This document shows positions 1-47,243 of a stretch of 47,243 nucleotides of DNA, piece after piece. The position numbers and the translations under genes are program-made. Below the pieces are notes generated by a model. It made no database searches, was not told the origin of the DNA, and worked only from the letters and a program-made list of their open reading frames with translations. Source of the DNA: Desulfobacterales bacterium CG2_30_60_27 (GTDB lineage Bacteria; Desulfobacterota; Desulfobulbia; Desulfobulbales; CG2-30-60-27); the NCBI GenBank assembly GCA_001873115.1, contig MNYK01000030.1:1-47243 (forward strand). Direction: 5' to 3'. Each line of letters opens with the position of its first letter. Within the stretch, counting starts at the first letter, position 1.

Positions 1-123
1 GTAACAAGGTCAGGCTCAGAACGGTGATACTTTTTCACCTAGGCGGCCTCGATCTGTACCCTGTTACCCACTGAAAACCCGGAAGCACCTTATATTTGTT
101 GCCAACATTGCCAACAAGAGCTG

Positions 124-152
124 TTGAACCCCCGCTGGATATCGGCTAAAAT
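124..152 (+). promoter_or_regulatory. candidate sigma-70 promoter of the cytochrome locus
   Basis: TTGAAC at 124-129 and TAAAAT at 147-152 are separated by exactly 17 bases, close to the sigma-70 consensus. The site lies about 90 bases before the first cytochrome start at 244, so it could drive the whole plus-strand locus. The call rests on motif match alone. Bases 1-123 hold an imperfect inverted pair beginning GTAACA (1-10 with 58-67) and a short direct repeat of TTGCCAACA near 100-117, but no gene. Confidence 0.4.
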
Positions 153-243
153 GTCGTGTCTGTTGGGGATGTTTATGTGGCCGGTTGAGGTTGGCCGACC
201 GGCTTCGATTTGGGTACTGTCCTTGGCCATTAACGGAAGTTTC

Positions 244-1257
244 ATGGAAGATCTCTGCAAATGGCCGATCTGGTGGTGTCTGCCGGCTTTTGTGGTGCTT
301 GTGCTGGCGAGTGGCGTTCTGCCAGCGCGGGCGACCGGCCAGGCCTTTGACCTGAAACCCGGTCAACGCTGCCTCGACTGCCACGGCGAATTAAATGAGA
401 AAAAGACCATCCACCCGGCCACCGAGGGGGGGGCTGCCTGCGCCGGTTCATGCCATAAACAGGACAATCCGGCTCGCCACCAGTTTACGGCGCTACCGCA
501 ACCGATTGGCCAGTTATGTTTGGAATGTCACGACGATCCGGTGGCCGGCCAGCACCGGCACAAGCCGGCCGCCGACGGCGAGTGCATCATCTGTCACAAT
601 CCGCATCAGTCAGAGCAGGCGAAACTGCTGCGCGAAGCCATTCCCGATCTCTGTTTTACCTGCCATGGCGCGCAGCTTAAAGATAGTCAGGGGATCGATC
701 TGCCGCCGACCAAACGACTGTTTGATGATTCCCAGGCCCAGCTCCATCCGCCCTTTGCCGAGGGCGACTGTTTAGCCTGCCATCGGCCCCATGCCTCCGA
801 CAATATCCGCCTGCTGGTCGCCGCCTACCCGTCCGGCTTTTACCAGAATTACAGCGAGACGGCTTACGCCCTTTGCCTGTCGTGCCATGATGCCGAAGCC
901 TTCACCGCCCCCCGCACCCTTACGGCCACAGCCTTTCGCAACGGCAATTTGAATTTGCACGTGCGGCATGTCAACAAGGAAAAGGGGCGCGGCTGCCGGG
1001 CCTGCCATAGTCCGCATGGCTCGCGCCAGCCGCATCTGATCGTCGCATCGTTCCGTTTTGGCGAGCGTACCTTGGGTTTCAGTTATGAAACGACCGACAA
1101 TGGCGGCAGTTGCGCTCCCGGTTGTCATGTCAAAGTTGTCTACGATCGGCTGGCGCCGATCAATAATTTGTTGCGCGCTACACCCCGCGCAGGCAAGGAC
1201 GCCAGCGTCGAGGAATTGCGGAGCCAATCCGGCGCGCAAAAAATAAAGAGCAAGTAA
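244..1257 (+). CDS. multihaem c-type cytochrome, 9 candidate haem sites
   Basis: A 337-residue secreted cytochrome of the doubled-CXXCH type, likely carrying electrons in the periplasm or outside the cell. The N-terminus is a Sec signal peptide with a cut expected after an ARA motif near residue 30. Seven canonical CXXCH sites follow (CLDCH, CLECH, CIICH, CFTCH, CLACH, CLSCH, CRACH) plus two CX3CH sites (CAGSCH, CAPGCH). Spaced His residues and N-P-H motifs could supply distal ligands. I chose ATG 244 because GGAAG lies just upstream and the signal peptide begins there; an upstream TTG at 124 stays open but overlaps the candidate promoter. It is the first gene of a plus-strand run of cytochrome, NHL and barrel genes. 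Whether the CX3CH sites bind haem cannot be told from sequence. Confidence 0.9.
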   Translation: MEDLCKWPIWWCLPAFVVLVLASGVLPARATGQAFDLKPGQRCLDCHGELNEKKTIHPATEGGAACAGSCHKQDNPARHQFTALPQPIGQLCLECHDDPVAGQHRHKPAADGECIICHNPHQSEQAKLLREAIPDLCFTCHGAQLKDSQGIDLPPTKRLFDDSQAQLHPPFAEGDCLACHRPHASDNIRLLVAAYPSGFYQNYSETAYALCLSCHDAEAFTAPRTLTATAFRNGNLNLHVRHVNKEKGRGCRACHSPHGSRQPHLIVASFRFGERTLGFSYETTDNGGSCAPGCHVKVVYDRLAPINNLLRATPRAGKDASVEELRSQSGAQKIKSK

Positions 1258-1308
1258 TTTTTCCCCGGCGGAGCATCCCGTTTAAGCTGTCATAACAGGA
1301 GTCTAATT

Positions 1309-2451
1309 ATGTCCCGAGTCCTCGTATTGCTGGCCTTCTTGACTGCCCTGTGCGGATGCGCCACCACCGCCCCCAAGGTACCCACTACCTTTTATCCTGA
1401 GTTGCCACAGCAACCGCGCCTGCAGTACCTGACCTCGATCACCACGGAAGATGACCTGGGTAAAAAGGCCAGCGCCTTTCGCGAGATGGTGGTTGGCAAG
1501 GAGACCACGAAATCCATTGCCCGCCCCTATGATGTCGGCAGCGTCAAGGGCAAAATTTACATTTCCGACCGCACCCTTAAAAGGATTTTGATCCTCGATC
1601 TGGAAAAAAAGGAGATCGATTACATTAAGGAGGCCCGGCTGGGGGCGCTGAAGGACCCCTTCGGCATCCATGTGACTGCGGACGGTTACAAATATGTGGC
1701 TGACGCCGGGCGTCGGCAGATTTTGGTATTTGGCCCGGACGAGAGCTACGTTCGGGCCTACGGCGAAAAAGATCAGTTTGAGAAACCAATGGACGTGGCG
1801 GTTTTTGGCGAGCATATCTACGTCGTTGATTTTAGCCGGCATGCGGTGGTGGTGCTGGATAAAGAGAGCGGCCAGACCATCCAGACTATCGGTAGCCGCG
1901 GCACCGAACCTGGAATGTTTAATCGCCCTACCCATATCCGGATCGACCGACAGGGGAATTTGTTCGTCAACGACGCCTTTAATTTCCGCGTGCAGAAGCT
2001 TGATCCACAAGGCAAATACCTCAAGGAATACGGTTACGCCGGCGACACCCTCGGCGGCTTCGGTCGCCCCAAGGGGATGGATGTCTCTCCCGACGGCAAG
2101 CTGTTGTATGTTGCGGACGCCGCCTTTGAAAATGTTCAGATATTCGATGACGAAAGCACCGATCTGCTGCTTTTTTTCGGCACCTACGGCAATTCGCCGG
2201 GAAGTCTTTATTTGCCGTCCGGAGTCTATGTCGACGCCCAAAATTTGGAATATTTCAGCCGTTATGTCGACAAGGATTTCAAGGTAAAGTACCTGGTTAT
2301 TGCCTGTAGCATGCTCGGCGAAAAGAAGCTGAATTTTTACGGCTTCGGCGACTGGGTCGGTGAAAAACTGCCGGAGATCGCTCCTCAAAAACCGGCGGCG
2401 ACGGCTCCTGCCAAGGCGGATCAGGCGGCGCCCCCGGATGCGACGAAGTAG
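1309..2451 (+). CDS. NHL-repeat beta-propeller lipoprotein
   Basis: A 380-residue protein with a lipoprotein signal peptide (lipobox LCGC, Cys17) followed by NHL-type blades: repeated segments with a G(I/V)xVxxDG-like turn, an F/Y-V-A-D strand and a Q-I/V-x-V/I-F-D strand, enough for about six blades. NHL propellers are non-catalytic binding scaffolds; in Desulfobacterota they often sit beside multihaem cytochrome genes, so a scaffolding or assembly role at the outer membrane is likely but inferred. The last 35 residues are Ala/Pro/Lys-rich and probably disordered. CAGGAG precedes ATG 1309 at good spacing. The 3' end overlaps the next cytochrome gene by 14 bases, implying coupled translation. 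Confidence 0.85.
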   Translation: MSRVLVLLAFLTALCGCATTAPKVPTTFYPELPQQPRLQYLTSITTEDDLGKKASAFREMVVGKETTKSIARPYDVGSVKGKIYISDRTLKRILILDLEKKEIDYIKEARLGALKDPFGIHVTADGYKYVADAGRRQILVFGPDESYVRAYGEKDQFEKPMDVAVFGEHIYVVDFSRHAVVVLDKESGQTIQTIGSRGTEPGMFNRPTHIRIDRQGNLFVNDAFNFRVQKLDPQGKYLKEYGYAGDTLGGFGRPKGMDVSPDGKLLYVADAAFENVQIFDDESTDLLLFFGTYGNSPGSLYLPSGVYVDAQNLEYFSRYVDKDFKVKYLVIACSMLGEKKLNFYGFGDWVGEKLPEIAPQKPAATAPAKADQAAPPDATK

Positions 2452-3115
2452 GCTGGCGATTCTGCTCCCTTCGCTGCTGGCGGCGTTGGCCCTGCTGGCC
2501 GTCTTCTCCGGCTGCACCCGACAGGCCCGCTATCCGGTGTTGACCTTCTTCTTTACCGGCGTGCCGCCTCTAGACGCCCCGGATGAACCGCCGCCGGCCG
2601 AGACGCCCACCGTCGATCCGGCATTGGCCAAGCGGGCTTTAATCCTTGCCAAGGCAGCGGCCGAGGCCGCGAAGCCATACGAAGGGCCCTTCATCCATGG
2701 TCCTTACGCCAGCCGTGCGTGCGATCAATGCCACGAGATGGCTGCTGGCGGTTTCGGTTTTGGCACGACCTCGCAGGGGGCCGACAAAACAATCGTACCG
2801 GGGAAATTCGTCCTGCCGCCCGATCAGTTGTGCGTGGCTTGTCATACCAGCAAGAGCGTTGCGGTCGTGCAGGCCGCCGGGCTGAGATTGCACGGACCGG
2901 CATGGAACTGCACTCTTTGCCACCATCCTCACAACAGCCAAAACCGCTATTTTCTGCGCCTTGTCCCAGCTAAATTGTGCCGTCAGTGCCATGCCGATGG
3001 GTTTATTCACGACACCGAGTTGCATGCGGGGGTGGAAGACTGTCTGGATTGCCACAATCCTCATATGGGACGGGATGCTTTCATGCTGCGCGATGACTAC
3101 CAGGAGACCTTCTGA
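2438..3115 (+). CDS. 5-haem lipoprotein c-type cytochrome
   Basis: A 225-residue cytochrome with five CXXCH sites (CDQCH, CVACH, CTLCH, CRQCH, CLDCH) and a clear lipoprotein signal ending in lipobox FSGC (Cys26). It is probably anchored to the outer membrane. The ATG at 2438, inside the end of the NHL gene, is chosen because the positively charged n-region and lipobox begin exactly there; an upstream in-frame start would add an unlikely Arg-rich stretch. It ends four bases before the barrel gene. A lipoprotein multihaem cytochrome immediately before a barrel is the arrangement of Geobacter-type porin-cytochrome conduits, where the small cytochrome loads the barrel from the periplasmic side. 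That role is inferred from order, not homology I can measure. Confidence 0.88.
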   Translation: MRRSRLAILLPSLLAALALLAVFSGCTRQARYPVLTFFFTGVPPLDAPDEPPPAETPTVDPALAKRALILAKAAAEAAKPYEGPFIHGPYASRACDQCHEMAAGGFGFGTTSQGADKTIVPGKFVLPPDQLCVACHTSKSVAVVQAAGLRLHGPAWNCTLCHHPHNSQNRYFLRLVPAKLCRQCHADGFIHDTELHAGVEDCLDCHNPHMGRDAFMLRDDYQETF

Positions 3116-3119
3116 CGCC

Positions 3120-5111
3120 ATGACTCGCTCATCCTTGGCATGGATGCGCCAGGCCGGTGTGGTCGTCGCTCTTACGGTGCTGCTGGTGGCCGATTTGGGT
3201 AAAACCGCCAGGGCCAGAATGTTCTATCTCGAGCGCCCGCGCCTGGGGACGGAACTCGAATATGCGTTTCAGCAGAGTGATCAAAATACCCCTTTTTCTC
3301 GGACACAGGGAACCAGTGATCGTTTCACCGAAGGTCTTTTGCTGGCGACCCGTGGTTTTGCCTATCATCCGGCCCTTTTCATCTTTGATCTGGATCTTAA
3401 TCCCAAGTGGGAGCAACAGACGCAGGCCTATGATCCCGGCCAAAATGACTCGAGACGATCCTTTTTTCTTGACTACGGCATTGACGGAACTTTGCTGCCG
3501 CAACGCCCCATCTCTGTCATGTTGCTCGCCAGACACAACAGTTCCACTAACACCACCAGTCTCGCCTCCGCGACGACCGGGGAAACAACCCTTTACGGCG
3601 CCAGCCTGTTATCCAAATCAAAAAAAATCCCCACCCGCCTGAGCTACACATCGAGCGAGCGGATACAGGAAGGATTCTACCCGTCCACCGAGACCAGCGA
3701 CAGCCTGAGCCTGGCCTCAACCCACCGATCATCGCGGTATTTCACCAACCTGAATGCCGACTATGAAATGCGCCAGCGCAACGCTCTGGGGCTGGCGCAG
3801 AACATGGACAATGCCTCGGCGCGGCTGCACAACGACCTGCAGGTCACCGACGATCGCAGGGTACGCCTTGCCTCGGGAGTGATTACCCGCGCGATGGACA
3901 CCCCGGGGCTGACCACGAGTTTGCTGGACCTGAGCGAAGTTCTCAATTGGCAGCATACCCCGGAGAAGCAGCGTTTGCAGGTTATCAGCAGCTATGTGGT
4001 CAACTACACCGCCAACCGACGGGATGATTACTTGAGTGAGTCGATGCCGTTGGCCGCCAGCCTCACCGTGTCTCATCGTCTTTATGAGAACCTGGTAAGT
4101 TCGCTGAGCGGTAACGGCGGTCATAACCGTTTCACTGGGGGAAGCGAGGACGACCTTGGCGGGCGACTGAATTTCGACTATAGCCGCCGGGTACCCAAGG
4201 GGTTGCTCAACCTCGACCTTGGTCATGCCTATCAGGTGCGCGATCGAACCATCACTACGGATGTTATTGATGCTTTCGACGAACCGCAGACCCTCAGCGC
4301 TTCTGTTTTTACCCTGCTGGCCAACCGGCATGTCGATTTGGCGACGATTCGCGTCTTCAATGCGGATAAGTCCCGCGAGTACGTACTCAACTTTGATTAC
4401 ACCGTCAAACCGGTCGGCGACTTTGTGCAGATCGAACGTATGCCGTTGGGTGGGCTTATTAGCGATGGTCAGCCGGTGCTGGTCAGCTACCGCTACCAGA
4501 GCGACCCATCCGCCAAGATGGCCACGCTGACCCGTTCCTTCGGCACCGGGCTCTCCCTCTGGTCTGTCCTAACGTTACGCTACTACTTCACCCTGGTGCA
4601 GGAAGAGCTGCTGGGTGGTCTGCCGCCGGAGACCCTGGTTGACGATACCTTGCAAAGTTACTCCGCGCAACTGGGCCATGATTGGTCAAGCACCTTGGTG
4701 ACCCTTGACGATGAACAACACGCCGCCGGTAATTCGCGGCGCAGTTGGAAAGTTGCGCAGGACTTCCATTGGCGGCTCCGTGCCAATCTTACCTTGGGGG
4801 TGGGTGGTAGTTACGGGGAGTCCGAGCTGCTGGAGAGTGCAAGCAGTGGTCGGGCCTACAGTCTGCGAACCACCGGACAATATCAACCCGACGCCAGCCA
4901 GAACTTGCGGCTGGAAATGTTTACAAACACCAGCACCACGGATAGCCCGACCCGCAATGAAAGTTTTGGTCTGGGCCTTTTTTATGTCTACCGTTTTGGG
5001 GTGTGGAGTGTGCAGGCCGACTATCGCTATCTTTCCGACCAGCAACCCATAGTCGCTCAGGAGCATAATCTGAACGCCCTGAACCTTACATTACGCCGGA
5101 ATTTGTACTAA
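3120..5111 (+). CDS. outer-membrane beta-barrel, candidate conduit porin
   Basis: A 663-residue protein with a Sec signal peptide (cleavage probably after an ARA motif near residue 34) and a mature part without cysteine, rich in alternating polar/hydrophobic strands. It ends in an aromatic residue (LRRNLY), as outer-membrane barrels do. Residues about 395-462 form a compact Gly/Val/Tyr-rich segment that looks like a small globular insert between strand blocks. Length and context fit porins that sheathe multihaem cytochromes (MtrB/OmbB/ExtD role), though sequence similarity to those was not tested. ATG 3120 has CAGGAGA upstream and begins a good signal peptide; the longer reading from 2961 runs through the cytochrome gene and is rejected. 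Its stop codon lies at the edge of a repeat element. Confidence 0.82.
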   Translation: MTRSSLAWMRQAGVVVALTVLLVADLGKTARARMFYLERPRLGTELEYAFQQSDQNTPFSRTQGTSDRFTEGLLLATRGFAYHPALFIFDLDLNPKWEQQTQAYDPGQNDSRRSFFLDYGIDGTLLPQRPISVMLLARHNSSTNTTSLASATTGETTLYGASLLSKSKKIPTRLSYTSSERIQEGFYPSTETSDSLSLASTHRSSRYFTNLNADYEMRQRNALGLAQNMDNASARLHNDLQVTDDRRVRLASGVITRAMDTPGLTTSLLDLSEVLNWQHTPEKQRLQVISSYVVNYTANRRDDYLSESMPLAASLTVSHRLYENLVSSLSGNGGHNRFTGGSEDDLGGRLNFDYSRRVPKGLLNLDLGHAYQVRDRTITTDVIDAFDEPQTLSASVFTLLANRHVDLATIRVFNADKSREYVLNFDYTVKPVGDFVQIERMPLGGLISDGQPVLVSYRYQSDPSAKMATLTRSFGTGLSLWSVLTLRYYFTLVQEELLGGLPPETLVDDTLQSYSAQLGHDWSSTLVTLDDEQHAAGNSRRSWKVAQDFHWRLRANLTLGVGGSYGESELLESASSGRAYSLRTTGQYQPDASQNLRLEMFTNTSTTDSPTRNESFGLGLFYVYRFGVWSVQADYRYLSDQQPIVAQEHNLNALNLTLRRNLY

Positions 5112-5214
5112 GCCGCTGTAAAAAAATAACATGGCCAACGAGTTGACTGGAGCGGCATAAGGAGCCGTAACGAAATCAATATAAATGGCCAAGTTATTTC
5201 GTAACGGCTCCTAA
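5108..5214. repeat. small inverted-repeat (MITE-like) element
   Basis: The gap after the barrel is mostly repeat. Bases 5161-5176 (GGAGCCGTAACGAAAT) and 5196-5211 form an inverted pair with one mismatch. The outer segment from 5109 (TAAGCCGCTG, then A-rich, then ACATGGCCA) resembles the reverse complement of the right end, so three variants of one roughly 28-base unit occur, two forward and one reverse. The first 45 bases (5108-5152) are identical to 47199-47243. There is no coding potential. This fits a non-autonomous mobile element inserted inside the cytochrome locus; it may also fold as a hairpin in the transcript. Confidence 0.7.
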
Positions 5215-5251
5215 GCCCATGGGCGCACGGATGCGACACAGAGGACGTTTT

Positions 5252-6316
5252 ATGAGATTTTATCGAGCCAAGCTGATGAACCACGGGTTAGGGACGTTCG
5301 CCTTGACGCTGGCCCTTCTCGTCTTTATGGGTGGCTGCATGCCGTTGCGTCCGTCTCGTTCATCCCTGCCGAACATGATCTGGCCTGAACCGCCGGCAAT
5401 CCCCCGCATTGCCCTGGTAAACATGGTGCAACGGCCGGATGATCTGGGGATTCATCCCGGTGTCTTCAAGCAGCTCTGGCACGGCCTGGCCGGGCGCAGG
5501 TCTCCGGAAATCCAATCCCCCCACGGCCTGACCACGGACAGGGCGGGGCGGCTCTACGTGGTGGACAAGGTGTTACGGCAGGTGCATATCTTTGATGAAC
5601 AGGGCCAGCGCTACCAGGTGATTCCGGAGTCAGGTCCACCCCTGCTGACCCCGATCGATGTGGCGATTGACGAGCGCCGCGGCCGGATCTTTGTGAGCGA
5701 CGCCGCGGACGGTGCGGTGCGCATCTTTACCATGGGTGGCGAAGCAGCGGGAGAAATCAGGCGCGGGCTCCTTGGACGTCCGACTGGACTGGCGGTTAAT
5801 CTTGCGACCGATGAATTATTGATCATTGATTCCGAGCATGCCAGTCTCCTGCGGTTTTCCCTGGAGGATCTACAACCGCATGGCATGATCGGCCACCAGG
5901 GCAAAGCAGCCGGACTGTTCAATGCCCCAACGGCGGTCACGGCCGGGCCCGATGGTTTGATTTATGTGGTCGACACCCTCAATAACCGGGTGCAGATTTT
6001 GACCGCCACCGGCGAGTTTGTTCGCTCTTTTGGCGCCGCTGGCGATGCTCCGGGATTTTTTTCCCGTCCCAAGGGGGTGGCCCTTGATGCACAGGGCAAC
6101 ATTCATGTGGTCGATGCGTTGTTCGATAATGTTCAGGTGTTCGATGATAAGGGGCGGTTACTGATGGCCTATGGCGGGCCAGGGCATGAACCCGGCCACT
6201 TCTGGCTTCCCGCTGGCATCGCCAGCGACGGTCGCGGGCGGATTTATGTGGCGGATACCTATAATCGGCGCGTCCAGGTTTTTCAGTTTCTGCAAGGAGG
6301 AGAGTTGCCAGAATGA
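5252..6316 (+). CDS. NHL-repeat beta-propeller lipoprotein, second copy
   Basis: A 354-residue lipoprotein (lipobox MGGC, Cys29) with about six NHL blades, seen as repeated G-L/V-A-x-D/N turns, I/L-Y-V-V/A-D strands and V-Q-I/V-F strands. It shares the blade signature FDNVQVFDD with the earlier NHL gene (FENVQIFDD there), so the two are related paralogues of the same locus. ATG 5252 is chosen because GAGGA lies six bases upstream; in-frame ATGs at 5219 and 5231 are weaker and the first overlaps the repeat region. Its stop overlaps the next cytochrome start as ATGA, so the two are translationally coupled. A scaffold role for cytochrome assembly or anchoring is inferred. Confidence 0.85.
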   Translation: MRFYRAKLMNHGLGTFALTLALLVFMGGCMPLRPSRSSLPNMIWPEPPAIPRIALVNMVQRPDDLGIHPGVFKQLWHGLAGRRSPEIQSPHGLTTDRAGRLYVVDKVLRQVHIFDEQGQRYQVIPESGPPLLTPIDVAIDERRGRIFVSDAADGAVRIFTMGGEAAGEIRRGLLGRPTGLAVNLATDELLIIDSEHASLLRFSLEDLQPHGMIGHQGKAAGLFNAPTAVTAGPDGLIYVVDTLNNRVQILTATGEFVRSFGAAGDAPGFFSRPKGVALDAQGNIHVVDALFDNVQVFDDKGRLLMAYGGPGHEPGHFWLPAGIASDGRGRIYVADTYNRRVQVFQFLQGGELPE

Positions 6317-8064
6317 AGAAGCGATTGATCATTAGTGGCATGTGTTTTTTTATATCCGTGGCAGGGATGACGCTTGGTTTTCGACAGTCGGCGGTGGCGG
6401 GAATTCGTGAAACCAAGCATAACCTGTCCGTCAGCGGCCCGGGGCCGATTAAAGCGCTGGGAGAGGAGGACTTGTGCATTTTTTGTCACACGCCACATCA
6501 GGCGCGGCGCGATATTCCGTACCTTTGGAACCGTGCCGACTCCACGGCCAACTACGTCCCCTATCAGAGTTCGACCCTGTACTCCAGCGTCGGCCAACCG
6601 ACCGGCGCCTCGAAGTTATGTCTGAGCTGCCATGACGGCACCGTCGCCCTCGGTATGCTGGGGACGCGCGCCGCCGAGGTTGAGTTCGTCGGAGGACTGC
6701 GTTTTATGCCGGCGGGGCCTGCACTGCTCGGCACCGATCTTTCGACCTCGCATCCGGTTTCGTTGGTGTATGATGCCGCCTTGGCGGCAGCCAATCCGGC
6801 CCTGGCCGCCCCGGCAACCTTAACGCCGCCAATCCATCTGGACAAAGATCAGCAACTGCAGTGTACCGCCTGCCACGACCCTCACGACAACAGCTACGGT
6901 AAATTTCTGGTCATGTCCAACCAGCACTCCGCGCTCTGCACCTTCTGTCATATCCAGCCGGGTTGGGCGACAGGAGCCCACGCTTTGTCCGCCGCCACTT
7001 GGAACGGACTCGGCGCTGATCCTTGGCCCGGCAGTCAGTACGTCAGCGTGGCCGATAATGGTTGCACCAGTTGTCATAGGAACCACGGGGGCGGCGGGGC
7101 GCAACGACTGCTCAGGCAGGCCGCCGAGGAAGATAACTGCCTGGGTTGTCATAACGGCAATGTGGCGGCCAGCGACATCGGTCAGGAACTGACCAAGCCG
7201 TCCCGGCATGCGGTGCAGGATTATTTTGGCGTCCATGACCCGGTGGAGGATTTCACCAGCGGCTTGGTGGCCAAGCATGTGGAGTGTGCCGACTGCCACA
7301 ACCCCCACGCGGCCAACGACCAGCCCGGCGCCAACCCAGGAGACCCGCCCTTGGTCGGCGGCGCTACCTCTGGAGTGAGCGGCATCGACATCGGAGGAAG
7401 TGCGGTACGGCCAGCCGTTTACGTCTATGAAATTTGTTTCAAGTGTCACGGCGACACGCGGATGCTCGGCCGTCTGCCAATGACCCGACAACTCGACCAG
7501 CAGAACACCCGTTTGGAGTTCGACCCGGCCAACCCGTCGTTTCATCCCGTGGCGGCTCTTGGCATCAATCAAAATGTGCCGAGTCTGCTAAATCCTTTGA
7601 CCGAGCAGAGCCGGATCAATTGTCTCGATTGCCACAACAACAGCGTCAGGCTCGGCCCGCGTGGCCCCCACGGCTCGGATTTTCCATTCATTCTCGCCCG
7701 GGAGTATGCCACGGCGGATCTCACCACCGAGACCGTCAGCAGCTATGCCCTCTGCTATCAGTGTCACAGCCGCACCAGTTTGCTGGCCAATGAGAGTTTC
7801 CGACACAGGCAGCACGTTGTGGAGGCGCAAGCCCCGTGTTCGGCCTGCCATGATCCCCACGGCGTAAGCATCATCCAGGGGAACGCAACCAATAACAGTC
7901 ATTTGATCAACTTCGACCTCGAGATTGTCCAGCCAGATTCCCAAGGGCGCCTCTATTTCGAGGATCAAGGAACCTTTACCGGACAATGTTTTTTGAACTG
8001 CCACGGTGTGCCGCATGAGCCGAAGCGTTATAGGCCGATGGGCTCTGGAGGGCCGTTACCATAA
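6313..8064 (+). CDS. multihaem c-type cytochrome, 12 candidate haem sites
   Basis: A 583-residue secreted cytochrome, the largest of the locus. A signal peptide (about 29 residues, cut near SAVAG) leads to an N-terminal K-H-N-L-S motif and CIFCHTPH, a pattern common in Desulfobacterota extracellular cytochromes. Haem sites in order: CIFCH, CLSCH, CTACH, CTFCH, CTSCH, CLGCH, CADCH, CFKCH, CLDCH, CYQCH, CSACH, then a CX3CH (CFLNCH) near the C-terminus. Several are followed by D/N-P-H, typical of doubled-CXXCH modules. It starts on the ATGA that ends the NHL gene. It has no lipobox, so it is periplasmic or exported; its size makes it the best candidate for the outer electron-delivering component, which is an inference. 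Confidence 0.92.
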   Translation: MKKRLIISGMCFFISVAGMTLGFRQSAVAGIRETKHNLSVSGPGPIKALGEEDLCIFCHTPHQARRDIPYLWNRADSTANYVPYQSSTLYSSVGQPTGASKLCLSCHDGTVALGMLGTRAAEVEFVGGLRFMPAGPALLGTDLSTSHPVSLVYDAALAAANPALAAPATLTPPIHLDKDQQLQCTACHDPHDNSYGKFLVMSNQHSALCTFCHIQPGWATGAHALSAATWNGLGADPWPGSQYVSVADNGCTSCHRNHGGGGAQRLLRQAAEEDNCLGCHNGNVAASDIGQELTKPSRHAVQDYFGVHDPVEDFTSGLVAKHVECADCHNPHAANDQPGANPGDPPLVGGATSGVSGIDIGGSAVRPAVYVYEICFKCHGDTRMLGRLPMTRQLDQQNTRLEFDPANPSFHPVAALGINQNVPSLLNPLTEQSRINCLDCHNNSVRLGPRGPHGSDFPFILAREYATADLTTETVSSYALCYQCHSRTSLLANESFRHRQHVVEAQAPCSACHDPHGVSIIQGNATNNSHLINFDLEIVQPDSQGRLYFEDQGTFTGQCFLNCHGVPHEPKRYRPMGSGGPLP

Positions 8065-8096
8065 TGTTGTGAGGCAACAATAAGTTCCCTACAAAA

Positions 8097-8120
8097 AGGT
8101 GCGGCTCTATGGCCGCGCCT
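8097..8120 (+). terminator. GC-rich hairpin between cytochrome genes
   Basis: AGGTGCGGC (8097-8105) pairs with GCCGCGCCT (8112-8120) around a six-base loop with one mismatch. A T run (about 8135-8140) follows only after 14 bases, so this is a poor intrinsic terminator. It could act as an attenuating or mRNA-stabilising hairpin between the 12-haem and 6-haem cytochrome genes. Confidence 0.3.
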
Positions 8121-8159
8121 GCTATGGCAAAATAGTTTTTTCCACATGGATGGTCCGCT

Positions 8160-8960
8160 ATGTCATACTCAAAATGGCGATTAAAACGCTTACGGTCAAT
8201 GTTAAGGGGAGCCTTGCTCCTTGGTCTGCTTGTGCTATGCATGAGCACCACGGCCGGCCCTGCCTTAGCCTTTAATCCCTGGACGTTCCCTCCTCTACCA
8301 CCGCCGGAACAGTATGGGAACATTTTGATCAACCGCACGTCCACTGCCAATGGCCTACAGCCCGTGGGTTTTTCCCATTTGTCCCATCGGCTGCTCTACA
8401 CCTGCCGGGTTTGTCACCTGGAGCTTGGCTTCGAGATGTTTGTAAACACCACGGAGATCACCGAGGGGAAGAACCTTCAGGGGCACTATTGCGGCGCCTG
8501 TCATAATGGTAAGATCGCCTTTGGCCATACCCGTGAGCATTGTCAAAAATGCCACAGCGGCTCGACCGCTTTTGGCGAAGCGGCATTTGCCAAGCTTGGT
8601 CGGTTGCCACGGACCGCTTTTGGCAATCGGATCGATTGGGTCTATGCCATGTATGAAAAGCTTATTCATCCGCAACAGAGCCTTATTGACAAAGACTACA
8701 AACCCCTTGACTTCAACAAAAAGCTTAGCCTTGAATCGCGGTGGTCGGGAACCCCGCCGGCCATTTTCCCGCACGAACCGCACAACTTGTGGCTCGACTG
8801 TTCCAACTGCCATCCGGATATCTTCAATATTCAAAAAAAGACCACCGAGCATTTTGAAATGAACTATATTGTGCAGCGCAAATTTTGCGGCGTTTGTCAT
8901 CTCAAGGTCGCCTTTCCGCTCGATGACTGTCGCCGTTGCCATCCGGGGATGAAAAAATAA
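8160..8960 (+). CDS. 6-haem cytochrome made of two c7-like modules
   Basis: A 266-residue secreted cytochrome with six CXXCH sites in two three-haem modules. Module one (about 62-137) has F-S-H-x-x-H, then CRVCH, CGACH with an A-F-x-H follow-up, and CQKCH. Module two (about 198-265) has F-P-H-x-x-H, CSNCH, CGVCH with A-F, and CRRCH. This matches the cytochrome c7/c3 fold with bis-His haems and points to an internal duplication. The signal peptide ends near ALA at residues 36-38. ATG 8160 lacks a strong ribosome binding site; ATG 8199 is a possible alternative that still leaves a hydrophobic core. Probably a periplasmic shuttle for the conduit, by analogy with triheme c7 proteins. Confidence 0.88.
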   Translation: MSYSKWRLKRLRSMLRGALLLGLLVLCMSTTAGPALAFNPWTFPPLPPPEQYGNILINRTSTANGLQPVGFSHLSHRLLYTCRVCHLELGFEMFVNTTEITEGKNLQGHYCGACHNGKIAFGHTREHCQKCHSGSTAFGEAAFAKLGRLPRTAFGNRIDWVYAMYEKLIHPQQSLIDKDYKPLDFNKKLSLESRWSGTPPAIFPHEPHNLWLDCSNCHPDIFNIQKKTTEHFEMNYIVQRKFCGVCHLKVAFPLDDCRRCHPGMKK

Positions 8961-8961
8961 G

Positions 8962-9132
8962 ATGTATACGTCACCACAACTGGAGGAACTAAACGCCGCG
9001 GGCGCTGCCCGGCTGTCATCCGTTTTTTTGACCCGTGCTCCCCAGGAAAGATGCGTCTATGTGCGTCACGGCAATGCCGACATACTTTCCTCAAGATTTT
9101 TTAGCCGCGCAACCCCGATCGTCATTGGGTAG
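8962..9132 (+). CDS. possible small ORF, 56 codons, unknown
   Basis: ATG 8962 begins one base after the 6-haem cytochrome stop and reads to TAG at 9130. The product has no signal peptide, no haem site and no family I recognise. Close spacing is the only support; the ribosome binding region is just the end of the upstream gene. It may be chance. Confidence 0.2.
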   Translation: MYTSPQLEELNAAGAARLSSVFLTRAPQERCVYVRHGNADILSSRFFSRATPIVIG

Positions 9133-9165
9133 CGCTTTTTCCCCAAGTGAACACAGGAGCCTCTT

Positions 9166-9903
9166 ATGAACCGCCATAAATGTTTTTTGACCTTGTTGTT
9201 TTTATGCCTTTTTCTGCCGACCCTTGCCCCCGGGGAAGAAGCGGAAGAAGAGGAGATTCTTGCCGGAACGGTGATTTTTACCCAGTTGGCCGGCAAGTAC
9301 ACGTATCTTCAAATCAAGCAGGAGGATAAGGAGGTGTGGCTGGCCGCCGCAGCCTTTGAGGTGGCGGTGGGGGACAAGATCGAATACATGGGAGGGACGC
9401 CGATGGTTAATTTTTATGCGAAAGCCATGGACCGGACCTTTGACGAGATCCTCTTTTTGTCCAATATCCGTAAGGCGGTCGATGTTCAGCAGGAGAAGAA
9501 GACCGAGGGGGCTAAACTGGCGGATATCCCAGACGATAATTATCACCGGAATATTTCCCCGGGCCAAGCGGCGATAGTGCCTCCCGCGCCGGGCGAGGTG
9601 GTAAAAGCGGCAACCGAGTTGACCATTGCCGAGCTCTTTATGCGTCGCGGTGAACTGGCCGATCAGACCGTGAGCATGCGTGGCAAGGTTTTGAAGCTCA
9701 GCAAAAATATCCTGGGGCGAACCTGGGTCACCCTGGCCGACGGCAGCGGTGTCGCGCCGGATGACAAGTTGCTGGCCACTACCAAGCAGGAGGTCCAGAT
9801 TGGCGAAACGCTTGCCGTCACCGGCATCGTCAGGATCGATATCAATCTCGGGAGCGGTTACGCATACAAGGTAATGCTTGAAGAGGCAACCTTCACGCGG
9901 TAG
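9166..9903 (+). CDS. secreted OB-fold-like protein (NrfJ-like)
   Basis: A 245-residue protein with a signal peptide (about 23 residues), an acidic EEAEEEEI stretch, and two beta-rich parts. The first (about 30-105) reads G-T-V...Y-T-Y-L-Q-I...E-V-W-L, the second (about 145-243) reads V-S-M-R-G-K-V-L-K...W-V-T-L-A-D-G-S-G...G-I-V. The second resembles OB-fold segments found in periplasmic proteins beside cytochrome genes, often annotated NrfJ-related or as nucleic-acid-binding OB domains. It has no CXXCH. AGGAG precedes ATG 9166. An accessory function in cytochrome maturation or stability is a guess from position. A DNA-binding role is unlikely given the secretion signal. Confidence 0.75.
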   Translation: MNRHKCFLTLLFLCLFLPTLAPGEEAEEEEILAGTVIFTQLAGKYTYLQIKQEDKEVWLAAAAFEVAVGDKIEYMGGTPMVNFYAKAMDRTFDEILFLSNIRKAVDVQQEKKTEGAKLADIPDDNYHRNISPGQAAIVPPAPGEVVKAATELTIAELFMRRGELADQTVSMRGKVLKLSKNILGRTWVTLADGSGVAPDDKLLATTKQEVQIGETLAVTGIVRIDINLGSGYAYKVMLEEATFTR

Positions 9904-10034
9904 TGATCGGGCAGCCCTTTGCGGCAAGATGCTATTTGATACTCCGAGGCCGGGACTGCCGTGCACGGCAAACAGTTGTTGCCACCCCTTTGGCTTTTGA
10001 TTGAGCAAATTGTGGGATACAAGTTGGTTGAATC

Positions 10035-10805
10035 ATGAAAAGGTCACAGGTGATTTTTATATTATTGATATTTGCTGTGTGCGTGGTGACCAAGGTCATT
10101 TCGATGCAGACCGGGCACCAGTTCACCGCTGAACAGTGTATAATCTGTCACTTGCACGAAAAAGGCGGGCGCGAAGACCTGCGTCTCGATGTCACCGGGG
10201 CCTGTGCCACCTGTCATCCGGCTTTGAAAGATTACAAGTCGCATCCAACAGATATCATACCAAAAATGCATATCCCCGGCGATATGCTGCTGCTTGATGG
10301 CCGTTTTACCTGCGTCAGTTGCCACGATGCGCATGCCCAGGGAGGGGAAGGGGCCAACCAACCCTATTTCCTGCGGCGCAATGTCTCAGGGAAGCCTTTC
10401 TGTCTGATTTGTCATAGTGTCGATGACGAGGGCCATCTCTTCATTGGCGTCACCCATGAAGGCCAATTCCAGGTTACCGATTTCCACTCAAGGGTCGATC
10501 CGACAACGCTCATCTGTCTTGAATGCCATGTTGACCGGATTGACTCACTGGACAAAGGCCTTGGCGCCGGGACTTGGAGCCACTTCTCCGGGCGGTTGGA
10601 ACATCCCCTTGGCGTTTCCTATCAGGACGCCTACCTAAGAAGGCCCGTTGCCTATATCCCGCCTGCATCCCTCAATGATGAGATTAAATTGTTTGATGGC
10701 AAAATAGGCTGCGGGACTTGTCATAACCGTTATTCGCGCTACAGTTTCATGCTCGTGATGAGCAATGAGGGAAGCCAATTGTGTTTTTCTTGCCATATCA
10801 AGTGA
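10035..10805 (+). CDS. 7-haem c-type cytochrome
   Basis: A 256-residue cytochrome with seven CXXCH sites (CIICH, CATCH, CVSCH, CLICH, CLECH, CGTCH, CFSCH) and an N-terminal hydrophobic segment (about residues 5-23) that could be a cleaved signal or an inner-membrane anchor. Spaced His residues (SHP, HIPG, DAH, HPLG) are likely distal ligands, as in doubled-CXXCH proteins. It is separated from the OB-fold gene by 131 bases that include a GCCGTGCACGGC palindrome at 9958-9969, and is the last gene of the locus. If the N-terminus stays uncleaved it could take electrons from the quinone pool; that is speculation. Confidence 0.9.
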   Translation: MKRSQVIFILLIFAVCVVTKVISMQTGHQFTAEQCIICHLHEKGGREDLRLDVTGACATCHPALKDYKSHPTDIIPKMHIPGDMLLLDGRFTCVSCHDAHAQGGEGANQPYFLRRNVSGKPFCLICHSVDDEGHLFIGVTHEGQFQVTDFHSRVDPTTLICLECHVDRIDSLDKGLGAGTWSHFSGRLEHPLGVSYQDAYLRRPVAYIPPASLNDEIKLFDGKIGCGTCHNRYSRYSFMLVMSNEGSQLCFSCHIK

Positions 10806-10951
10806 TGAGATGATTGGTATTAAAGAATGTCCCTTCGGGAACTATGTTTTCAGCTATCAGTGTTCAGCAAAAAAATCTTAAGCAATAAGAAGGTGATGCT
10901 GAAAGCGGGATCCTGACATTCATCCTGTTTTATGTGATTGCCGGATGGACG

Positions 10952-12001
10952 TTAGAGATAATAGAGAATAACGAAATAGAGGGCCATCAGTGCCAATCCG
11001 AAAGGTATGCCAACCACTGCCCAGGCACGGCTTGAGATGCGCAGCTTGTTGGCGGCGATAATATTCGGGATATTGCCGGGGATGAGCATGCCGCCGGCGA
11101 TGATGAGGCCCATGATAATGCCCTTTACCTGCGCCGCGGTCATGCCTGGGCCGAGTTCCGCCGCGGCAAGCGTGGCGTTGTCGAGGATTGCCGAGGTGAT
11201 GTTGACCCAATAGAGGAGTGGGGCCGACATTTTTGAGATATACAGATCAATCAAAGGTTTGAAACCCGTACCGAGCAGAATCAGGGCCATGACAAAAATA
11301 TAGACCTTGAACGCCCGGAGCGCGATCTGGCCCAAAGACTCCTCGAAGTCTTCGGTAATACTCTCGCAGGATCCGACTTGCTTGCCGCGGCAAAGTCCTC
11401 CGGTCACGGCGATCAGGACGAGGCCCGGAATGATGTAAATTCCGAAGAGGCGTATCAGCATCAGAAAATCGCCGTTCAGCGCCCCGCCCCGCAGCTTGGC
11501 AACGGCAATGGTGGACAACGGCTCGCCGATGGGGGTAAGGGCCGCTCCCATGCCTATCGCAAAGCAGGCAAAAATGACCAGGAGCGTTTCGTACTTTTTG
11601 TCCAGGTTGATGGCGCTCACCACCTCGCACAGGATCAACGCCGCGATAATCGCGGTGATCACACTGGAAAGCAAGCCTAGGGCCAGGATGAGCAGGAAGG
11701 CGAAGAGGCGCGGCCCGAGCCAGAGTTCGGCAATCACGATCTTTTTTTTCAGCGGGGCGCGGATGGCCCGGAAGGCCACGCCAAAGAGCAGGGTGGCGAT
11801 GGTCAGCTTGACCGGTTCAAGCAGGGCCGACTCGACAAGGTGCCAGGTGATGAGCGGCTCCGGGCCCAGGAGATGTGAGAGGATAAGCGTGGTGCCGCCG
11901 GTGACGAGCAGGAACAGCTCGAGATTATGCTCCACCTTCTTTGCGAGCATCGGCAGGAGCAGGATCAGCAGAAATATGAGGACAAGAATGTAGGTGATCA
12001 T
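10952..12001 (-). CDS. DUF1646 family membrane protein, putative cation transporter
   Basis: A 349-residue integral membrane protein with about nine to ten hydrophobic helices. The G-A-A-L-T-P-I-G-E-P-L-S motif in the middle and the C-terminal M-L-I-P-G-N-I-P-N-I segment are hallmarks of DUF1646, a small group in the ion-transporter superfamily often suggested to be sodium or proton dependent. The substrate is unknown. ATG 12001 opens with a membrane helix and is the only sensible start. It is a single gene convergent with the cytochrome locus and downstream of a terminator that separates it from torF. Confidence 0.8.
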   Translation of the reverse strand: MITYILVLIFLLILLLPMLAKKVEHNLELFLLVTGGTTLILSHLLGPEPLITWHLVESALLEPVKLTIATLLFGVAFRAIRAPLKKKIVIAELWLGPRLFAFLLILALGLLSSVITAIIAALILCEVVSAINLDKKYETLLVIFACFAIGMGAALTPIGEPLSTIAVAKLRGGALNGDFLMLIRLFGIYIIPGLVLIAVTGGLCRGKQVGSCESITEDFEESLGQIALRAFKVYIFVMALILLGTGFKPLIDLYISKMSAPLLYWVNITSAILDNATLAAAELGPGMTAAQVKGIIMGLIIAGGMLIPGNIPNIIAANKLRISSRAWAVVGIPFGLALMALYFVILYYL

Positions 12002-12071
12002 GATGTCTGCGAAACTAGACCATCAATGCTTGGGGCGCCACCCCCTTTTATATGAAAATTAAAAAAATGCA

Positions 12072-12266
12072 GTAACCATCCTGCCTGTGTCGGCATTTAA
12101 GCGTTGCCGGGCTCGCCATGCCTTGCGCTCATGCTCGGCGGGCGTTCTGCCCGCCTCCGAGGCGGCCGCGACCTCCCGCGCCTCCTGCGCCCGGTCGCGG
12201 ACGAACCCGCGAAAGGCATTGCCAGACCGGGAATTCACCCGGGTGGCGGGGCCGCTGGATAGTTAC
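12072..12266. repeat. structured dispersed repeat, copy 1
   Basis: The core (12089-12258) matches the core at 42463-42607, with about 25 extra bases in the middle. It folds as nested hairpins: a long arm from about 12105 (GCCGGGCTCGCCATGCC) pairs with the complement near 12210-12232, enclosing GGCGGGC/GCCCGCC, and a CCCGGG hairpin follows. The ends carry imperfect inverted GTAACCATCCTGC (12072-12084) and GCTGGATAGTTAC (12254-12266); the latter is the exact complement of GTAACTATCCAGC found at 42446 and 47009. Open frames across it are incidental. It looks like a non-autonomous mobile or REP-like element. Confidence 0.75.
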
Positions 12267-12281
12267 AAGAATGTAATCGTA

Positions 12282-12328
12282 AAAAGACCGAGCAGAGGGA
12301 TGGCTTCCCTTCCTCGGCACGGTCTTTT
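12282..12328 (-). terminator. intrinsic terminator after torF
   Basis: AAAAGACCG (12282-12290) and CGGTCTTTT (12320-12328) form a stem, with an inner GAGG/CCTC pairing. On the minus strand the stem ends in a T run (complement of 12281-12286). It would stop transcription from the amtB operon before the DUF1646 gene. Confidence 0.65.
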
Positions 12329-12610
12329 AGGTTGCCGAATTATTGCCCCACGGCGCAAGCTTGCCCTTTAGTCCTTAGGGACGCGGAAAACACCAATCTG
12401 CCATCACGCATCCCGGCTTAGGGCCATCTTTGACCGCGCCTCAATCGCAGGTAAGCGAGATGAAACCGAGATTCCGAAATCCTCGACGTAGCCCTGCTAC
12501 GCCTGCGGTTTTGTGCAGCGCAGCAAATACTCTTGGGGTGCTCAATCGGCCCAGCCCAATCTGACCCCAACCCGGGCGCGATCCAGACATATTGGTATTT
12601 TCCGAGTTCC
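12329..12610. other. gene-free stretch with small hairpin
   Basis: No gene is supported between the terminator and the torF stop. A perfect six-base stem with three-base loop (CGTAGC CCT GCTACG, 12487-12501) lies in the middle of a GC-rich tract. The segment has the look of another dispersed intergenic repeat, but I find no second copy in this window. Confidence 0.4.
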
Positions 12611-13405
12611 TTAAAAGGCCAGCGAGACCGCCACGCCGCCATAGATGAAACTGGAGTCCTCGCCATTGAAGCTTGCGGACTTGATCAGGTCCGCGGCCAT
12701 GCTGGTGAGCGGGAATGAGTATGCCAACTGTGGTGTAACAGTAATGTAGGTATTCACCGGGAAATTGATCGAGGCGCTAAGCACCCCGTCGTGGAAGCCA
12801 TCGCAGGGCTCTTCCCCCAACCCCCTTTTGGAATATGAACTGGCGTCATCCGCCTGCAGGTAGCTCGCCTTGGCGCCCAGGTCCAGCTTGAGCTGGTCGG
12901 TGAGCGGCAGCGCATGGCTGACCGCGGCGGTGATATACCAGCCGGCGTAGTGATCCGTGTCCCGGTACACGGCCAGGGTCGGCTTGAGCAGCGTGTCATA
13001 GCTGGTGCTGACATAAAATTCCTGGGTGTCCTCATTGTTCAGGCCATAGCCATAGTAGATATAGCCAGCGCTCAGACCAACCTTGCCAATCGTATAGGCA
13101 TAGGCCAGGGTCAGATCGGTTTCCTGCCAGTGCGAGGCGTCGTTGCCGGTCCGGTCGGTGTCGAGATTACCCCAGAGGTTGGCGGAAAATCCCTCATAGC
13201 CAACGGTCAGCGACGGCTCGATGACCAGGCTGTCCTTGCCCTGCTCGAAACCGCGGAAGATGTACTGACTTAGGGCTGCTACCGTAAGGTTGGCGGTGGG
13301 TTTGGCCTCCTCGGCCGCCAGGGCCGGGGCGGTGACCAGCAGCCCCAGGGCGAGCGCGGTCGTGAAGGTTTTGTTGAGCCGGTGAGTCGTGTTGTTGGTG
13401 TACAT
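12611..13405 (-). CDS. TorF family outer-membrane protein
   Basis: A 264-residue secreted protein of the TIGR02001/Gcw_chp (TorF) family: signal peptide ending near APALAAEE, then alternating beta strands typical of a small outer-membrane barrel, with conserved S-Q-Y-I-F-R-G-F near the mature N-terminus and a final aromatic residue (SLAF). Members are frequently encoded next to PII and ammonium transporter genes, as here, and are presumed nitrogen-linked porins. The ATG at 13405 is used because a strong GGAGGAG lies just upstream; the longer frame to 13534 overlaps glnK and is rejected. It is the last gene of the amtB-glnK-torF operon. Confidence 0.85.
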   Translation of the reverse strand: MYTNNTTHRLNKTFTTALALGLLVTAPALAAEEAKPTANLTVAALSQYIFRGFEQGKDSLVIEPSLTVGYEGFSANLWGNLDTDRTGNDASHWQETDLTLAYAYTIGKVGLSAGYIYYGYGLNNEDTQEFYVSTSYDTLLKPTLAVYRDTDHYAGWYITAAVSHALPLTDQLKLDLGAKASYLQADDASSYSKRGLGEEPCDGFHDGVLSASINFPVNTYITVTPQLAYSFPLTSMAADLIKSASFNGEDSSFIYGGVAVSLAF

Positions 13406-13469
13406 GGTTTTCTCCTCCTGCAAGATGTGGTGCCGGGTTTTCATTGCCCTGGCAACGGGACTAGCCAGA

Positions 13470-13826
<357 letters not shown>

Positions 13827-15476
13827 TTAGCGGTGAGTCTTGTTAAGGTTGAACTCAGGATAGGCGTTTACCGCCACTTCACTATGGTCAAGGCCAGCCA
13901 GTTCCATCTCCTCGGAAACCCGGAGCGGCACGAACTTGTCGAGTACCTTGAAGAATACGTACATGATCACAAAGACAAAGATGATATTGGTGGCGGTGCC
14001 GATCAACTGGGCCGTAAACTGCGAGGCATCGCCATAGAACAAGCCCTTGACCGTGCCGGCCACGCCGTTCAGGCCGTCGCCGTAAGTACCGTCGGCGAAG
14101 AGTCCCACGGAAAGCACGCCCCAGGCGCCGTTGACCCCGTGCACCGAGATGGCGCCTACCGGATCATCGATTTTCATAACGCGCTCCACAAAGAAGACGC
14201 CGAGGCAGAGGAAGATGCCGGCGATGGCCCCTATGGCGACCGCGGCCACTGAATTCACAAAGGCGCAGGGCGCGGTAATGGCCACCAGTCCGGCCAAAAA
14301 GCCGTTGGCGATCATGGAGATATCCGGTTTGCCGTAGCGGTTCCACATGTAGAGCATGGAGGTGAAGGCGGCCGCAGCCGAGGCCAGCATGGTATTGACG
14401 GCCACCACGCCGATCCGCAGGTCGCCGCCCGCCAGGGTGGAGCCGGCATTGAAGCCGAACCAGCCAAAGGCCAGGATGAAGCAGCCAACCATGGCCATGG
14501 GAATGTGGTGACCAGGAATGGCGTTAGGGGTGCCGTCCGCCTTGAATTTTCCCCGCCGCGGTCCTAGGACCAAGGCACCGGCCAGGGCGGCCACGCCGCC
14601 GGTCATGTGCACCACGGAAGAGCCGGCAAAGTCTACATGGCCATGGCCGAGTGCAAAGTTTTTACCAAGCTGCGACAGCCAGCCGCCGCCCCATACCCAG
14701 TTGGCATACAGGGGGTAGACGATGGCGGAGATAAAGAGGCCGTAGACCACGAAGGACTTGAAGGTCCAGCGTTCCGCCATGGCGCCGGTCGGAATGGTAG
14801 CCGTGGTGTCCATAAAGACCATCTGAAAGAGGAAAATGGTAAAGACCACGGCATCATAGGTCGTGTTGGAAAGGAAGAAGCCCTTGGTGCCGAACAGTCC
14901 GAAACTCTTGCCAAACAGGGTAATGGCGAACTCGCTGTTGAGCACCGTGGCGCCACCCAGGGTGGCGGCCCCGCCACTGCCGCCCATCTGAATGGCAAAG
15001 CCGCAGGCCCAGTAGCCCAGGATGCCCAGGGCATAGATCATGAAGTTCATGGCCATGGTATGGCCGGCATTCTTGGCCTGGGTAAAACCGGTCTCGGCCA
15101 TGGCGAAACCGGCCTGCATGAACATGACCAGAAAGCCGCAGACCAGGGTCCAGACGATGTTGACCGCGACCCGGTTATGGCCGATGACGTCGGCCAATTT
15201 GAGGGCCAGCGGCTCCTTGGGGCCGAGGTTTGTCATGTCTGCCGCGGAAGGCGCGCCAGCAGTCACCCCAACCACGTCAGCCGCGCCACCCGTGGCGGCC
15301 CCGCTGGGATCCGGAATCGGCTCGACCACGACAGAAGCGGGCGGAGCCGCATCAGTCCGCGCCACCGTTGTGCCGGCGAGCGGTGGCACGGATGCCATGT
15401 CATCCGCCCCCAGGATCGGCACCATGCCATACAAAAAGACAAGGGCCAAAAGTAGAATGCGCAGCGACCTCTTCAT
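13827..15476 (-). CDS. amtB: ammonium transporter with N-terminal extension
   Basis: A 549-residue Amt/MEP/Rh transporter that moves ammonium across the inner membrane. About eleven hydrophobic helices are visible; the twin pore histidines lie in V-V-H-M-T-G-G-V and I-S-V-H-G-V-N-G-A. A signal-like N-terminus is followed by an Ala/Pro/Val-rich linker of about 50 residues and then L-A-L-K-L-A-D before the first core helix, making it longer than the usual 400-450 residues. ATG 15476 has GAGGAGC upstream; the 12-residue longer reading is less likely. It leads the amtB-glnK-torF operon behind a sigma-54 promoter, as expected for nitrogen control. Confidence 0.93.
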   Translation of the reverse strand: MKRSLRILLLALVFLYGMVPILGADDMASVPPLAGTTVARTDAAPPASVVVEPIPDPSGAATGGAADVVGVTAGAPSAADMTNLGPKEPLALKLADVIGHNRVAVNIVWTLVCGFLVMFMQAGFAMAETGFTQAKNAGHTMAMNFMIYALGILGYWACGFAIQMGGSGGAATLGGATVLNSEFAITLFGKSFGLFGTKGFFLSNTTYDAVVFTIFLFQMVFMDTTATIPTGAMAERWTFKSFVVYGLFISAIVYPLYANWVWGGGWLSQLGKNFALGHGHVDFAGSSVVHMTGGVAALAGALVLGPRRGKFKADGTPNAIPGHHIPMAMVGCFILAFGWFGFNAGSTLAGGDLRIGVVAVNTMLASAAAAFTSMLYMWNRYGKPDISMIANGFLAGLVAITAPCAFVNSVAAVAIGAIAGIFLCLGVFFVERVMKIDDPVGAISVHGVNGAWGVLSVGLFADGTYGDGLNGVAGTVKGLFYGDASQFTAQLIGTATNIIFVFVIMYVFFKVLDKFVPLRVSEEMELAGLDHSEVAVNAYPEFNLNKTHR

Positions 15477-15508
15477 GATAAGCTCCTCTTTGGTGATAGT
15501 TATAAAGG

Positions 15509-15541
15509 ACACCGTTTGTTTTAGTTAAAAGCAAACGGTGT
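15509..15541. promoter_or_regulatory. strong dyad overlapping the amtB promoter
   Basis: ACACCGTTTG (15509-15518) and CAAACGGTGT (15532-15541) are a perfect 10-base inverted pair, extended inward by TTTTA/TAAAA to an almost continuous 33-base dyad. It covers the -12 element and runs into the likely transcription start region, so it could be an operator or a 5' mRNA hairpin. Confidence 0.55.
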
Positions 15542-15545
15542 GCCA
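15531..15545 (-). promoter_or_regulatory. sigma-54 promoter for amtB-glnK-torF
   Basis: On the minus strand the site reads TGGCACACCGTTTGC followed by T, matching the -24/-12 consensus TGGCAC-N5-TTGC with exact spacing. It ends 54 bases before ATG 15476. Nitrogen-regulated RpoN control of amtB/glnK is well established in Proteobacteria, so the position is biologically sensible. Enhancer (NtrC-like) sites were not identified. Confidence 0.85.
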
Positions 15546-15979
15546 AAGCCTGGGGTTGGCGTGGTTTGTCAGGTTATCATGTTGATATTGGATAATTTTT
15601 TAAAACAAGTAAGCATGATTTTATCTAATAAATTATTACAATTTTGTATTATGTGTTCGGTAGTAAAATAATGTTTGTACATAAAAGTAAATTATGCCCA
15701 TGGTTGCCGGGTTGCCGAGACCATGGGCACGTTGCCGTGCCGTTAAGCCGTTGTAACTCCTCGGGTGGGTAGGTTGATTTGATGGGAAGTGGGAAGTGGG
15801 AAGTGGGGAGTGGGGGGGAAAACGGGGAATAACCAGGCGAGATCACGCAGGTTGCCGCCTTCCTTGGGCATGATGCTGTTGCCTGAGGTCTGCAGAATGT
15901 TGCGCGTGCTACCGACTTGGTCCGAGGGCGAGCCGGGTGCCTAGTGGGAAATTGACGAAGTCCGACCCTGGCCACTTGG
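15546..15979. other. gene-free stretch with tandem heptamers
   Basis: After the amtB promoter the sequence is AT-rich (about 15580-15690), then carries a tandem heptamer: three perfect GGGAAGT units and one variant at 15784-15811, running into a G run. No gene is supported; frames here lack ribosome binding sites. The AT-rich part may hold upstream activator sites for the sigma-54 promoter. Confidence 0.5.
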
Positions 15980-16909
<930 letters not shown>

Positions 16910-16938
16910 GGTCTTCTCCTTTTAGAAAGCGTTCATCC

Positions 16939-17598
16939 TTAAGCTTTGCGCCTTGAGCTTTCAGCTTGCAGCTTTTTTTCCAATAAAAAGATGGCATAGG
17001 TGGCCAGGAGGTTGGGAAAGAGCCGCACCCGGTGGCCCGCGGTGTCGTGGTGGTGGGTGTCGATGGCCTCCTCGCGGCGGATGATGCATCCTTCTTGTTT
17101 AATAAAGTGCCGGAAGTCATTAATGGTAATCACCCGGATATTCGGGGTGTTATGCCACTCGTAGGGCAGTTGTTCGGTCTTGGGCGCCCGGCCCTTCACC
17201 AGCAGATGTAACCGGCTGCGCCAGTGGCTGAAATTGGGGAAGCTGACGATCACCCGCCGGCCGATGCGCAGGAGACGGTGGAGGAGCTGGGCCGGCTCAT
17301 AGACCTGCTGCAGGGTCTGGCTCAAGATGATGTAGTCAAAGGCGTTGTCGTTGTAGTCCTTAACCTCGGTGCTGATGTCACCCTGGAGCACGGTTAGCCC
17401 CTTTTCGATGCAGGCGATGGCCTTGGCCTCGTTTTTTTCGATGCCGATGCCAACGACCTGCTTGGTGTCCCGCAGCAGGGACAAAAGCGTACCTTCGCCG
17501 CAGCCCAGGTCGAGCACCCGGGAGCCCGGTTCGATCCAAGAGGCGATGACCGTCAGGTCATAGCGCAGGGGGTTATTTACGGAATTCGGTGTGGACAC
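16939..17598 (-). CDS. metW: MetW, methionine biosynthesis methyltransferase-like protein
   Basis: A 219-residue class-I methyltransferase-like protein with the SAM-binding motif V-L-D-L-G-C-G-E-G (about 29-37), [12 protein letters not shown] and the family motif [12 protein letters not shown]. MetW is known to pair with MetX in homoserine acylation. GTG 17598 lies inside the metX end (26-base overlap), consistent with coupling. The last residues (QAESSRRKA) come from a CAGC/AGCTTT-rich tract of the kind dispersed through the gaps of this window, so the tail may have been extended by repeat sequence. Confidence 0.9.
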
Positions 17599-18745
17599 GA
17601 TCCAGAAATCCCTTGATGATGGTGGCCAGGCGTTTGATGGGCAACAGGAAGGCGTCGTGGCCGCACGGGGCCTCGATCTCGCAGAAGCTCACGTCGCGGC
17701 CCGCCCTTTTCATGGCCGTTACCATGGCCCGCGACTGATAGGTAGGGTAAAGCCAGTCCGAGGTGAAGGAGACCACCAGGAAGCGGGCCAGGGCCTTGGC
17801 AAAGACGGTGGCCACGTGTTCCTCGCTCTCGTCCAGCAACAGGTCGAAGTAGTCCGCCGCCCGGGTGAGGTAGAGGAAGGAGTTGGCGTCGAAGCGGTCC
17901 ACGAATTTCTTGCCCTGGTGGCGCAGGTAGCTCTCCACCTGGAAATCAGCCCCGAAATTGCACGAAAAATCGTTGCGGTCCTGCAGTTTACGGCCAAAGC
18001 GGTTGCGCAGGGCGTCGTCGGACAGGTAGGTGATGTGACCGATCATCCGGGCCACGGCCAGGCCGAGGTCTGGGTGCTTGCCGTCGTAGTAGCAGCCCTT
18101 TTGCCAGTGGGGGTCGGCCATGATCGCCTGGCGGGCCACCTCGTTGAAGGCAATGGCCAGGGCCGAGTGCCGCATGGTGGTGGCCAGGGGGATGGCGGCA
18201 AAGACCATCTCCGGATAGCGCACGCTCCAGTCCAGAACCTGCATGCCGCCCATGGAACCGCCGATAACGGCCAGCAGTCTCGGGATGCCCAGGGCGTCGA
18301 TAAGTCGTTTTTGGGCCGCCACCATGTCACCGATGGTGATCATGGGAAAATCCAGGCCATAGGGCCGGTTGGTCGCGGGATTGATGGAGGAGGGACCGGT
18401 GGAACCCATGCAGCCGCCCAGGACGTTGGAACAGATCACGAAGTAGCGACTGGTATCGATGCCCTTGCCCGGGCCGATCAGGGTGTCCCACCAGCCGGGT
18501 TTGGGGTCATCACTGCGGTGGATGCCCGCCGCGTGGGCATCGCCGGACAAGGCGTGCAGCACCAGAACGGCGTTGTCCTGATTGGCGGCCAGCTCGCCGT
18601 AGGTCTCGTAGGCCAGGGTGATGGGTCCGAGGCGGGCGCCGGACTCCAGGGGCATGGTATCCGACGGCTCGGCAAAGGTGAAAAACCGTCCATCCACCTT
18701 GCCCACCGAACTTCCCTGGTCATGGGACTGGGCGGCTTTGCTCAT
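17573..18745 (-). CDS. metX: homoserine O-acetyltransferase
   Basis: A 390-residue alpha/beta hydrolase that activates homoserine with an acyl-CoA for methionine synthesis. The nucleophile elbow G-G-S-M-G-G places Ser164; the partner Asp330 (S-D-W-L-Y-P) and His363 (C-G-H-D-A-F) complete the triad. L-H-A-L-S-G-D-A-H and the [10 protein letters not shown] segment are typical. Acetyl- versus succinyl-CoA preference cannot be assigned safely from sequence. ATG 18745 overlaps the metY stop as ATGA, and the end overlaps metW, so the three genes are tightly coupled. Confidence 0.95.
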
Positions 18746-20007
18746 GCCCCCAGCCGGTCCAGGGACTGCCCCAGGTCGTGGCAGATGTCCTGGACCGCCT
18801 CAATGCCCACGGAAAGCCGCAGCAGGTCCGGGCCGATGGATAATTTCCGGCGGAGCGCCTCTGGAAAGGAGAGGTATTGGGTGGTATAGGGGTGGATGAT
18901 CAGCGTCTTGCAGTCGCCGATATTGGCCAGGTGGTAGATAAGCTGCAAATGGTCAATGCACTTGGCGCACTGCTCCTTGTTAGCCAGGCCGAAGGTGAGC
19001 ATGCCGCCGAAGCCGCGGCCGCCAAACTGCGTCGCTGCCGTGGCGTGGCCCGGGTGGTCGGCCAGACCGGGGTAATTGACCCAGGCGACCTCGGGCCGTT
19101 CCAAAAGAAAGCGCGCCACCTCCATGGCGTTGGCGCAGTGCCGTTCCATGCGCAGGGCCAGGGTGTCGAGGCCCAGGAGGGTGAGGTAGGAGTGCAGGGG
19201 CGCCGGGGTGGTGCCAAAGTTGATGTGGTGCTCGCGCCAGACCTTGTCAAGATAGGCCAGGGGCCCTTTGCGGTCAACGTATGGCCGCAGGTCCGGAAAG
19301 CGGCTGGAATCATTCCAGGGAAAGGTGCCGCCGTCGATGATCGCGCCGCCACAGGCGTCGCCGTGGCCGTTCAGGTATTTGGTGGTAGAGTGGATGACCA
19401 CGTCGGCCCCCAGTTCCAGGGGCCGGCAGAGAAAGGGGGTAACCAGGGTGTTGTCCACGATCAGGGGCAGGCCATGGTCATGGGCGATGGCGGCCGCCTG
19501 CCGCAGGTCGGGCACATCAAGTTTCGGATTGCCCAAGGTCTCCAAATAGATGAACCGGGTCTTGGCGTTGATGGCCGCGGCCAGGGCCGCCATGTCGGTT
19601 GCTTCCACGAAGCGGGCGGTGATGTTGTATTTGGCAAAGACATTGGCGAACAGGATGTAGGTGGACATGAACAGTGAGTTACCGCAAACAAACTCGTCGC
19701 CGGCCCGCAGCAGCGCCATGCAGGCGTCGGTGATCGCGGCCATGCCCGAGCCGGTGACCACCGTACCACCACCGCCTTCCAGGTCGGCAAGCTTTTCCTC
19801 CAGCACGCGGCTGGTGGGGTTGGTGAGCCGCATGTAGATGTGGTCGTTGGTCTGGCCGGCAAAGGTCTGGCTCAGGTGTTCCGCGGTGGGGCAGGCGTGG
19901 GCGGTGGCCTGGACAATGGGGGGCAGGGTGGCGCCGCCCCACTGGGCCGGGGTCTGGCAGGCGTGGATGACCCGGGTGTGGAAATCGAGCTGTTGCTGCT
20001 TGCTCAC
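18742..20007 (-). CDS. metY: O-acetylhomoserine sulfhydrylase, PLP enzyme
   Basis: A 421-residue Cys/Met-metabolism PLP enzyme, most likely joining O-acetylhomoserine with sulfide to homocysteine. The PLP lysine is Lys210 in S-T-T-K-Y-L-N-G-H, with the upstream G-S-G-M-A-A-I and the D-N-T-L-V-T-P cofactor motifs. GTG 20007 is chosen because GGAGAG lies upstream and the family N-terminus (F-H-T-R-V-I-H) begins soon after; the 67-residue longer reading is rejected. Adjacent metX makes direct sulfhydrylation more likely than cystathionine gamma-synthase activity, but the latter is a close relative. First gene of the metYXW-cysK set. Confidence 0.92.
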
Positions 20008-20075
20008 TTGGTTCTCTCCGATATCTATTTCTACGGGCAGACCATGGAGCGGCCACCCGGCCGGGGCGACGGCAT

Positions 20076-20477
20076 TTAGCGGGGCGTGGTGCTGGACGGG
20101 GGTGTCAAAAAGGAAGCCAGCACCTCGCATTTCCGGCAGATGGCCATCTTTTCCTTCCAGTCCTTGTGGACCTCGCCCTGGCAGATCGTGCCATTGATGA
20201 GCCAGCATAGCGTGCCGGCCCGGAATTCATAGGCCGGGCAATGGTGTTTGCGTTCCTTGGGGCAATGACGTACGGTCCAGCAGTTTTTGACCGGGGTATT
20301 GCCTTCCCGATGTCGGGAGAGCAGAAAATAGACCTGGCGTTCCACGTGGGGCGGAATTGATCGCCAGCCCTGCTCGTAGCTGTGTACCGCCTTGATGGAG
20401 TTGCCCAACAACTCGGCGATTTCTTTTTGGGTTTTGCCTAGTCTCTTCCGGTAGCCAATAAAGTTTGTTTTATCCAC
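20076..20477 (-). CDS. HTH protein with C-terminal two-CW cysteine domain
   Basis: A 133-residue protein with an N-terminal XRE-like helix-turn-helix (about 8-45: G-K-T-Q-K-E-I-A-E-L-L-G) and a Cys/Trp-rich second half: N-C-W, H-C-P, H-H-C-P-A-Y-E, T-L-C-W-L-I, T-I-C-Q-G and C-R-K-C-E-V-L. The two CW pairs match the two-CW domain found in anaerobes, which could bind a metal or Fe-S cluster, making this a possible redox or metal-sensing regulator. GTG 20477 with GAGG upstream is the likely start. It sits 68 bases ahead of metY on the same strand, so it might control the met genes; that is only positional. Confidence 0.75.
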   Translation of the reverse strand: MDKTNFIGYRKRLGKTQKEIAELLGNSIKAVHSYEQGWRSIPPHVERQVYFLLSRHREGNTPVKNCWTVRHCPKERKHHCPAYEFRAGTLCWLINGTICQGEVHKDWKEKMAICRKCEVLASFLTPPSSTTPR

Positions 20478-21070
20478 GATTTTTCCTCATGCGGAATGGG
20501 CCGACAGGAGTTCATAAGACATTATATGATACGTTGTGGTAAGTTAATACTAAAAATAAAAAAAATACAATGGTATTTCCTTTGGTTCCATACGGCGGCG
20601 CTTTCAGGGCCAGCGGTGGCGGAGGTTTGCCCGCCGGTCTTTAGAGCCTTTTGCAAAAGTCCTATCTCATGCACTTGCCATCATGCCGGCGCTCTTTTCA
20701 GTCCCCGCTTGACGGGGAAAAGCCGGAATCCAGTAATTGGTATTTTCTGCGTCCCTAAGTCAGGGATGTTGTGTCAAATCTGGTCCCCGGCCTTCGCCGG
20801 GGTGACGACTTTTGCAAGTGACTCTTTAAAAAGTGTTTTTTGCCGGCTGGCCGGACAAAATTGGTCCATGAAGAATTTTTCTCGGATTGTCCAGTTGATC
20901 GCCTTGACAAATTTTCCTGGCCGTAGTTCTATTTTTATCGTTTGCAGTCAGGTTGCCACGTAGTTTTTTCCCGCTAAAAAAAAGTAAGCCTTGGATCCTG
21001 ACTTCTTTTGGTGGCGGGATCTCCGGGGAAAGGGCCAAAGCATACTGTCGTGCAGCACAAACACCAGCCC
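20478..21070. other. gene-free stretch around a repeat element
   Basis: No gene is supported here. The left part (20520-20580) is AT-rich with A runs. The middle (20644-20824) is an inverted-repeat element listed separately. The right part (20825-21070) shows no clear feature beyond the region upstream of the PsiE start, where weak in-frame TTG/GTG codons at 21008 and 21011 are possible earlier starts. Confidence 0.5.
20644..20824. repeat. 181-base inverted-repeat element
   Basis: TTGCAAAAGTC (20651-20661) and GACTTTTGCAA (20807-20817) are perfect inverted repeats, extended outward with mismatches by GAGCC/GACTC. Between them are GC hairpins, CCCCGCTTGACGGGG at about 20703-20717 and CCCCGGCCTTCGCCGGGG at about 20785-20802, and the phrase GCCGGAATCCAG, seen in many dispersed proteobacterial repeats. 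No reading frame is supported. Probably a MITE-like element. Confidence 0.6.
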
Positions 21071-21526
21071 ATGCCTAATGTCAAGTTCCTCCGGCAACTG
21101 CTTATCGCGGTGGACGATATCATGCATTTTCTGGTGGCCGTTATTCTGCTGGTTTGCGCTGGTCTTATCCTGGTGCAGACCATTCCCAGCCTGCTACATC
21201 CTGACAAGCATTCACTTCTGCGTGTCCTGAACGATGTGCTCCTCGTGCTCATCGTCATGGAACTCATGTGGCCCATCGTGCGGTTTCTCAAGCGGGAAGC
21301 CTTTTCCCTCAATCCTTTTCTCTATATCGGGATTATCTCCAGCGTTCGTCGTATTCTGCTCATTGAAGCCGAACATTCCATGGTGGCCGGCGGCCTTGCA
21401 GGCAACGTTGCCTGGTCGAACCTCTGGCCCGTTCTCGCCGAACTCGGGGCCAATGTCTTGATAATTGTCCTTCTGGCCATGGCCCTGCGGCTGCTGTCGA
21501 ACAACAACGCCAGCGTTGCCACATAG
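21071..21526 (+). CDS. PsiE family membrane protein
   Basis: A 151-residue inner-membrane protein with four hydrophobic helices, matching the PsiE (phosphate-starvation-inducible E) family: D-D-I-M-H near the N-terminus, L-N-D-V-L-L-V-L-I-V-M-E-L, and the basic I-S-S-V-R-R-I-L motif in the loop. Function is unknown beyond induction by phosphate starvation in E. coli. ATG 21071 is the first ATG, but its ribosome binding site is weak, so an earlier TTG/GTG start near 21008 is possible. It precedes a receiver and a PilZ gene on the same strand. Confidence 0.75.
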   Translation: MPNVKFLRQLLIAVDDIMHFLVAVILLVCAGLILVQTIPSLLHPDKHSLLRVLNDVLLVLIVMELMWPIVRFLKREAFSLNPFLYIGIISSVRRILLIEAEHSMVAGGLAGNVAWSNLWPVLAELGANVLIIVLLAMALRLLSNNNASVAT

Positions 21527-21575
21527 TCATTAATGCTTACTGGTCAGGCTGGATGCGCCGAGAAAGGGGAGGGGT

Positions 21576-21956
21576 ATGCACTTGCGCAGTGGGTCTGAAA
21601 CGATACTGGTGGTCGATGATAACCCCGCCATTGTGAAACTGGTGGCAACTATCCTGCTGCCCCTCGGTTACCGTGTGCTCGATGCCGAAAGCGGCACCCG
21701 GGCACTGCAACTGGCGGAGGCAGGCAGGGGTGAAGTCGATCTGCTGCTCACGGATGTGGTGATGCCGGGGATGACGGGCGCCGAACTGGCCGGGGTCTTT
21801 GAGGAAAAGTGGCCCCGGGTCAAGATCCTGTTCATGTCCGGGTATATGAGCCCCGCCATTTCCGCGGAGGATCGACATTCCAGGCAAAAGGGATTCTTGC
21901 GGAAACCTCTGTGTCCCTGGGAGTTGGCCAGTAAGGTGCGCGAATTGTTGGATTGA
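21576..21956 (+). CDS. single-domain response regulator receiver
   Basis: A 126-residue CheY-like receiver without an output domain. The acidic pair is Asp14/Asp15, the phospho-acceptor Asp60 (L-L-T-D-V-V-M-P-G), the switch position Ser88 (M-S-G-Y) and the conserved Lys110 (R-K-P). L-T-D-V-V-M-P-G-M-T-G resembles receivers that end hybrid sensor kinases. GGGGAGGGG directly upstream supports ATG 21576. No partner kinase is adjacent; the next gene encodes a PilZ domain, so a link to c-di-GMP signalling is possible. Confidence 0.88.
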   Translation: MHLRSGSETILVVDDNPAIVKLVATILLPLGYRVLDAESGTRALQLAEAGRGEVDLLLTDVVMPGMTGAELAGVFEEKWPRVKILFMSGYMSPAISAEDRHSRQKGFLRKPLCPWELASKVRELLD

Positions 21957-22135
21957 CCCATGGTCGTTTTGGGATTTTTGACGAAAAGTTAAAAAAACTT
22001 TCGCTGTTCGCTCCTCTTCCATGCTATCGTTAAGTGTGCATGCAGAGGTAACGTAGCCATCTTGCAATGGAAACCAGCCCTGTTTGGTTCCCACTGCGTG
22101 GGCTGAAATCGGTTGAACTTGCTGGGAGGCGGCGC

Positions 22136-22513
22136 ATGATGGAAGCTGATACGGGCTTGAAGGAGAGAAGGGCTCACAAGCGGTTCAAGGCAAAAAACTG
22201 CACCATCGCGGTTCGTTCCAAGCTGGGGGCGATCATCGACATCAGCATGGGCGGGCTCTCCTTTAGTTATATCGACACCGGCGAATGGCCCAAGGACGTA
22301 CCATCCCTGGCCATCATCTTCGGCGCCGACGACCTGTGCCTGGACGAGTTTCCCCTGCGGGTCATTTCCGATTGCAGCCTGAGCAAGGGCATGTCCATGA
22401 TGCACCGCTGCGGGGTACAGTTCGGGGAACTCAGCCGCAAGCAACTGTCCCAACTGGAGCACTTCATCTGGGTCAACTCCATGTTGGAGCATGAGTTGAG
22501 GTATTCTGAGTAA
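22136..22513 (+). CDS. PilZ domain protein, likely c-di-GMP receptor
   Basis: A 125-residue PilZ protein. The c-di-GMP-binding motifs are present: R-x-x-x-R in E-R-R-A-H-K-R-F near the start and D-I-S-M-G-G-L-S-F (D/N-x-S-x-x-G) about 25 residues later. The rest forms the expected beta strands and a C-terminal helix. ATG 22136 is preferred because GGGAGG lies six bases upstream; the frame extends to 22067 without ribosome binding support. A strong terminator follows, so it closes the PsiE-receiver-PilZ run. The output partner is unknown. Confidence 0.85.
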   Translation: MMEADTGLKERRAHKRFKAKNCTIAVRSKLGAIIDISMGGLSFSYIDTGEWPKDVPSLAIIFGADDLCLDEFPLRVISDCSLSKGMSMMHRCGVQFGELSRKQLSQLEHFIWVNSMLEHELRYSE

Positions 22514-22564
22514 GTGCTAAGTTACGGCACAATAAGCTACAAATCGTACGGTCAGTCTTAACTT

Positions 22565-22607
22565 GGTCCCGGAGGCTGGCAAGCCGGCATTTTCGGGACC
22601 TTTTTTT
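22565..22607 (+). terminator. intrinsic terminator after the PilZ gene
   Basis: GGTCCCG (22565-22571) pairs with CGGGACC (22594-22600), followed by seven T residues (22601-22607). It lies about 50 bases after the PilZ stop. Read from comM the T run is absent, so it works mainly on the plus strand. Confidence 0.85.
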
Positions 22608-22660
22608 GTGGCAAGTCCATGTTTCCCTCCCCTTGTTGATATTGACCAATGGCGGGGGAA

Positions 22661-24193
22661 TCAGCGGCCGGTTGGTTCCTGGCGGCGGTACTGGATGGCC
22701 TCGGCCAGATGATTTTGCCGGATCATATCCGTGTTTTCCAAATCAGCGATGGTCCGTGCTATTTTGATGATGCGATGAAAGGCGCGGGCCGAGAGGTGCA
22801 GCCGCTGCATGGCCTTTTCCAGCATTTGCTGGGAACCTCTGTCCAGTTGGCAAAACTGTTTGATGTCCCGCGGACCCATCTGGGCGTTGCAGTAAATTTT
22901 CTTGCGGCCGATAAACCGGGCTTCTTGAACGCGCCGGGCCGCCACCACCCGCGCCCGGATGGTGGCCGAAGGCTCGCCTGCCTGGCTGTCGGCAAGATCC
23001 TTGTAGGGCACGGCTGGCACCTCCAGGTGCAGGTCGATACGGTCTTGGAGAGGGCCGGAAATACGGCTTTCATAGCGTTGCACCTGCACCGCCGTGCAGG
23101 TGCATTGACGGGTGGGATCGCCGAGGTTGCCGCAGGGGCAGGGGTTCATGGCCGCCACCAGAATGAAGCGGGCCGGAAAGGCGAGGGAGTTGGCGGCCCG
23201 CGCGATGGTGACCGTGCCGTCCTCCATGGGCTGCCGCATGACCTCCAGCACGTGCTTCTTGAACTCCGGCAGTTCGTCCAGGAACAGTACGCCGTTGTGG
23301 GCCAGGGAGACCTCGCCCGGCCTGGGATTCTGGCCGCCGCCGATGAGCCCGGCGTCGGAAATGGTGTGGTGGGGAGCCCGGAAAGGTCGGGTGGTCATCA
23401 GGCTCTTCTTCTCGGGCAGCAGTCCCATAACCGAGTAAATCTTGGTGGTTTCCAGCGCCTCTTCAAAGGAGAGGTCAGGCATGATGGTGGGCAGGCGTCT
23501 GGCCACCATGGTCTTGCCGGAGCCGGGCGGTCCTTTCATCAGGACGTTGTGGCCGCCGGCCGCGGCAATCTCCAGGGCGCGCTTGGCATGGGCCTGGCCC
23601 TTGACCTCCTGGAAATCCACCTCATGGACCGTGTTTTCCTGAAAAAGTTTGGGGATATCAACTTGGGTGGCCGTAAGCGGCGAGACGCCGTTTAGAAACT
23701 CCACCGCTTCGGGCAGGGTAGAGATGCCGATCACATCGATGCCGGCCACTACTGCCGCCTCGTGGGCGTTTTCGCGAGGCACGAGTACCCCGCGCATGCC
23801 CGCGCGCCGCGCGGCCATGACCATGGGCAGAATACCCTGGGTAGAGCGGACGCCGCCGTCCAGGGAGAGTTCGCCGATCACGGCGTACTGGTCCAGGATG
23901 GGGCTGATCAAGGTTTCCGAGGCGGCCAGGATGCCCAGGGCCATGGGCAGATCGTAGCCGGTGCCCACCTTCTTGACGTCGGCTGGCGCCAGGTTCACGG
24001 TAATGCGGCGGTTGGGGAACTCGTATCCCGCGTTCTTGATGGCCGCCTTGACCCGTTCCTTGCTCTCGCGAACGGCACCCTCGGGCAGGCCGACGGTAGT
24101 GAAGGTCGGCAGCCCGAAGGCGATATCAATTTCCACTTCAACGGCCAGACCGTCCACGCCGTTTACGGCACTGCTCATTACCTTGGCGAGCAT
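22661..24193 (-). CDS. comM: ComM/YifB family AAA+ ATPase
   Basis: A 510-residue protein of the Mg-chelatase-like YifB/ComM family. The N-terminal ChlI-like domain opens with G-L-A-V-E-V-E-I-D and V-G-L-P-E-G-A-V-R-E-S-K-E-R-V; the AAA+ domain has Walker A G-P-P-G-S-G-K-T and Walker B L-F-L-D-E-L; a Cys-rich C-P-C-G-N-L-G-D-P segment and C-terminal helical domain follow. In ComM proteins it is a hexameric helicase that promotes branch migration during natural transformation. Full length with normal spacing. Flanking genes do not suggest a competence operon. Confidence 0.93.
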   Translation of the reverse strand: MLAKVMSSAVNGVDGLAVEVEIDIAFGLPTFTTVGLPEGAVRESKERVKAAIKNAGYEFPNRRITVNLAPADVKKVGTGYDLPMALGILAASETLISPILDQYAVIGELSLDGGVRSTQGILPMVMAARRAGMRGVLVPRENAHEAAVVAGIDVIGISTLPEAVEFLNGVSPLTATQVDIPKLFQENTVHEVDFQEVKGQAHAKRALEIAAAGGHNVLMKGPPGSGKTMVARRLPTIMPDLSFEEALETTKIYSVMGLLPEKKSLMTTRPFRAPHHTISDAGLIGGGQNPRPGEVSLAHNGVLFLDELPEFKKHVLEVMRQPMEDGTVTIARAANSLAFPARFILVAAMNPCPCGNLGDPTRQCTCTAVQVQRYESRISGPLQDRIDLHLEVPAVPYKDLADSQAGEPSATIRARVVAARRVQEARFIGRKKIYCNAQMGPRDIKQFCQLDRGSQQMLEKAMQRLHLSARAFHRIIKIARTIADLENTDMIRQNHLAEAIQYRRQEPTGR

Positions 24194-24214
24194 GGCAGAA
24201 TCCTTTGTTCATTT

Positions 24215-24253
24215 GTAACTGCTTCCAGGTTGTTTAGACTGTAGTCTGTTAGG
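24215..24253. repeat. fragment of a dispersed repeat
   Basis: Bases from 24215 (GTAACTGCTTCCAGG, then TTGTTTAG) resemble those from 47035 (GTAACTGCTCAGG, then TTGTTTAG), both continuing to a CTGTTAGG motif. It is a solo end, with no matching right end nearby. The rest of the 24194-24445 gap shows no gene. Confidence 0.45.
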
Positions 24254-24445
24254 TCAACGCAAAGAAGGAATCAAGGCCCCCAACCTGGGTGATCTCGCAC
24301 GGTTATTTCCCCGCTATCCACCTGAACACCTTCGGACTATACACCCAAGGAGGCGGGCCGCCTCATCATGACAGGCAAATGGTCAGGGGCACCATAACCT
24401 GAAAATGAGAAAGAGGCAAACAGTGTTCAGGAGCTGCGGCAAGCC

Positions 24446-25423
24446 TCAGCCGACGATCCAGATGGCTACCTGTTCCGCCAGGGCAAGCACCTTGTCGGTA
24501 ACGCCGCCGAACAGTCCTTTTTTTGCGTCTCCGGGCCTGCGGCCCATGACAATGGTGCCGAAGTCGTCAACCAGGGCCTGGCGGACTATCTGGCTGCTCG
24601 GATATAGACCCAATCTGGTTTCCAGGCGATGCAGACGTGCCGGCGGGAAGTCGTTTTCCCGCAGCAGTTGTTCAGGGGCGTGGAACAGACGGTCTGGCCC
24701 GGTGAGGTGGGCGGCGCACCATTCTTCCCCCCAGATGGCCGCAAATTCGGGCGTATTCATCTCCGGCTTGCCGGCAAACATCTGTGGCGAGTGGAAGAGT
24801 GTCACCTCGGCGTGCGGGTTGCCGCGCAGGATAAAGGCGAGGTGGTCCACGGCCCGCAGGGAGTGCACCGTGCCGTCGATGGGCACCAGGAATTTTCTGG
24901 AGTCCACCTGGCCGTCGATAAGCCAGATTGGCACGTCGTGGCATTTTTGCAGCACGGTCTTGGAGACGCTGCCCAGGATCATTTCCTGGACCATGCTCAG
25001 GCCGCGGCGGCCGATAAGCAGGGCGTCGTACAGGCCGGCGCGGGCCTCATGCAGCAGATCGGGGGCCATACCACGGCGGGCCAGCCGGATTACCTGTTTA
25101 ACCTGGTGCGGGCCGATGCCGTGCCGGGCCAGCAAGTGGCCGGCCTTCTTCAGGCAATGGGCGATAGTTTGGTATTTTTTGAGGTCAATCGGATCCAAGT
25201 CGTGCCGCAGGTCGTTTTCATCGATCCAGGCCACTTGGGTTTCGGGAATGCTGGCGACAAAGACATTAAAGAGGTGGAACTCCATGGCCCCAACCCCATC
25301 GAACAGCCGGGCCAGGTAGCCTATGGAGTTGGCGCTGTATGGCGAGCCGTCCACGGCCACAAGAACCTTTCTGGTCATGGCCGTCGTACGGCCCGCGCTG
25401 CTGTCGGCTGATGGTTGGGGCAT
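24446..25423 (-). CDS. tandem universal stress protein
   Basis: A 325-residue protein with two USP (UspA-like) domains. The first (about 17-165) starts V-L-V-A-V-D-G-S and carries the nucleotide-binding pattern G-x2-G-x9-G-S in G-R-R-G-L-S-M-V-Q-E-M-I-L-G-S. The second (about 170-325) starts F-L-V-P-I-D-G-T and ends M-G-R-R-P-G-D, with a weaker version of the motif. USPs bind ATP and aid survival under stress. The start is uncertain: ATG 25423 has GGAGGG upstream at long spacing, while ATG 25378 begins exactly at the domain. The KamA-family gene ends 18 bases upstream, so the two may be co-transcribed. Confidence 0.88.
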   Translation of the reverse strand: MPQPSADSSAGRTTAMTRKVLVAVDGSPYSANSIGYLARLFDGVGAMEFHLFNVFVASIPETQVAWIDENDLRHDLDPIDLKKYQTIAHCLKKAGHLLARHGIGPHQVKQVIRLARRGMAPDLLHEARAGLYDALLIGRRGLSMVQEMILGSVSKTVLQKCHDVPIWLIDGQVDSRKFLVPIDGTVHSLRAVDHLAFILRGNPHAEVTLFHSPQMFAGKPEMNTPEFAAIWGEEWCAAHLTGPDRLFHAPEQLLRENDFPPARLHRLETRLGLYPSSQIVRQALVDDFGTIVMGRRPGDAKKGLFGGVTDKVLALAEQVAIWIVG

Positions 25424-25441
25424 GGCGGTTTAGCACCCTCC

Positions 25442-26485
25442 CTATTCTGTTGGGTCCAGGTAGGTGAACTCCTGGCCACAGAAATTCGTGGCGATAAGCT
25501 TGGTGGTGAAATGTTGCACATATTCCGGCAGCAGCGGTATCTTGCCGCCGCCGCCCGGCAGGTCAACCGCCAGGGTGGGCACGGCCAGCCCCGAGGTGTG
25601 GCCGATCAGAGAACGCATGATGTCGATACCATGGCGGATCGGGGTGCGGAAATGGTCCGTGCCCCGGGTCATGTCACCCTGAAATAGATAATACGGTTTT
25701 ACCCGGATGGTTAGCAACTTTTGCATGAGGGTACGGATGATGGCCGGATCGTCGTTTACCCCTTTCAGCAGCACGGTCTGGCAGCCCAGCGGAATGCCGG
25801 CGTCGGCCAGGCGGGCGCAGGCCGTGGCCGCTGCCTGGGTGATTTCGGCCGGATGATTGAAATGGGTGTTGATGTAGAGCGGGTGATAGCGTTTCAGCAG
25901 GCTGGCCAGTTTTTTCGTAACCCGCATAGGCAGCACGCACGGCACCCGCGTGCCGATACGGATGATCTCGATGCTTGGAATTTTTCGCAGTTCCCGCAGG
26001 ATATCTTCAATGGCCTCGTCCTCCATGAGCAGCGGATCACCACCCGAAACCAGCACGTCGCGGATGGCCGGGGTTCTTTTCAGGTAGTCGAGCCCGGCCC
26101 GGATGGTGTCGGCGGTGATGTGCATGCGGGTAGTGCCCACCATGCGTTTTCTGGTGCAGAAGCGGCAGTACATGGCGCACTGGGCATGGACCAGGAACAG
26201 GGCCCGGTCCGGGTAACGATGGATCAGGTTGGGCACGGGGCTCAGTTGCTCCTCGGCCAGGGGGTCGGCCAGGCAAACCCGGTCCGTCAACTCGCGGGTG
26301 TCCGGCATGGCCTGGCGCCAGAGGGGGTCGCCCGGTTCCCGGATCAGGCTGAGATAATAGGGGTTAATCCGCATGGGATAGACCGAGGCCACCCTGGCCA
26401 TACCGGCGGAATCGCGCACCAGGTGGCCGGGCAGGTCGGAGGGGCCATTTATGCTCGCTTTGAGCAGCGTTTTCCAGTGTTGCAT
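25442..26485 (-). CDS. KamA family radical SAM aminomutase
   Basis: A 347-residue member of the lysine 2,3-aminomutase family. The radical SAM cluster motif is C-A-M-Y-C-R-F-C, followed by S-G-G-D-P-L; the PLP lysine is in P-G-G-G-G-K-I-P near the C-terminus. Likely reaction is 1,2-migration of an amino group on lysine (beta-lysine formation), used in osmolyte synthesis or, in EpmB, elongation factor P modification. No partner acetyltransferase or EpmA is in the window, so substrate is open. I start at ATG 26485 because the longer reading begins with a GTG inside the terminal repeat of the adjacent mobile element. Confidence 0.85.
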   Translation of the reverse strand: MQHWKTLLKASINGPSDLPGHLVRDSAGMARVASVYPMRINPYYLSLIREPGDPLWRQAMPDTRELTDRVCLADPLAEEQLSPVPNLIHRYPDRALFLVHAQCAMYCRFCTRKRMVGTTRMHITADTIRAGLDYLKRTPAIRDVLVSGGDPLLMEDEAIEDILRELRKIPSIEIIRIGTRVPCVLPMRVTKKLASLLKRYHPLYINTHFNHPAEITQAAATACARLADAGIPLGCQTVLLKGVNDDPAIIRTLMQKLLTIRVKPYYLFQGDMTRGTDHFRTPIRHGIDIMRSLIGHTSGLAVPTLAVDLPGGGGKIPLLPEYVQHFTTKLIATNFCGQEFTYLDPTE

Positions 26486-26506
26486 AGTGAGCCTGTTGAA
26501 AGGATC

Positions 26507-26748
26507 AAGGGTCACATCTTAAAAATTAAATATCAATATACCTCGCCAAGCCGATTTCATCCGGCAACATCGACCAGTTGCCCGCGTCTAATTGCCTTCA
26601 CAATACAGTAAGGCCATATTTCTACAAACCATTTTTATGAAAAGCTAAACAGCCGCGCGTTGCTTTTTCCGTAGTTCAACTCCTCACATTGGCGGCGCAA
26701 ACGACGAGAACCCAAAAACTTATATTTAATTTTTAAGATGTGACCCTT
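26507..26748. mobile_element. 242-base MITE with perfect 27-base terminal inverted repeats
   Basis: Bases 26507-26533 (beginning AAGGGTCACATCTTAAAAA) and 26722-26748 are perfect inverted repeats of 27 bases. The interior has no sizeable frame. The GGGTCACATCTTAA terminus is of a type I associate with repeats mobilised by REP-associated or related transposases, but the family is not established here. No obvious target duplication is seen. Its left end sits 21 bases before the KamA-family ATG and probably carries or replaces that gene's promoter region. Confidence 0.85.
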
Positions 26749-27080
26749 ATTTGATTATGAGTTGGCGTCCTGGCAAGCAAGGTAATATATGCAACCCCGC
26801 CCTTTTTGTTTGACCTTGTTGCCCGACTTGGCTAAATAGTGTTCATCCGGAAACTGTGTTTCCAGATGAACGCGCTCAGCTTTCAGCAATCAGCTTTCAG
26901 CTTAACATGCTTAGTTAATTAAGTTTTTTAGCTGAACGCTGACAGTATCCAGAAGGAAACATAGTTTCCGGATGGGAACTAAATAGACAGTTTGATCCGC
27001 TGTTCACGCGGTTCCAGGCCAATGCCCCTTGCTCACGGCGCGGGCCGGTATGGCATTCGTCTTATGGAGGTTTTAGAAAA
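26749..27080. repeat. gene-free region with two related palindromes
   Basis: GTTCATCCGGAAAC (26841-26854) and GTTTCCAGATGAAC (26858-26871) form a hairpin with one mismatch and a three-base loop. A second palindrome GGAAAC-ATA-GTTTCC lies at 26955-26969, with GGAT just after it. Between them is a CAGCTTTCAGC-rich tract (about 26877-26900). The right end carries GGAGG before leuC. No leader peptide gene or T-box signal was recognised. Confidence 0.5.
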
Positions 27081-28388
27081 ATGGGACAGACCATCGCCGA
27101 GAAGATCTTTGCCGCTCACCGGCGGGATACCCCTACCCCGGACAATGCGGTCCTCAACCTGGACGTAGTGCTTGCCCATGAGATCACCACGCCCATTGCC
27201 ATCAATGATCTGGTGGCGCGGGGCATGGACCGGGTGTTTGATTCCGCCAAGATCAAGGCGGTCATCGACCACGTAACCCCGTCCAAGGACTCCAAGACCG
27301 CCACCCAGGGCAAGATCCTGCGGGACTGGGCGCGGCGTCACCAGATCAAGGACTTTTTTGACATCGGCGCCAACGGCGTCTGTCACGCCCTGTTCCCGGA
27401 AAAGGGTTTCATCCGGCCGGGCTACACGGTAATCATGGGCGACTCCCACACCTGCACCCACGGCGCCTTTGGCGCCTTTGCGGCCGGGGTGGGCACCACC
27501 GACCTGGAGGTCGGCATTCTCAAGGGCGTCTGCTCCTTCAGGCGGCCCGAGACCATCAAGATGGCGATTACCGGTAAGCTGGCTGACGGCGTTTACGCCA
27601 AGGACGTGATCCTGTTTATCATCAAGACCCTGACCGTGAACGGCGCCACCGACAAGATCCTGGAGTTTGTAGGCCCGGTGGTGGATGCCATGTCCATGGA
27701 GGCGCGCATGACCTTGTGCAACATGGCCATCGAGGCCGGCGCCACTTGCGGCATCTGTCTGCCGGACCGGACCACGGCCGCATATCTGTGGCCGTTTATC
27801 CAAGGTGACTATGCCAGTGTGGACGCGGCGGTGGCCGACTTCCGCCAGTGGCATTCCGACCCGGATGCCGGTTACGCCAGTACCATGGCCTTGGACATCA
27901 GCGGCCTGGAACCCCAGGTAACTTACGGCTTCAAGCCCGACGAGGTGAAGGACGTTACCACCATGGCCGGCACCAGGGTGGACCAGGTCTACATCGGTTC
28001 CTGCACCAACGGCCGCATCGAGGACCTGCGGGAGGCGGCCAGGATTCTGGCCGGCCGCCGGATTGCCGCCACGGTGCGCGGCATCCTGTCGCCCGCCACC
28101 CCCAAGGTGTATGTCCGGGCCCTGGAGGAGGGCATCATTAAAACCTTCATGGAGGCGGGGTTCTGCGTCACCAACCCCACCTGCGGCGCCTGCCTGGGGA
28201 TGAGCAACGGCGTGCTGGCCGCGGGCGAGGTGTGCGCCTCCACCACCAACCGCAACTTCAATGGCCGCATGGGCAAGGGTGGCATGGTCCATCTCATGAG
28301 CCCGGCCACGGCCGCGGCCACGGCAGTGGCCGGGGTGATCACCGACCCGCGGCCCTGCCTGCGGCAGGCCAAGGAGGCAAAATTATGA
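27081..28388 (+). CDS. leuC: 3-isopropylmalate dehydratase large subunit
   Basis: A 435-residue aconitase-family large subunit that isomerises isopropylmalate in leucine synthesis with LeuD. The 4Fe-4S ligands are seen in G-S-C-T-N-G-R (about Cys307) and P-T-C-G-A-C-L-G (about Cys367 and Cys370); substrate motifs G-D-S-H-T-C-T-H-G-A-F-G-A-F are intact. Length and sequence are of the archaeal/homoaconitase-like LeuC type, also common in Desulfobacterota. GGAGG lies upstream of ATG 27081. The stop overlaps leuD as ATGA. LeuA and LeuB are not in this window; a role with citramalate-type substrates is also possible for this subfamily. Confidence 0.93.
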   Translation: MGQTIAEKIFAAHRRDTPTPDNAVLNLDVVLAHEITTPIAINDLVARGMDRVFDSAKIKAVIDHVTPSKDSKTATQGKILRDWARRHQIKDFFDIGANGVCHALFPEKGFIRPGYTVIMGDSHTCTHGAFGAFAAGVGTTDLEVGILKGVCSFRRPETIKMAITGKLADGVYAKDVILFIIKTLTVNGATDKILEFVGPVVDAMSMEARMTLCNMAIEAGATCGICLPDRTTAAYLWPFIQGDYASVDAAVADFRQWHSDPDAGYASTMALDISGLEPQVTYGFKPDEVKDVTTMAGTRVDQVYIGSCTNGRIEDLREAARILAGRRIAATVRGILSPATPKVYVRALEEGIIKTFMEAGFCVTNPTCGACLGMSNGVLAAGEVCASTTNRNFNGRMGKGGMVHLMSPATAAATAVAGVITDPRPCLRQAKEAKL

Positions 28389-28903
28389 AAAAATTCGGCG
28401 GTCCCGCCTTTGTCCTTGACCGGAGTGACATCAATACCGATGAGATTATTCCGGCCCGCTACCTTACCGAGAACAGCAAGGAGGCCTTGGCCCCGCATCT
28501 GCTGGAGGATCTCAACCTGGACGGCTTTGACCCGAGGGATGAGAAACTGCGCCAGGCCCGGGCCATTGTCACCCGCGGCAACTTTGGCTGCGGCTCTTCC
28601 CGGGAGCATGCGGTCTGGGTGTTTGAGAAGAACAACATCGACCTGGTGGTGGCCGAGAGCTTTGCCCGCATCTTCCGGCAGAACATGTTCAATTGCGGCA
28701 TGCTGGCCGTGGAGTTGCCCAAGGAGGATATCGACGCCATCGTCGCCCTGGGCCCGGATCTCACCCTGGCGGTGGATCTGGAGAAAAACGTGCTCATGGC
28801 CCAAGGCAGCCACAAGGCATCCTTTGCCTTTGCGCTTAATCCGTTTGACCGTGAACTGGTGCGGGCTGGCGGCTGGCTGGCCTTTGCCGATGCGCACTAT
28901 TGA
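28385..28903 (+). CDS. leuD: 3-isopropylmalate dehydratase small subunit
   Basis: A 172-residue swivel subunit partnering LeuC. Family motifs are D-I-N-T-D-E-I-I-P-A-R-Y-L and N-F-G-C-G-S-S-R-E-H-A near residue 72, followed by A-R-I-F-R-Q-N-M-F-N-C-G. ATG 28385 overlaps the leuC stop, so the subunits are made in step. Length is normal for the short archaeal-type LeuD. Confidence 0.94.
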   Translation: MKKFGGPAFVLDRSDINTDEIIPARYLTENSKEALAPHLLEDLNLDGFDPRDEKLRQARAIVTRGNFGCGSSREHAVWVFEKNNIDLVVAESFARIFRQNMFNCGMLAVELPKEDIDAIVALGPDLTLAVDLEKNVLMAQGSHKASFAFALNPFDRELVRAGGWLAFADAHY

Positions 28904-28905
28904 GC

Positions 28906-29391
28906 ATGGTCTTCTGGTCTAGAAAGACGAGGCCATCCGCCCTGTCGGCGGGTGAGGCCGTGGCCAATCTGGAGCAGGTCCAGCGCCTCGTCGGCCAGGG
29001 CTACTCCTGCTCGCAGGCGGTGCTGGCCGCCTACAGCCAACGCTACGGCCTGGACCGTGAACTGGCCCTGGCCCTGGCCGCTGGCTTTGGCAGCGGCATG
29101 GGCAGCCTGGGCGAGACCTGCGGCGCGGTGACCGGTGCCTTCATGGTGATAGGTCTGCACTGCGGCGGCAGCGCCAGCGGCAAGAAAAAGGCCTACCAAA
29201 TGATTCGTGAGTTCGCCGAGCTGTTCAAGGCCCGCAACCAGGGCGCCATGCTTTGTCGCGAGCTGCTGGGTTGCGATCCGGGCACCCGTGCCGGGCAGCG
29301 TGAGGCCGCCCAGCTTAAGCTCTACAAAAAGCGCTGCCCCAAGTTTGTGCAGAACGCCGTGGAAATCCTTAACCAGATCCTCGGGGTTTAG
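28906..29391 (+). CDS. C-GCAxxG-C-C family protein
   Basis: A 161-residue protein of the C_GCAxxG_C_C family (PF09719-like), named for its cysteine pattern. Seen here are Y-S-C-S-Q-A-V-L near residue 36, T-C-G-A-V-T-G-A-F, H-C-G-G, M-L-C-R-E-L-L-G-C and K-R-C-P-K-F-V. The spaced cysteines suggest a redox or metal-binding role; no member has a firm function that I know. ATG 28906 lies just after the leuD stop. The upstream in-frame TTG at 28900 is possible. It may be co-transcribed with leuCD. Confidence 0.85.
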   Translation: MVFWSRKTRPSALSAGEAVANLEQVQRLVGQGYSCSQAVLAAYSQRYGLDRELALALAAGFGSGMGSLGETCGAVTGAFMVIGLHCGGSASGKKKAYQMIREFAELFKARNQGAMLCRELLGCDPGTRAGQREAAQLKLYKKRCPKFVQNAVEILNQILGV

Positions 29392-29394
29392 GGC

Positions 29395-30738
29395 TTGTCT
29401 GAAGCGTTTAGTCTGGCGGTGGAAAAGGTGGTGGCCGGCGGCCTCGGCCTTGGTCATCGCTCGGACGGCATGGTGGTGCTGGTGCCCGGGGTGCTGCCCG
29501 GTGAACAGGTCCGGGTGCGGGTGCGACACCGGAAAAAAGGTTTTCTGGAAGGCGACCTGCTGGCAGTCGAAACCGCCTCGCCAGACCGCGTCGCGCCAGG
29601 GTGCCCTCTGTACGGACGTTGCGGCGGCTGCGACTTCCAGCACGCCTCTTACCCTGCCCAACTGCGCCTCAAGCAGGATATCCTGGCCCAGCATCTGGTC
29701 CGGGGCCGCCTGGCCGCCTCTCTGGTAGAGGCAATCGCCATGCTCGACGAGCCGCTGCCGTCACCCCGTTCCCTGGGCTACCGGCTGCGCCTGCGCCTGC
29801 ATGTGGATAAACTGGGCCAGGTTGGTTTCCATCGCTTCCATTCTCATGCGGTGGTGCCGGTGGGCCAGTGCCTGATCGCCCGGGACGGTATCAACTGCGT
29901 CCTGGCGATTGTGGGCACTTCCCCGTGTCTGCGTGATCTTTTTGAACATACGAGCGAATTTGAGATTCTCCTGAGCCCGGCCGAGGACCTCTGCGTCCTG
30001 CTCCTGGATTTTGCGCGTAAACCGCGACCAGCCGATCTTGCCATGGTGCGCGGGGCGGTCCAGCAACTGGCCGGGGTCAACGAGGTGTTGCTCAGGGTGG
30101 CAGGGCATGGCCTGTTCAGTGCCGAGGGCCTGGTCCAGCAGATGCGGGACCACGCCATGATTCGTCTGACCCTGCCGGCCGGCCAAGGGGTGGCGCCGGT
30201 TGCCCTGGCCGTTGAGCCGGGCGGTTTCTATCAGGTGAACCAGGAACAGAATGAACGGCTTGTCGGCCTGTTGCGTGATTGGGCCGCGGTGGGCAAGGAC
30301 CAGCGGGTGCTCGATCTCTTCTGCGGGGTGGGCAACTTCTCGTTGCCCCTGGCCCGAGTGGCGGGTCAGGTGGCAGGCATGGATCTGCAAGGCGCGGCGG
30401 TGCGCAGCGCCATACGGAACGCCACCTTGAACGGGCTGAACAATGCCGGCTTCACCAAAATGGAGGCCGCGGCGGGCGCGCGCCGCCTGGTCGAGCTGGG
30501 CGAACGCTTTGACCTGCTGTTGCTGGACCCGCCCCGGGGCGGCTGCCGCGAGGTGTTGCCCCATGTGGCGGCCCTGGCGCCCAAGACGATCATTTACATC
30601 TCATGCGATCCGGCCACGCTGACCAGGGATCTGGGCGATCTCATCGGTCTGGGCTATAGCATCAAGAAGATGCGCCTCCTGGACATGTTTCCCCAGACCA
30701 GCCACTTGGAGACCATGGTCATGCTGCGGCGCGACTGA
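29395..30738 (+). CDS. rlmD: 23S rRNA uracil-C5 methyltransferase, RlmD-like
   Basis: A 447-residue TrmA/RumA-family enzyme that methylates C5 of a uracil in RNA using SAM. Order: a TRAM-like N-terminal part with G-V-L-P-G-E-Q-V, a 4Fe-4S motif C-P-L-Y-G-R-C-G-G-C, the SAM motif D-L-F-C-G-V-G-N-F-S, L-D-P-P-R-G-G, and the catalytic Y-I-S-C-D-P-A-T-L-T-R-D. The Fe-S cysteines point to the RlmD/RumA side rather than TrmA. The start is a TTG four bases after the previous stop; GTG 29419 is an alternative. The exact target uracil is inferred from family. Confidence 0.88.
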   Translation: MSEAFSLAVEKVVAGGLGLGHRSDGMVVLVPGVLPGEQVRVRVRHRKKGFLEGDLLAVETASPDRVAPGCPLYGRCGGCDFQHASYPAQLRLKQDILAQHLVRGRLAASLVEAIAMLDEPLPSPRSLGYRLRLRLHVDKLGQVGFHRFHSHAVVPVGQCLIARDGINCVLAIVGTSPCLRDLFEHTSEFEILLSPAEDLCVLLLDFARKPRPADLAMVRGAVQQLAGVNEVLLRVAGHGLFSAEGLVQQMRDHAMIRLTLPAGQGVAPVALAVEPGGFYQVNQEQNERLVGLLRDWAAVGKDQRVLDLFCGVGNFSLPLARVAGQVAGMDLQGAAVRSAIRNATLNGLNNAGFTKMEAAAGARRLVELGERFDLLLLDPPRGGCREVLPHVAALAPKTIIYISCDPATLTRDLGDLIGLGYSIKKMRLLDMFPQTSHLETMVMLRRD

Positions 30739-30751
30739 GCGGGCCATTTGC

Positions 30752-32008
30752 TCATAAGCCGCGTTTCAGGCGCTCCAGGACAGCTTCACGGGAATTCTTG
30801 CGCTGATTCAGAATAATCACAAAACTTTCCAAACCATTTTCAGAGGTTAGATAACCTGCCAGGGAATAGACGCCCTCCATGGTGCCGGTCTTGATGCGCT
30901 GCGTATTCTTTTCCGGCAGCAGGTCGGCAAATGGCCGGAAGGCCTCGAGCACGGCGAGCATGGCCGCCGGGGTGACCGTATTTTTGCGGCTTAGGCCAGA
31001 GCCCTCCTCAAGGTGGAGAAATGGGGCCACTTTGGGGAGCCGCGTCTTGTAGAAATTCTGCACCGCTCGACGCGCCTTGGGCCAGTCGGCTGGATAATCG
31101 TAACGGCTGGCGCCAACAGTCAGGAAAAGCTGGTTGGCGATGTAATTACTGGAATAGCGCAGCATGGCGCGGACCATCTCAACCAGCGGTTCCCTGGCGC
31201 GGTGGACAAGCAGCGGGGCGAGCCCGGCCGGCGTGGTTCCCGTCCGGATGGCCCCTTGCACCTGGATGCCGTTTTTTGCCAACAAGGCCTGAAAGAGTTG
31301 CCCCGTATAGCGTGGAACCCGGTCCTTGGCCTGGGAGATATTGATCCGTTGCATACCAGGCGCCAGATGCCTGCCGGCCTCGGCCATGAGGGGCAGGGTG
31401 GGGGTCTGGGGCTCGGCGGAGATCACGCGGCCGTCTGCCATGACCTGCACATTGATGGTGTTGAAGTTGACCGCCAGTGCCCCGTTGGCGGCGTCGTAAG
31501 GGTTCAGAGTGCCATCGTTGCCGGCGCCCATGGCGCTGAGCCGGAAGGCCGAGTCGTCCAGAATCAAATCATGCACCTGACTAAGTCCGAGAGCTTGCAG
31601 GGACTTGACGATAACCAGCACCTCCTCGGAGTCCAGCAGCGGGTCACCGAACCCCTGGATGAAGAGATCGCCTTGGGTGTTCACGGTAAAGCGGGTTGCA
31701 AAGCGGAAGTCCGGGCCGAGGATTTCCAGGGCGGCCAGGGCAGTAACGATCTTCAGGATGCTGGCCGGGGTGAACGACCGGTCCAGGTTGTGGCCAAGCC
31801 TTGGCGACCGGTCCGATCCAACCCCGTAACCGCCGCAGGTCACCAGGCCGTTAAGGGCCGGGGGGCCGCAGGGGGCGGGTTGACGCTTGCCCAGGCCGGC
31901 GCTGGCGCTGCTGCCTGCAGACAGCAGGATGATTAGCAGGAGCAGGCCAAGGGGCGGCAAGCGCCAAAATGGGCTGCCGGCTTGCCTTTGACGCAGGCGC
32001 GGGGGCAT
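30752..32008 (-). CDS. dacB: D-alanyl-D-alanine carboxypeptidase/endopeptidase (PBP4-like)
   Basis: A 418-residue peptidase S13 protein that trims or cleaves peptidoglycan cross-links in the periplasm. Active motifs: S-x-x-K in T-P-A-S-I-L-K (about 79-85), S-x-N in S-S-N-Y-I-A-N-Q, and K-T-G in R-I-K-T-G-T-M-E-G. The N-terminus has a hydrophobic stretch after a basic R-L-R-Q-R-Q leader. ATG 32008 is chosen because a longer reading to 32113 would run through a terminator hairpin at 32040-32061. It converges with rlmD with only 13 bases between. Confidence 0.9.
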   Translation of the reverse strand: MPPRLRQRQAGSPFWRLPPLGLLLLIILLSAGSSASAGLGKRQPAPCGPPALNGLVTCGGYGVGSDRSPRLGHNLDRSFTPASILKIVTALAALEILGPDFRFATRFTVNTQGDLFIQGFGDPLLDSEEVLVIVKSLQALGLSQVHDLILDDSAFRLSAMGAGNDGTLNPYDAANGALAVNFNTINVQVMADGRVISAEPQTPTLPLMAEAGRHLAPGMQRINISQAKDRVPRYTGQLFQALLAKNGIQVQGAIRTGTTPAGLAPLLVHRAREPLVEMVRAMLRYSSNYIANQLFLTVGASRYDYPADWPKARRAVQNFYKTRLPKVAPFLHLEEGSGLSRKNTVTPAAMLAVLEAFRPFADLLPEKNTQRIKTGTMEGVYSLAGYLTSENGLESFVIILNQRKNSREAVLERLKRGL

Positions 32009-32039
32009 GGGTTTCACGACCAGAAGGAACAAGGAAGGG

Positions 32040-32061
32040 AAAAGGGGACAGTCCCCTTTTT
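32040..32061 (-). terminator. palindromic terminator
   Basis: AAAAGGGGAC (32040-32049) pairs with GTCCCCTTTT (32051-32060) around one base, with A/T runs on both sides. On the minus strand it lies between the H1-like gene and dacB and would end the former's transcript. The symmetry makes it usable in both directions. Confidence 0.6.
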
Positions 32062-32097
32062 GTCCCAGGAGAAATGGCGGCGAGGGGATGACAATTG

Positions 32098-32140
32098 GTC
32101 GCGTCTGGACCATGAAGCCTGTTCAATGTCCAGACGCGAC
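32098..32140. repeat. perfect 13-base hairpin after the H1-like gene
   Basis: GTCGCGTCTGGAC (32098-32110) and GTCCAGACGCGAC (32128-32140) pair perfectly around a 17-base loop, starting 15 bases beyond the H1-like stop. It lacks a T run, so it may protect the 3' end of the mRNA rather than terminate; the A/T-flanked palindrome at 32040 follows. Confidence 0.6.
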
Positions 32141-32155
32141 TCTTGCCACTCCTTT

Positions 32156-32398
32156 TTATGCTTTTTTCTTCGCAGGCGCCTTTTTAGCAACAACTTTTTT
32201 GACAGGTGCTTTCTTGGCTACGGATTTTTTGGCCGGCGTTTTTGCTGCACCAACTTTTTTGGCAGGTGCTTTTTTAGCTACGGTTTTTTTCGCTGGAGCT
32301 TTTGCAGCAGCTTTTTTCGCCGGTGCTTTGGCGGCAACGGCTGTTTTTGCTGGTGCCTTGGCGGCAGCTTTCTTAGCGGTAGTTTTTTTTACGACCAT
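32156..32398 (-). CDS. histone-H1-like Ala/Lys/Pro repeat protein
   Basis: An 80-residue protein made almost only of Ala, Lys, Pro, Val and Thr, built from imperfect repeats of about seven to nine residues on the pattern A-K-K-A-P-A-K-K. This is the composition of the C-terminal tail of histone H1 and of bacterial HC1/AlgP-like nucleoid proteins, so non-specific DNA or RNA binding is expected. There is no globular domain. A GGAAGGAAG ribosome binding site precedes ATG 32398. The 253-base gap to the next gene is AT-rich, with the strongest T/A runs of the area, and probably holds its promoter. Confidence 0.8.
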   Translation of the reverse strand: MVVKKTTAKKAAAKAPAKTAVAAKAPAKKAAAKAPAKKTVAKKAPAKKVGAAKTPAKKSVAKKAPVKKVVAKKAPAKKKA

Positions 32399-32651
32399 CT
32401 TCCTTCCCCCCCTTTTTGTTTCTGTGAAAATTATGGTCTGCCAGCCAATTTATCATAATAAAAACGCTGCTTGAGTTTTCAGTCAGGAAGCCTCAAACAC
32501 GCGAGATATTTATTATTAGTTGATAATCTAACAAAAAGACATCCTAAAGTGTATAAAAATTTATCAACATGTCGATTTTTAATACTATTGGGGGAACGCC
32601 AAGGTCATGTTGTTTACTTGTTGATTTAAAGGCGTACATCCGTTGTTCCTA

Positions 32652-35246
32652 TCAGCCGTTCGGTGCCACATCGCCCTGAGCGGCCACCAGGTTGGTCAGG
32701 CCATAGTCCCCTTGGATAAAGGCATCGGCAACCTGCCGAACCATGCCATCATCGCCCATGGCCGCGTCCAGCAGCCTGGTGAAGCCCAATAGCCGGCCCA
32801 CCACCACCAGCTTTTCCTCGATAACCGCGGCCGGGGCGCCCTGCAGGGTGGCGTTGACCAGATCGTCCCGCACGTCTGCCAGAAAACCATAGTGCTCGAG
32901 GATGGTGCCGATACAGATGGCCCGCCGCTGGCGCCGGACCAAGTTGGCGCCGCCGCCCTTGAAGCGGAACTGGATATGGTTGTTGCGGGGTTCAACAGCG
33001 CAGACCGCGTCCACCATGGTGAAATGGAAATCCATGCGGGCGTTCAGGTTGCAGTAATCGCGGCTGACCATGGCGTAGTTGGGCATGCCGATCGGCCGGC
33101 TCGACTTGTGGTCGGTAAGCCAGGAGGAAACCACCGACCCCATCGGGCTGCCCCCCGGCGGTGGACCCCAGGCCAGACCAGGGGTGACGATGCCCTGCCA
33201 CAGGGCGCAAAATGGCCGGGAGACCACCCGGTCCGGGCTTATCCGTCGCATGGTGCGGCCTTCCAAGGCGAGGCCGCCGCCCACATCGATGATACTCACG
33301 AAAAACGGCACCGGGGCATCCAGGATGTGCACCGCACCAAGGTTTTCCTCCAGGGTAACGTCGCCGGCATTGAACATGGCCAGGACCGCCTTTTCATGGA
33401 CATAACGGACGATATCGTGCAGGGAATGGCACTCCAGGATGTTGAAGGTCGGGCCGTAGGCATCGGTGAGGTTCAGGGCCGTGATCAGTTCCCGTAGTTC
33501 CTGCTGCAAGGGCGGCATGGCCTGGGCGACAGTCTGCCTGGCGGCGGCCGGCTGCCACGCGGCCACGGCCGCGGCGATCTCTTCCTCGGTGGCGGCATGC
33601 ACCTGGCCGTGGGAGCCGTCCACCGTTACCCAGCCCGCGTCGGCCAGGGAACGGGAGGCGTCGCCCAGGCCGGAGATAAGTGGTACGGCATGCTCTCGGG
33701 CCACGCAGGCGAGATGGTCGGCCGGGTTGCCGAGATCCACCAGCACCCCGGCCACCAAGGGCAAAATGTTGGCCGCGTCCACAAAGCTCTGTGGCATGAC
33801 CAGCACCGTTGGTTCAGTTGGTTCCGCCACCAGATCCTGGCGGTTGCGTACCAGACGCACCCGGCCGGTGGCCCGGCCGCCGGCCGCGCCGATACCGCTG
33901 GCCAGCGGCGGTGGACCGGACGAGCTTCGCGGGGGCGGCTGACCCTGCAGAGTGGTGAGCGGCCTGGCCTGGAGCAGGAAAAAATCCCCGGCCTGGTCCA
34001 TGGCCCATTCCACGTCCTGGGGAGTTTTGGCCCATTCCTCCAAGTCCACCGCCCAGCGGGCCAGGGTGCCGAGTTCCGCCGTTTGCAGCAGTGTTTGCTC
34101 TTGCAGAGCGCGGGGCACGGGTTCCCATACGACCCCGCCGCCCTTCTGGCAGGCGAGTCTCTGCTCCTTGGCCACGATCACGGAACGCGTATGGTCCACG
34201 GTCCCGTCACGCCCGAGGTAATACAGGTCCGCCGCCGCGCTGCCGGACACAGCCGCCTCGCCCAGGCCGGGAACGGCGCTCACCAGGATTACCCCGCTGT
34301 CCGGATCTTGGGGCAATCTGGTGAGCAGAATGCCGGCCACCCGCGCCGCCACCATTTCCAAGCAGAGAACGGCCATGTCAAAGGCCAGAGGGTCGAGCCC
34401 GGCATGCCGGCGATAGGCGAGGCTCCTGGCGCTGAAACTGCTGGCCACCACTTCGCGGAAGGCGGCAAGAAGCTGCTGCTCGTTGGTAATGTTGAGCACC
34501 GAGGTGAACTGACCGGCAAAGGAGTGGAGCTGGCCATCCTCGCTTGCACTACTGCTGCGAACCGCGAGCCCGCGGTTGTTTTTAAAAAACGGTCGGGCCG
34601 CGTCAAGCAGGGCCGTGGCCAGTGGGGGCGGCAGGGGGGCGTTGCGGATGAGTTCCTGCAGCTCCCGGCTGTCATCGGCTGACCAGGTTTCGGTAAGCCG
34701 GGTCACCAGGCGGGCCAGTCCCAGGGAAAGCCCCTGATGTTCCAGAAAGAGCCGGCAGCCGGGCAGGGTGACCACAAATCCGTCCGGCACCCGGAATTCC
34801 GGGCGGGCCGTGAGCCTGGCCAGCACCGAGGCCTTGTTGCCCAACTGGCCGGCCGGCGCCGCCGCCGCGCTGCCAAGAGGCACGCACAGCGGCGGGTTTA
34901 CCGGTGCGGGCAGGTTCGTCGCCAGGCGGTCTTCAATGGCGCTGGCGATACGGCGGTGGGTGGCGAACAGCAAGCGGTGGCGGTCTGGCTCCAGCCAGTT
35001 CAGCTTCTCCACCATTTCCCGGGTCTCGACGATGAGCCGTCGGGCCAGTGGGGCCAGTTCGGCCTCGCCCCCCACGGCGTGTAGCCGCATGGCGATTTCG
35101 GTGACCGCATCCACGGCCCGGGCGTTACTGGCCAGTACGGCGCGGAAGGCATGGTATCTGGCCTTGAGCAGGGTGATGGCCTCGGTGCGGCGCAGCAGGC
35201 GCCGGGCCCGGTGTTGTTCGATAATTTTTTTGACCAGGCCCAGCAT
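32652..35246 (-). CDS. PEP-synthase-like phosphotransferase, paralogue A, no TIM barrel
   Basis: An 864-residue protein with four parts: a helical N-terminal segment (about 1-110), a PPDK/PEP-synthase ATP-grasp domain (about 125-430: G-N-K-A-S-V-L-A-R, V-R-S-S-S-A-S-E-D-G, D-V-E-W-A-M-D-Q and L-Q-A-R-P-L), a swivelling histidine domain with catalytic His511 in P-A-D-H-L-A-C-V-A-R-E, and a C-terminal domain of about 280 residues shared only with the two neighbouring paralogues. The PEP-binding TIM barrel of true PEP synthase is absent, so the enzyme probably moves phosphate from ATP through the histidine to an unknown acceptor. AAGGAG precedes ATG 35246, five bases after paralogue B. Last gene of the operon. 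Confidence 0.85.
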   Translation of the reverse strand: MLGLVKKIIEQHRARRLLRRTEAITLLKARYHAFRAVLASNARAVDAVTEIAMRLHAVGGEAELAPLARRLIVETREMVEKLNWLEPDRHRLLFATHRRIASAIEDRLATNLPAPVNPPLCVPLGSAAAAPAGQLGNKASVLARLTARPEFRVPDGFVVTLPGCRLFLEHQGLSLGLARLVTRLTETWSADDSRELQELIRNAPLPPPLATALLDAARPFFKNNRGLAVRSSSASEDGQLHSFAGQFTSVLNITNEQQLLAAFREVVASSFSARSLAYRRHAGLDPLAFDMAVLCLEMVAARVAGILLTRLPQDPDSGVILVSAVPGLGEAAVSGSAAADLYYLGRDGTVDHTRSVIVAKEQRLACQKGGGVVWEPVPRALQEQTLLQTAELGTLARWAVDLEEWAKTPQDVEWAMDQAGDFFLLQARPLTTLQGQPPPRSSSGPPPLASGIGAAGGRATGRVRLVRNRQDLVAEPTEPTVLVMPQSFVDAANILPLVAGVLVDLGNPADHLACVAREHAVPLISGLGDASRSLADAGWVTVDGSHGQVHAATEEEIAAAVAAWQPAAARQTVAQAMPPLQQELRELITALNLTDAYGPTFNILECHSLHDIVRYVHEKAVLAMFNAGDVTLEENLGAVHILDAPVPFFVSIIDVGGGLALEGRTMRRISPDRVVSRPFCALWQGIVTPGLAWGPPPGGSPMGSVVSSWLTDHKSSRPIGMPNYAMVSRDYCNLNARMDFHFTMVDAVCAVEPRNNHIQFRFKGGGANLVRRQRRAICIGTILEHYGFLADVRDDLVNATLQGAPAAVIEEKLVVVGRLLGFTRLLDAAMGDDGMVRQVADAFIQGDYGLTNLVAAQGDVAPNG

Positions 35247-35251
35247 GCCGT

Positions 35252-37810
35252 TTACTCCTTGTCGCCGACGGGCAGAACGCGGACCTTATGCAGGAATTTC
35301 TGAAAATGGTGTTCCACCGCGGCCTCATCCCGCATGTGGACATCAAGCCCGCGGGTGAAGGCGATGAGTTCGCCCAGCATGGTGAGGATAGAGACCATCC
35401 GCCCGGCGTCCAAGGTTTTGGCCTTGGCCACCAGCAGGTCACCTTGGCTGTTCACCTTGAAGCTTAACCCGGCGAGGACGGCGGCGATGAATTTAACCCG
35501 CCGGGCCCGCTTGGTCTTGTCGGCAAAGCCGCCCACAAAGCGAAAGTAGATGTAGTTGTCATCCGGCTCCTGGGAAAGGTAGGCATCCACCACGTTGAAG
35601 TGGTAGCCAAGGCGCAGGCTCAGGTTGCAGTAACGCTCGGCAATGATGGCCAGATTTTCCCCGACGTAGGCGGGGGCGTTGGTGAGCATGGAGAGCGGTC
35701 TGCTCATACTGGCCAGAACGTCCTTGAAGTCGAGCGGCGCCGGCTCGCGATCCCAGGCGGTTTCTTTTTGGAGGCCGGCCAGCAGGGCAACCAGGGGCTG
35801 GCTCTGCACCATATCCATCGTGACTACGCCCGTGGTCGCGGCCGCGGCGGGACTCAATCCGCTGCCCAGGTCGATGACCCGCAGCTTGATAGGGACGGCC
35901 ACGCGCAGGGGCCGGCTGCGCACCCCCTTGCTGCCTTGCGGGCTGGCATGGAGATGGATCAGGGCGTCAACGGCCTTCTCATGGGAGAAACGCAGGATGT
36001 CGTGAAAGGTTCGGCAGCCGGCCGGGGTGAAATCCGCGGCCCCGGGGTCCACCAGGGTGATGGGCGCCACCCAGCGCAACAGCCGCCGCAGGGCCTGGAC
36101 CTCCGCGGAACGCAGGTAAGGTTCTGCCTCGGACGCCTGGGCCGCCTGCAATCGGACCAGGCCGGCGAGGATGCCCGGGTAGATCCGCTTGTTTTCCACA
36201 TCAACGGTCACCTCGGCCCCTTCGGTCAACACGGCCGTCGCCTCCCCGGTGCCGAAGAGGGCCGGGGTGCGGTATTCCCGGGCAATGGTGGCGAGATGCC
36301 CGGTTGGGCCGCCCACGTCGGTGATGATGGCCGCGGCCCGCAGAACTATCGGACTGAGTTGTGGGCTGGGAAAACGTGCCACGGCGATGCCGCCCACCGG
36401 AAAGAGGTCCGGGTCGGTGTCGTCGTCCACATGATACACGTTGCCGGCGGCGATCCCCAGTTGGGCGGCCTCGCCCTTGCCTTGGAGCAGTGGTTTAGCC
36501 GCCGCCAGTTCGGAGGTGATCTCAGCGGGTGGCGGGGGCGGCAGGCGCGGCAGGACCAGTGGCCGGCTCTGCAGAATAACCAGTTGCCGGCCAATGGCCC
36601 ACTCCAAGTCCTGGGGGCCGCCCAGGGTCTTTTCCAACAACAGGGCGGTTTCCGCCAGCCTTTTTAGCATCTCCGGCAGCAGCATGGCGCTCCCCCGCCG
36701 CAGACCGGATGGCAGTATTCGCAGGGCATTTTGTTCCGGACCGGAGGATGGCGGCTCGGGCAGGATGGCGCTTTCCACCAGATCAAAGGGGTGGAGGCGG
36801 TTCACCGTGTAACGATCGGCCGCCACCCGGCCAGCCACCAGCTCTTCTGCCAGGCCCCGTACCGCGCTTATCAGCATGAGCCCGCTGTCTGGCCGCTCCG
36901 GGTCGCGTGAATAGAGGATCCCGGAGGTCCGGGCCGGGATCATCTCCTGGACGGCCACCGCCATGGGCAGGTCACGGCTTAGAGCCGTCTTGCCCATATA
37001 CTCAAGGGCGGCCGCCGAAAACCGGGAGGCGACCACCTGCCGGTAGGCGGCGAGCACGGCCTGGATCTCCGGCCGCACCCCGAGCACGGAATGGAACTGG
37101 CCGGCAAAGCTGCGCGGGCCGTCATCCTCGCCAACGCCGCTGCTACGGACCGCCAGGTCAACCGGGCCACCGCAGTGCTCTAGAAGCGCCTCGAGTTCCC
37201 GTGCCAAGGTCTCGACCAGGGGCTCGGGGAAGCGCGCCTGATCGAAGAGCAGAGCGATGCGGTCGGCCCGCTCCCGGTTGCCGTTCGCGCCGGCCAGCAC
37301 GGCGTCAATCTGGACAAAGAGGTCGTTTCCCTCCATGAATTGCTGGTAGGCGACCCTGGTCACGGCAAAGCCGTTCGGGGCAGCAAGGCCCAGGTGATTG
37401 CGGATCTCTCCCAGGGTAGCGTTCTTGGACCCCACCAGTTCGTTCAGATCGCCATCCACCAGGTCATAAGGCAAAACCAGACTGTGGTCGTAAGGGCCGC
37501 CGAAACCGGCGGCCAGGATCGTCAGTCGGCCGGCGATCTCCTCATAGCGATTGTACAGATCGAGATAGCGGTTGTCAGCCAGGGCGTTAAGGCTGAAGAT
37601 CACCTCGCGGAGCAGTTCGTTCAGTCTGTCCACTGATTCCCGCAGGAATTTCCGGTCAAAGACGTATTCGCCGGCCAGGGCGCGTTCCAACTCGGCGATG
37701 GTCTCGATCACCGCGTTATTCAGATCCAGGATGCGGCGGAACCGATGGAAGCTGGCGGCAAAGGAGGCCGGCGCCAGGCCCGGGTCCAAAGGCTGGAAAC
37801 GAGGGGCCAC
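35252..37810 (-). CDS. PEP-synthase-like phosphotransferase, paralogue B, no TIM barrel
   Basis: An 852-residue paralogue with the same layout: helical N-terminus (about 1-120), ATP-grasp domain (V-G-S-K-N-A-T-L-G-E; A-V-R-S-S-G-V-G-E-D-D; D-L-E-W-A-I-G-R; L-Q-S-R-P-L), histidine domain with His505 in G-G-P-T-G-H-L-A-T-I-A-R-E, then the shared C-terminal domain carrying F-H-D-I-L-R-F-S-H-E-K-A-V, V-I-D-L-G-S-G-L, A-E-R-Y-C-N-L and Y-F-R-F-V-G-G. Of the three its histidine motif is nearest to the classical G-G-x-T-x-H. It starts at GTG 37810 with AAGGAG upstream, right after the kinase stop. Confidence 0.85.
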   Translation of the reverse strand: MAPRFQPLDPGLAPASFAASFHRFRRILDLNNAVIETIAELERALAGEYVFDRKFLRESVDRLNELLREVIFSLNALADNRYLDLYNRYEEIAGRLTILAAGFGGPYDHSLVLPYDLVDGDLNELVGSKNATLGEIRNHLGLAAPNGFAVTRVAYQQFMEGNDLFVQIDAVLAGANGNRERADRIALLFDQARFPEPLVETLARELEALLEHCGGPVDLAVRSSGVGEDDGPRSFAGQFHSVLGVRPEIQAVLAAYRQVVASRFSAAALEYMGKTALSRDLPMAVAVQEMIPARTSGILYSRDPERPDSGLMLISAVRGLAEELVAGRVAADRYTVNRLHPFDLVESAILPEPPSSGPEQNALRILPSGLRRGSAMLLPEMLKRLAETALLLEKTLGGPQDLEWAIGRQLVILQSRPLVLPRLPPPPPAEITSELAAAKPLLQGKGEAAQLGIAAGNVYHVDDDTDPDLFPVGGIAVARFPSPQLSPIVLRAAAIITDVGGPTGHLATIAREYRTPALFGTGEATAVLTEGAEVTVDVENKRIYPGILAGLVRLQAAQASEAEPYLRSAEVQALRRLLRWVAPITLVDPGAADFTPAGCRTFHDILRFSHEKAVDALIHLHASPQGSKGVRSRPLRVAVPIKLRVIDLGSGLSPAAAATTGVVTMDMVQSQPLVALLAGLQKETAWDREPAPLDFKDVLASMSRPLSMLTNAPAYVGENLAIIAERYCNLSLRLGYHFNVVDAYLSQEPDDNYIYFRFVGGFADKTKRARRVKFIAAVLAGLSFKVNSQGDLLVAKAKTLDAGRMVSILTMLGELIAFTRGLDVHMRDEAAVEHHFQKFLHKVRVLPVGDKE

Positions 37811-37813
37811 GGC

Positions 37814-39289
37814 TCACTCCTTGGGGGCCAGGGGCAGCATCACCAAAAACAAGGTTCCCTGCCCCGGATGGCTTTCCACCTTGATTTCCCCATGATGGTC
37901 ATTGATGATGGCGTAGCTCACCGCCAGGCCCAGGCCGGTGCCCTCGGTCTTGGTGGTGAAGAAGGGATCGAAGATCTGCCGCTGGATGTCGGCGGGCATG
38001 CCCTGGCCGGTATCGCGCACCTCGGCCACGGCGAGGTGTTGCTCCTGGTCAAGGCTCACCGCCGTTGAGAGAACACCACCGGGCTGCATGGCCTGGATGC
38101 CATTCAAAATCAGATTGACAAAGACCTGCTGCAATTGATTGGGGTCGCCGACGATCCAGACCGGGGCCGGGACCGGATGAAAATGGCTGGTGATTTTCCC
38201 CAGGTGGAGCTGGTTTTTCACCAGGGCCAGGGAATTTTCCACGAGCTTGGCCAGATCAATCTTCAGCAGGGCGCCTGGCTTGCGGGCCCGTGAGAATTCC
38301 AGCAGATTGCCGACTACCTCCCGGGCCCGGTCGGCCTGGACGAGAATGTCGTGGACCATCTCCAGCCGTTCGCTGCACTGAAGATGGGGAAGATCCTCCA
38401 GCAGCACCTCGGTGGTCAGGTAAATATTGTTCAAGGGGTTGTTGATCTCATGGGCAATGCCGGCGGTCAAGCGGCCCAAGGCCGCGAGCTTGGCGGACTG
38501 GATGAGTTGCGTCTGTTTGGCCTCCAGGGCCGCCAGCATGCGGTTCAAGGAATTGGCAAGTTCCACTCCCTCCACCGAATCCCGAATGGCGGCGTCCAGC
38601 GGAATGGACGCGGTCTCACCATGCATGATGCGGGCCGCGGCGCGGCGGATGGCCTCGAGGGGTCCGGTGATCCAGGGCACCAGAAAAAAGATGAGTACGC
38701 TACCGGCCAGGGCGGCCAGGAAGAGGATATAGACCGCCATCTTCTGAAAACCCCACACCTCCCTTTCCACGGTTTGCTTGGCCTTGGCATCCATTGTCAG
38801 GAGCTGCTCGGTAAGGGCCGAGCCGCGTTCCCGCAATTCCTCCCGGAGGCCAGCCGTGCGTTTGGCCGGCAGATCATGGTTGCGCAGTTGCCGCAAGGTG
38901 TTTTCATATGCGGCCAGTCTTTGGTCGTAGGGCGGTTCGACACCAGCCATGGAGCGGGGTGACAGGCCGCGGACCCCGGCGATGGCCGAGCGGACTTCGT
39001 CCAGGTAGTCAAAGGCCAGCATGAGGTCCCGCTCATTGCCGAACAGCAGGTAATTTTTTTCATAGCGCCGGGTTTCGAGGACCTTCTGATTGAGTTCGCA
39101 GAAGGATTCGATGATGAGGATTCTGTCCTCCATCCGCCACATGGCATAGATGACCGCCGAGGTGGCAAGTGTCCCCAGGAGGGAAACGGCCAGTAGGCTT
39201 ATGATGAGCTTGCCGCGGATGGACTTGGGGAAAAAGGGCAACACCGTATGCTGGTCGGCGGGCGCGGTCATGTCATGGTCGTCGGGCAT
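37814..39289 (-). CDS. membrane sensor histidine kinase
   Basis: A 491-residue kinase. Two transmembrane helices (about 24-48 and 177-200) enclose a helical periplasmic sensor of about 130 residues with the E-T-R-R-Y-E-K-N-Y-L-L-F motif of HBM/CHASE3-like bundles. A HAMP segment, then the HisKA box with His280 in I-A-H-E-I-N-N-P, and the ATPase with N-L-I-L-N-G-I-Q-A-M, D-T-G-Q-G-M and G-T-G-L-G-L-A-V follow. ATG 39289 has AAGGATG upstream and lies four bases after the receiver stop; the frame to 39310 overlaps that gene. Receiver and kinase are a likely pair controlling, or acting with, the three PEP-synthase-like proteins. Confidence 0.9.
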   Translation of the reverse strand: MPDDHDMTAPADQHTVLPFFPKSIRGKLIISLLAVSLLGTLATSAVIYAMWRMEDRILIIESFCELNQKVLETRRYEKNYLLFGNERDLMLAFDYLDEVRSAIAGVRGLSPRSMAGVEPPYDQRLAAYENTLRQLRNHDLPAKRTAGLREELRERGSALTEQLLTMDAKAKQTVEREVWGFQKMAVYILFLAALAGSVLIFFLVPWITGPLEAIRRAAARIMHGETASIPLDAAIRDSVEGVELANSLNRMLAALEAKQTQLIQSAKLAALGRLTAGIAHEINNPLNNIYLTTEVLLEDLPHLQCSERLEMVHDILVQADRAREVVGNLLEFSRARKPGALLKIDLAKLVENSLALVKNQLHLGKITSHFHPVPAPVWIVGDPNQLQQVFVNLILNGIQAMQPGGVLSTAVSLDQEQHLAVAEVRDTGQGMPADIQRQIFDPFFTTKTEGTGLGLAVSYAIINDHHGEIKVESHPGQGTLFLVMLPLAPKE

Positions 39290-39293
39290 ATCT

Positions 39294-39701
39294 TCATCCT
39301 TGCAGGTCATCCTGCCGCTTGGCCTCCAGGGCTCGGAAAACCATGTCCTTGAGGGTGTCCAGGCGAAAGGGTTTGGCGAGAAACTCGAAGACGCCCAGTT
39401 GACGGGCCTTCTCGGCGGTGGCCTCGTCCGCGTAGCCGGTGATGATGATCACCCGGGTGGTGGGGTACAGCAGCCGCACCTGCCTGAGGACCTCCATGCC
39501 GTCCATGTCCGCCATTTTCAGGTCGGTCACCACCACGTCGAAGGGCTTCTCGATCATGGCGGCCATGGCCGGCGCCCCGTCAACGAAGGTCTCGATCTCG
39601 AATCCCATCTTGCTGAAGACTTGCCGCAGTCGCTTGCCGACAATGGATTCATCATCCACCACCAGCAGCCGGCACGGTTGATTTTGGTCGCAACTCTGCA
39701 T
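39294..39701 (-). CDS. single-domain response regulator
   Basis: A 135-residue receiver with Asp16/Asp17, phospho-acceptor Asp60 (V-V-T-D-L-K-M), Thr88 (I-T-G-Y) and Lys110 (A-K-P-F). There is no DNA-binding domain, so output must be by protein contact or phosphotransfer, possibly to the PEP-synthase-like proteins or to the NtrC-type regulator upstream. It lies between paralogue C and the kinase gene. The 76-base gap to paralogue C contains CAGC-type repeat tracts. Confidence 0.9.
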   Translation of the reverse strand: MQSCDQNQPCRLLVVDDESIVGKRLRQVFSKMGFEIETFVDGAPAMAAMIEKPFDVVVTDLKMADMDGMEVLRQVRLLYPTTRVIIITGYADEATAEKARQLGVFEFLAKPFRLDTLKDMVFRALEAKRQDDLQG

Positions 39702-39777
39702 GGTTTTCTCCTTGTTATAGCGTTCAGCTTAAAATACCGTATAACAAAATTTGTAGCTGCAAGCTGACCGCTCTTCA

Positions 39778-42375
39778 TCATCTGCCAACGATGCCGTAAT
39801 CCCCCATGAGAAAGGCCTCGGCAAACCGTTCCACCGCCGCGTTGTCGTCCATCCGTACGTCCAGTTGGCGGGTGAAGCCGATGAGCCGGCCCAGGATGTC
39901 GAGGGTCCGTTCCATCTCGTCTTGGTCCAGAACGCTGGTGCGAGCGATGACCAGGTCGCCCTTGGTCTGGACGTTGAAGTCAAAGGCCTTGAGGATGATG
40001 GCCAAAAGGGCGGCCCGGCGCGAGCGTTTGGCAAGATCCGTGGCGCCGCCCAGGAAGCGGAAGTAGATATGGTTGTCGCGCGCCACCTCGTCGCAGAAGG
40101 CATCGATTATATTAAAATGATAGCCGAAGCGGAAGCAGAGATTCACATAATTCCGGCTGATAATGGCGATGTTACGACCGGTATACTGGCCGGTGATGGC
40201 GTCTTGGGGGGCGCTCAGCATACTGTTCATCATATCTCGGAAACTTACCGGCATGGCATCCTGATGCCATACCTCGGGATACAGCAGACCGCGCAGGATA
40301 GCCTGAAACGGTCGGGAGGCGATGGCGCTAACGGGCACCGCCTCGGGCGGGGCGTCCGCTCTCAGACCACCGCCGATATCGATGACCAGAATGCCGGCCA
40401 TGATCGGCAGGTCCAGGCGCCGGGCCAGGTGTTCGCGCTGCACACAGCGTTCGTCGCGCCCTACCTCCACCAGTTCCAGCACCGCCGTTTCATGGATAAA
40501 GCGCAGGATGTCGTGAAAGGTCTGACAGTTCTCGGCCTGAAAATTCTGCATGAGTGGGTCAACCAGGTGCAGGCGGGAGGACTCCTTGAGCACCCGGCGC
40601 AGCAGACGGAATTCCGGGGCCACCTTCAGATTGATGGAGGTGGTGGCCTGGTAGGTGAGCAGTTCGACCACCTGGCCGCGATACACCCGGCGGTCCTCGG
40701 CGTCCACCGTGATTTCCTCGCCTTGGGCCACCCGGGAAAGGATGTTCGGGATGCCGACGATGCACGGAATGACGAATTCCCGGCAGAGGGTGGACATATG
40801 GCTCACCGGCGAGCCCATCTCGGTGATGATGGCCGCGGCTCGGTGCATGACCTGGGCGAACTGGGAAGAATCCCGGTGACTGACGAGCACCGCCCCTTCG
40901 GGCAGACCGGCGATATCATCCGGGGTCTCCACCCGATATACCTTGCCCGCCCCAATGCCTTGCTGGGCGCTGCGGCCCTCGCCATCGGCAATAATTTCAT
41001 AGTGGGCCAGGGTGTTGCTCAATGGCCGTCTTTCCCGGTCCGGTTCCGTGACGAGCAGCGGCCGGGCCTGGAGGATGAACATCTGTCCGCCATGGTCCAC
41101 GGACCACTCGATATCCTGGGGCCGTTTGAAAAAATTCTCAAGGTGCAGGCCGATCCGGCCCAGTTCCTGCAACTGGGCATCACTCAGGCAGGGCAGACCC
41201 GCCTCGCTGCTGCTCACTGCCCTGGTTTGCAGCCCGTTGCCATGGTCGGTCGGATGCAGGGCTTCGTTTTTCACCATCACGGCCCGCTCTAGAATTCCGG
41301 CGGGCTCGGCCTTGGCCAGGCGGAAAAAATCCGTGGGTACCTGCCCCTCGACCACGGCCTGGCCCTGCCCCAGGGCGCCGACCACCACCATGGTCTGGGA
41401 CTTCGGGTCCATGGGGTCCAAAGTGTAGAGTACCCCGCTGGCCCTGGAGTCCACCATGCGCTGGCAGCAGACCGCGATGGCCATGGGCCCGCCTTCCGGG
41501 AAGACCTGGCGCCGGTAGGTCACGGCCCTGGCCCCGAACAGGCTGGCCGCCACCTGGCGGTAGGCGGCGAACACCTGGTCCGCCGTGCCGGCCACCTGCA
41601 GAACGGAAAGAAACTGACCAGCGAAGGAGAAATCCAGGTCTTCTTCCTGAGCACTGCTGCGAATTGCCAGGAATATCGGCTGGCCCGCCTCGGACGTCAT
41701 CCGCGCCAGAAATTCGCCGACGCTGTCAAGGAAGGCGGCCGGTGGGCCGGTGACCCGCACCATATCTTCCAACTGTTGGCGCGTCTCTTCCAGTACCGCC
41801 TCGTTATCCACACCACCGGTGAGCATGGCCTCAAAGCGAGCGAACAGGGGGAGCAAGCCACCCTCATCCATGAAGTCATGAAACATGCGGGTGGTAATGA
41901 CAAAGCCGGGGGGGACGCGGACGGCCGGATCATGAATCATCTCAGCCAGGTGGGCGCCCTTGCCACCCACCAGAGGCCAATCCCGGGGGCGGATTTCCTG
42001 GAGCCAGCCCAGGGCGGGCCCCTGCCAGTCCTCCAGACCGCTCATCATGATCCGGACCCGGCTGGCCAGTTGGTCACAGATGGGGTAGAGCGTCTTGCAA
42101 CGGCCGTTAGTCAGGTCGTTGATGCGGTCGATGGCCTGGTGCACCGCAATCACCATGTCCTCAATGGCGGTTTCTATATAGTGCCGGTCAAACAGGTATT
42201 CGCCGCCGAGTTTTTCGCCCATGTCGGCGATGATTTCCAGGGCGTGGTTGTCGGCGCGCAGTACGGCCCGAAACTGCTGAAAGATGATGGTAATCGGTTT
42301 ACAGAAATCACCGGTAGCCACCTTGCGTGGCCAGGGTAACGAAAAATGTTTGGAGAAACGGTTGAGAAGAGACAC
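39778..42375 (-). CDS. PEP-synthase-like phosphotransferase, paralogue C, no TIM barrel
   Basis: An 865-residue paralogue, first gene of the operon. Order: helical N-terminus (about 1-135), ATP-grasp domain (V-G-G-K-G-A-H-L-A-E-M; A-I-R-S-S-A-Q-E-E-D; D-I-E-W-S-V-D-H; L-Q-A-R-P-L), histidine domain with His526 in G-S-P-V-S-H-M-S-T-L-C-R-E, and the shared C-terminal domain (F-H-D-I-L-R-F-I-H-E-T-A-V, V-I-D-I-G-G-G-L, S-R-P-F, S-R-N-Y-V-N-L, Y-F-R-F-L-G-G, L-I-G-F-T-R-Q-L-D). GTG 42375 is preferred because GGAGG lies upstream; TTG 42408 adds 11 basic residues. Phenylphosphate synthase and rifampin phosphotransferase show that this family can serve other acceptors. Confidence 0.86.
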   Translation of the reverse strand: MSLLNRFSKHFSLPWPRKVATGDFCKPITIIFQQFRAVLRADNHALEIIADMGEKLGGEYLFDRHYIETAIEDMVIAVHQAIDRINDLTNGRCKTLYPICDQLASRVRIMMSGLEDWQGPALGWLQEIRPRDWPLVGGKGAHLAEMIHDPAVRVPPGFVITTRMFHDFMDEGGLLPLFARFEAMLTGGVDNEAVLEETRQQLEDMVRVTGPPAAFLDSVGEFLARMTSEAGQPIFLAIRSSAQEEDLDFSFAGQFLSVLQVAGTADQVFAAYRQVAASLFGARAVTYRRQVFPEGGPMAIAVCCQRMVDSRASGVLYTLDPMDPKSQTMVVVGALGQGQAVVEGQVPTDFFRLAKAEPAGILERAVMVKNEALHPTDHGNGLQTRAVSSSEAGLPCLSDAQLQELGRIGLHLENFFKRPQDIEWSVDHGGQMFILQARPLLVTEPDRERRPLSNTLAHYEIIADGEGRSAQQGIGAGKVYRVETPDDIAGLPEGAVLVSHRDSSQFAQVMHRAAAIITEMGSPVSHMSTLCREFVIPCIVGIPNILSRVAQGEEITVDAEDRRVYRGQVVELLTYQATTSINLKVAPEFRLLRRVLKESSRLHLVDPLMQNFQAENCQTFHDILRFIHETAVLELVEVGRDERCVQREHLARRLDLPIMAGILVIDIGGGLRADAPPEAVPVSAIASRPFQAILRGLLYPEVWHQDAMPVSFRDMMNSMLSAPQDAITGQYTGRNIAIISRNYVNLCFRFGYHFNIIDAFCDEVARDNHIYFRFLGGATDLAKRSRRAALLAIILKAFDFNVQTKGDLVIARTSVLDQDEMERTLDILGRLIGFTRQLDVRMDDNAAVERFAEAFLMGDYGIVGR

Positions 42376-42736
42376 CCGCCGCCTCCGGTCCCTGGTCTGC
42401 CTCGGCAAAAAAAATCACGATTAGCTCAGGAACGTTATAAGAATTGTAACTATCCAGCTTGGGTCGGCATTTAAGCGTTGCCGGGCTGGCCATGCCTTGC
42501 GCTCATGCTCGGCGGGCGTCCTGCCCGCCTCCCGCGCCTGAGGTCGCGGACAAAGCCGCGCAAAGCATGGCCAGTCCGGGAACTCACCCGGGTAGCGGTT
42601 CCGCTGCACCCTGACAGGGCGCGGCTGGCTACCTTTTTCACCATACCAGCCAATTGGCCGGCTGGCTGCGAAAAAATACAGCCAGCCGGCCAAGATGTAT
42701 CAGGAGTTAACCTGTCGGACCTCAAGCAATTGCCGG
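42376..42736. repeat. gene-free region with structured dispersed repeat, copy 2
   Basis: Core 42463-42607 matches 12089-12258. GCCGGGCTGGCCATGCC (from about 42480) pairs with GGCCAGTCCGG and flanking bases near 42569-42580; inner GGCGGGC/GCCCGCC and outer CCGG and AGCGG-TT-CCGCT hairpins repeat the structure of copy 1. The left edge has GTAACTATCCAGC (42446-42458), here in the opposite orientation to the end of copy 1. Frames crossing it are not genes. The region separates the PEP-synthase-like operon from the TauE operon. Confidence 0.75.
42656..42691 (-). terminator. strong hairpin after the TIGR02186-like gene
   Basis: GGCCGGCTGGCTG (42656-42668) and CAGCCAGCCGGCC (42679-42691) form a perfect 13-base stem around an A-rich loop, 45 bases past the stop of the minus-strand gene. 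No T run follows, so termination is likely but not certain. Confidence 0.5.
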
Positions 42737-43552
42737 TCAATGGCTGCCGCCACCCTTCTTGAAGACGGCGCCGACCCCTAGACCGGCAACCAGGGCCACG
42801 ATCACGGCCATGAGCCCGTACAGCCCGGCATGCTTCGTGGCCATTCCGGACAAGGTGGCCACCAGGCCGGCCTGCTCCACCAGAACCCGGGTTGAGGCGC
42901 GCTCCACCACATGGCCATCCCGCACCGCCAGTACCTCCACGATATAGTTGTGGGGCTGGGCCTGAAAGGGCCAGTCCACCACCACCTGAAACTGGTTGCC
43001 GGTTGCCCCGTGGCGTCTGACTACGGTACCCTCGTGGATGCTGTAGAGACACTCCTTTTCCTTCAATTTGATAAACTCATCAAACCAGTAATGATCGACA
43101 GCCTTGCCCTCTTCGTCTTCCATGGTTGCCTTTGCTCCCAGGGCTTCGTAGCCCAGACCACTGGCGTTGAGGTCCGCCGGCTCAAGGATTCGTCCCAGGT
43201 CGGCGGTGGAGTAAAGCATATAGGCGAGGGGCAGTCCCTTGAACTCAATATCACCCTTTTTCATCCAGACAACCCCGCCCACCTTGGTTTTGCGCTTCAT
43301 GTGGGTATCGGTGGGCTCGGTGCTGATCTTGACCACGATATCGTCGGTGGGGGCGGACTCGCCGCTGACCGTCAGCGTGGCGCCGTGGTAGCCGAAGGTG
43401 ATGGGAATCCGCGCCGGCTGTACCTCAGCGGTGAGGGCGCCGACTGAAACCGTTTGCAGCAAGGCGGACAGGCCGAGGGCGCAGGCGATTATCAAGGGAA
43501 AACGATGTGGGAAACGTACTTTTCCCAACAGTTTAGAAGTAGACCGCGACAT
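42737..43552 (-). CDS. TIGR02186-like membrane-anchored protein
   Basis: A 271-residue protein with a signal peptide (about 40 residues including a basic leader), a beta-rich periplasmic part opening I-T-F-G-Y-H-G-A-T-L-T-V-S-G, and a C-terminal membrane helix (about 240-263) ending in K-K-G-G-G. This architecture matches the TIGR02186 family, whose genes lie beside TauE/SafE exporters. It starts directly after the exporter stop. Its role is unknown; help with sulfite or sulfonate export is inferred from partnership. Confidence 0.8.
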   Translation of the reverse strand: MSRSTSKLLGKVRFPHRFPLIIACALGLSALLQTVSVGALTAEVQPARIPITFGYHGATLTVSGESAPTDDIVVKISTEPTDTHMKRKTKVGGVVWMKKGDIEFKGLPLAYMLYSTADLGRILEPADLNASGLGYEALGAKATMEDEEGKAVDHYWFDEFIKLKEKECLYSIHEGTVVRRHGATGNQFQVVVDWPFQAQPHNYIVEVLAVRDGHVVERASTRVLVEQAGLVATLSGMATKHAGLYGLMAVIVALVAGLGVGAVFKKGGGSH

Positions 43553-43554
43553 GA

Positions 43555-44487
43555 TTAGTGACCTCCGGCGTAGGCAAGATGAAGAGAAGGTTCCATGACG
43601 AGTTCCAGCACGATTTTGACGGTTACCGCCAGGACGAGGATGGCCAGCAGGATTTTCAACTGGTCGCCATGGAGCTTGCGGCCAAGAACTGTGCCGATTT
43701 GCGCGCCGAATACCGAGCCGACCAGCAGGAGCAAAGCGAGGATGAAGTCAACCGTGCGGTTGCTGTAGGCCTGCAGAAAGGTAACCTCGACACAGGTAAA
43801 GAGGATCTGAAAGAGGCTGGTGCCAACCACCACATGCATGGGCATGCGCAGCATGTAGATCATCACCGGCACCATGAGAAAACCACCCCCCACCCCCATG
43901 ATGGCCGCGAGAACACCGACAAAGACCCCGAGAGCAAGTGGCACCAGGCCGGAATGGGTTACCCCGGACTTTTCAAAATGCATCTGCATGGGCAGGGACC
44001 GCAAAAAACCGCTCTGCTTTTCTTCCTTTTTTTGCTTGGCAGCCACGGCACTCTTCGCGGCGCCCTTGTTTTTATGCAGGGCCAGCAGGCTTTCCACAAA
44101 CATGAAGGAGCCCACCCCGCCCAGCATAACCACGTAGGTGATCTTGATAAGGAAATCCGCGCCGCCCGTGGCCCGGAGGAGCTTGATAAGATGCACGCCA
44201 GCGGCGCCGCCGACAAAACCGCCAATCAGGAGCAGCAGGCCCATCTTGAAATCAACATTGCCCAGCCGCCAGTGGGCAAACATTCCGGATGACGAGGCGG
44301 CCACGATCTGGTTGGCATCCGTTGCCGCCGCTATGGTCGGCGGAATGCCGATCATCATCAAAAGCGGGGTCATGAGAAACCCGCCGCCCACGCCGAAGAG
44401 GCCGGACAGCAGCCCGACCACAAGCCCCAGGCCGATCACCAGCAGATAATTGACGCTGGTGAGGGCGATTGGAAGGTACATGTACAT
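43555..44487 (-). CDS. TauE/SafE family anion exporter
   Basis: A 310-residue inner-membrane protein with about eight helices in two halves, each with the family signature: G-L-F-G-V-G-G-G-F-L-M-T-P in the first and I-M-G-V-G-G-G-F-L-M-V-P in the second. TauE/SafE proteins export sulfite, sulfoacetate or related anions. A Lys/Glu-rich cytoplasmic loop (about 140-165) joins the halves. ATG 44487 sits six bases after AAAGGAGG; ATG 44493 would overlap the ribosome binding site. Paired with the TIGR02186-like gene, it suggests sulfur-anion handling, consistent with a sulfur-active anaerobe. Confidence 0.9.
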   Translation of the reverse strand: MYMYLPIALTSVNYLLVIGLGLVVGLLSGLFGVGGGFLMTPLLMMIGIPPTIAAATDANQIVAASSSGMFAHWRLGNVDFKMGLLLLIGGFVGGAAGVHLIKLLRATGGADFLIKITYVVMLGGVGSFMFVESLLALHKNKGAAKSAVAAKQKKEEKQSGFLRSLPMQMHFEKSGVTHSGLVPLALGVFVGVLAAIMGVGGGFLMVPVMIYMLRMPMHVVVGTSLFQILFTCVEVTFLQAYSNRTVDFILALLLLVGSVFGAQIGTVLGRKLHGDQLKILLAILVLAVTVKIVLELVMEPSLHLAYAGGH

Positions 44488-44564
44488 TTTCATCCTCCTT
44501 TTGCCGTGAAATGATAAGTGATTATCCTAAAAAATTTTTCAGCCAAAATCGTTGGCCTCATGAA

Positions 44565-45080
44565 TCAAGCCTGTCGCGCCATGCCGTAACCCAGCGGTTG
44601 CTTAAGCTGGGCGATGACCCGGGCCAAGGTGGAATCGTCCCATGGTTCCATTATGATGGACCAAAAAGACGGCAGATACCACCTGCTATCTTTGGCAAGC
44701 TGGTCGCGCAGCCTTTCGACCCATGCTTTCTTGTCCTTGAGCGCCGCCTGATCACGGGCGCCGGCAATGAGACAGAACACCCGGTGGACACACAGAAACT
44801 CCACCAGGGCATGGTCGTCGGCGCTCTCCAGCACATGGCTCTGCACCGGTACCCGTTCAACGCTGCCGAGCCAAGCGGTGAGACCAAGAAGTTCGTTGCC
44901 GCAAGGAGTTGCAGCCTTTGCCACTATTCCGCCGCCAAACGCATCGTCCTGGCGTGCATCGTTTCCTAGAAATACCGCATGCACGACCGCATTGGTTCGT
45001 TTCCCGAATTCAACGGCCTGGATACTTGCGGCAAGATCGGCAAAGTTGCCCCCCAACAGCAGGGCAATTCCCAGACGCAT
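44565..45080 (-). CDS. divergent universal-stress-protein-like protein
   Basis: A 171-residue soluble protein. The pattern of a first strand (L-G-I-A-L-L-L-G-G) followed by a helix, A-V-V-H-A-V-F-L as a second strand, then a central A-D-D-H-A-L-V-E-F-L helix and a L-I-A-G-A-R-D-Q-A-A-L strand-loop, resembles the Usp fold, but the nucleotide-binding G-x2-G-x9-G motif is missing. Placement upstream of the TauE gene suggests a stress or sulfur link. AAGGA precedes ATG 45080. I cannot assign a function. Confidence 0.6.
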   Translation of the reverse strand: MRLGIALLLGGNFADLAASIQAVEFGKRTNAVVHAVFLGNDARQDDAFGGGIVAKAATPCGNELLGLTAWLGSVERVPVQSHVLESADDHALVEFLCVHRVFCLIAGARDQAALKDKKAWVERLRDQLAKDSRWYLPSFWSIIMEPWDDSTLARVIAQLKQPLGYGMARQA

Positions 45081-45351
45081 GGTTGTCCTTTGTTCATGGT
45101 GAATCGGCCCTGATTGGCACTACCATCTTATGGTCATTAGTAAAGCAATAACCATGCCAATATTATTATCTTGTTGTTTATGCGTTAAATTTGTTTTGAT
45201 AAAGCACAACCGCGCTGGCTCACTGTTGCCGGATGAAACAGGTGGTCTGGCAACATATTGAAATTACGCGGATTCATGGATTGAAACACCTGTTCAGTCT
45301 TGCAACAGAATCAGGCTTCAAGCAACTTAGGGAAGGAGAGAAAAAATTGAA

Positions 45352-46743
45352 TCAGGGGCCGCCCGAGTCATCCGGGCCAGCATCCGGGGGCAACCGGCCG
45401 AATTCCTTCAAACGCCGCCACAGGGTGGTGCGGGAGATGCCGAGCTGCCGGGCGGTTTCGCTTTGGTTGAAACCGGTCCGGCGGTACACGTCGAAGATGT
45501 GCGCCTGTTCGAGTCGTTTCAGGGAGGGGTCCACTTCTTCGGAGATGGCCGGGCCGGCCTCGGCAAGGACGAGATCTGGCGGCAGCGCCTTGCTTGACAG
45601 CACCGCTCCCCTCGACATGGCCACCGCCGCCTCAACAATATGTTGCAGTTCCCGGACATTGCCCGGGAAAGGGTAGGAGGTAAGCGTGGCTAAAAAATCT
45701 GCTGAAACCGTGGGCTCCGGCTTGCCGAATTCCCTGGCGGCCAGGACAACAAAGTGGGCGATCAGCGCCTCGATGTCCTCAGGTCGCTTGCGCAACGGCG
45801 GCAGGTCAATCATGACCACCTTGAGCCGATAATAGAGATCCTGGCGGAAATCGCCGGCCTCGATCATCTTCTCAAAATTGCGGTTGGCCGCGGCGATGAA
45901 GCGCACGTCCAGGCTGATGGGGGTAACCCCGCCTACCCGGTAAAAGGTGCGTTCTTGAATGACCCGCAGCAGCCTGATCTGCATGGACAGCGGCATCTCC
46001 GCTACCTCATCCAGAAAAATCGTGCCGCCATTGGCGGTTTCCAGCAGGCCCAGCTTGGTGCTGACCGCCCCGGTGAAGGCTCCCTTTTCATGGCCGAAAA
46101 GTTCGTTGGCCACCAGCTCCTCGGTAAAGGCCCCGCAGTTAAAGGGGACAAAGGGGCGTCCAGCCCGTGGGCTGTTGCGATGCAGGGATCTGGCCACAAG
46201 TTCCTTGCCGGTGCCGCTTTCTCCCTGGATGAGAACATTACAGTTGAGCGGCGCCACCTGGGTGATGGTTCGGAAGACGTCCTGCATGGCAGGCGAGGCG
46301 CCGATGATTTCCCCGAACCGGCCGCCTTCGCTCAGTTCCCTGGCGAGTCTGTTTTTCTGATTGACGCAGTGCCGGCTAGCCTCGGCATCCTTGACCGCGT
46401 TGCGAAGTTCGTTCAACTGGAACGGTTTCGCCAGGTAGGTGAAGGCCCCTTTTTTCATGGCCTCCACCGCATGATCCACGGTTGCATACCCGGTCATCAG
46501 GATGACCAGGGTGTCCGGGGCAATCTTTAAGAGACGCTGCATGAAATCCATGCCGTTCGCATCCTGCAGGCGGACATCGATGATCATGAGGTCGGGCGTT
46601 ACCTGCCGCACTCGTTCCATGGCCTCGGTGGCGGTTGTGAAGCCCTCCACTTCGTAGCCATCCTTGGTAAGGGTATGCACCAACCGGCGCACGGTGATCG
46701 ACTCGTCGTCAAGGATATATATGCAAAATCGGTCAGAAAACAT
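45352..46743 (-). CDS. sigma-54-dependent response regulator, NtrC family
   Basis: A 463-residue activator: receiver (Asp12/Asp13, phospho-acceptor Asp56 in I-I-D-V-R-L, A-K-P-F), AAA+ domain with Walker A G-E-S-G-T-G-K-E, the sigma-54 contact loop G-A-F-T-G-A and a F-L-D-E-V Walker B, then a Fis-type helix-turn-helix (S-E-T-A-R-Q-L-G-I-S-R-T-T-L-W-R-R-L). It turns on RpoN promoters when phosphorylated. ATG 46743 begins at the receiver; the longer reading to 46800 adds a Pro/Arg-rich leader. No kinase is adjacent; the kinase at 37.8 kb is the nearest candidate. Targets are unknown. Confidence 0.92.
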   Translation of the reverse strand: MFSDRFCIYILDDESITVRRLVHTLTKDGYEVEGFTTATEAMERVRQVTPDLMIIDVRLQDANGMDFMQRLLKIAPDTLVILMTGYATVDHAVEAMKKGAFTYLAKPFQLNELRNAVKDAEASRHCVNQKNRLARELSEGGRFGEIIGASPAMQDVFRTITQVAPLNCNVLIQGESGTGKELVARSLHRNSPRAGRPFVPFNCGAFTEELVANELFGHEKGAFTGAVSTKLGLLETANGGTIFLDEVAEMPLSMQIRLLRVIQERTFYRVGGVTPISLDVRFIAAANRNFEKMIEAGDFRQDLYYRLKVVMIDLPPLRKRPEDIEALIAHFVVLAAREFGKPEPTVSADFLATLTSYPFPGNVRELQHIVEAAVAMSRGAVLSSKALPPDLVLAEAGPAISEEVDPSLKRLEQAHIFDVYRRTGFNQSETARQLGISRTTLWRRLKEFGRLPPDAGPDDSGGP

Positions 46744-47034
46744 TTTCCCCGTCCGCGGCCCGCGGGGGCCGGCAGTTGATCTTAATTCTAGGGGGCGCAC
46801 ATGATGCCAACAGGCATGGGCTTTGTATTCCAGACGAGGGCCGCTGTCAAGTCATGACCAGCAGCCTTGCACTGACTGGCGGACTGGCGGGGACATCTAT
46901 TTATCTATTGGATGAATTAGAAAAATAAATAACGGCCCCCTTTGTGCTCCTTAATCCGACAGCCAAACGCTATATTTATTGCTAAACCTCCAACGTCTCA
47001 AATGTATCGTAACTATCCAGCTCAAAAAAAAAAT
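46744..47034. other. gene-free stretch upstream of the NtrC-type regulator
   Basis: No gene is supported. The left part is GC-rich (CGCGGCCCGCGGGGGCCGG just before the start codon), the right part AT-rich. GTAACTATCCAGC at 47009-47021 repeats the motif at the ends of the structured repeats at 12.3 and 42.4 kb, followed by a run of A. The ORF on the minus strand through 46951-47160 lies largely in repeat sequence. Confidence 0.45.
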
Positions 47035-47243
47035 GTAACTGCTCAGGTTGTTTAGCCCGTCAGGCGGTAGACTGTTAGGCAAAAAACGGAGCGTATGCGG
47101 AACACAGTACGACTTATACCGCAAGGGCATAAGTTTCGTATGAGCAGACGAGCTGCTCAACTCAGCTTTATATCTCGTGTTTCGCTGTTGCTAACAGTCT
47201 AAGCCGCTGTAAAAAAATAACATGGCCAACGAGTTGACTGGAG
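47035..47243. repeat. compound repeat region running off the right edge
   Basis: A segment from 47035 (GTAACTGCTCAGG) resembles 24215 onward. TAGACTGTTAG (47068-47078) and CTAACAGTCTA (47191-47201) are perfect inverted repeats bounding about 134 bases. Bases 47199-47243 are identical over 45 bases to 5108-5152, so a second copy of the element in the cytochrome locus begins here and is cut by the window end. Confidence 0.7.

Follow-up and report, generated by a model that had tools for sequence, protein, structure and literature searches.

Barrel-less PEP-synthase-like paralogues beside two-component and TSUP transporter genes: a candidate phosphotransfer module in dsrA-bearing bacteria

What might three PEP-synthase-like proteins do in a single operon if none of them carries the PEP-binding barrel? 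The question is raised by paralogues A, B and C, which lie in a window of 47,243 nucleotides (the whole stretch of DNA analysed here) from Desulfobacterales bacterium CG2_30_60_27. An earlier note, made from the sequence alone, had described them as barrel-less relatives of PEP synthase sharing one operon with a histidine kinase and a receiver, and we followed this description through domain composition, fold prediction, genomic distribution and published genetics.

Gene layout and domain make-up of the paralogues

All genes of the cluster are encoded on the minus strand. Paralogue C runs from a GTG at position 42375, with GGAG just upstream of it (the frame is open from a TTG at 42408), to 39778. 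It is followed by a stand-alone receiver domain of 135 aa (39294..39701; PF00072, 6e-28), a membrane histidine kinase in which Pfam recognises HisKA (PF00512), HATPase_c (PF02518) and a weak HAMP domain (37814..39310), paralogue B (35252..37810) and paralogue A (32652..35246). Because the successive gaps are only 76, −17, 3 and 5 nt, these five genes very likely form one operon, with the kinase and receiver between C and B as the earlier note had placed them.

The operon extends beyond what that note had covered, since a sigma-54 site, a small ORF, a TauE/TSUP gene and a TIGR02186 gene all precede C. The predicted sigma-54 (−24/−12) promoter, TGGCATGGTTATTGCT (45144..45159, minus strand), shows zero mismatches to TGGCAYRNNNNTTGCW and precedes the first gene, the small ORF of 171 aa (44565..45080), by 64 nt. 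This ORF has homologues at the equivalent place in related loci; a Pfam scan of it gave no match, and it looks like a degenerate universal-stress-protein fold. Next come a TauE/SafE membrane transporter of the TSUP family (43555..44493; PF01925, 3.7e-50), 80–84% identical in close relatives, and its partner, a TIGR02186/Alph_Pro_TM membrane protein (42737..43552; PF09608, 2.3e-48). Directly upstream of the operon, Pfam identifies an NtrC-type response regulator with receiver, sigma-54 AAA+ and Fis HTH domains (45352..46800, minus strand).

The gap of 328 nt between the TIGR02186 gene and C contains a 15-bp perfect inverted repeat (42654–42693, minus strand; TTGGCCGGCTGGCTG / CAGCCAGCCGGCCAA, loop TATTTTTTCG), and the operon may therefore also be controlled internally, ahead of C, with the repeat as a possible attenuator or control site. 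An Rfam search found zero elements. Elsewhere in the window, an exact TGGCAC-N5-TTGC sigma-54-like site (15531–15545, minus strand) is located just upstream of an ORF at 13827–15512.

In each of A, B and C, Pfam profiles detected an ATP-grasp domain (PPDK_N, PF01326; E = 4e-57 to 1e-73) and a PEP-utilizers swivel domain (PF00391; E = 5e-11 to 5e-18), and none of them matched the PEP-binding barrel (PEP-utilizers_C, PF02896) at E ≤ 1. The genome's own canonical PEP synthase (contig C61), scanned as a positive control, matched PF02896 at 9.5e-61. The swivel histidines are His511 in A, His505 in B and His526 in C, exactly as first noted; the last is counted from the GTG and corresponds to His537 from the TTG, the start used for all residue numbers of C below (K150 to D818). 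Past the swivel, Pfam gave nothing convincing, and here A, B and C share a C-terminal (CT) domain of about 290 aa (39778..40653 in C, minus strand), close to the ~280 residues first estimated. Identity to C is 36% for B and 31% for A over the full length, rising to 40% and 34% in this C-terminal part. The three proteins also have in common an N-terminal three-helix region of ~95–110 aa, which the earlier note did not mention. An HPt or DHp domain was considered for these helices and rejected, as the predicted three-helix bundle gave no significant match in a fold search.

Compared with known systems, the front half of the paralogues is familiar and the rest is not. PEP synthase (PpsA) and PPDK share with them the ATP-grasp domain followed by the swivel histidine, and PDB entries 8a8e and 2ols cover residues ~135–584; A, B and C differ in their extra N-terminal helices and in having the CT domain in place of the PEP-binding barrel. 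Rifampin phosphotransferase (Rph) likewise combines PPDK_N and a swivel histidine with a non-barrel acceptor domain, but its order is ATP-grasp, rifampin domain and swivel rather than ATP-grasp, swivel and CT, and the CT domain is unrelated to it by sequence search. Phenylphosphate synthase (PpsAB) resembles the paralogues as a case of PEP-synthase chemistry redirected away from pyruvate; its ATP and histidine parts reside on separate subunits, whereas A, B and C fuse them in one chain. Enzyme I of the PTS also has a swivel histidine domain that hands phosphate to proteins, but it takes this phosphate from PEP on a barrel, while the paralogues have an ATP-grasp domain and no barrel.

Family models point the same way. 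Against NCBIfam, the paralogues scored 211–279 bits with the PEP synthase model TIGR01418 (cut-off 739.75) and 160–202 bits with the rifampin phosphotransferase model NF041857 (cut-off 999), and their partial matches include RIF_Ptrans_rph, PigC and RedH. Judged by these features, A, B and C fall outside PEP synthase, PPDK, Rph and phenylphosphate synthase, with the same predicted front-end chemistry, and we found no known enzyme of identical architecture with an assigned substrate. A role in anti-phage defence was considered and rejected, as PADLOC models matched none of A, B, C or the transporter genes and the receiver only weakly.

Two further proteins of this genome are of related type. 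A fourth copy on another contig (C138, 8248–8934) is truncated to 228 aa near the contig end and spans the swivel and the beginning of the CT domain. A different PEP-synthase-like protein (contig C51), in a frame of >950 aa, has PPDK_N beginning near residue 458 and a swivel domain, without a match to the PF02896 barrel.

The CT domain and its conserved residues

An alignment of 90 homologous CT domains was used for remote comparisons. None of its members matched a Pfam family above chance, PF02896 included, and a sequence search of the PDB gave no match. AlphaFold2 modelling of the CT domain of C (pLDDT 83.7, pTM 0.78) produced a confident mixed alpha/beta structure with a beta-meander, distinct from the alternating (beta-alpha)8 order, and Foldseek found zero matches for this model in the PDB at E ≤ 1e-3 (query TM-scores ~0.2). 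Comparison of the fold with viral structure models also gave zero matches. The profile and fold searches suggested by the earlier note thus ended without a Pfam, PDB-sequence or PDB-fold relative, and no canonical TIM barrel is predicted in the CT domain.

These results bear on the simplest alternative, namely that the three paralogues are normal PEP synthases or PPDKs with a barrel too divergent to recognise. Homology to PEP synthase is clear over its first ~460 residues, as this would require, but PF02896 is absent from 90/90 CT domains while it readily detects the true PEP synthase of the same genome, and the predicted meander-containing fold found no PDB counterpart. Pfam scans, the AlphaFold2 model, Foldseek and the PF02896-positive control together lead us to reject a hidden TIM barrel, and this explanation is extremely improbable.

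Across 133 full-length proteins, the ATP-grasp residues K150, R250, E434, Q447 and R449 and the swivel histidine H537 are invariant (133/133). The CT domain contributes its own invariant set, H632, D633, R636, H639, E640, P700, H764, D769, N779, R784, G787, G788, R798 and D818, most of which persist in 47 added copies from other genomes (R784 varies). In total, the ATP-grasp residues and the swivel histidine are all intact in 176 of 180 aligned copies; the other four have lost ATP-grasp residues and/or the histidine, two of them lacking any swivel match, and retain the CT residues. One copy without a working ATP-grasp or histidine (locus L153) adjoins a TauE gene. Since these defective copies keep the CT residues, the CT domain has some role independent of its own phosphotransfer half.

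Such conservation could be that of an active site. The paralogues would then be metabolic dikinases, with the CT domain catalysing ATP + X + H2O → AMP + Pi + X-P, where X is a sulfur compound brought into the cell or some metabolite belonging to dissimilatory sulfur metabolism. PEP-synthase-type chemistry can be redirected to small molecules, as in phenylphosphate synthase and rifampin phosphotransferase, and the intact ATP-grasp and swivel histidine, the active-site-like CT invariants and the partial matches to RIF_Ptrans_rph, PigC and RedH are all in keeping with this. We nevertheless consider it unlikely, though a serious contender: CT domains are retained in copies without ATP-grasp residues or a swivel, the constant genomic partners are signalling and transport genes rather than those of a pathway, and protein phosphatases are recurrent neighbours.

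Two other candidate features of the family were examined and set aside. The threonine beside the catalytic histidine was considered as a PSRP-type regulatory site, and the column proved variable (T in 61, A in 39 and V in 30 of 133 proteins). Long ORFs of 1,124–1,833 aa in other genomes were considered as fusions and are taken as upstream open frame in GC-rich DNA.

In a tree of 182 CT domains, A, B and C fall into three separate clades (support 1.0, 0.70 and 0.995), and trio members from other genomes are each nearest to their own type. The trio is therefore ancient rather than the product of a recent triplication.

A matching Desulfovibrio cluster

This type of cluster has already been touched by geneticists; its CT domain is largely undescribed. 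In the part of Korte et al. 2014 (PMC4001038) drawn on here, a poorly annotated "nitrate cluster" is reported from D. vulgaris (DVU0251–DVU0245) and D. alaskensis G20 (Dde_0597–0605), comprising genes for TauE (DVU0251), a hypothetical protein (DVU0250), a PtxB-like protein (DVU0249), a histidine kinase (DVU0248), a receiver (DVU0247), a PPDK_N plus swivel protein (DVU0246) and a phosphatase (DVU0245). The same part of the paper contains no description of the C-terminal domain of DVU0246. At two homologous loci, L143 (genome G291) and L149 (G093), the gene order is a PtxB-like periplasmic protein (Phosphonate-bd, PF12974), a histidine kinase, a receiver of ~120 aa, a PPDK_N, swivel and CT protein and a dual-specificity phosphatase (DSP), and in L143 TauE and a membrane protein lie upstream of the PtxB-like gene. 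This order equals the published one of DVU0251–DVU0245, and both loci carry the CT domain, which suggests that DVU0246 is itself a member of the CT family.

According to PMC4001038, isolated D. vulgaris mutants in DVU0246, DVU0247, DVU0250 and DVU0251 resisted nitrate, growing equally with or without 100 mM of it, so that losing the receiver or the PPDK-like gene has the same effect as losing the transporter; for DVU0250, results of pooled and isolated mutants disagree. The G20 cluster mutants are described there, from unpublished data, as mildly sick on thiosulfate, and the authors' proposal, a leaky thiosulfate transporter, is taken up again in PMC9723548. The DVU0245 mutant remained nitrate-sensitive and the mutant of its G20 homologue gained fitness (PMC4001038). 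The lack of resistance in the DVU0245 mutant fits an opposing role and equally no role, and we gave it no weight; the transposon insertions may also be polar.

The nitrate cluster and the window both combine TauE/TSUP, a histidine kinase, a lone receiver and a PPDK_N plus swivel protein. They differ in that the former has a PtxB-like periplasmic protein, a DSP phosphatase and a single PPDK-like gene, while the latter has TIGR02186, three paralogues and an NtrC regulator, without a PtxB-like protein or phosphatase. Because TIGR02186 stands in place of the PtxB-like protein, the substrates of the two clusters may differ.

Distribution, neighbourhood and a proposed role

A scan of GTDB contigs for the CT family returned 252 places, and the 79 loci examined belong to Desulfobacterota, Nitrospirota, Desulfofervidaceae, Abyssobacteria and similar lineages. 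The search for plasmid-borne relatives found zero. The CT domain is present in 110 of 296 sampled Desulfobacterota genomes (completeness at least 90%) and in 42 of 148 Nitrospirota genomes, that is, in about one third and more than one quarter, respectively, with up to about nine copies per genome; even so, it is described in none of the libraries searched and defines a large unannotated family.

A match over the cut-off to dsrA, a gene of sulfite respiration, was found in 146/296 Desulfobacterota genomes, comprising 108 of the 110 CT carriers and 38 of the 186 non-carriers (Fisher P 6e-45, with genomes counted regardless of shared descent). The corresponding figure for Nitrospirota carriers is 38/42, and the remaining four include two genomes in which the dsrA match is split and one whose match is in the dsrB range. 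Carrier genomes reached via the loci, a set that overlaps the Nitrospirota sample, have dsrA over the cut-off in 27 of 32 cases. In the sampled genomes, CT-family members are nearly always confined to dsrA-bearing lineages. Shared descent confounds this association, and the CT domain is absent from 38 dsrA-bearing Desulfobacterota genomes.

The genes around the CT family are also conserved. The order C, histidine kinase, B, A recurs in 19 related loci and is thus not a chance arrangement; upstream of it are the NtrC regulator (in conserved position), the small ORF, TauE and TIGR02186. Within 6 kb of the CT gene, 69 of 78 loci carry a histidine kinase or lone receiver, a co-occurrence that the earlier note had proposed to survey; 41 carry TIGR02186 and 37 carry TauE. 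Among 36 loci from other genomes, TauE was found in 16, a histidine kinase in 22 and a lone receiver in 20, and TauE is missing from the surroundings of many solitary CT copies. Conversely, 48 of 64 TIGR02186 genes in the 296 Desulfobacterota genomes lie <4 kb from a CT match. A sigma-54 site with at most one mismatch is located near the first gene in 19 of 34 related loci, as opposed to 2.6% of length-matched random stretches. As for phosphatases, a calcineurin-like metallophosphatase directly adjoins the CT gene in 12 loci, in addition to the DSP of L143 and L149.

The linkage to a histidine kinase, a lone receiver and sigma-54 control also allows a different interpretation, in which the paralogues sense adenylate charge: binding of ATP, AMP or phosphate would set the state of the CT domain and tune the kinase, the receiver or the NtrC regulator, and net phosphotransfer outward would not be the point. 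Sulfate activation makes AMP and pyrophosphate, so the near-restriction to dsrA genomes would suit such a sensor, as would the existence of copies without catalytic residues. The catalytic histidine and five ATP-grasp residues kept in 176/180 copies are more than a pure sensor needs, and we regard a sensor as distinctly unlikely. The data do not decisively separate either this interpretation or the dikinase from the model that we prefer.

Our preferred model, held tentatively and with slightly less than even confidence, is a signal-controlled, ATP-driven histidine phosphotransfer module acting as a positive regulator of a TSUP sulfur-oxyanion transporter. A, B and C would belong to the PEP-synthase superfamily as enzymes that have the new CT domain in place of the PEP-binding barrel. 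Conservation across the 180 aligned proteins suggests that ATP bound in the ATP-grasp domain phosphorylates the swivel histidine, and the phosphate would then travel on the swivel to the CT domain, which is conserved and rich in His, Arg and Asp, or to some protein bound at that domain. Control of the module would fall to the lone receiver and the membrane histidine kinase, and its task would be to turn on or assist TauE/TSUP, together with TIGR02186, in taking up a sulfur oxyanion (probably thiosulfate or a related compound) in dsrA-bearing bacteria. Transcription would start at the sigma-54 promoter, with the neighbouring NtrC-type regulator as its probable activator.

We propose control of the transporter on the basis of synteny, genomic co-occurrence and the mutant phenotypes published for the matching Desulfovibrio cluster. 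The linkage to TSUP and TIGR02186 (or another membrane partner), the near-restriction to dsrA genomes, the phosphatase neighbours and the Desulfovibrio genetics favour a sulfur-oxyanion transporter as the target over an unspecified metabolic acceptor. The signal-controlled phosphotransfer system suggested by the earlier note is thereby supported as to its barrel-less architecture, intact ATP-grasp and histidine, new domain and linkage to kinase and receiver; transfer of phosphate from the swivel histidine to a new acceptor is a proposal.

A more specific version, which we think rather unlikely, is a phosphorelay resembling the PTS but fuelled by ATP rather than PEP. Phosphate would pass from the swivel histidine of A, B or C to the CT domain and on to a protein (the receiver, the transporter or a partner), phosphatases would remove it, and the relay would gate TSUP sulfur-oxyanion transport in dissimilatory sulfur metabolisers.

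The CT domain may represent a new acceptor or effector for PEP-synthase-type phosphotransfer. It also offers a molecular way into the Desulfovibrio nitrate-resistance cluster, which is poorly annotated and relevant to nitrate dosing against oil-field souring. Since D. vulgaris mutants are reported in PMC4001038, control of TSUP transport in sulfate reducers is directly testable.

Some CT loci have other neighbours. Loci L135, L153, L154 and L155 encode, beside TauE and near the CT gene, a membrane protein family of ~245 aa without a Pfam match, apparently an alternative partner to TIGR02186. In Nitrospirota loci (L054, L060, L064 and similar), pairs of MshEN and DUF202 membrane proteins and universal stress proteins adjoin the C-type gene, and L013 has a single MshEN/DUF202 gene after A; MshEN is a domain of the c-di-GMP-binding type. 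Finally, membrane-anchored sigma-54 activators with sensor and AAA+ domains lie directly upstream of solitary CT genes in L123 (11385–14081) and L154 (4061–6703).
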